A stretch of 25,992 nucleotides of DNA from a virus, in the IMG/VR virus record IMGVR_UViG_3300011261_000105, positions 1 to 25,992 of that record. One strand, given 5' to 3'. Positions within the stretch are counted from its first letter, which is position 1. Each line of letters begins with the position of its first letter. Shown here in pieces: positions 1 through 25,992 of the stretch. The notes below the pieces were generated by a model. That model saw nothing but the letters and a program-made list of their open reading frames with translations. It did no database searches and was not told the DNA's origin. The position numbers and the translations under genes were made by a program.

Positions 1-87
1 AACAACGAAATTTGCAACGGATGTACCGTTTTCATTATTCGTTGATACGTCTCGCCCTAGATTTCCATTAAAACTAAATACGTTCAT
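1..87 (-). CDS. ssb: single-stranded DNA-binding protein, N-terminal part (cut by window edge)
   Basis: Only the first 29 codons are present; the rest lies beyond base 1. The protein opens MNVFSFNGNLGRDV and continues NGTSVANFVV, the first strands of the SSB OB-fold (a short hydrophobic strand, then G-x-L-G-x-D and a later V-A-x-F). The ATG at 87 has a good ribosome site (AAGGTGG) upstream. SSB coats single-stranded DNA during replication and recombination, and it sits directly downstream of the RecT-like gene in the same leftward operon, the usual pairing in phage recombination modules. Family assignment is confident despite the truncation. Confidence 0.85.
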   Translation of the reverse strand, partial: MNVFSFNGNLGRDVSTNNENGTSVANFVV

Positions 88-132
88 TTATCCACCTTAT
101 TGGTTAATGTTTACAACAACGCATAACGCGCA

Positions 133-1011
133 TCAAATATCTTTCTTATTCCCAGCTTTTGGCGCTTCACCAATAGCCTCGTTTAGTTTTTCAACTGACT
201 GCGGTTTTTCATCTTTCGATAAATCGCTAAAATACTGGCTAGCTTTGAAATCTCCTGATTTGATGCTGTTAAATACGCCTGTTAAATCGACTAACTCATC
301 CAAGTCAATCAAATCAACCTCATGACCTACGTATTTTGCGATCATTTCAGGCGTTACGTTAAACTTACCAAACGCCGCGATCATCTTGCGCACTCGATCA
401 CCAATAGGCTCGTCACTCTGACCTGCTAACGTCTGTTTTACAGCATTCACAGCATCTTCAACGATGTAATCAGGAATTGCGGCTAGCATTGTAGCACGTT
501 GTCGGCGGCTACCGTTATTCGCTGTTAGCTCGTAAATGTCGCGTTGGTCATTGAGTTTAGTGGTTTTTCCACGAGCTTTACGTTCATGTTTGACAGCGAA
601 GTTTTTCACAAACATAGTGTTAGTTTCGTAATCCCATGTGTACGCCATCATCTCAGATTCACCGTCTCGCTGGGAAAGTTCTTTCAGTCCAGTCTCTACA
701 TTAGTCCATGCACGAACTAACATCTCAGCCATACGGATAGACGGGCCTGATACTTGCTGACCTCCTTTTGGATAAGAATACAATGCAGTATTAGCAAACG
801 ATAGTCGGCTACATGCCTGCATAATTTTACTATACGCAAGGTTTTCATCTCGTGGAAACTGTTTTGCAACTTGCAGCTTTCCTAGTGCTTCAGCAACAGC
901 GCGAGACTGTTCTGTAAGCGCTGTACCAGCGTTTACCGTAGTGCCTTGCTGAGTATTAGCATGGCTAGGCATTGGCGGCTGTGGCGATTGATATTGGTTT
1001 AAATATTGCAT
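133..1011 (-). CDS. RecT-like phage recombination / strand-annealing protein
   Basis: A 292-residue cytoplasmic protein with a low-complexity Q/P-rich start (about 1-30), a conserved core (about 40-210) with the stretches QFPRDENLAYSKIMQACSRL, SGPSIRMAEMLVRAW and GSRRQRATMLAAIPDYIVED, and a charged tail ending GNKKDI. This is a widespread phage family found next to exonuclease and ssb genes, and I infer single-strand annealing from that context. It is not the textbook RecT sequence, so the function is less sure than the family. The start at 1011 follows a strong AGGAGA site and overlaps the preceding DUF551 gene by 13 bp, suggesting translational coupling. It ends in TGA just before the ssb ribosome site. 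Confidence 0.65.
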   Translation of the reverse strand: MQYLNQYQSPQPPMPSHANTQQGTTVNAGTALTEQSRAVAEALGKLQVAKQFPRDENLAYSKIMQACSRLSFANTALYSYPKGGQQVSGPSIRMAEMLVRAWTNVETGLKELSQRDGESEMMAYTWDYETNTMFVKNFAVKHERKARGKTTKLNDQRDIYELTANNGSRRQRATMLAAIPDYIVEDAVNAVKQTLAGQSDEPIGDRVRKMIAAFGKFNVTPEMIAKYVGHEVDLIDLDELVDLTGVFNSIKSGDFKASQYFSDLSKDEKPQSVEKLNEAIGEAPKAGNKKDI

Positions 1012-1196
1012 GGTGTCTCCTGTTGTGTTGTTGGTGGCGTTAGTTTAGCCCACTCTGTGTACTCGCCGCAATGATTAATTACCATGAATGCAGGCATAAC
1101 CCTGTATTCTATTGATTTATTGTTTGGAGTGTAAACAAGTATTCGTTCATCGCTGTTATCTGGTGTTTTATCTTTTAAACTAATCCATTCTATCAT
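999..1196 (-). CDS. DUF551-family small protein
   Basis: A 65-residue protein. The pattern is typical of DUF551: EWISLKDKTPDN near the start, a central ILVYTPNN strand, and EYTEWAKLTPPT near the end (W-x-x-x-x-x-x-P-P, VLVY, TEWxxLxxPP). DUF551 proteins are common in phage early operons and have no established biochemical role. The ATG at 1196 has a GGAG site. The end overlaps the start of the RecT-like gene. A second protein with the same general pattern is found at 6526-6720 inside the first cassette-like unit. Confidence 0.7.
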   Translation of the reverse strand: MIEWISLKDKTPDNSDERILVYTPNNKSIEYRVMPAFMVINHCGEYTEWAKLTPPTTQQETPCNI

Positions 1197-1229
1197 TGGT
1201 ATTTCTCCGTTTTACATCGTATTTTCTAA

Positions 1230-1451
1230 TCAAGTCCAGCTAAACGCTATTTTAACCAAGTCGGTTATCTGATTTTCAAAGTAAGTGTTTTCGTAACCCT
1301 CTTCACCACCGTACAAAGGAACCTCAAATAATAAATACATTCCGTTACATTTGTAACAAACCGCCCCACCTTCTTGGAACATATTAAAATAACAATGCTC
1401 CCCATCTTTAAGACCTTCTATTTTTTCTATTGCTTGCTTTTCTGATTCCAT
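1230..1451 (-). CDS. hypothetical phage protein (73 aa)
   Basis: Unrecognised. The frame is open further upstream, but the ATG at 1451 is preferred: it is preceded by AAGGTAATC and gives a normal start, MESEKQAIEKIEGL. The protein is acidic, with a central pair of cysteines (AVCYKCNG) and a hydrophobic MYLLFEVPLYGG segment that reads like buried beta structure rather than a membrane span. It lies between two other small genes of the leftward recombination operon with short spacing and is probably co-transcribed with them. Confidence 0.55.
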   Translation of the reverse strand: MESEKQAIEKIEGLKDGEHCYFNMFQEGGAVCYKCNGMYLLFEVPLYGGEEGYENTYFENQITDLVKIAFSWT

Positions 1452-1473
1452 AATGATTACCTTTTTGTTGACA

Positions 1474-1707
1474 TCAATAATATGGTTGTCCGTCAGTAAA
1501 ACCACGAAAGTCAATACCAAAATAGTTATTAAAATGTTTAACTATATTCTCTTTGTCTGGCTCACTAAGGCAGTCAATAATTGCGTTAACGACTTGGCTA
1601 TATAAAACATAATCGCCTTTATCGTCACGAACTAAACTCTCAGGATTATCAGGCCAAAGCCAAGTAACTAACCTTGCTTTAAATCTTAGCATTGTTATAT
1701 TATCCAC
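1474..1707 (-). CDS. hypothetical phage protein (77 aa, GTG start)
   Basis: Unrecognised. The protein contains an RLVTWLWPDNPE segment followed by a predicted helix (SQVVNAIIDCLSEPDKENIV) and an aromatic C-terminus. A GTG at 1707 and an ATG at 1692 are both possible starts; the GTG start overlaps the 3' end of the exonuclease gene by 13 bp. The tight overlap and the shared strand suggest it belongs to the recombination operon. I see no motif that gives a function. Confidence 0.5.
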   Translation of the reverse strand: MDNITMLRFKARLVTWLWPDNPESLVRDDKGDYVLYSQVVNAIIDCLSEPDKENIVKHFNNYFGIDFRGFTDGQPYY

Positions 1708-2843
1708 ATCAAATCAACCCACGGCCCATAATTTGCCCATGCCGGAATAGATAATTCCTTTGCGCATGGTTCATATGCTGTATTGTACTTGCTTGATTCG
1801 TGTTCTGCAACCTTTTGTTTTGCATAAGCGCGTTTTTTTCGTCCCATTTCCATGAATTCTTCATCTGGAATGAATACGTTTACTGCATATGGCGCTTCGG
1901 TTTCAATTGCAATGAATGGGAATGAAATTATCTCATCTCCTGCATCATTTGCCACTTGCTCATAGTGCGCAGCTTGTAAATCATAATGCAAACGGCTTGC
2001 TTGTTTAATAAAACCCTCCTCGCTTGCATCATTCGTTGATTTTAAATCAAGACCAATGTACTTATCAATAGCCTTAAATCTAGCATCAAATCGACATTTG
2101 TCATTTTCAGTAAATACACTAACCTCAGTTTCTAAAACGTCAGGCGTGATGAATGCGTAGTATAACCACTGCATAATAGCGCCATTATCATTTGCTTTTT
2201 CATATTCAGCACATGCTTTCAAATGCTCGATCAATGATTTATACATATCATCGTATTTTTTATATTCTTCATACGGTAGCACTTTAAAGCCGCTACCTAC
2301 GCTCTCAGCGTGCGCACGCACTAACGCAGGAAAGTATTCGCCATTCCATCCAGCGTCTCGCATACGCTCGTACAAATCAATAGAGCTACCACTCAGTGCA
2401 ATAATGCCACGGTTCGGCTGTTCGTTGATGTGTTTGATCTGATTTTTAATATCTGTAGCTGATAAACATGATACATCGACACCTGATAAATGGTCTGGGT
2501 CGTCCCTGCCTAGCTCAGCGAGTAATGCGTCTTTTGATCCTGTTGTTTTTAATTTCGGCTTTCGTGACTCATTGAATTTCTTTGCTTCTGCCTTCAAATA
2601 TTCAGCCGTAAAGATAGCATCCGGATAATCTTCAGGATTTAGACCCTGAATATATGTGCGCTCGAATACATCGCGCTCAAGAATAAATTCATGCACGCGA
2701 AGCCCAGTTTCCATTGCTTTAGTTTTCTTGCGCGGTGTCAAAGCGTGCTTAACTGATTTTAAGCACGACTTGAGAAAGGATGCAGAATGACCTTGTTTCG
2801 CTCGGTATTCTTCGTTTGATAGTCCGTGTATGATGTTAGTCAT
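1695..2843 (-). CDS. RecE-like exonuclease, PD-(D/E)XK fold
   Basis: A 382-residue protein matching phage RecE/exodeoxyribonuclease VIII C-terminal domains. Visible motifs: G-x-x-x-H in GLRVHEFIL (His about 51), an acidic residue in LETEVSV (about 240), the metal-binding Asp in KCRFDARF (about 253), D-x-K in IGLDLKST (about 266-268) and Q-x-x-x-Y in QAAHY (about 290-294). These are the catalytic elements of a 5'-3' double-strand exonuclease that leaves 3' overhangs for an annealing partner, here the RecT-like protein downstream. The ATG at 2843 was chosen for its GGAGG site; 14 further codons lie upstream without one. It overlaps the upstream gene by 8 bp. Confidence 0.88.
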   Translation of the reverse strand: MTNIIHGLSNEEYRAKQGHSASFLKSCLKSVKHALTPRKKTKAMETGLRVHEFILERDVFERTYIQGLNPEDYPDAIFTAEYLKAEAKKFNESRKPKLKTTGSKDALLAELGRDDPDHLSGVDVSCLSATDIKNQIKHINEQPNRGIIALSGSSIDLYERMRDAGWNGEYFPALVRAHAESVGSGFKVLPYEEYKKYDDMYKSLIEHLKACAEYEKANDNGAIMQWLYYAFITPDVLETEVSVFTENDKCRFDARFKAIDKYIGLDLKSTNDASEEGFIKQASRLHYDLQAAHYEQVANDAGDEIISFPFIAIETEAPYAVNVFIPDEEFMEMGRKKRAYAKQKVAEHESSKYNTAYEPCAKELSIPAWANYGPWVDLMWII

Positions 2844-3279
2844 TTTTACTACCTCCGAACAATCGAGCCATAACCATTTCTTCAATCTTGTAATTTATAT
2901 CAATTTCAAAATCAGATGGCAAATTCATATTGTCAATAACACTATCAAGCTTTGATTCTATCTTGTGTTTATTTTCTTCCACGATATACTTTAGTAAGTG
3001 GTAATTACTATTTCCATCTCTACCCCATGCATCAGGTTTTTGGAAAAAGGTAAACGATGATAGACCGTCAATAATTTCAATAGTTTTTTTGGCTAGTTTT
3101 TCTTTAACATCTTCGTTGTCAATTTCGCACATCTTACTAACACAATCAAATGCTGCATTTGAGAATATACGTTCTGCGTCATCCTTGAATTTAGAGATAC
3201 ACATAGAGCAGAATGCGTCCTCTGCTATACGCTTTTTTTCATCTTCTGTTAAATAGTCTTCCATATTGAAATTATTCAT
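2836..3279 (-). CDS. hypothetical phage protein (147 aa)
   Basis: Unrecognised. An acidic, largely alpha-helical protein. Features are two cysteines early on (FCSMCISKF), a central aromatic patch (SSFTFFQKPDAWGRDG) and a lysine-rich region before IDNMNLP. No transmembrane segment. Its stop codon lies inside the start region of the exonuclease gene, so the two are very probably translationally coupled. Its position immediately before the exonuclease suggests a recombination accessory role, which is inference only. Confidence 0.55.
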   Translation of the reverse strand: MNNFNMEDYLTEDEKKRIAEDAFCSMCISKFKDDAERIFSNAAFDCVSKMCEIDNEDVKEKLAKKTIEIIDGLSSFTFFQKPDAWGRDGNSNYHLLKYIVEENKHKIESKLDSVIDNMNLPSDFEIDINYKIEEMVMARLFGGSKND

Positions 3280-3284
3280 ATCAC

Positions 3285-3434
3285 TTATCCTTCTATACTC
3301 GCCAGCAACCGCTTAGCGTTTAAAATTTCATAGCAGTCTACTGTATCATTAGATTCTGCAAGTTTCAATAAATCCTTTAGCGCCCATATTAATTGTTCTC
3401 GTTCAGTCCGTGTTTTGCATTTGCATTGTTTCAT
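3285..3434 (-). CDS. hypothetical small phage protein (49 aa)
   Basis: An uncatalogued short ORF beginning MKQCKCKTRTEREQL and ending LNAKRLLASIEG. It has a very strong ribosome site (GGGAGG, 7 bases before the ATG at 3434) and ends 5 bp before the next gene at 3279, which together make it credible. The two early cysteines and the helical body are the only visible features. It is the first gene after the promoter at 3464-3492. Confidence 0.6.
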   Translation of the reverse strand: MKQCKCKTRTEREQLIWALKDLLKLAESNDTVDCYEILNAKRLLASIEG

Positions 3435-3463
3435 GTTGCCTCCCGTTCCAGTTTATGCGTAAC

Positions 3464-3492
3464 ACTATACGGTAATAAATATATAGTTACAA
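3464..3492 (-). promoter_or_regulatory. leftward sigma70 promoter for the recombination operon
   Basis: Read on the minus strand, TTGTAA and TATAGT are separated by exactly 17 bp, 30 bp ahead of the strong ribosome site of the gene starting at 3434. The -35 hexamer is embedded in the perfect inverted repeat at 3489-3508, so a dimeric repressor bound there would block RNA polymerase. Confidence 0.6.
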
Positions 3493-3508
3493 CTATTTCT
3501 GTAGTTGT
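3489..3508. promoter_or_regulatory. operator-like inverted repeat
   Basis: ACAACTA, six bases, then TAGTTGT form a perfect 7-bp dyad overlapping the -35 box of the leftward promoter at 3464-3492. Spacing and position are those of a repressor operator. There is no U-tract after it in the direction of the upstream gene, so it is a poorer terminator candidate. The cognate repressor is not in the window. Confidence 0.5.
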
Positions 3509-3512
3509 TTAG

Positions 3513-3695
3513 TTATGTTTTGTTGTATATGTATCTAGCAGACGTTGTTAAAACAACCGTAAAAAACAAAAACCTAATTCCACAACTAAGCCTTTGGTGC
3601 CAATATTTACCATTGCTGTTGTTTGGACGCCAAAAACAACTAATCTTGTTTGGATAATGGACTTCTACAGACAACCGATTAATTTTAAATCTCAT
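3513..3695 (-). CDS. hypothetical small phage protein (60 aa)
   Basis: Unrecognised. A basic protein beginning MRFKINRLSVEVHYP, with an NGKYWHQRLSCGI segment and a hydrophobic LFFTVVL patch near the end. The ATG at 3695 has an AGGA site about 8 bases upstream and follows the preceding gene by about 24 bp. Small size and no known motif keep confidence moderate, but strand, ribosome site and spacing fit the leftward early operon. Confidence 0.45.
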   Translation of the reverse strand: MRFKINRLSVEVHYPNKISCFWRPNNSNGKYWHQRLSCGIRFLFFTVVLTTSARYIYNKT

Positions 3696-3719
3696 AATAA
3701 ATCCTATATATCACCATTA

Positions 3720-3938
3720 CTACTCACATATTCCATAAGGTTTGCCGTTCGTACTTCTGTACTCTTTAATAACTTTTTCAACATCGGCGCTAGGACTTAT
3801 GGAAAAATCAGTACCGTTAAAGTTAAAGCTTACAAAAGAAACCTGCCATAGATTGGCTTTTTGTTTAGCTTCTGTGACTGCTTCACTTATATCTGTCCCT
3901 GCTAAAAATTCCACTTTAATTTCAATATTGCTTTTCAT
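3720..3938 (-). CDS. hypothetical small phage early protein (72 aa)
   Basis: Unrecognised. It begins MKSNIEIKVEFLAGTDI and has an alternating strand-helix-strand pattern (IEIKVEFLAG, then EAVTEAKQKANLW, then VSFVSFNFNG), suggesting a small alpha/beta protein. The start at 3938 has a very strong site (GGGAGG). It is the first gene after the best leftward promoter (3978-4006), so it is probably made very early. Confidence 0.6.
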   Translation of the reverse strand: MKSNIEIKVEFLAGTDISEAVTEAKQKANLWQVSFVSFNFNGTDFSISPSADVEKVIKEYRSTNGKPYGICE

Positions 3939-3977
3939 GTATTACACCTCCCGTTCAATACCGTTATCATCCAACAC

Positions 3978-4006
3978 ACAATACCACCCAACTAAAACCA
4001 TGTCAA
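3978..4006 (-). promoter_or_regulatory. strong leftward sigma70 promoter
   Basis: On the minus strand a consensus TTGACA (4006-4001) and TATTGT (3983-3978) are separated by 17 bp. Transcription would start about 30 bp before the GGGAGG site of the gene at 3938. This is the best promoter match seen and is a good candidate for the main early leftward promoter. Confidence 0.7.
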
Positions 4007-4016
4007 CCGTTACCAC

Positions 4017-4056
4017 TCTAACAAACTAAATCAATCATGTCATACCAAATGTTAGA
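4017..4056. promoter_or_regulatory. widely spaced inverted repeat upstream of leftward promoter
   Basis: TCTAACA at 4017-4023 and its exact complement TGTTAGA at 4050-4056 are 33 bp apart start to start, roughly three helical turns, just upstream of the -35 box of the promoter at 3978-4006. Such a layout fits cooperative binding of a regulator to two half sites. Seven-base arms can occur by chance. Confidence 0.3.
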
Positions 4057-4213
4057 CCATCAAACTCAGCAGCTATGCGGCCTGTAGAGGGGAGACTAAC
4101 ATTATTACATACTATTTTAAAATAAATATATATAATAATAAGTATCCTTATCTATATATATCTATCATATTTATATATATGTCTCATGCGACAAATAGCG
4201 TAAATTTGTAAAT

Positions 4214-4225
4214 GTAAGTACTTAC
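4214..4225. promoter_or_regulatory. 12-bp perfect palindrome
   Basis: GTAAGTACTTAC reads the same on both strands. It lies between the AT-rich tract and the rightward promoter, where an operator or replication protein site could be. Confidence 0.35.
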
Positions 4226-4311
4226 TATCGTATGTATGTATTGTTGTTTCTGGTTTTTTAACTATTACATTATGTATAACATGCGTCTTAACGCTCGTTG
4301 AAATACTACGG

Positions 4312-4340
4312 TTGCGTATTAATTTCGGTCGTGGTAGGAT
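4312..4340 (+). promoter_or_regulatory. rightward promoter candidate
   Basis: TTGCGT and TAGGAT are separated by 17 bp and lie about 70 bp before the first rightward gene. The hexamers are only moderate matches, so activation or regulation at the nearby palindromes is plausible. Confidence 0.45.
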
Positions 4341-4376
4341 GGATTATATGCAAACCTAACCGAAAAACAGTTGATA

Positions 4377-4390
4377 TCATTAGCTAATGA
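4377..4390. promoter_or_regulatory. 14-bp perfect palindrome in the rightward leader
   Basis: TCATTAGCTAATGA lies between the rightward promoter and the start at 4414. It could be an operator acting on elongation or initiation of the rightward transcript. Confidence 0.35.
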
Positions 4391-4413
4391 GTTGATGTGT
4401 GTGGAGTGGAGAT

Positions 4414-4635
4414 ATGAGCGATTTATTAAACTGCCCCTTTTGTGGGTGCAAACCCGCGCTAAAGGTAAGAAACAATGTTATTGTTAGCGGTGAGAAATTG
4501 GCACTTGTTGCTAGCGTTGAATGTATTGCGTGCGGAGCTGAAGGTCCGTTAAAAGGATGTAGTAGCGAAAGATATAGATATATCGACCAATTACCTAACG
4601 ACGCTATTCGTGCGTGGAATTCAAGATCAATTTAA
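4414..4635 (+). CDS. Lar-family (restriction alleviation-like) zinc-ribbon protein
   Basis: A 73-residue protein beginning MSDLLNCPFCGCKPAL with a second pair CIACGAEGP and a C-terminal AIRAWNSR. C-P-F-C-G near the start, a later C-x-x-C-G-A-x-G-P and a final A-W-N-R are the hallmarks of the Lar-like family in phages and Rac-type prophages, whose founding member eases host type I restriction. That activity is not established for every relative. The ATG at 4414 follows a GGAG site; a longer frame exists but lacks one. It is the first gene of the rightward operon. Confidence 0.75.
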   Translation: MSDLLNCPFCGCKPALKVRNNVIVSGEKLALVASVECIACGAEGPLKGCSSERYRYIDQLPNDAIRAWNSRSI

Positions 4636-4659
4636 TATCGTATGGAGTGTCGTGTCAGT

Positions 4660-6423
4660 ATGACAACACCAAAGCTAAGAACATATCAAGAAAACCTGAA
4701 AGACGGTATTTACGAATCCATAAAAAAACAGCATAAAGGTATCGTTGCTGTTAGCCCTACTGGTTCGGGAAAGTCAAAAACTATGGGTTCCATGTGCTGT
4801 GATTTTATCGGTAATGGAAAACAAGTTGTATTTGTTGTGCATCGCCAAGAGCTGGTTAAACAGCTCTCAATCATGCTAGGAGAATATCAGCTACCTCATC
4901 AAATCATAGCGGCCAAACATACGATTAACGAATCAAAAATGGAGCATTTCCAGAACTTCGGACAATCGTATTTAAACCCGTTTGCTGATAATATTTATGT
5001 GTGCTCGGTTCAAACGCTTGCGTCAATGATTAAGAAAAATAACTGTACGTTAAAACCTGACGTTATATTCTTTGATGAAGGCCACCACGTAAGCGAGGGA
5101 TCGCTTTGGGGCGTAGTTCGTGAAGCGTTCGACAAATCTATAGCGTTGAAGTTTACTGCGTCACCTGAGCGATTAGATGGAAAGGGTTTAGGCGTTGGTC
5201 ATGGAGGGTATGCAACTGATATTGTAGTTGGCCCTTATGTCGATGATTTAATAGACGGCGGATATTTATCTGACTATATTGCTATTGTTCCTAGTGAACC
5301 GATAAACGTAACTGGATTAAGAGAAAGCAAAACCGGAGGAATGGCAGCGAAAGCGGCTAATGAGTTTTTTCAATCGAAAGGCGAGAAAGTTTGTGCTGAT
5401 TTACTGAAGCACTATTCTAAACATACGCCTCATAAACCAATGGTAGCCTATGCTGTAAATGTTAAAGCATCCGAGGGCATGGCCGATCAGTTCCGTAGTG
5501 CTGGATTTAATGCGGTAGCGATTAATGGCAACACTAAACAGTCTATTCGCAACAAGGCGCTTAAGGGTCTTGAAAACGGCGATATTGAAGTCGTATGTAA
5601 CGCTGATTTAATATCTGAGGGGTTTGACGTTCCAAACCTTGCGGCGGTCGGGTTGTGCCGACCAACCCAAAGCCTTGGATTGCACATTCAGCAAGTTGGA
5701 CGCCCTCTAAGGCCCCATGCTAGCAAAAAAGCCGCTTACATATACGATTGCGTAGGAAACATACAAAACCTTGAGCACTTCCCCTGTACGCGCCGTGAGT
5801 GGAGTTTAGAGGGCAAGAAAGGTCGCAAGAAAGAAGGCGACAAACACACCGAGAAAATCCGCAAATGCCCGTCATGTTTTGCAGAGTTCAGATATAAAAC
5901 CGTCCGTGACGCTTGCCCGTCATGCGGATATGTAACAACGCCAGAGGAAAATCAGTTATTCATTAAAGAAATTGAAATGAAGCAGATCACGCCTGAAGAG
6001 CTAAAGGAAATGCGTGATCTGCAAAGGGCAGAAACAAAACAAGCGCAGAATGCAGGCATTAGGAATGCTAAAACAGATCAAGAACTTGTACTGCTGGATA
6101 AAAAACTAGGTTTAAAACGTGGCGCTAGTGCGCATAAGCAGCGTGCAATAGAAGAAAAGAAAAAAGCTATGTCTCGATTAAATACTGCGATAAACTACTA
6201 TAAACAAAACGTGGCATGGGGAAGCCCTGAAGTGTTCGACCGTATTATGAATGACGTGTTCGAGGTTAGCGAGAAAGACGCTAGGAAATATGGCGCTGTT
6301 CGTGCTAACAGGTTGTGCGATACAATGCGTGAGTTTTTGGAGTTGCGAAACAGTCAGATTGAAGAACCGTATAGCTCGATTAACTATAAAATGAGTATGT
6401 TTAATGATATTGGTGGGTTTTAG
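4660..6423 (+). CDS. superfamily 2 DEAD/DEAH-type helicase with zinc ribbon
   Basis: A 587-residue phage helicase related to type III restriction/RadD-like enzymes. It starts MTTPKLRTYQ (Q-motif-like), then Walker A SPTGSGKSK (about 32-40), DEGH (139-142), motif III TASPERLDGKG (166-176), a helicase C domain with ISEGFDVPN (318-326) and QQVGRPLRP (344-352), and two CPSC pairs (403-406, 419-422) forming a zinc ribbon before a charged coiled-coil-like tail. It should use ATP to move on or remodel DNA. An in-frame ATG at 4642 exists, but a GGAGTG site favours 4660. The C-terminal domain may bind partners or DNA. Confidence 0.85.
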   Translation: MTTPKLRTYQENLKDGIYESIKKQHKGIVAVSPTGSGKSKTMGSMCCDFIGNGKQVVFVVHRQELVKQLSIMLGEYQLPHQIIAAKHTINESKMEHFQNFGQSYLNPFADNIYVCSVQTLASMIKKNNCTLKPDVIFFDEGHHVSEGSLWGVVREAFDKSIALKFTASPERLDGKGLGVGHGGYATDIVVGPYVDDLIDGGYLSDYIAIVPSEPINVTGLRESKTGGMAAKAANEFFQSKGEKVCADLLKHYSKHTPHKPMVAYAVNVKASEGMADQFRSAGFNAVAINGNTKQSIRNKALKGLENGDIEVVCNADLISEGFDVPNLAAVGLCRPTQSLGLHIQQVGRPLRPHASKKAAYIYDCVGNIQNLEHFPCTRREWSLEGKKGRKKEGDKHTEKIRKCPSCFAEFRYKTVRDACPSCGYVTTPEENQLFIKEIEMKQITPEELKEMRDLQRAETKQAQNAGIRNAKTDQELVLLDKKLGLKRGASAHKQRAIEEKKKAMSRLNTAINYYKQNVAWGSPEVFDRIMNDVFEVSEKDARKYGAVRANRLCDTMREFLELRNSQIEEPYSSINYKMSMFNDIGGF

Positions 6424-6452
6424 TTGATATTTTTTATTTAGTATGGTAATGT
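6424..6452 (+). promoter_or_regulatory. promoter candidate ahead of first cassette-like unit
   Basis: TTGATA and TAATGT with 17 bp between them begin immediately after the helicase stop codon. The element is very similar to the one at 10151-10179 ahead of the main cassette array, so both cassette regions may have a dedicated upstream promoter. Confidence 0.45.
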
Positions 6453-6472
6453 TTACGTCATAGGTAAATACA

Positions 6473-6508
6473 TATAACAACGAGCAGTCGGATGATTGCT
6501 TTGTTATA
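6473..6508 (+). other. short attC-like inverted repeat
   Basis: TATAACAA (6473-6480) and TTGTTATA (6501-6508) are perfect complements around an inner hairpin (AGCA/TGCT and TC/GA with one mismatch). At 36 bp it is shorter than known attC sites, but its right half (6486-6509) is nearly the same as the lone right half site at 10702-10725. An 11-bp direct repeat, CATAGGTAAAT, lies on both sides (6459-6469 and 6512-6522); the second copy supplies the ribosome site of the next gene. Confidence 0.5.
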
Positions 6509-6525
6509 AACCATAGGTAAATTTT

Positions 6526-6720
6526 ATGAAATGGATAGACTCAGAAGAGGAAATTAAACCACTTGTTGGACGTATAGTTCTTGCTTATTGTCCTAAGTGG
6601 TGTGATAGCGGATACCAAGTGTGCTATTTGGATGGCAAGGTATTTAGATACGACGAACAACCTAATGATGAATTTCATTCTTATGTGAATGAGTGGTCGA
6701 TATTTTTAGATGCTTACTAG
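6526..6720 (+). CDS. DUF551-like small protein in cassette-like unit
   Basis: A 64-residue acidic protein with KWIDSEEEIKPLVGRIVLAY near the start and VNEWSIFLDAY at the end, resembling the W...P..G..VL...V..W pattern of DUF551 proteins. The ATG at 6526 follows AGGTAAA. It lies between the short attC-like repeat (6473-6508) and a full attC-like site (6725-6791), so it reads as a gene cassette. Its relative at 999-1196 is in the phage leftward operon, which suggests cassette genes and phage genes come from the same pool. Function unknown. Confidence 0.55.
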   Translation: MKWIDSEEEIKPLVGRIVLAYCPKWCDSGYQVCYLDGKVFRYDEQPNDEFHSYVNEWSIFLDAY

Positions 6721-6724
6721 GCTT

Positions 6725-6791
6725 ATAACCCTAAGTTAATTAGCAGGAATGAGCTCAGCGTATGACTGTCGAATTGAACGCGTTGTTATAT
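6725..6791 (+). other. attC-like recombination site
   Basis: It starts ATAAC (6725-6729) five bases after a stop codon and ends GTTATAT (6785-6791). Inner arms GTT-AATT-x-G-CAG (about 6735-6746) and CTG-x-C-x-AATT-x-AAC (about 6766-6779) pair with single bases bulging from the right arm, the pattern seen in integron attC sites. The start codon of the next ORF (6762) lies inside it. Confidence 0.65.
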
Positions 6792-6980
6792 GGCGATTTT
6801 ACACCTAGTCAGCGAGATATAGATTTGTATGAACGTCTGGAATTGTATTACCGGCAAACGACAGACGAAATGGATAACAGGAAGGCTATGAGCTACTGGA
6901 AGGAGTTTAAGAGATGGTGTGCGGATCGTGGATACACACAAGAAGAGATTAACCGAGCTAAACGCAATGTGCGAATTTAG
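6762..6980 (+). CDS. hypothetical cassette-like protein (72 aa)
   Basis: Unrecognised. The first residues, MTVELNALLYG, are encoded by the right half of the attC-like site, and the distinctive body follows: DFTPSQRDIDLYERLELYY then a helical, charged C-terminus with FKRWCADRGYTQEEI. No strong ribosome site is seen, and no later ATG keeps the body intact, so an attC-encoded start is plausible. The frame ends TAG directly before CCATATAAC, a lone attC left half. Function unknown. Confidence 0.5.
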   Translation: MTVELNALLYGDFTPSQRDIDLYERLELYYRQTTDEMDNRKAMSYWKEFKRWCADRGYTQEEINRAKRNVRI

Positions 6981-6990
6981 CCATATAACA
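6981..6990 (+). other. lone attC left-half remnant
   Basis: CCATATAACA follows the stop codon of the preceding ORF exactly as at 11540 and 12791, where complete sites follow. Here no matching GTTAT right half occurs within the next 150 bases. It may mark the broken right edge of the first cassette-like unit. Confidence 0.35.
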
Positions 6991-7002
6991 TGAGTTTAAT
7001 AC

Positions 7003-7203
7003 ATGAAACGAAAAATAAGACGATTATCTGACAGATATGCAAAGCCAGTTGATGGAGCATATTGCACGATAAAAGATAATGACGGCGTTTGCTTGGAATG
7101 GGAATTTCAATGCAATGATGTGTTTGAATTAGCTAAAAAAGAAGGCGATATTATCGTTAATAAAGATGGGTCGATAGTTATTTACGATGATTGGAATGAG
7201 TGA
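7003..7203 (+). CDS. hypothetical small phage protein (66 aa)
   Basis: Unrecognised. Basic start (MKRKIRRLSDRYAKPVDG), then an acidic body with DNDGVCLEWEFQCNDVFEL and a beta-rich end (GDIIVNKDGSIVIYDDWNE). No clear Shine-Dalgarno sequence precedes the ATG at 7003. It ends TGA, followed by another in-frame TGA 6 bases on, and overlaps nothing. It starts a run of tightly packed small phage ORFs. Confidence 0.45.
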   Translation: MKRKIRRLSDRYAKPVDGAYCTIKDNDGVCLEWEFQCNDVFELAKKEGDIIVNKDGSIVIYDDWNE

Positions 7204-7208
7204 TTAAA

Positions 7209-7361
7209 ATGAACTACTTCGAAAATTTATATATTACTATTTTAGAATATAAATCTGATATGTACTATCAGGGAAATGCGCGTGAGCGTTTAAATGCTAG
7301 AAAAAAAGCTAATAAACGCTACACCCGCGAGGAAAAGCGTATAAGGAAACACGAAAATTAA
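7209..7361 (+). CDS. hypothetical small basic phage protein (50 aa)
   Basis: A short ORF beginning MNYFENLYITILEYKS and ending in a highly basic tail with RERLNARKKANKRYTREEKR, which could bind nucleic acid. Its stop codon overlaps the start of the next ORF (TAATG at 7359-7363), the arrangement expected for translational reinitiation. No relatives recognised. Confidence 0.45.
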   Translation: MNYFENLYITILEYKSDMYYQGNARERLNARKKANKRYTREEKRIRKHEN

Positions 7362-7549
7362 TGTATGCAAAAAGGCATATTCGTTTTAAAGAGTTTTTGG
7401 ATAATGGTGGTTTTGGTGAAGTTCTTGGTTCATCCAGTGGTGCAAAAACAGAAAATATAGAGTTATGCGCTAATTCTGGATGTGGATTTAATGAAAACAA
7501 TAAATGCACGTCTAGCGGTACACAGTGTTTCGGGTATATGGAGGTTTAG
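7361..7549 (+). CDS. hypothetical cysteine-containing phage protein (62 aa)
   Basis: Unrecognised. A basic N-terminus (MYAKRHIRFKEFLDN), a glycine/serine-rich middle, then CANSGCGFNENNKC and a final TQCFGYMEV: four cysteines that could bind zinc. The start overlaps the upstream stop. Its last codons carry the GGAGG ribosome site of the next gene. Confidence 0.45.
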   Translation: MYAKRHIRFKEFLDNGGFGEVLGSSSGAKTENIELCANSGCGFNENNKCTSSGTQCFGYMEV

Positions 7550-7551
7550 GA

Positions 7552-7752
7552 ATGAAAAACGAATTTAAAAAACTGGCTAAAGAATTATATATGGAGGGAT
7601 ATTATTTCGGTATCAGTAGTGATAGTGAAAATGAATGGTTTTCTGATTGGGCACTAGCGATGCAAAAAGTAGCGAATGGTGAAAAATACACAGATAAATT
7701 AGTTTTAGATTGTTTTGCAGAAATAAAACGAATTAACAATGCTGATTTATAG
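7552..7752 (+). CDS. hypothetical phage protein (66 aa)
   Basis: Unrecognised. A small helical protein, MKNEFKKLAKELYMEGYYF with a WFSDWALAMQKVANGEKY centre. The ATG at 7552 is chosen for the GGAGG site 7-8 bases upstream; the frame extends further back without one. It ends 9 bp before the next start and is probably co-translated with it. Confidence 0.5.
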   Translation: MKNEFKKLAKELYMEGYYFGISSDSENEWFSDWALAMQKVANGEKYTDKLVLDCFAEIKRINNADL

Positions 7753-7761
7753 GGGTGATTT

Positions 7762-7935
7762 ATGGAAGATTTAGAAATTGACGACCGTTTATTTATAGAT
7801 GGCGAATCCACTGTTAATAATAATATTGCAATTGCAGTCTACGATGAGTTTACTTATATCAACAAACAAAACGCTATTGATATCATCAAGCACTTGCAGA
7901 ATGTTTTATATATTGATGACGGTGATTTAAAATGA
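7762..7935 (+). CDS. hypothetical acidic phage protein (57 aa)
   Basis: A short acidic ORF, MEDLEIDDRLFIDGES to LYIDDGDLK, with a good AGGGGTG ribosome site. It ends TGA inside the start of the membrane-protein gene (ATGA overlap at 7932-7935). The overlap and spacing make it credible despite its size. Function unknown. Confidence 0.5.
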   Translation: MEDLEIDDRLFIDGESTVNNNIAIAVYDEFTYINKQNAIDIIKHLQNVLYIDDGDLK

Positions 7936-8147
7936 CAGTATACGAGTTCATGGATTCAAGCCCATTCCTGTCGTTTTTTATTGCTTTTCTTGTTGTATTG
8001 TTAATAGAAAATATAATAGGCCTTATAAAATTCACTATTAATAGACCTATGAGACACATTAATATATTAAAACATGGTTGGCCTCCTAGTCACTGTGATG
8101 CTGATGGCGACTTTAGGCGGGATGATGGCGATGGTGGTAACAATTGA
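7932..8147 (+). CDS. small single-pass membrane protein
   Basis: A 71-residue protein with one clear transmembrane helix (about 11-32, PFLSFFIAFLVVLLIENIIG) followed by a basic stretch and the motif HGWPPSHCDADGDF, a tail I associate with small phage membrane proteins. The acidic, glycine-rich end could bind metal. It overlaps neighbours on both sides (ATGA at the start, TTGA at the end). It presumably inserts in the inner membrane. No function can be assigned. Confidence 0.6.
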   Translation: MTVYEFMDSSPFLSFFIAFLVVLLIENIIGLIKFTINRPMRHINILKHGWPPSHCDADGDFRRDDGDGGNN

Positions 8148-8608
8148 ACAACACAAAACTAATAGAAACAGCAATAAACAGTTGCGGTTTTATTTGCATT
8201 CCAGAAATCCAGTCGTTGCCAGATCTTACAGGAATTGTTCCAGTAATCAAAATACTGCAAAAACCTGCTTTAATTAAATTCGATTCGTGCACTACAGTGT
8301 CGAAAACAGGTTCTATTGTTGATTTCGTTGTCAAGAAAGGCAGCCAAGAGTTGTTAGTTGGCGTATGGCCTAACGGATATCATCTAACTGACGACCAAAT
8401 GCAGCGTATCGAGAAAGCTGGTAAATCTTATGTTGCCATACTGGGAGAATGGATCGACAGCGACAACGTAACGCAGGCACTAGAAACAGGTAGAATAACA
8501 GTAGATAAGTTCGATATTGGAACGGCTGAGTTACAGATTTTCTATTGGGTATATCACGCTAGACATGGTTGGTACTATGACAGAGAAAAAAATGAAGTCA
8601 GAATCTAA
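8144..8608 (+). CDS. hypothetical phage protein (154 aa, TTG start)
   Basis: Unrecognised. The body includes NSCGFICIPEIQSLPDLTG, TGSIVDFVVKKGSQELLVGVW and a C-terminal IFYWVYHARHGWYYDREKN. The only start that keeps the whole frame is the TTG at 8144, overlapping the upstream TGA and preceded by GGTGG. The alternating strands and helices suggest a compact cytoplasmic protein. Its 3' end overlaps the start region of the VRR-NUC gene. Confidence 0.5.
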   Translation: MNNTKLIETAINSCGFICIPEIQSLPDLTGIVPVIKILQKPALIKFDSCTTVSKTGSIVDFVVKKGSQELLVGVWPNGYHLTDDQMQRIEKAGKSYVAILGEWIDSDNVTQALETGRITVDKFDIGTAELQIFYWVYHARHGWYYDREKNEVRI

Positions 8609-9011
8609 TGTAGATAAATTAGCCTGCTTGGATTTGAGCGAGGCGTATAAAACTGTTTTGTTTCGTAATAATGTTGGCGTGTTTAAATCACAAAACGGTC
8701 GGCCTGTACGTGTTGGATTGTGCAACGAAACACGCGAAATGAATAAAATGCATAAATCAGGTGACAGGATAGGATGGACGCCTGTTACAATAACGCCTGA
8801 AATGGTAGGTAAAACAGTAGCCGTATTCACTAGCGTTGAAATGAAGGAAGAAGGGTATAAGCCAAGTGGTAAAGCGCAGATAGAGCACTACGAAGCACAG
8901 CGTAGATGGGCTGATAAAGTAGATCAAGCCAACGGAATTGCAGGTATTGTTGATAGTCCAGAGAAAGCGGTACAGCTAGTCACTGATTGGCTTTATCGCA
9001 TGAATAGTTGA
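8577..9011 (+). CDS. VRR-NUC domain nuclease
   Basis: About 144 residues. The sequence VFKSQNGRPVRVGLCNETRE, then TVAVFTSVEMKEEGYKP, then QRRWADKVDQANGIAGIV is the VRR-NUC pattern: an early strand, E-x-K (VEMKE) as part of the PD-(D/E)XK metal site, and Q-x-x-W with AGIV at the end. Phage members are structure-specific endonucleases or Holliday-junction-type nucleases. Starts at 8577 and 8592 are both possible because the gene overlaps its neighbour; neither has a strong ribosome site. An extended -10 promoter for later genes begins right after its stop. Confidence 0.8.
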   Translation: MTEKKMKSESNVDKLACLDLSEAYKTVLFRNNVGVFKSQNGRPVRVGLCNETREMNKMHKSGDRIGWTPVTITPEMVGKTVAVFTSVEMKEEGYKPSGKAQIEHYEAQRRWADKVDQANGIAGIVDSPEKAVQLVTDWLYRMNS

Positions 9012-9013
9012 TA

Positions 9014-9022
9014 TGATATACT
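9014..9022 (+). promoter_or_regulatory. extended -10 promoter element
   Basis: TGATATACT lies just after the VRR-NUC stop and about 27 bp before the next start. It is nearly identical to elements at 19385 (TGATATAAT) and 24388 (TGATACAAT), each also in a short gap before a gene. Confidence 0.45.
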
Positions 9023-9048
9023 GAACGGACAACCACAACAGCCGAGCG

Positions 9049-9481
9049 ATGACTATGCAACGAGCTGAACACTTCAAATTACATGAGCTAGTCCCATCTG
9101 AGTATTATCACAAATACGGGGACTTTGCTTATAAATTCCTAGACGCACGCGCACTAATTCTAATTGATGCAATAAGAAAACGATACGGATCAATGACGTA
9201 TAACAACTACGGCTATGGCGGTGGACGTACAGAGACAGAGCATCGTAAACCGTCAAGCAACTAATAATCAACAACCAGCAAACAAACATTACGTAGAGCA
9301 TTACGATAAAATACCAAAAAACGTAACCGCTAACGAAATCAGAGACGATATGAGAGACTTTGGTATTGGTATACTGCATATGCCTAACAGTATTGATTCT
9401 ATCACTGTAGAGGATGACGTTAGTTGGCTGCATGTAGATGTACGCAATAATGCTAGCGGTGTTAATTTCTTCAAGCCATAA
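9049..9481 (+). pseudogene. M15-type peptidase-like gene interrupted by a +1 frameshift
   Basis: The first frame (9049-9264) encodes HFKLHELVPSEYYHKYGDFA, LDARALILIDAIRKRYGSM and NNYGYGGGRT, matching the N-terminal half of phage D-Ala-D-Ala/M15-type peptidases. It stops at tandem TAA TAA. The +1 frame continues without a break (NKHYVEHYDKIPKNVTANEI, then DVSWLHVDVR) and matches the C-terminal half, including the final W-x-H zinc ligand. The SxHxxGxAxD site is degraded to a form close to KHYVEHYD. Skipping one base at the stop joins the halves. It could be a pseudogene, a sequencing error or a programmed frameshift. Confidence 0.6.
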
Positions 9482-9493
9482 ACAGGGTATAAA

Positions 9494-10147
9494 ATGGGAA
9501 AGCCTAAAGCTATACCGATCCACAAGCCTGATAATATCGTACCTAAGACAATCAACCAAAAACGTTTGTTTGATGCCATAAAATCACATAACCAAATATT
9601 CGTAACTGGCCCTGCGGGTACTGGTAAAACATATATCACTGCAAGTATGGCGGCTGATTGGTTTGCGTCGAGCAAATACAATAGTTTATTTGTATGTAGG
9701 CCGATGGTTGCAAATGGTGATGATATAGGATTTCTCAAAGGTGATGAGGTTGAGAAATCATCGCCTTGGGCAGCACCAATTTTGAATGTAATTAAAAACA
9801 GAATTGGCTTCGCTAAATTTGAATGTGATATGCACCAAGAACGGATTCAAGTCAAGCCGCTTCAGATGATGCAGGGATATAGTTTAGATGATTGCTGGAT
9901 ATTAGTTGACGAAGCGCAAGAAATGACCGTCAGTCAGGCTAAAATGATCGTTACTCGCATGGGGCGAAACAGCAAATTACTGTTAAACGGTGATATTAAT
10001 CAGTGCAATTTATCTGAAGAGTCGGGACTATATTACCTGATTGACAAGATAAAACGGAATAATCTCCCATTTCCTGTAATTGAATTTGATATAAACGACT
10101 GTCAGCGTTCAGAAGAATGTAAAGCTTGGATAAAAATATTGTATTAG
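9494..10147 (+). CDS. phoH: PhoH-like ATPase
   Basis: A 217-residue protein with Walker A GPAGTGKT (39-46), the family signature VCRPMV.. (about 67-72), Walker B WILVDEAQ (135-142), and later LLLNGDINQCNL and a DCQRSEECKAW ending. Length and motifs fit phage PhoH proteins, which are P-loop NTPases related to superfamily 1 helicases. Their role in infection is unsettled, with proposals in RNA handling and phosphate stress. The ATG at 9494 follows AGGGTATAAA. A promoter-terminator module follows its stop codon. Confidence 0.88.
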   Translation: MGKPKAIPIHKPDNIVPKTINQKRLFDAIKSHNQIFVTGPAGTGKTYITASMAADWFASSKYNSLFVCRPMVANGDDIGFLKGDEVEKSSPWAAPILNVIKNRIGFAKFECDMHQERIQVKPLQMMQGYSLDDCWILVDEAQEMTVSQAKMIVTRMGRNSKLLLNGDINQCNLSEESGLYYLIDKIKRNNLPFPVIEFDINDCQRSEECKAWIKILY

Positions 10148-10150
10148 TTG

Positions 10151-10213
10151 TTGACTTACATTTAAAATAGTAGTAATCTATCCCCTTATTGATATATTCG
10201 TAAGGGGTTTTTT
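10151..10213 (+). promoter_or_regulatory. promoter-terminator-RBS module 1
   Basis: TTGACT (10151-10156) and TAATCT (10174-10179) are 17 bp apart. Directly after come CCCCTTA (10182-10188), a 12-base loop, TAAGGGG (10201-10207) and six T residues (10208-10213), a textbook intrinsic terminator for the PhoH transcript. The AAGGGG arm is also placed as a Shine-Dalgarno for the ATG at 10214. The same layout recurs at 19385-19416 and 20647-20708. Confidence 0.65.
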
Positions 10214-10240
10214 ATGTATATCGCACCGGAGGACGTATGA
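10214..10240 (+). CDS. possible 8-residue leader peptide
   Basis: An ATG right after the T-tract opens a tiny frame, MYIAPEDV, ending in a TGA that overlaps the ATG of the next gene (ATGA at 10237-10240). The leader also contains that gene's CGGAGG site. It may couple translation of the gene at 10237. It may equally be chance. Confidence 0.3.
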   Translation: MYIAPEDV

Positions 10241-10692
10241 ACTCAACATTCGGGCCGCTTGACACTCTCAGAAAAGCATGGGAATCTAATGATAAAGACG
10301 GTATTCAATCAGCACTTGACAATTATTTCCATGCGTTGAATACTGATTACTACAACAACGAAGGAAAATTCTCAGCCGCGCATGATAATGTAATTAGGTT
10401 CTTGTATGGGCGCATTGATTCAGGTATTATTTGTGATGAAATCGGATGCAATATGCATCAGCTAGAATCGCGTGCAAAACAGCTAGGAAAGCCTACAGCT
10501 GGAGTTGCATTAACTGAAGATCATGTATTAGCGGTTATGCGAATGACTGAACGAGGCGCTTCTGATAAACAGATTGAGGATGTGTTGGGTTTTGGCATTA
10601 GCGAAAATAGCTACACTGCATCAAGCGTTGAGATTAATAACATGAATGATGCAGTTAGACAGTTTGGAAAACAGGGCGTTTTGGGGATTTGA
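10237..10692 (+). CDS. hypothetical phage protein with HTH-like middle
   Basis: A 151-residue protein of unknown function. The first part is helical (MNSTFGPLDTLRKAWESN; NYFHALNTDYY), and the region RGASDKQIEDVLGFGISENS reads like a helix-turn-helix of the resolvase/sigma type, preceded by a similar GRIDSGIICDEIGCNMHQL. Two HTH-like segments suggest a DNA-binding regulator, which is inference. It has a strong CGGAGG site. It ends TGA immediately before the lone attC right half at 10702, so it is the last phage gene before the cassette array. Confidence 0.5.
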   Translation: MNSTFGPLDTLRKAWESNDKDGIQSALDNYFHALNTDYYNNEGKFSAAHDNVIRFLYGRIDSGIICDEIGCNMHQLESRAKQLGKPTAGVALTEDHVLAVMRMTERGASDKQIEDVLGFGISENSYTASSVEINNMNDAVRQFGKQGVLGI

Positions 10693-10701
10693 TTGTTGGA
10701 A

Positions 10702-10725
10702 GTCGGATTGATTGCTTTGTTATAA
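10702..10725 (+). other. attC right-half site at the left edge of the cassette array
   Basis: The sequence from AGTCGG to GTTATAA matches the right half of the short site at 6486-6509, with one extra base. No ATAAC left half is found between it and the preceding stop codon. It may mark where the array joined the phage genome. Confidence 0.45.
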
Positions 10726-10747
10726 CGTAAACACAGGAAATAAAGAC

Positions 10748-10942
10748 ATGAAAGAGAAAGTTATCTTAGGCGTAATAGCTGTAGTGGTAGTAATTGGTTT
10801 AATTCTTGGAGGAAAGTATGTGCTAAGATTTTTTAACGCTGCAACTTTGCACACGCAGATAATTACACCAAAGGCAGGTGTGGAGTGTGTTGTTGTAAGT
10901 GCGTCAGACTCGACCTCTGTTGATTGCTGGAAGGCGTTATAA
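10748..10942 (+). CDS. cassette 1: small membrane-anchored protein
   Basis: A 64-residue protein. Residues about 5-23 form a hydrophobic helix (VILGVIAVVVVIGLILGG), an uncleaved anchor or signal peptide, followed by a polar domain with ITPKAGVECVVVSASDSTSV and a final DCWKAL. The two cysteines (EC and DC) could form a disulfide in the periplasm. The ATG at 10748 follows AGGAAA. Its stop codon TAA lies inside the ATAAC box of the following attC-like site. Function unknown. Confidence 0.6.
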   Translation: MKEKVILGVIAVVVVIGLILGGKYVLRFFNAATLHTQIITPKAGVECVVVSASDSTSVDCWKAL

Positions 10943-11016
10943 CCTAGAGGTAAAACGCGATGACTGAGCGAGTAGAACGAGCGAAAGAAGAGTCGGATTT
11001 GACCGAATTGTTATGT
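10939..11016 (+). other. attC-like site 1
   Basis: ATAAC (10939-10943) overlaps the stop of cassette 1 and GTTATGT (11010-11016) closes the site. Inner arms pair partly (GGT..AAA and ACT with AGT..TTTGACC). The left arm contains GAGG nine bases before the ATG at 10960, so this site supplies both ribosome site and start codon to the next cassette ORF. Confidence 0.65.
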
Positions 11017-11220
11017 GTTGCGCGGACAGTTGATTTGCCTGATTGGGCAACACATGTAGCTGTTAGAAATGACGGTAGCAAGGCAGAGCCAGCAGCATGG
11101 ATAGAAAGATCAAAAGATTACTTGGATGAAGACCCTTCCCAGCTTGGCGAACACTGTTGGGCTGGTAGCTATAAACATTACTACTGGACGTTTATAGAAC
11201 GAGCGCAATTAAACACATAA
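10960..11220 (+). CDS. cassette 2: protein with PDWATH motif
   Basis: An 86-residue protein. The first 20 or so residues (MTERVERAKEESDLTELLCV) are encoded by the attC-like site; the body follows with LPDWATHVAVRNDG, AAWIERSKDYLDE and a C-terminal HCWAGSYKHYYWTFIER. The P-x-W-A-T-H-x-A..W pattern resembles the APDNATH and GATHYSES repeats in the phage protein at 24685, which points to a phage-type origin. An internal start just before LPDWATH cannot be excluded. The stop TAA is part of the next ATAAC box. Confidence 0.55.
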   Translation: MTERVERAKEESDLTELLCVARTVDLPDWATHVAVRNDGSKAEPAAWIERSKDYLDEDPSQLGEHCWAGSYKHYYWTFIERAQLNT

Positions 11221-11280
11221 CCACGCGCTAATTTGAGCGAGTGAAACGAGATTCAGAATTAAGCGCCTTGTTATTTGGCG
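11213..11280 (+). repeat. 68-bp perfect direct repeat (copy 1; copy 2 at 12189-12256)
   Basis: The two copies are identical across the entire attC-like site and diverge at the next base (C versus T). The ORFs on both sides of each copy are unrelated, so the duplicated unit is the recombination site itself. Confidence 0.9.
11217..11276 (+). other. attC-like site 2
   Basis: ATAAC (11217-11221) and GTTAT (11270-11274) are the outer boxes. Inner arms 11225-11236 and 11253-11266 pair as GCGCT/AGCGC, AATT/AATT and TGA/TCA, leaving G11256 and A11261 unpaired on one arm only. A 16-base spacer forms the loop. Bulged bases confined to one strand are the classic signal that orients integrase on a folded attC. 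Confidence 0.75.
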
Positions 11281-11294
11281 CGGGAGAGATAGCA

Positions 11295-11546
11295 GTGAAT
11301 ACAGACTCTACTTTTCGTGAGATTGTCGTGAGCCAGGGCGGTTTGACTCGCCGCCAAAAAGCGGAGCTTGAGAATAGATACATTCGCGAGTGCAAGGGTT
11401 GCACAGGTTCTGAATGCGACTCGTGCGGTGGCTCTGGAGTTCGCAAGAAGTGCGATTCTCGGCAGTGCCTAGAGCATGGTTGCGGCGGTTACGGCAATTG
11501 CGAAGTGACTAGTCGAGAAATTACTGAGCTGTTAGCGACCATATAA
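11295..11546 (+). CDS. cassette 3: cysteine-rich zinc-finger-like protein
   Basis: About 83 residues. The centre is cysteine-dense: ECKGCTGSECDSCGGSG, then KKCDSRQCLEHGCGGYGNCE, resembling a DnaJ-type CxxCxGxG zinc domain with about ten cysteines. The GTG at 11295 is preferred because a GGGAGAGA site lies just upstream; a longer form starting at a GTG inside attC site 2 (11241) would add an attC-encoded leader (MKRDSELSALLFG). The final residues, EITELLATI, run into the next ATAAC box. Likely metal-binding; partner unknown. Confidence 0.6.
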   Translation: MNTDSTFREIVVSQGGLTRRQKAELENRYIRECKGCTGSECDSCGGSGVRKKCDSRQCLEHGCGGYGNCEVTSREITELLATI

Positions 11547-11601
11547 CCCACGGCTTAGCCGATGGAGTGGAACGACAGTCGGATATAGCCGATTGTTATG
11601 T
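11543..11601 (+). other. attC-like site 3
   Basis: ATAAC (11543-11547) overlaps the stop of cassette 3; GTTATGT ends the site (11595-11601). Inner arms 11551-11562 and 11579-11591 pair as CGGCT/AGCCG, TA/TA and CCGA/TCGG with T11586 extrahelical and one mismatch (11558 with 11583). Confidence 0.7.
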
Positions 11602-11622
11602 GTGAATTATGGGATTGATGAA

Positions 11623-11877
11623 ATGATACCGAAAGATAATGATACCCCTGTTGAAACTTATGAAAAAGAATACTTCGGATGCAAAGTTAAGGTTTGGAGG
11701 ATTAAGGGTCCATACTGGGGGAGCCACCCATGGAGGTTTTGCATAACTCACAATGGAAAAACTCACAATTTTACGGGGGTGCCAAATTACTGCATTTCAA
11801 AGATGCAGGCTCTTAAGCGTGCTTGGTGGAGATCTAGGTGGCTCGATAGCGGCGAGTGGGATAAACACTACACATAA
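11623..11877 (+). CDS. cassette 4: hypothetical aromatic-rich protein
   Basis: About 84 residues from the ATG at 11623 (a TTG at 11593 inside the attC site would add ten). It is rich in tryptophan and tyrosine: VKVWRIKGPYWGSHPWRF, then THNFTGVPNYCISKMQALKR and WWRSRWLDSGEW. The alternating pattern suggests a small beta-rich protein with a basic, aromatic surface. No family recognised. The stop codon is inside the next attC-like site. Confidence 0.55.
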   Translation: MIPKDNDTPVETYEKEYFGCKVKVWRIKGPYWGSHPWRFCITHNGKTHNFTGVPNYCISKMQALKRAWWRSRWLDSGEWDKHYT

Positions 11878-11954
11878 CCTAAGCCACAGATGCAAATAAC
11901 GCATTTGTGAGCGAATCGAGCTGTTATTTGTCTTTTGATGGCAGTAGTTATGTG
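11871..11954 (+). other. attC-like site 4, nested
   Basis: Two sets of boxes are nested. The outer pair is CACATAAC (11871-11878) with GTTATGTG (11947-11954), the inner pair CAAATAAC (11893-11900) with GTTATTTG (11923-11930); both are perfect complements. A separate hairpin, CACAGATGC with GCATTTGTG, spans 11885-11909 and competes with the inner pair. It may be one long site with a structured spacer, or one attC inserted into another. Confidence 0.6.
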
Positions 11955-11978
11955 ACGATAATTAAATGAGAAATAAAA

Positions 11979-12188
11979 ATGAATTTAGAATTAGAGCGTA
12001 AATGTAAAAAATGCAATGATACTGGCTGGTTGTGTGGCTGTGATTTAACGAAACCTTGGGAGGGCGCTGGTAATTGTGGGTGCGGAGAATCAGGAAAGAA
12101 TTGTATTTGCAATAAAAATGGAGATTTCGGCACTGACTACAAAATCACGCATTCAATAAATAAAGATGAAATCACAGCGATACACTAG
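11979..12188 (+). CDS. cassette 5: cysteine-rich zinc-ribbon-like protein
   Basis: A 69-residue protein with nine cysteines, seven of them in the clusters RKCKKCNDTGWLCGCD and GNCGCGESGKNCIC, followed by a polar tail ending KDEITAIH. The CxxCxGxG-like spacing resembles cassette 3 although the sequences differ, so two of seven cassettes encode small cysteine-rich metal-binding-type proteins. The ATG at 11979 lies in an A-rich stretch without a clear ribosome site. It ends TAG just before attC-like site 5. Confidence 0.6.
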   Translation: MNLELERKCKKCNDTGWLCGCDLTKPWEGAGNCGCGESGKNCICNKNGDFGTDYKITHSINKDEITAIH

Positions 12189-12192
12189 ACAC

Positions 12193-12252
12193 ATAACCAC
12201 GCGCTAATTTGAGCGAGTGAAACGAGATTCAGAATTAAGCGCCTTGTTATTT
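12193..12252 (+). other. attC-like site 5 (identical to site 2)
   Basis: It has the same sequence and fold as the site at 11217-11276, inside the 68-bp repeat 12189-12256. Here the attC-encoded frame from the GTG at 12217 reads MKRDSELSALLFGVGR and then stops, just before the ATG of cassette 6 at 12270. Confidence 0.75.
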
Positions 12253-12269
12253 GGCGTGGGTAGGTAGAA

Positions 12270-12551
12270 ATGGAAGCTGTTTATGAATTGTCTTTTCTTG
12301 ATTTTGACGACAATTATTTTGCTATAGGGCTTTTCAAGAGCCTTGGAGAAGCAAATCAGTTTGTAGATTCAGCGATTGAAAGTGGCGATCAGCTTGCTTG
12401 GGATGTTGAAGATAACGAACGCCTTCAGATAGTTAAGTATCAATTTGGGAAGGGCGATAATCTCCGCATAATTGTTCGCACTATAACCCGTACTCCAATC
12501 TATATCGAAGACGAAGATGACTATACGCTAAAGGTTGTAAGTGACAAATAA
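12270..12551 (+). CDS. cassette 6: hypothetical acidic protein
   Basis: A 93-residue acidic protein, MEAVYELSFLDFDDNYFAIG, then a helix (SLGEANQFVDSAIESGDQLAW) and beta strands (LRIIVRTITRTPIYI). The layout looks like a small alpha/beta domain. The ribosome site is GGTAGGT just before the ATG at 12270, in the base run that follows the attC-like site. The stop TAA is part of the ATAAC box of the next site. No function recognised. Confidence 0.6.
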   Translation: MEAVYELSFLDFDDNYFAIGLFKSLGEANQFVDSAIESGDQLAWDVEDNERLQIVKYQFGKGDNLRIIVRTITRTPIYIEDEDDYTLKVVSDK

Positions 12552-12609
12552 CCCCAGCGGTAATTTGAACGAGCACCGCGAGTGTCAGAATTTAACGCCG
12601 TTGTTATAT
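12548..12609 (+). other. attC-like site 6
   Basis: ATAAC at 12548-12552, GTTATAT at 12603-12609. Inner arms pair as TGA/TCA and AATT/AATT with G12588 unpaired, then GCG with CGC less perfectly. Spacer and arms are close relatives of sites 2 and 5. Confidence 0.65.
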
Positions 12610-12630
12610 GGCAGATACAGGAGAAGAAGA

Positions 12631-12798
12631 ATGGATTATATGATTATTGTAGGTCTTGAATACGCGATATATTCAAAGATACTTAAATGTGAAAGAAGTG
12701 GCCAGAATTTAATATTTAATAATATAGAAGAGGCAGAAAAGAAAGCAGATGAAATAAGAAAAGCAGCTGGCAGTAATGTTAGGGTTGTAGCCATATAA
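12631..12798 (+). CDS. cassette 7: hypothetical small protein (55 aa)
   Basis: A small protein, MDYMIIVGLEYAIYSKILKC, then an acidic helix (IEEAEKKADEIRKAAGSN) and a final VRVVAI strand: a plausible beta-alpha-beta mini-fold. The start at 12631 is set by an AGGAGAAG site about 6 bases upstream. The frame is open back through the attC-like site, which would add NLTPLLYG and more, but the strong site argues for the short form. The stop TAA lies in the next ATAAC box. Confidence 0.6.
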   Translation: MDYMIIVGLEYAIYSKILKCERSGQNLIFNNIEEAEKKADEIRKAAGSNVRVVAI

Positions 12799-12853
12799 CA
12801 AGTAGTTCAACGACAGCGAGTTACGAGTCTGTTCGATGAACGTAGTGTTATGA
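12795..12853 (+). other. attC-like site 7, right end of the array
   Basis: ATAAC (12795-12799), GTTATGA (12847-12853). Arms 12803-12816 and 12829-12844 pair as TA/TA, GTTCA/TGAAC, CGA/TCG and CAG/CTG, leaving G12842 and T12832 unpaired on the right arm and one A-A mismatch. This is one of the cleanest attC-like folds in the window. Confidence 0.75.
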
Positions 12854-12870
12854 ATTAAATGGGATAAATT

Positions 12871-13059
12871 ATGAAAACTTTAGATGATTACGCAATTTCT
12901 GCGATGCAGGGACTTCTTTCAAGTGACGTTTCAGTGTGGGGTACGGTTGAAGAATACGCAGAATGTGCATACGACATGGCAGAAGCAATGATTAAAGAAT
13001 CACGCAAGCGCATAGAATCACAAGAACAACGACACACAGTAGAAACAACAGAGGATTGA
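12871..13059 (+). CDS. hypothetical phage protein (62 aa)
   Basis: A helical protein, MKTLDDYAISAMQGLLSSDV, with ECAYDMAEAMIKESRKR near the end, a pattern common in small phage proteins (Y-x-x-A-x-A-M). It sits between the last attC-like site and the clamp gene and has no attC-like site of its own after it, so I take it as a phage gene rather than a cassette. The TGA stop at 13057-13059 lies just before the clamp start and may couple the two. Confidence 0.5.
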   Translation: MKTLDDYAISAMQGLLSSDVSVWGTVEEYAECAYDMAEAMIKESRKRIESQEQRHTVETTED

Positions 13060-13061
13060 AA

Positions 13062-13484
13062 ATGAAATTTACAGTAACTCAGCATGATTTGAGCAATGCA
13101 ATGCAGTTCGTTGCTAGTGCGATTGAACGAAAATCAACGATGGATATTATGACTAACGTGTTGATCACAACTGACATGTATAGTATTACGTTGTCAGGTA
13201 CTAATACAGAAGTTGAAAAACGTATTACAATCACTGCGAAGGTTGATGAACAAGGCAGTATCACCGTTCCGGCGGCAAAGTTATCTGATTTTGCTAAAAA
13301 CGCAGATAAAGACAAAGACATTAAATTCACGTTAAAAGACACGAAAGGTATCATTAATTCCGGTAAATCTCGATGGAGCTTATCAACACTATCGGCCGAT
13401 ATTTATCCTGAATTCATGAGCGTTGAAGAATCACAATCGCTATCAGTTGAAATCACAAAACTAATAGATGCAATTTCACGCTGA
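13062..13484 (+). CDS. dnaN: DNA polymerase III beta sliding clamp, N-terminal part
   Basis: 140 residues from MKFTVTQHDLSNAMQFVASA, with IMTNVLITTD (compare ILxNVLLxxx in DnaN), ITVPAAKLSDFAK and a YPEF motif, matching domain I of the bacterial beta clamp. The ATG at 13062 has a GAGG site. Translation meets an in-frame TGA (13482-13484) right after LIDAISR, close to the boundary between domains I and II. The same frame carries the rest of the clamp (13485-14141). The clamp rings DNA and tethers polymerase and repair proteins. Readthrough, a split two-chain clamp or a mutation are all possible. Confidence 0.82.
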   Translation: MKFTVTQHDLSNAMQFVASAIERKSTMDIMTNVLITTDMYSITLSGTNTEVEKRITITAKVDEQGSITVPAAKLSDFAKNADKDKDIKFTLKDTKGIINSGKSRWSLSTLSADIYPEFMSVEESQSLSVEITKLIDAISR

Positions 13485-13493
13485 TCAACAACA

Positions 13494-14141
13494 ATGGCTC
13501 AAAAAGACGTACGTTATTATTTAAACGGCATGTTATTTGATGTTAAAGACGGCAAATTAACTGTTGTAGCAACTGACGGACACCGTTTAAGCTGTTATTC
13601 TATGGATACAGATGCAGAATTTGAACGGCAGGCTATTATTCCGCGCTCTGCTGTATTAGACATCCTGAAAATGATCACTAAAGCACCGGACGCTAAGATT
13701 ATTATAGGTCGCGATAATGTCAAAGTAACTGTTGGCAACATGGTTATGTATACAAAACTAATCGACGGAAAATTCACAGATTACAAACGTGTAATTCCGA
13801 GCGACTTAACTATCAATGCTGATATGAATACTGAAGAGTTGCGCAATTCTGTAAAGCGTACATTGCCGCTATCTAACCAATATTTTGCTACTGAGTTTGT
13901 TTTTAATGACGGACAGTTGACGATCAACGCAACTAACACTAACCAAGAAAAAGCCGTTGAAGAAATACCAGTATCAAAATCAGGCGATGACATTTCAATC
14001 GGGTTTAATGGTATGTACGTATCTGATTTGTTAGGTTCAATCGACAGTGAAAATGTAGTGTTTCAAATGAAAAACTCAGCATCAAGCGCATTAGTTGAAG
14101 ATGGTGATTTCATCGGCGTTCTTATGCCGTTGAGAATCTGA
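13494..14141 (+). CDS. dnaN: DNA polymerase III beta sliding clamp, C-terminal part
   Basis: 215 residues from MAQKDVRYYLNGMLFD, with VVATDGHRLSCYSM (DnaN hallmark TDGHRL), KLIDGKFTDYKRVIP (compare KLVDGRFPDYRRVLP in E. coli) and a final MPLRI. This covers domains II and III, including the peptide-binding pocket region. It is in the same frame as the N-terminal part; only the TGA at 13482 separates them. The ATG at 13494 has no Shine-Dalgarno sequence, so production needs reinitiation or UGA readthrough. Together the parts are about 360 residues, normal for DnaN. Confidence 0.85.
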   Translation: MAQKDVRYYLNGMLFDVKDGKLTVVATDGHRLSCYSMDTDAEFERQAIIPRSAVLDILKMITKAPDAKIIIGRDNVKVTVGNMVMYTKLIDGKFTDYKRVIPSDLTINADMNTEELRNSVKRTLPLSNQYFATEFVFNDGQLTINATNTNQEKAVEEIPVSKSGDDISIGFNGMYVSDLLGSIDSENVVFQMKNSASSALVEDGDFIGVLMPLRI

Positions 14142-14149
14142 TAGTATAT

Positions 14150-14171
14150 AGCCCCTAACGGGGCTTTCTTT
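14150..14171 (+). terminator. intrinsic terminator after the clamp
   Basis: AGCCCC (14150-14155), TAAC loop, GGGGCT (14160-14165), then a T-rich tract. The same hairpin with the same loop recurs at 23503-23522. Confidence 0.8.
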
Positions 14172-14194
14172 TTATCTGACTATAGGAACACTAA

Positions 14195-14671
14195 ATGACT
14201 ACATGCGCGTATGATGGAAAAACAATTTCCTCTGATACTATGATGACATCATTTTATATTGAACAGTCTCCATACAACAAGGTGTCACAAACCGATAACG
14301 GATATTGCATGTTTGCAGGAGTTGCGCGTGATTATCAGATCATGCGTGATGCGTTTGAATTAACATTCACTGAGGATGAAAACGGTAACGGAATAAGTCC
14401 TCATGATGTAAATGTTGGAGAGGTTGAAATTGACGAAACGTCTAGCATGGTATTTGTCCCGAACTACGGCGGCGACTGTTGTTTAATTGACGTTGATTCG
14501 AAAGGTTGCCTGCGCAGTTTATGGGTAAGTCCACCAGTATCGATTGGTAGCGGTTCACCTTTCGCTATGGCTGCAATGGTGCTAGGCCACAGCTCAGAAC
14601 GTGCAGTAGAAACAGCCGCTAAGCTTGATATGTATTCCGGCGGTGAAATTAAAACTATAGAGGTTGTTTGA
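14195..14671 (+). CDS. HslV/proteasome-like Ntn-hydrolase family protein
   Basis: A 158-residue protein beginning MTTCAYDGKTISSDT. A threonine directly after the start Met (Thr2, or Thr3) followed by a strand and ISSDT matches the N-terminal-nucleophile proteases HslV and proteasome beta (compare HslV MTTIVSVRR...AGD). The C-terminal half, GSGSPFAMAAMVLGHSSERA then DMYSGGEIKTIEV, matches the G-S/G-x-x-A..A..G.S..EAV..A...D..SGG pattern. Removing Met would expose the catalytic Thr. No HslU-like unfoldase is seen. The start has an AGGA site. Confidence 0.75.
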   Translation: MTTCAYDGKTISSDTMMTSFYIEQSPYNKVSQTDNGYCMFAGVARDYQIMRDAFELTFTEDENGNGISPHDVNVGEVEIDETSSMVFVPNYGGDCCLIDVDSKGCLRSLWVSPPVSIGSGSPFAMAAMVLGHSSERAVETAAKLDMYSGGEIKTIEVV

Positions 14672-14672
14672 T

Positions 14673-16232
14673 ATGAAATCGCCGTCAAACAAGATAGCTA
14701 CAGATGAAGAAATAATAAACGCAGTAAAAGAGCATAAAAATAGAAAAGACGCTGCGAAGTCACTAGGAATGTCTGTTAGAACTATATATAACAGATTGAC
14801 CATGATAAATTCAAGAGGGATAAAAAAAGAAGCGCCAGTGACAAGGCCGAATTCATTTAGCGAAAAGAAAACAAAGGGTGTTAAACGCTATGTTGTCACA
14901 TGCGCCATGTCTAATTCACCCGTAGACACTGGTTTTTTAAAATCAATTAATACGTTTTGCGAATACGAGGGCGCTAAACTGGTAGTGATACCACAAGAAT
15001 ACCAATGGCAAGACCACATTATTGGTAAACAGTCAGTTGAATACGATAGTAAAATATCAGACTTTCTACTATCTACTGATATAGAAGTAAATAGACATGT
15101 GAATATAATGGGTAGTTACCCGTTGCACGCAACACTTGTTAATCCGCTTCAAGGTCTACAACAGGCCGCTAAAGGAAAATCGTGTATATTCGGGCATCCT
15201 ACACGAGCGATGCATACAGTTGCAACCGCTCAGGATAAATTGCCATTGCTTCACTATACAACAGGATCAATAACGAAACCTAGATATACCAGAAGCAAAA
15301 CGGGTAGGAAGTCTAGGGACTTGCACAAATTGGCGGCTATTTTTATCGAGGCTGACAAAGATGAATTTCATATACATGAGTTAAATTACAGTAAAAAGCA
15401 TAACGGATTCCAAATGCTTGACAAGCATTATTCACCCGATGGAATAACAATAAAAAGCATATCTGCATTAGTCACAGGCGATGAACATGCTGCACAATGC
15501 GATCCAGAAGTAATAAAGGCTACATATACAAATAGTGACTCATTGGTTAAAAAGTTAAAACCTGAGTTTGTTGTGAGGCATGATGTTTACGATCATGACG
15601 CAGACAGTCACCACACCAGAAAAAACACTGTGGAACGATTCAAGCGAAGAATAAAAGGCACTAATAATGTAGAGGATGAATTAAAGCTTACTGTTGATCA
15701 TATAGACAATACCACTAGCGGATTTAAAAATATAATTGTCCCTGCAAATCACAATAGTCATTTAGATCAATGGCTTAATGAGTACAACCCTCATTCTGGA
15801 GATCCGATAAACCTTCCAGTATTCCATTATCTTAATTGGGTTAAATTCGATAATATAAGAAATGGTATATATGAGGATTCGTTTAAATCGTACTGCAAAG
15901 AGAATTTAAAATGCTATGACTCTACAATATGGCCAACTAGGAACGAAGAGTACAAGATAAAAGGCATTGTTGTTAACGTACACTCTGACGTTGGTATTGC
16001 AGGTGCGAAAGGAAGTGCAACGTCTTTAGCTGTTGTTGGACAACCAATGATTATAGGTCACTCACATAGGCCAGTGATATTTAAGGATGTTTATCAGGTT
16101 GGTGCATGTATGATGAAAGCAGGATACACGCGAGGATATTCACCGTGGATGATCACGCATTCTGTAATATATGAGGACGGAGAGCGAGCATTGATACATT
16201 TGGTGAATAATAGGGTTAGACTGGAAAAATAG
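14673..16232 (+). CDS. HTH domain fused to a metallophosphoesterase-like protein
   Basis: 519 residues. The N-terminus (about 11-50) is a helix-turn-helix (RKDAAKSLGMSVRTIYNRL). The rest has metallophosphoesterase-like motifs in order: TGDEHAA (269-272), RHDVYDHDADSHH (302-314), VPANHNSHL (356-364, in place of GNHD/E), NVHSDVG (435-441) and IGHSHRP (462-465, GHxH). These would bind two metal ions and cleave phosphoesters. Large phage proteins such as T5 A1 are possible relatives; that is recollection, not a comparison. It starts at 14673, overlapping the upstream TGA region, with an AGAGG site. Confidence 0.65.
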   Translation: MKSPSNKIATDEEIINAVKEHKNRKDAAKSLGMSVRTIYNRLTMINSRGIKKEAPVTRPNSFSEKKTKGVKRYVVTCAMSNSPVDTGFLKSINTFCEYEGAKLVVIPQEYQWQDHIIGKQSVEYDSKISDFLLSTDIEVNRHVNIMGSYPLHATLVNPLQGLQQAAKGKSCIFGHPTRAMHTVATAQDKLPLLHYTTGSITKPRYTRSKTGRKSRDLHKLAAIFIEADKDEFHIHELNYSKKHNGFQMLDKHYSPDGITIKSISALVTGDEHAAQCDPEVIKATYTNSDSLVKKLKPEFVVRHDVYDHDADSHHTRKNTVERFKRRIKGTNNVEDELKLTVDHIDNTTSGFKNIIVPANHNSHLDQWLNEYNPHSGDPINLPVFHYLNWVKFDNIRNGIYEDSFKSYCKENLKCYDSTIWPTRNEEYKIKGIVVNVHSDVGIAGAKGSATSLAVVGQPMIIGHSHRPVIFKDVYQVGACMMKAGYTRGYSPWMITHSVIYEDGERALIHLVNNRVRLEK

Positions 16233-16305
16233 TATTGATAACAACCGCCAAGGATGGTAGTATTTGGTTGTATATAATTCGGGCTAATTAATTTGGACAA
16301 ATTTT

Positions 16306-16542
16306 ATGAAAGTTGATGTTTTGCAAGTAGAGTATGTAAGGATTAAATGGTTTAGATGGTTTAGCAATTTGGTTGATATTTGCACTTTTGATTATGCTGG
16401 TAATGGATATTTGTTACAGATGCGCATTAGTAGAACAAATGCAAAACAGTTTAAAGCTGTACAGATGAAAGGCTTTATGGGAATTGATCACCCTTCATCT
16501 CAAACAGTTGGGTCGCTTTTAGGAATGAATGATGACAAATAG
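16306..16542 (+). CDS. hypothetical protein (78 aa)
   Basis: Unrecognised. It begins MKVDVLQVEYVRIKWFRWF, is basic and aromatic, and ends SQTVGSLLGMNDDK. Upstream is a TATAAT (about 16271-16276) in the gap after the metallophosphoesterase gene, so it may have its own promoter. No clear ribosome site. It lies between two large replication-related genes. Confidence 0.45.
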   Translation: MKVDVLQVEYVRIKWFRWFSNLVDICTFDYAGNGYLLQMRISRTNAKQFKAVQMKGFMGIDHPSSQTVGSLLGMNDDK

Positions 16543-16603
16543 CATTAATATTCAGTGATAGCGTTTGCCGAAATCCACAGCATCAAACACATGGATTCAA
16601 TAA

Positions 16604-19363
16604 ATGAAACAAGATTATACAATTGAAGAACTAAAGGAAAAAGTAGATATAGTTGACGTTGTAAGTAGCTATATTGATTTAAAAAAACAAGGGTCTGAAT
16701 ATGTAGCATGTTGCCCGTTTCATGATGAAAAAACGCCAAGTTTTACAGTTTCACCAAACAAGCAAATGGCTTATTGTTTCGGGTGCGGATGGGGTGATAG
16801 CGCGTTCGGATTTATTAAAGAATACGAAAACCTTACTGATTCTGAAACTGTTGAAGTTATGAAACAAAAGGCAGGAATTGTCGAAGGTAAGGATCGAGAT
16901 ATAAACAATCCCGTAAAACGCGAATCAGTTAAACCGAACGATCCGTCCGATGATTGGCAGGTTATCATGCCTGTTCCTGGCGGTGCGCCTAAGCTAATGG
17001 ACGGCGGAAGAACTATTCCCGTATACAACCCTAAAACTGATAAATCAACGGTTTATAAACCTGAGCAAGGCGGCGTATACCCATACCGTAGTACGTCAGG
17101 TGAATTACTTGGCGCTGTCTTGCGTGTAATTATTAAGGATAAAAAACTAACGCCGACTATTACCTATTGTGTCAATAGTAAAACAGGTGAAGAACGATGG
17201 ACTCTAAAGGGATTCCCTGAGCCTAGGCCGATTTATAACCAAGATGAATTATCAGATAAACCCGTTCTACTAGTTGAAGGCGAAAAATGCGCTGATGCGG
17301 CTAATATGCACGTTGAGAATGAGTATACGGCTGTTAGTTGGCCTATGGGAACGAACTCAGTAGATAAAGTTGATTGGTCACCACTGTATAGCCGCGATGT
17401 TGTAATGTGGGCAGACAATGACGTTAAAGATTATTTGCGTGGCGCTAAAGAGGGTGAAATTAAACCGCAGGATGAACAAAATGGCCGGAAGGCTATGATT
17501 TGGATTAAAAAACATCTTGAGGCAAACGGTTCAGAAGTTACGTTGTTAGACCAGCCTGAAAATAAACCTGACGGATGGGATTGTGCGGATGCGGTTGAAG
17601 AGTCAACACGTTTAATTAGTTACATTGCAGATCATATACCAGTTGTTGAGGTTGAACCTGTCGATGGTGATGCACAGCCTGAAGATGATAACAAACTACC
17701 TCAACAGCATAGAAGCGAGATTGTACCACTTGGATATGACGATGGACGGTTTTACTACTATTCGAAGTATACTAATCAGATCAAGATGTTACGCGACAAA
17801 GAGCACGGCAAAACTGCATTATTAGGACTAGCATCTATTGAGTGGTGGTTGTCTAAGTTCGACAATGGGAAAGGTAAGGTCGATTGGGATGTTGCAGTTA
17901 GCTTCATGATGGATTCATGCCGAATGGTAGGCATTTTCGATAAGCAAAAAATTAGGGGCCGTGGTTGCTGGATTGATGATAGTCGTTTCGTTCTTCATTT
18001 GGGAGATAGATTAATAGTTGATGGCGTTACTGTTGATCTTGGGTCGTTTAATTCAAACTATGTATATCAAGCTGCTGCGCGAAAGAAAGCGCCAGCTAAT
18101 CCTTTAAATGAATCAGAATCTAAAGGATTGATCGAAGCCGCTAAAGCATTTGATTGGGAAATGCCTGCAAGTGCTGCTCTGCTTGCTGGATTTTGCGTAC
18201 TAGCGCCGATATGTTCAAGCCTAGAATGGAGACCACATATATGGCTTACTGGCGGTTCTGGGTCTGGTAAGTCAACTGTTTTTAATTCATTCATAAAACC
18301 AACTATTGGCGACATGGGGATATATAACTCGTTAGAGTCAACATCTGCTGGCTTGACTCAGAGATTAAAAGCCGATGGATTCCCTGTCATATTTGAGGAA
18401 TTCGACCCAAGCGCACGAAAGCGAAGTGATGTAGAAAAAGCGCAAGGGTTTTTTAACCTAATGCGTTTGGCATCTGATGATTCTGACGTTGAAATATTGC
18501 GAGGATCGGCAACGGGTGAGTCTGTGACGTATAACATCAATAGTATGTTTTGTTTAATGGGCATACAGATATGCACAACAGAGCAAGCGATTTTAAACAG
18601 AACAGCTCAACTAGGATTAAGATCAAGGCCGAAAACAGGCGATAAAGAACAGATAGCAGAAAACAAAAAACAGTGGGATAAAGTAAAAGATGTTTTGAAT
18701 AAAACTGTTTATAGTATTGATAATTTATCTGTTAGATTGCTGGCACGCACATTAAGTATGGTTGATATTATACATCACAATATAGGCGTATTTCGTTCTG
18801 CTGCGAACAAACACTTCGGTAATGCTCGTTATGCCGACCAATACGGCACACTACTCGCTGGCGCATACTCGCTAACGTCAGATTGCAAAATACCGGAAGA
18901 CGTAGCATTAAAATATATCGAGCATTACGATTGGACGGTTTATACTGAAGACTCAGAAGATGATGAGTCGCTAATGGCAATGAATAGCATTCTTCAGGTT
19001 CGTTTGCGGGTTGAATCAGAGCAAGCGCCAAGAACGTATACTGTTATTGAAGCAATTGAAGCAGTTAGAGATAAAGGAACGCTATGGAAAGACGTAGACC
19101 GTGAACTTAGACGTTTTGGGATTATATGCGAACATGATTCGTTTATCGTGTCAAACCGTTCAGATCAGATCGAGCGTGAATTGATGGGCCGTCCTTGGGG
19201 TACAAACTGGGGTAAATATCTAAAGCGAATCATTGGCAAAAATGGCGAAAAAACAAACGCTAGCGGGCCTCAGTCGTTCGGTGGAATTAGTAACAGGGGA
19301 ACAATGATACCGTATAGCATCATTGATTTAGAATTGAAACAGCAAGACGAAATTGATTTTTAA
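16604..19363 (+). CDS. DnaG-type primase fused to P-loop helicase-like domain
   Basis: A 919-residue primase-helicase. A CHC2-type zinc finger comes first (CCPFHDEKTPSF about 36-47 and CFGCG 58-62), then a Toprim domain (VLLVEGEKCADAAN about 221-234, WADND 269-273), a linker, and a DUF927/SF3-like ATPase with Walker A GGSGSGKST (550-558), an acidic FEEFD (about 598-601), and an arginine-rich end region around NRTAQLGLRSRP. It should lay RNA primers and unwind or load at forks. Phage genomes often have such all-in-one proteins in the replication module. The start has only a weak ribosome site. Confidence 0.85.
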   Translation: MKQDYTIEELKEKVDIVDVVSSYIDLKKQGSEYVACCPFHDEKTPSFTVSPNKQMAYCFGCGWGDSAFGFIKEYENLTDSETVEVMKQKAGIVEGKDRDINNPVKRESVKPNDPSDDWQVIMPVPGGAPKLMDGGRTIPVYNPKTDKSTVYKPEQGGVYPYRSTSGELLGAVLRVIIKDKKLTPTITYCVNSKTGEERWTLKGFPEPRPIYNQDELSDKPVLLVEGEKCADAANMHVENEYTAVSWPMGTNSVDKVDWSPLYSRDVVMWADNDVKDYLRGAKEGEIKPQDEQNGRKAMIWIKKHLEANGSEVTLLDQPENKPDGWDCADAVEESTRLISYIADHIPVVEVEPVDGDAQPEDDNKLPQQHRSEIVPLGYDDGRFYYYSKYTNQIKMLRDKEHGKTALLGLASIEWWLSKFDNGKGKVDWDVAVSFMMDSCRMVGIFDKQKIRGRGCWIDDSRFVLHLGDRLIVDGVTVDLGSFNSNYVYQAAARKKAPANPLNESESKGLIEAAKAFDWEMPASAALLAGFCVLAPICSSLEWRPHIWLTGGSGSGKSTVFNSFIKPTIGDMGIYNSLESTSAGLTQRLKADGFPVIFEEFDPSARKRSDVEKAQGFFNLMRLASDDSDVEILRGSATGESVTYNINSMFCLMGIQICTTEQAILNRTAQLGLRSRPKTGDKEQIAENKKQWDKVKDVLNKTVYSIDNLSVRLLARTLSMVDIIHHNIGVFRSAANKHFGNARYADQYGTLLAGAYSLTSDCKIPEDVALKYIEHYDWTVYTEDSEDDESLMAMNSILQVRLRVESEQAPRTYTVIEAIEAVRDKGTLWKDVDRELRRFGIICEHDSFIVSNRSDQIERELMGRPWGTNWGKYLKRIIGKNGEKTNASGPQSFGGISNRGTMIPYSIIDLELKQQDEIDF

Positions 19364-19384
19364 CGCTGAACATGGCTAGAGTAA

Positions 19385-19416
19385 TGATATAATACCCCCT
19401 TAATGGGGGGTTTTTT
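19385..19416 (+). promoter_or_regulatory. promoter-terminator-RBS module 2
   Basis: TGATATAAT (19385-19393, extended -10) is followed at once by CCCCC (19395-19399), a short loop, six G residues (19405-19410) and six T residues (19411-19416), then the GTG start at 19417. The hairpin with its T tract would terminate the primase transcript; the promoter lies inside it and the G run can act as Shine-Dalgarno. Confidence 0.65.
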
Positions 19417-20646
19417 GTGGCTAATCTAAATACAGAATTATTAGACGCTGGTGTACGACAGTCGGTGTACATTGAGCGGTATGGCACTAGCGTTTACAAC
19501 GATATGCTGAAGCTGTTAAGGTCTTCTGAGTCATTAGCGCGTGAAGTGTTTGACGAGCGTATAAGTGCAATTTTAGAACTAGGTTACGATCAAGGGCCGC
19601 GAACAACAGCAAGAACTAATCGTTTGATTTCAGAGCTAGGCGCGGCGATTCAAGATGTCAGATACGACAATACTTTTCAACAATTAGAGCTTGACTTACT
19701 AGGCGCGTTTGATGAATTTGCAGATTATGAAAACGAGTTCCAGCTAAAAACCCATAACTCAGCTACTGCAACCGCATTGTCAGGAACACCGTTTCAGATA
19801 AAATTCGATGGCGTTTCGATTGAACAAGTTTTAGGTGTTGCGCTGTCTAAGCCTTTCAGCGTATCAGTTAATGGAGGAACAGCAACTATTGGCGACTGGA
19901 TAAGTGGCATACCTAGTAGTGAGCGAAGACGAATAGAAGAAACGGTCAGTAACGGTGTTGTAAACGGGAATACCACACGCGACATAGTACGTAATGTTTT
20001 CGGTACGGTTAAAGAGCAAAAGTCGGGCGATGGTAACGGTGCGATTATTAAAACCCGCAGAGGCGTTGACTCGTTTGTTCGTACTGCTATCAATCACATA
20101 TCAAGCGTTACACGTGAAGAACTGTATAAGAAAAATAAAGACATGCTCAAGGGTGTTAGGTGGATTAGTACGCTTGATTCACGTACTACGCCTATCTGCC
20201 AGAGTAGAGATAATAATTTATATCCTATCAATGAAGGGCCACGACCACCTGCGCACATAGCGTGCCGCTCTGTAACGTCAGTTGAAGTTAAAACATTCCG
20301 TGATCTAGGCATAGATATTGAAGAGCCAGAAAATAGCACTAGGGCGTATCTAGCAATACCTGAAAAAATGAATGTCACACAATATCGCCGAAAGCTGGCT
20401 AAAGATGGTATAACGAAAGCGCAGCAAGATAAGATAATTAAATCACTGTCAGGACAAACGCAAGATCAAGATTTTTCTACGTTCCTGTCACGTCAAACTA
20501 AAGAATTTCAAGAGACCGTTTTAGGTGTTGAACGTACTAGATTGTACAGAGAAAAAAGCCTATCGCTGAAACAGCTAATAGCACCTAACGATAAATACTA
20601 CACAATAAGCGAATTAAAAGAATTACATCCAGATGCGTTTAATTAG
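19417..20646 (+). CDS. Mu F / SPP1 gp7-type head morphogenesis (minor capsid) protein
   Basis: 409 residues with a GTG start set by the G run of the module upstream. The family signature is clear at about 245-290: VRWISTLDSRTTPICQSRD, then LYPINEGPRPPAHIACRSV, the conserved W-x-x-x-x-D-x-R-T-C-x-x-C-like and P-P-x-H-x-x-C-R-C/S pattern of phage Mu F-like minor head proteins, which join portal and capsid. The N-terminal part is helical. It lies alone among replication genes, with no portal or terminase next to it. Its own promoter module separates it transcriptionally from the primase. Confidence 0.82.
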   Translation: MANLNTELLDAGVRQSVYIERYGTSVYNDMLKLLRSSESLAREVFDERISAILELGYDQGPRTTARTNRLISELGAAIQDVRYDNTFQQLELDLLGAFDEFADYENEFQLKTHNSATATALSGTPFQIKFDGVSIEQVLGVALSKPFSVSVNGGTATIGDWISGIPSSERRRIEETVSNGVVNGNTTRDIVRNVFGTVKEQKSGDGNGAIIKTRRGVDSFVRTAINHISSVTREELYKKNKDMLKGVRWISTLDSRTTPICQSRDNNLYPINEGPRPPAHIACRSVTSVEVKTFRDLGIDIEEPENSTRAYLAIPEKMNVTQYRRKLAKDGITKAQQDKIIKSLSGQTQDQDFSTFLSRQTKEFQETVLGVERTRLYREKSLSLKQLIAPNDKYYTISELKELHPDAFN

Positions 20647-20708
20647 TTGACATAGTAAAACAGTAGTGCAATAATCCCCTGAAGTTAAATAACGACAGGG
20701 GATTTTTT
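20647..20708 (+). promoter_or_regulatory. promoter-terminator-RBS module 3
   Basis: TTGACA (20647-20652), 17 bp, AATAAT (20670-20675), then CCCCTG (20676-20681), a 14-base loop, CAGGGG (20696-20701), A, six T residues and the ATG at 20709. The first G/C arm begins at the base after the -10 box, where RNA would start, so new transcripts may lack part of the hairpin and avoid stopping. Confidence 0.7.
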
Positions 20709-21071
20709 ATGAGTATTGAGATTGAGATGAATAGTGTTACAGTTACATTTAATGATCCTAACGACATTTTAGAACTAATGGATGATAAAGATAAGATTGA
20801 TTTGATTGAATCACTATCATGCTATAACGAAGTTATAAAACACGTAGCAGATCAGCTTGTATTCGGATGCACTAAAAATGGTAGTCATGGTTGGATTTCT
20901 AGTGGTTGGAATAAGAATCACGGATCAGCTTTAGAAAAAGCCAGAAATGAAATAGCAAAAAGCGCAAGCGGACAAGCAAAGGAGAGAATAGAATATCTTG
21001 AGCATGAGCTTAGTAAAAAATGCAAACTAATAGAAGAACTTGAAGATAAGGTTTATGAAAATCAACGATAA
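20709..21071 (+). CDS. hypothetical phage protein with coiled coil
   Basis: 120 residues. The N-terminus is acidic with a VTVTFNDPNDILELMDD segment; the middle is polar (GSHGWISSGWNKNHGSALEK); the C-terminal third (about 90-120) is a heptad-like helix (ERIEYLEHELSKKCKLIEEL). This pattern is common in uncharacterised phage proteins. AGGGGA from the module upstream is its ribosome site. It precedes the SNF2 helicase by about 20 bp and shares its promoter. Confidence 0.5.
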   Translation: MSIEIEMNSVTVTFNDPNDILELMDDKDKIDLIESLSCYNEVIKHVADQLVFGCTKNGSHGWISSGWNKNHGSALEKARNEIAKSASGQAKERIEYLEHELSKKCKLIEELEDKVYENQR

Positions 21072-21091
21072 TCTGGAAACACGGGGTTTAT

Positions 21092-22528
21092 ATGGAATAT
21101 AGTGAGTTTATATCTACGAAAGAGTTGCAGCCGATTAATTCAGGGTTCGATGTTCCTGATGAGTGGATTAATGCGTCAATGCGACCGCATCAAAAAGTAT
21201 GCACTAAATGGGCGTTAAAACGAGGACGATCTGCGTTATTTCTTGATACCGGACTTGGAAAATCTTTATGCCTATTGACATGGGCTTCATGTGTTGAGCG
21301 ATATACTGGATCACCCGTTATAATACTTGCACCACTAGCGGTTGCTCATCAAATAAACGCTGAAGCAATTAAATTCAATATAAAAAAGTGCGTTATTGGT
21401 GTTAGCGACGATGACTTTTGTGACGCAAAAGAACTGGGTTTAAATATTGCAACAAATGAAGATGATATACATAATGATGGCGTGTATATAACAAACTATG
21501 AGAAGTTAGATAATTTCGATACTAGCGTGTTTTCAGGAGTTGTTCTTGATGAGTCTTCAATTCTGAAAGGCTTTTATGGTAGAGTCCGAGAAAATATTAC
21601 CGAGTCGTTTAAAGATACTCCATATAAACTATCAACAACAGCTACGCCATCACCTAATGATTTCATGGAGCTTGGTACTCAATCTGAATTCTTAGGAATA
21701 ATGAATCAGTCTGAAATGCTGTCTATGTTTTTTGTTAATGATACTAGCGAAACAAATAAATGGCGTTTGAAAGGTCATGGCGCATCAAAATTCTGGGAAT
21801 GGTTGTCGACATGGGCTATAGTTCTTCGTAAACCTTCAGATCTTGGATTTGATGATGCCGGATATGATTTACCGCCCGTTGTATATCATGAGCATATAGT
21901 TGAAACAAAAGCATCTGGAGATGATATGTTTGTAAAAGTTGCACAGACATTATCAGAGCGCGCAATAGCTAGACGCGAAAGTGTTATCGAACGGTGTGAA
22001 AAAGCTGCATCTATAGCAAATGCAATTAATGATAAATGCCTGATTTGGTGTGATCGTAATGACGAATCAGAACTATTGACGCGCACAATAAATGATGCTG
22101 TTGAAGTTAAGGGATCAGATAAGCCGGAACATAAGCAATGGGCACTACTAGGCTTTGCTGGCGATGATGTTAAAAAGATGGTTAGTAAACCAGCAATTGC
22201 AGGATTTGGTATGAACTATCAGACGTGTTGTCATATGGTGTTTACTGGATTATCAGACTCGTTTGAAAAGTTCTATCAGGCTGTTAGACGTTGTCAAAGG
22301 TTCGGTCAACTAAGAGAAGTGCATGTTCATATTGTTGCTAGTGATAGAGAAGGCGCTGTTTTAGACAACATAAAGCGAAAACAAAAACAGCACGATGAAA
22401 TGTCAGAAAAGATGGTTTCTTTAATGCGTGATTTGACAATGAAACAGATTGATAGTGCATGTGAAATTAAAACAAAATATAATCCAGAATTAGAAATGAC
22501 AATTCCTAAATGGTTAGTGAGCGATTAA
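21092..22528 (+). CDS. SNF2-family helicase/translocase
   Basis: 478 residues with a compact SF2 core: an MRPHQKVCTKWAL Q-motif-like start, Walker A DTGLGKS (52-58), motif II VVLDESS (DESS instead of DEAH, about 150-156), motif III STTATPSPND (181-190) and motifs V-VI AIAGFGMNYQ and QAVRRCQRFGQ. This matches small phage SNF2-like translocases. It is followed after 2 bp by a DNA methyltransferase, a common phage pairing that may help modification of phage DNA. ATP-driven DNA translocation is the likely activity. No separate nuclease domain is present. Confidence 0.82.
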   Translation: MEYSEFISTKELQPINSGFDVPDEWINASMRPHQKVCTKWALKRGRSALFLDTGLGKSLCLLTWASCVERYTGSPVIILAPLAVAHQINAEAIKFNIKKCVIGVSDDDFCDAKELGLNIATNEDDIHNDGVYITNYEKLDNFDTSVFSGVVLDESSILKGFYGRVRENITESFKDTPYKLSTTATPSPNDFMELGTQSEFLGIMNQSEMLSMFFVNDTSETNKWRLKGHGASKFWEWLSTWAIVLRKPSDLGFDDAGYDLPPVVYHEHIVETKASGDDMFVKVAQTLSERAIARRESVIERCEKAASIANAINDKCLIWCDRNDESELLTRTINDAVEVKGSDKPEHKQWALLGFAGDDVKKMVSKPAIAGFGMNYQTCCHMVFTGLSDSFEKFYQAVRRCQRFGQLREVHVHIVASDREGAVLDNIKRKQKQHDEMSEKMVSLMRDLTMKQIDSACEIKTKYNPELEMTIPKWLVSD

Positions 22529-22530
22529 TT

Positions 22531-23493
22531 ATGAATAAAGTTATAAATCAAGTAGAAACAGATCGTTACAGCGTTTATCATGGCGACACTGTAGAAGTTG
22601 CGCAGGGTTTGCCTGATAACTCAGTTGGTTTTTCAATTCAATCGCCACCGTTTGAATCGTTGTTTACATATAGTAATTCAGATAGAGATATGGGTAATAG
22701 CGCATCTAGTGACCAATTCTGGGAACAGTATAAATTCCTTATTAAAGAACAGTTTAGAGTTATGAAAGAAGGGCGCAATGTTGCTATTCATTGCATGAAC
22801 CTACCTACTAGTAAGTTTCATCATGGGTTTATTGGTATTCGCGATTTTCGCGGTGAAATTATTAAAGCATTCCAGGAAGTTGGATTTATATATCATTCAG
22901 AGGTATGCATTTGGAAAGATCCGGTTGTTGCTATGCAACGAACAAAAGCACTTGGTTTATTGCATAAAACAATAAAAAAAGACAGCTCAATGAGTCGCCA
23001 AGGACTGACTGACTACGTTGTTGTATTTAGAAAGCCGGGCAAGAACGACCTGCCAGTTGAGGGGGAATTCACGCATTACGCTGGGAATGCAAAACTAGAC
23101 GGATTTAGAGAGGTTGAATATAACGATGGTAGAATAGTTCAAGTGCCTATCAAAGATAAAGCAACGAGCATTGATGTTTGGCAAAACTATGCAAGCCCTG
23201 TGTGGTGGGATATTGATCAGACAAACACTATTAATTATAAAATGGCTAGGGATGGAGAAGATGAGCGTCATATTTGCCCGCTACAGCTAGATGTGATTGA
23301 ACGATGCTTGCAGCTATGGAGTAGAGAGGATGATATTGTGTGGTCTACGTTTATGGGTGTAGGAAGTGAGGGTTATATGTCGCTTAAAATGGGTCGTAGA
23401 TTTATTGGTGCTGAGTTAAAAGAGTCTTATTTCAATCACGCAGTAAGACATTTAGATGATGCGTTAAAAGAAGGCCAATACGACCTATTCTAA
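22531..23493 (+). CDS. DNA N6-adenine/N4-cytosine methyltransferase
   Basis: 320 residues. Motif IV appears early as SIQSPPF (about 35-41, S-P-P-F rather than D-P-P-Y), and motif I late as STFMGVGSEGYMS (about 272-284, F-x-G-x-G), followed by RRFIGAELKESYF: the beta-class permuted order used by amino-methyltransferases. SPP-type motif IV is more typical of N4-cytosine enzymes. The ATG at 22531 is preferred over upstream starts that overlap the helicase. No matching restriction enzyme is seen, so it probably protects phage DNA or regulates; target site unknown. Confidence 0.82.
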   Translation: MNKVINQVETDRYSVYHGDTVEVAQGLPDNSVGFSIQSPPFESLFTYSNSDRDMGNSASSDQFWEQYKFLIKEQFRVMKEGRNVAIHCMNLPTSKFHHGFIGIRDFRGEIIKAFQEVGFIYHSEVCIWKDPVVAMQRTKALGLLHKTIKKDSSMSRQGLTDYVVVFRKPGKNDLPVEGEFTHYAGNAKLDGFREVEYNDGRIVQVPIKDKATSIDVWQNYASPVWWDIDQTNTINYKMARDGEDERHICPLQLDVIERCLQLWSREDDIVWSTFMGVGSEGYMSLKMGRRFIGAELKESYFNHAVRHLDDALKEGQYDLF

Positions 23494-23502
23494 TCAAACC
23501 AC

Positions 23503-23522
23503 AGCCCCTAACGGGGCTTTTT
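23503..23522 (+). terminator. intrinsic terminator after the methyltransferase
   Basis: AGCCCC, TAAC, GGGGCT then a T run: same stem and loop as the terminator at 14150-14171. The next gene begins only 15 bp later. Confidence 0.8.
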
Positions 23523-23536
23523 AATATGGATGACGC

Positions 23537-24379
23537 ATGAAACAATATTTAGACGTATGTAAAAATATTATCGACAATGGTGAGTGGGTTTATAACGAAA
23601 GAACGGGTAAGCGTTGTTTAACTATAATCAACGCTGATTTTGTTTATTCTAGTGAGTATCCTATTGTCACCACCAGAAAAAGTCCGTTTAAACTAGCTGT
23701 TGGCGAGCTGCTTGGATATATTTCCGGCGTTACTGATGCGTTGATAATGAAAGAGAAATATAAAGCACCGTCGTGGTTGGCTAATGCTAACGATAATGAG
23801 TCGTGGATTAATAACCATAACCGTAAGCACAATAATGATATGGGGTTCGTGTATGGTGCGGTTGCTAAGAATTGGCCTAAACATGATGGTAGTACTATTG
23901 ATTTATTCGAGAAAGTAGTAAACAACCTATCCAATGGAATTGACGACAGAGGCGAGATAGTCACGTTCTGGAATGAGGGTTTATTCGATCTCGGATGCTT
24001 GCGGCCATGTATGCATAGTCATCAATTCTCATTAATAGGCGATACGCTGCATTTAAATAGCACTCAGCGCAGTTGTGATATGCCGTTGGGATACGTTGCA
24101 AACGCTCAACAGTGTTATATTATGCTTGCGTTAATGGCTCAAATAACTGGTCATAAAGCTGGAAAGGTTTTCCATAAGATTGTAAATGCGCATATTTACG
24201 AAGATCAGATCGAGTTAATGAAAAAACAGATTGAGCGTGAACCGCTACCATCGCCTACATTGAGTATAAATCCAGATATTGAAACATTAGACGATATTCG
24301 AACATGGGTGACTACGGATGATTTCGATCTTATAGGTTACGAACACCACGAACCAATCAAATACCCGTTTTCTGTTTAG
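23537..24379 (+). CDS. thyA: thymidylate synthase-like enzyme (ThyA family, divergent)
   Basis: 280 residues. The N-terminal third has [20 protein letters not shown] (ThyA FP..TTK...EL.w). The catalytic Cys lies in [11 protein letters not shown] (Cys158) where ThyA has PPCH..FQF, followed by [13 protein letters not shown] (Q-R-S-x-D) and an Asn at 189 that aligns with the dUMP-selecting Asn. The end, [17 protein letters not shown], is also typical. It should make dTMP from dUMP with a methylene-folate cofactor. The family also includes phage dUMP/dCMP hydroxymethylases, and the divergent loop ([12 protein letters not shown]) leaves that open. Confidence 0.82.
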
Positions 24380-24387
24380 CTGTGATC

Positions 24388-24396
24388 TGATACAAT
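24388..24396 (+). promoter_or_regulatory. extended -10 promoter element
   Basis: TGATACAAT lies in the gap after thyA, about 30 bp before the next start. It is the third copy of the TGATAYAMT-type element (others at 9014 and 19385). Confidence 0.45.
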
Positions 24397-24426
24397 AGCC
24401 GAAACACAATATTAATAGGTTATGTT

Positions 24427-24672
24427 ATGGATGAAGTAGATATTGCACAAGAGCGCGAGCAGGGTTTTATTAACGCAGCACTCGCAGAACAGAAGAATAA
24501 AATCAACAGAGATAGAGAATTACGCGAAAAAATCGAAAAAACGGGCGTTAAATTGCACTGTAAGTATTGCGAAACAGAATGAGAAGGGTATGATACTAGT
24601 TATTGCGATATTGAATGTCGCAAAGAGTATGAGTTTCTTCAAGAGGCTTTGAAACGGAATGGAAATATTTAA
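24427..24672 (+). CDS. TraR/DksA-like zinc-finger protein with an in-frame UGA
   Basis: The ATG at 24427 opens MDEVDIAQEREQGFINAALA, a start typical of TraR/DksA-like phage zinc-finger proteins (D-x-A-Q..E..L..AL). The first zinc pair is HCKYCETE, then an in-frame TGA at 24580-24582; the same frame continues EGYDTSYCDIECRKEYEF with the second pair and stops with TAA at 24672 (81 codons in all). TraR/DksA proteins bind RNA polymerase and alter promoter choice. The finger loop is cut by the UGA, so a functional zinc site needs readthrough. It could instead be a mutated gene. Confidence 0.6.
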
Positions 24673-24684
24673 GAGAGGTTTATC

Positions 24685-25338
24685 ATGGATTTAAGTAAAA
24701 GACCTGAAGGCGCTACGCATTATTCTGAAAGTGGCGACACGTGGTATAGGATTCCGTCAGAATTAGGTGGGGATTATGACTACATGTCACACTTGAGGGA
24801 TCGCTGGATTGGCAGCAACGGATCTCCAATATACCAAGACCTAAAACCAATCGTAGACTGGTCAAAAGCACCCGATAACGCTACTCATGCGCTTACTACG
24901 GGGACGGAGTGGAGTGGATGCAGCGACATAGTAGGTCGTATAGATTTTGTAGAGTTCGTAGATGGAGAGTATGTAGATGATCTTTACGGAGAATATGATA
25001 TAGGCAATGACTCATGGATAGTACTAGAGCAGCGCCCAACAGATAAAACAGACGAGGACATTAAACATATGCATGACACGTCACCATCAGCGCACTACGA
25101 TAAATATATGTATCGCGTCAACATCAAACCTGAAGATGCAGTACGCGGGTATATTGAAGTTAAACTAGATCCGTATCGTGTCGGCAAGGTTTGCGGTGTA
25201 GGTGGTGGAGCGTTAGAACAGTGCTTGAAAAAAGCTATGCGTGGAACTGATAAAGGGCATAGCGAGAAGCGAGTGTTAGAAGAGATCATCTCAGCGGCTA
25301 AGCGTGGGCTTGAGATGATTGAAGAGGATGAGGGTTAG
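24685..25338 (+). CDS. hypothetical phage protein with GATH/NATH repeats
   Basis: 217 residues, unrecognised. Two related N-terminal segments, RPEGATHYSESGDTWYRI and APDNATHALTTGTEWSG, each carry P-x-x-A-T-H followed by a Trp; a similar PDWATH motif occurs in cassette 2 (10960). The C-terminal domain (about 138-217) has VKLDPYRVGKVCGVGGGALE, TDKGHSEKRVLEEI and an acidic end: a conserved-looking helical domain of a type often found at the end of phage hypothetical proteins. The start has a GAGAGG site. No function can be assigned. Confidence 0.55.
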   Translation: MDLSKRPEGATHYSESGDTWYRIPSELGGDYDYMSHLRDRWIGSNGSPIYQDLKPIVDWSKAPDNATHALTTGTEWSGCSDIVGRIDFVEFVDGEYVDDLYGEYDIGNDSWIVLEQRPTDKTDEDIKHMHDTSPSAHYDKYMYRVNIKPEDAVRGYIEVKLDPYRVGKVCGVGGGALEQCLKKAMRGTDKGHSEKRVLEEIISAAKRGLEMIEEDEG

Positions 25339-25383
25339 TTGTATGACTAACGCAACAGAACAATATAACAAACGGAGTGAACA

Positions 25384-25860
25384 ATGAGACTAGATAAACA
25401 CCTAAAAACAGTGTATGAATTTCGGAAGGCAACGGGCTTGCCTACATGTTCATTACATGATTGCGAGTATGAAACGCATCGACAGGTTACGCTTGAGGAG
25501 ATCATAGAAGCCGCTGATGGAGTAACAGATTCAATCGTTACACTAGCAGGTATTGCGCTAGATGCAGAGCCTAGGCGCTCAAGTATGGCTACGTCAGTTA
25601 TTGAGCGTATTGATAATGCAATGACTCATATCGGGTTTAAACCTGATGCGTGCATGAAAATCGTGCATGACGCTAATATGTCTAAGCTATGCAAGCCTGA
25701 CGAAGTTGAGAAAACGATTGATTATTACAACAGTATCGGCGTATCGTGCGATACAGAGGTTATGAACGGCGAGCTAGTTGCTGTATACTGTAAAGAAGAC
25801 ACAACAGATAAACACGGAAAATTCTACCCAGCGAAAAAACTGCTAAAATGTATCAACTGA
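25384..25860 (+). CDS. MazG-like / phosphoribosyl-ATP-pyrophosphohydrolase-family protein
   Basis: 158 residues: an EFRKATGLP start, then VTLEEIIEAADGVTDSIVTL (E-E-x-x-E..D-x-x-x-D metal motif, here EEIIEAADGVTD) and the family's downstream hallmark IVHDANMSKLCKPD. These enzymes hydrolyse nucleotide triphosphates and related molecules in phage nucleotide metabolism or ppGpp control. The ATG at 25384 has a GGAG site. The frame ends TGA (25858-25860) after LLKCIN, but the same frame stays open to the window end with protein-like sequence (HEPKWSELAYWQDSDIAELF), so the true end may lie beyond the window by readthrough. Confidence 0.65.
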   Translation: MRLDKHLKTVYEFRKATGLPTCSLHDCEYETHRQVTLEEIIEAADGVTDSIVTLAGIALDAEPRRSSMATSVIERIDNAMTHIGFKPDACMKIVHDANMSKLCKPDEVEKTIDYYNSIGVSCDTEVMNGELVAVYCKEDTTDKHGKFYPAKKLLKCIN

Positions 25861-25992
25861 CACGAACCCAAATGGTCAGAACTTGCCTACTGGCAGGATT
25901 CAGATATAGCCGAGCTATTCACGTACAAAACACTCTTCCCTATTGCCAACTCACGTGGGCGTTTTTATCTCGCAAATAGGACAAACAACGCA

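Follow-up and report, generated by a model that had tools for sequence, protein, structure and literature searches.

In a viral record of 25,992 bases (the window, meaning the whole stretch of DNA that was analysed), the region directly following the helicase gene is, with good probability, composed of two inserted integron-type cassettes, mini attC plus ORF1 and full attC plus ORF2, together with a target half-box (6474–6989). In the same reading, the main array at 10701–12851 constitutes a second, larger insertion point, and both loci would have received their cassettes from an integrase acting in trans, with the attC in front of the gene. The direct evidence comes from the types of attC site, the pairing of cassette ends, the polarity of the bulged bases, the breakpoints at the left box and the different loci that one cassette occupies in sister phages. 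The record is probably a virus fragment and encodes a primase, a helicase, a PhoH-like protein, a thymidylate synthase and a minor capsid protein.

A sequence-only reading of positions 6424–6990 had described a mini site, a full attC-like site, a lone left half and two small ORFs. All of these parts are present, although the lone half lies at 6980–6989, one base to the left of the 6981–6990 originally given. The one full and two partial sites are now best read as two cassettes of reversed polarity. The features are as follows.

Stop codon at 6423: helicase gene, directly preceding the small locus
6474–6507, plus strand: mini site, 34 nt, from ATAAC (6474–6478) to GTTAT (6503–6507), 5' of ORF1
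6526–6720, plus strand: ORF1, 64 aa, cassette gene
6725–6789, plus strand: full attC site, with a right-box extension to 6794 and bulged bases on the right arm
6762–6980, plus strand: ORF2, 72 aa, cassette gene, with its start codon within the full attC site
6980–6989, plus strand: lone left box GCCATATAAC, complementary at 10/10 positions to GTTATATGGC at 6785–6794
10701–10725, plus strand: left edge of the main array, where the mini-site attC type is present as its right half only
10939–12851, plus strand: main cassette array, seven attC with small ORFs in between
10939–11014, 11217–11274, 11543–11599, 11874–11927, 12193–12250, 12548–12607 and 12795–12851: attC of the main array

The seven main-array sites display R''/R' boxes (TAAC ... 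GTTA) and imperfectly paired arms within the range of ~55–140 nt, as does the full site at 6725–6789; the 34-nt mini site and both half sites, taken alone, do not. With two or more attC close together and no intI, the main array forms a CALIN, while the small locus alone includes only one full attC site. No match to PF00589 was found in the 25,992-base record, which is probably only a fragment of a phage genome. The lone left box is best read as the right end of the ORF2 cassette, that is, the half of the crossover that lies at the target.

The attC type at the left of both loci

A pattern scan of viral contigs with the half-site returned a single record, G001 (IMGVR_UViG_3300029263_001577), in which positions 34326–34383 form an intact 58-bp attC whose right half matches both the mini site and the edge of the main array. 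The mini site (6474–6507) is 97% identical to G001 34353–34386 over 34 nt, and the array edge (10701–10725) is 100% identical to G001 34361–34385 over 25 nt. The mini site equals the 58-bp attC of G001 minus 23 nt between ATAAC and AACGAG and minus one T, and is best read as the deletion-damaged attC of ORF1; it is probably inactive or weak.

The resemblance between the right half of the mini site and the left edge of the main array, which had been noticed by inspection, was confirmed by alignment. The two agree in 24 of 25 bases with one gap, and their local score is 43, whereas none of 5000 dinucleotide-shuffled pairs scored above 27; no comparable second match to the mini-site right half occurs elsewhere in the window. 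The left edge was considered as an attI and rejected, because an intact attC type has this very sequence as its right half, which makes truncation the simpler account. An array of phage G378 also begins with a truncated copy of the mini-type right half, and several arrays begin with truncated or intact copies of the mini-type attC.

An 11-base direct repeat, CATAGGTAAAT, is located on either side of the mini site (6459–6469 and 6512–6522), and is perhaps connected with the mini-site deletion or with insertion. Within the main array, the attC at 11210–11284 and 12186–12260 are near-identical over 75 bases, and one of them is the same as a site of phage G007 over 71 bases. An RBS-like stretch and the start codon of the following ORF lie inside some attC (G006 2219–2294, minus strand; window 10939–11014). 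The start codon is within the attC in the case of ORF2, and perhaps also of the ORF at 10960. Beyond the array, the sliding clamp (DnaN-like) frame at 13056–14141 is split by an in-frame TGA at 13482–13484, the two halves being otherwise in the same frame.

The two loci had been taken as pieces of one system preceded by a common promoter. They do represent one kind of system with one pool of attC, but the promoter found no support. Matches to TTGA..-N17-TAAT.T number 2 in the window, where chance alone would give 0.73; the second, at 10151, is positioned before the preceding gene and not at the array edge, and sigma-70-type scans of both regions revealed no excess over shuffles. A shared promoter ahead of both loci was rejected on these grounds.

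Cassette ends and polarity

In a circular integron cassette, both ends of the unit together form the R box, and the ends should therefore be complementary. Over 27 units from the window, G001, G006 and G007, the outer bases gave 135 matches, compared with 85±6 when the ends were permuted, while the two ends of a single attC in situ paired at background in the phage units. The window units alone gave p=0.00075 for end pairing, and the ends of the ORF2 cassette pair at 10/10 positions. The corresponding values for 58 units of bacterial integrons were 5.07 per unit, 2.52 when permuted and 2.97 in situ. The complementary ends of integron attC cassettes are thus found in the phage units, and because they pair as in bacterial integrons, these units, both of those in the small locus included, behave as integron cassettes.

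The double prime in the base names T12'' and G20'' denotes the R''/L'' side of the site. The attC of bacterial integrons follows its ORF on the 3' side, and in the folded bottom strand the extrahelical bases are T12'' and G20'' (PMC3053210). As controls we used 73 sites from 12 gammaproteobacterial arrays oriented from intI, in which the extra bases are on the left arm in 65/73 sites and on the right arm in 5/73, and the ORFs run with the array 47:6. The phage set comprised 29 non-redundant sites oriented by their ORFs, of which 27 were informative. Here the extra bases are more numerous on the right arm in 21/27 sites and on the left arm in 6/27 (p=0.006), sites within related phages being not fully independent. 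Extrahelical bases on the R''/L'' arm combined with an attC 3' of the ORF are, consequently, not the pattern of the phage sites. These polarity analyses were devised after the sequences had been seen, and part of the site lists was chosen by eye.

The breakpoints of shared cassettes provide a second line of evidence. Homologous ORF ends run into different attC sites, and the break falls directly after TAAC, with identities at these breakpoints of 0.62–0.97 to the left and 0.23–0.38 to the right; the set of left-box breakpoints includes ORF1 of the window compared with the viral contig G003. For attC of the same type, the sequence after the site is common and the sequence before it is not. Two shared cassettes retain just the right half of the upstream attC, which counts against the model, as do the six phage sites with the opposite bulge polarity. 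Because shared cassettes break at the left box and the bulges are on the opposite arm, the attC appears to travel before its ORF, and the polarity looks reversed with respect to bacterial integrons, with the attC 5' of its ORF. The argument is drawn mostly from other phages, as neither helicase nor PhoH led to a close relative of the window phage in the collections searched. The simplest model is a moving unit of attC, leader and ORF with the crossover at the left box. With such a unit the small locus needs no missing site, and consists of two cassettes and a target half-box.

Under ordinary polarity, with the attC 3' of the ORF, the small locus would instead be a piece of a broken array, incomplete at both ends. 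ORF1 and the full site would form a complete cassette, ORF2 would have lost its attC save the lone half, the mini site would be the remnant of an earlier cassette, and the piece would have entered by homologous or illegitimate recombination rather than through an integrase. Incomplete outer sites are expected of a fragment, the pairing of cassette ends is compatible with either polarity, and homologous or illegitimate recombination has been suggested for phage arrays (Qi et al. 2023, PMC9892861). The left-box breakpoints, the side of the bulges relative to the controls and the association of each attC type with the sequence that follows it nevertheless make this account unlikely, as does the 10/10 pairing of the lone half with the right box of the full site.

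Cassettes at several loci and in unrelated phages

Phages G001, G006, G007 and G378 have no protein in common with the window except translated attC. Only the attC types are shared, at ~80–100% identity, with 71 identical bases in the case of G007. G001 and G007 are sisters; most of their aligned blocks have 94–99% identity, and one has 83%. Each of the two has two cassette loci, with differing contents. One cassette is found, together with its upstream attC, at locus I in G001 and at locus II in G007, and another is common to G007 and the otherwise unrelated G006. In these phages, which are outside the window's lineage, cassettes are transferred whole, and the breaks lie at the R box. Most of the arrays seen close on the right with one and the same attC type, which may represent a fixed platform or the array end.

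Right-end attC type: window 12795–12851; G001 25730–25787; G007 10439–10495 and 20794–20851; G006 1712–1769; G378 27545–27602 and 31600–31657

These data bear on the earlier proposal that the two loci are either two entry points or a split array. At least two separate arrays are present in each of G001, G007 and G378, which, together with the cassette at different loci in the sisters, favours several insertion points over one split array. A single ancestral array, divided into two loci by rearrangement or by the insertion of phage genes, would account for the same attC type beginning both. Yet ~3.7 kb of other phage genes separate the loci, and the lone half at 6980–6989, considered as a remnant of the terminal attC of the main array, shows no significant resemblance to it. 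In light of the separate arrays and the relocated cassette in the other phages, we regard a split as quite improbable.

The sites could also be intergenic hairpin repeats, regulatory or terminator-like, copied between phage genes, and not integron sites at all. Ahead of ORF1, the 34 nt of the mini site form a good hairpin, and a simple box-plus-arm scan, too weak as the sole detector, fails by itself to separate most sites from shuffles. Such repeats are hardly credible as an explanation of the cassette-end pairing, the breakpoints at the boxes, the several site types and the relocation of cassettes, and no terminator-like site is present at the small locus. Insertion of attC-first cassettes at several points is the reading retained below.

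Relatives of ORF1 with 54–75% identity occur in the viral contigs G003, G004 and G005, and the copy in G005 sits among attC-like sites. In G003 (L024, 4780–5680), a different short repeat, TAACGCAGCGTTTAACGACAACGTGAGG, and its variants precede several small ORFs, the ORF1 relative included; this repeat is possibly another cassette-like site. A relative of ORF2 (46–47%) is located between the tail genes of Vibrio phage K198 and its kin, and no attC near it was visible by eye in the Vibrio phages. Neither ORF has a significant Pfam match, and the PHROG matches are weak. The match of one of four aligned ORF1 relatives to the Thoeris anti-defence protein Tad4 falls short of significance (E=0.16) and is a lead only. 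A structure model of ORF1 was discarded (pLDDT 48.6).

Proposed mechanism and relation to known systems

From this evidence we infer an integrase, its action on the window phage, the strand it uses and the expression of the cassette genes. The integron integrase, which belongs to the tyrosine recombinases and folds a single strand of attC into a hairpin, would be supplied in trans by the host or by another element. Its substrate would be the ORF-sense strand and its point of action ATAA/C, so that each attC travels together with the gene on its 3' side, and the single-stranded attC hairpins may be recombined while the phage replicates. Cassettes would enter existing attC or stray box-like targets, so that one genome comes to have several loci. 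At either locus, the attC farthest to the left would have decayed afterwards, the mini site by its 23-nt deletion and the site at the main array by losing its left half. The cassette genes are presumably transcribed from phage promoters.

An integron integrase scoring above the curated cut-off is present in 57/143 sampled gammaproteobacterial genomes, which makes a host source plausible if the host belongs to Gammaproteobacteria. The commonest attC type is absent from 369 gammaproteobacterial genomes, which counts against the proposal, as does the lack of an integrase in the record; the IntI-adjacent regions taken as controls gave no hit to a source integron either. Matches to source-integron patterns in genome contigs were rejected as chance-like, and no empty insertion target was found in the collections searched.

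Integron cassettes and CALINs have been described in virulent and temperate phages, and IntI1 recombined 5/6 of the phage sites tested (Qi et al. 2023, PMC9892861). The present loci share with these phage CALINs the combination of attC with small ORFs in a phage genome that lacks an integron integrase, but differ in that two or more arrays are found per genome, instead of mostly one per phage, and in that attC types are common to unrelated phages. TJE1 and PH101 have same-direction cassettes of typical structure (PMC9892861), in contrast to the apparently reversed polarity here; the one TJE1 site that we checked has its extra bases on the left arm, as in bacterial sites. With bacterial integron cassettes, the phage units share R boxes, bulged hairpin arms and end complementarity of the same strength, whereas their attC appears to be 5' of the ORF and the record includes neither intI nor attI. 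Integrase-mediated insertion of cassettes at non-attI genomic sites, or attG insertion, is described in bacterial genomes. Like attG insertions (the term is from PMC12901181), the phage loci hold cassettes singly or in short runs at dispersed positions, and only one end bears a box-like remnant; they differ in belonging to a phage and not to a bacterial genome. While integron cassettes in phages are already known (PMC9892861), the apparent reversed polarity looks new; no description of it, or of cassette exchange between unrelated phages, was found in the open-licence literature searched.

Gene exchange between unrelated viruses appears to run through a gene-capture system of bacterial type whose orientation is unusual. 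We tentatively suggest, as a possibility that falls somewhat short of even chances, that unrelated phages share a reversed-polarity cassette pool of their own. The attC would be a movable 5' module with hairpin, leader and sometimes start codon, inserted several times per genome by an integrase in trans. If true, this would amount to a phage-adapted integron economy, distinct from bacterial arrays. Reversed polarity, if true, would mean that the mRNA-sense strand is the recombining strand as well, and that the attC is able to evolve as a 5' untranslated region. The rapid turnover of phage accessory genes is mostly labelled 'mosaicism'; here a defined site-specific route is visible, and it bears on whether phages make use of host integron integrases to shuffle small genes.

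Follow-up and report, generated by a model that had tools for sequence, protein, structure and literature searches.

Inverted attC sites in an integron-type cassette array carried by a phage genome

The window, that is, the whole stretch of DNA analysed here, is an IMG/VR virus record of 25,992 bases from a marine phage, with phage genes for exonuclease, helicase, PhoH, sliding clamp, DNA transfer protein, primase, head morphogenesis, methyltransferase, and thymidylate synthase. An array at 10.7-12.9 kb, situated between PhoH and the sliding clamp with the surrounding genes on the + strand, comprises seven small ORFs, seven full attC-like sites, and one half-site. The alternation of seven short ORFs with seven attC-like sites, the ATAAC/GTTAT outer boxes, and the fusion of the ORF stop codons to the left box had been described in an earlier reading of the same DNA made without database searches (hereafter the sequence-only reading) and were confirmed. 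No convincing Pfam or PHROG family was found for the cassette ORFs, and relatives of the window phage were recovered neither by megablast, nor by blastn with the array, nor by searches with PhoH or the DNA transfer protein.

Since no part of the window matched Rfam, a covariance model (R1) was built from 16 sites, all from outside this phage group and taken from the Shewanella M16-3 integron, the chromosomal integrons of Neptuniibacter and relatives, and the Tetrasphaera phage TJE1 cluster. A second model (R2) was built from 9 phage sites, which included site A2 of the array and left out A1, A3, and A6.

Cassette ORFs 1-7 all lie on the + strand, and the scores of sites A1-A6 given below were obtained on the - strand, antisense to the ORFs. 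The 5' end of the array is formed by A0 (about 10702..10728, - strand), a half attC of the B type, of which the window contains the right half (in ORF sense) but not the left; it is identical over 25/25 nt to the full B-type site of another viral locus (L003). It is followed by ORF 1 (10748..10942; 64 aa, with one membrane-like hydrophobic segment as read from the sequence), A1 (10937..11016; R1 8.3 bits, a weak score, and R2 20.8 bits), and ORF 2 (11008..11220; up to 70 aa, start codon uncertain). Site A2 (11215..11276; R1 23.8 bits, E=1e-3) equals a site of the temperate phage L001 over 71/71 nt. ORF 3 (11295..11546; 83 aa, cysteine-rich) leads to A3 (11541..11601; R1 32.0 bits, E=1.1e-5), the + strand of which folds into an attC-like stem (z -3.0), and ORF 4 (11593..11877; up to 94 aa) leads to A4 (11872..11929), for which the R1 match extends to 11953 (23.2 bits, E=1.5e-3 for 11872-11953) and R2 matches a part only. 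Downstream of ORF 5 (11979..12188; 69 aa, cysteine-rich) lies A5 (12191..12252; R1 23.8 bits, E=1e-3), a near-copy of A2 (97% identical over 75 nt). ORF 6 (12270..12551; 93 aa), A6 (12546..12609; R2 49.6 bits, E=7e-10, and a partial match to R1), and ORF 7 (12631..12798; 55 aa) complete the series up to A7 (12793..12853), a conserved and nearly symmetric terminal site. A further attC was found outside the main array and outside the region covered by the sequence-only reading (6723..6791, - strand, antisense; R1 28.6 bits, E=7.5e-5). The ORF preceding it (6526..6720, + strand; 64 aa) stands between two attC-like sites and is a possible solo cassette, the other site being a truncated B-type attC 5' of this ORF (6472..6509) to which no strand was assigned (R1 about 12 bits on both strands).

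The model trained outside the phage group recovered 5/7 array sites (A2-A5 at E 1e-5 to 1.5e-3, A7 at 0.04), and paired R and L arms with an unpaired spacer were found by it in A2, A3, A4, and A5, and at 0.038 in A7. A1 and A6 were weak with R1; with R2, two sites on which that model had not been trained were found at 7e-10 (A6) and 1e-7 (A3). AAC/GTT is present in every site, and GTTATNN departs from the strict RRR of RYYYAAC/GTTRRRY, as it does in many host chromosomal sites. IntI enzymes (IntI1) prefer, and excise best, sites with T-N6-G spacing of the extrahelical bases (PMC3053210), a spacing not seen in A2 and A5, where 4 nt separate the bulges. Neither a tyrosine recombinase nor intI was found within the 26-kb record, which is a fragment of the phage. 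With seven sites in 2.2 kb and no intI in this fragment, the locus is not a complete integron (intI plus attI) but matches a CALIN, taken here as two or more attC sites in a span of a few kb that lacks a neighbouring intI. The array at 10.7-12.9 kb is a genuine attC array and a further CALIN, and the earlier claim of an attC array inside a phage genome without IntI is supported by the R1 matches, the phage genes, and the absence of a tyrosine recombinase from the record.

In a canonical cassette the attC lies 3' of its ORF and has the same polarity, and a canonical attC carries two bulged bases on the left arm of the gene-sense strand, an arrangement observed in the integrons of Shewanella and Neptuniibacter. 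The unpaired bases of all seven window sites do lie mainly on one arm, as the sequence-only reading had it, but this is the right arm in ORF sense, and the polarity is therefore opposite to the canonical one. R1 agreed: with the exception of A7, the array sites scored on the - strand, opposite to the ORFs on the + strand, and by R1 and R2 alike no array site other than A7 is a downstream attC of the same polarity as its ORF. Single-strand folding, which had been proposed for the bottom strands, was significant in A2, A3, and A7 only and weak for A1, A6, and 6723-6791; as the sites are inverted, the strand expected to recombine is the ORF-sense strand and not the bottom strand originally proposed for folding.

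The same inversion was found in three other viral contigs from IMG/VR (L001, L002/L003, and L004/L005) and in five prophages, mostly of Neptuniibacter (L128 from N. pectenicola, L129, L130, L132, and L146). All R1-matched sites other than the A7 type are antisense to the ORFs in the window, L001-L005, L128, L129, and L130, the strong R1 match of L146 is antisense as well, and R2 agrees on the inversion across elements. Because hosts and, in part, ancestry are shared, the nine phage elements do not amount to nine independent events. Elsewhere in the family and order, where prophage context was checked in part, the ORF upstream of an R2 match was in sense in 26/27 cases, the exception resting on a 67-codon ORF; the sole clear antisense match outside Neptuniibacter (L134/L146) belongs to a prophage. 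Canonical polarity was found in two host integrons with IntI (L103 and L110) and, by the same measure, in the phage TJE1 cluster, while a box-based scan of Pseudoalteromonas phage H101 (PH101) did not recover the attC sites reported there. The inversion is thus consistent in the phage and prophage elements, and chromosomal sites from the same search are mostly in sense.

What moves was determined from two full cassette pairs and one partial pair, all in elements other than the window. In a comparison of all cassettes two pairs were alike over their whole length. The L001 cassette R2>R3 and a cassette of L002 are 97.6% identical over the full length, with a similarity of 0.72 between their upstream attC sites (with a 7-nt indel) and of 0.19, i.e., unrelated, between the downstream ones; a cassette of L128 and one of L002 are 90.2% identical, with 0.90 upstream and 0.16 downstream, the median for random attC pairs being 0.27. 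In both pairs homology extends into the left box (ATAAC) of the site that follows and ends there, and a partial third pair (L001/L004) likewise diverges at the downstream box. A leader, GTTATTTGGCGCGGGAGATAGAAA, which bears a ribosome-binding motif, follows the same attC type 3' of it and precedes different ORFs. Since the upstream attC is shared and homology ends at the left box, the exchange unit in these relatives is, judged by the alignments, attC plus leader with ribosome site plus ORF, the reverse of a canonical cassette, in which the ORF travels with its downstream attC. The edge of the unit would coincide with the position expected for the R' crossover box if the attC is flipped. The statement that integron cassettes have exactly the build of this array is therefore wrong: the array sites are turned round with respect to the ORFs, and what is exchanged is attC with the following ORF.

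These two results also bear on a rival account, an ordinary CALIN of canonical cassettes (ORF plus downstream attC) taken from a chromosomal integron of the host. Such an origin agrees with the attC sites being real, with the IntI-bearing chromosomal integrons of Neptuniibacter, and with the phage CALINs already published. Ordinary captured cassettes were nevertheless rejected because polarity, inverted in 9/9 elements examined, and exchange unit both contradict them; the host integrons and TJE1 are canonical, and for the two cassette ORFs searched (4 and 6) neither 116 genomes of the family nor phage records yielded a relative. We regard this account as distinctly unlikely.

Turnover of cassettes was evident between the related temperate phages L001 and L002. 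The interval 989-1615 of L001 (627 bases) and the interval 5534-7106 of L002 (1,573 bases) have no cassette in common, their flanks are 95% and 82% identical, and one cassette is found at different loci in the two phages. The gain and loss of cassettes that the sequence-only reading suggested looking for in related phages was therefore seen in L001 and L002, though not for the window phage, for which relatives were not found. Sites of the A7 type end both arrays of L001 and both of L128, the left array of L002, and that of L004, and one stands alone in L005; the exception is L003, where another attC-like site follows the A7-type site. From its bulges A7 was initially read as inverted like the other sites, a reading that was dropped since R1 prefers the + strand (17.3 bits vs. 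7.7 on the - strand); as bulges and R1 point opposite ways, its polarity is called ambiguous. The A7-type site at the 3' end of arrays is probably a resident entry point, with which, taken as a simple landing-site role, the arrangement in L003 and the ORF-sense preference of R1 for A7 fit poorly.

An alternative is that the repeats, while derived from attC, now serve another role, as 5'-leader hairpins or as spacers at which phage recombination shuffles genes, site-specific recombination being inactive. The attC and leader with its ribosome-binding motif in front of each ORF, the poor folding of some sites, the truncated sites (A0, 6472-6509, and L4_a), and an exonuclease VIII-like recombination gene encoded by the window phage itself are what one would expect from it. 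Homologous recombination, however, does not explain why breakpoints fall at a box of 4-7 nt past which the sequences are unrelated, and the arms stay paired and the bulges are retained although the sequences diverge. We consider this alternative unlikely, if not strongly so.

The host of the window phage is probably Neptuniibacter or a close relative. L001 adjoins dusA, the product of which is 100% identical in amino acid sequence to that of N. pectenicola, and N. pectenicola also holds the prophage L128 with its two inverted-attC arrays; a Neptuniibacter-like host is likely for the window phage because L001 has the identical 71-nt attC (A2). The exact attC core was not found in GTDB genomes, and a search of 11 Neptuniibacter genomes with the attC pattern, allowing one mismatch, was likewise negative; the covariance model then revealed Neptuniibacter prophages that the pattern search had missed. 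IntI is intact in several Neptuniibacter genomes (G004, G005, G010, and G011) and split in others, that of N. pectenicola lying in two frames, so that not every member of the genus has an intact IntI.

The broken IntI of some hosts would suit movement by a different recombinase, such as a phage integrase or XerC/D working on attC-like sites, as would the phage integrase that often adjoins the arrays (L001, L128, L130, and L132). The window fragment, however, contains no tyrosine recombinase, the integrases differ between elements that have the same site type, and the structure of the sites fits IntI substrates; we hold such a recombinase to be very unlikely.

The explanation that we favour, and consider reasonably probable, is a phage-adapted integron-type cassette array (CALIN) with inverted attC sites, probably moved by host IntI. 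The mobile unit would consist of attC, leader with ribosome site, and ORF, and would end in the ATAA of the next box, which therefore places the TAA stop of the ORF at the crossover. Units would be read from phage transcription, and their own ribosome site and the TAA at the junction would suit a phage operon. IntI supplied by the host, an enzyme that we infer as we do the direction of transfer, would probably insert and remove units in trans, and its substrate would be the folded ORF-sense strand, which is the "bottom" strand of the flipped attC; the near-symmetric A7-type site would mark the resident entry point. Among phages and prophages that share hosts, units would circulate as a pool of their own, distinct from the chromosomal integron. 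The system is a candidate for activity, against which the bulge spacing of 4 nt, not 6, in A2 and A5, the poor folding of some sites, and the truncated sites speak. Only tentatively do we extend this to a private phage cassette system of marine Gammaproteobacteria, in which the attC is turned round at the 5' end of the gene with a ribosome site, a dedicated near-symmetric site serves for entry, and units pass, separately from the chromosomal integron, between unrelated phages of one host by means of a borrowed integrase.

In known integrons it is the polarity of attC that ensures the insertion of a captured gene in its direction of expression. The arrangement in phages and prophages is consistently the opposite one, unlike that of the chromosomal sites of the same search, and this suggests that phages maintain a gene-swapping system in a version of their own. 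If the units move, phages own an exchange currency built on the integron enzymes of their hosts, and tools that assign an ORF to the attC behind it would easily misread such units. Given identical attC in unrelated phages and full turnover between conserved flanks, exchange from phage to phage is directly testable in a culturable marine genus.

Clusters of attC in phages are known, with CALINs reported in TJE1, P12002L, and Pseudoalteromonas H101, and 5/6 phage attC sites tested were active with IntI1 (Qi et al., 2023; PMC9892861). The use of a host integrase on phage-borne cassettes, put forward in the sequence-only reading, is thus not new, having been published earlier with experiments (PMC9892861). 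Those CALINs resemble the present array in being attC clusters without IntI in phage genomes, with small ORFs, but TJE1 has canonical polarity, and the paper neither reports inverted attC as a rule nor describes a conserved terminal site or an exchange unit of attC plus ORF (PMC9892861). Phage cassettes with inverted attC were not found in our literature search, the coverage of which was incomplete; what looks new is the inverted, 5'-attached attC build, together with its confinement to phages. Integron pieces in temperate phages are also carried by Vibrio anguillarum phage Va_90-11-286_p16 and Shewanella phage M16-3, which, however, have IntI and canonical arrays. The chromosomal integrons of Neptuniibacter and relatives (IntI, TIGR02249) share with the phage sites the attC architecture, the TAACAA start, the bulges on one arm, and the hosts, whereas their attC reads with the ORFs. 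The spacer before GTTA differs as well, being GGC/AGC in the Neptuniibacter chromosomal sites and mostly GTG/TGG in the phage sites.

The integrase gene of the temperate phage L001, a viral contig, adjoins dusA (L001 11874-13693), and since the dusA product shares 100% amino acid identity with that of Neptuniibacter pectenicola, L001 was identified from its sequence as a dusA-integrating prophage of the genus Neptuniibacter. The prophage L128 (6780-12886) sits at a tRNA gene of N. pectenicola, probably tRNA-Cys as judged from the shared sequence, and its integrase/excisionase genes are flanked by two attC arrays, one on each side, each terminated by an A7-type site (the conserved, nearly symmetric attC site that ends nearly all arrays). 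The viral contig L003 is an exception to the rule that this site closes an array: a further attC-like site comes 48 bases after its A7-type site (358-517). A single A7-type site without cassettes was found in the viral contig L005 (6572-6633) and is possibly an empty entry site.

The integron integrase gene is intact in the Neptuniibacter genomes G004, G005, G010, and G011 and split across frames in G001 (G001:C24:1810-2762) and G002 (G002:C31:2285-3239). L146 is a prophage in a different genome of the same family as Neptuniibacter, and its antisense attC site (2094-2171; 37.4 bits with R1, the independent covariance model) shows that the attC inversion extends beyond this genus.

Within the window, a truncated B-type attC site (6472-6509), a 64-aa ORF (6526-6720), and a full attC site (6723-6791; R1 28.6 bits) probably constitute a solo cassette (6472-6791) away from the main array. 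The sliding-clamp gene (13056-14141) is split by an in-frame TGA at 13482-13484, which represents a nonsense mutation, recoding, or a sequencing error; both halves match phrog_947.

Cytosine-methyltransferase-like genes were observed beside or near attC sites in three elements, namely L002, a viral contig (12429-13364), L128 (11996-12886), and the prophage L132 (3746-5482).
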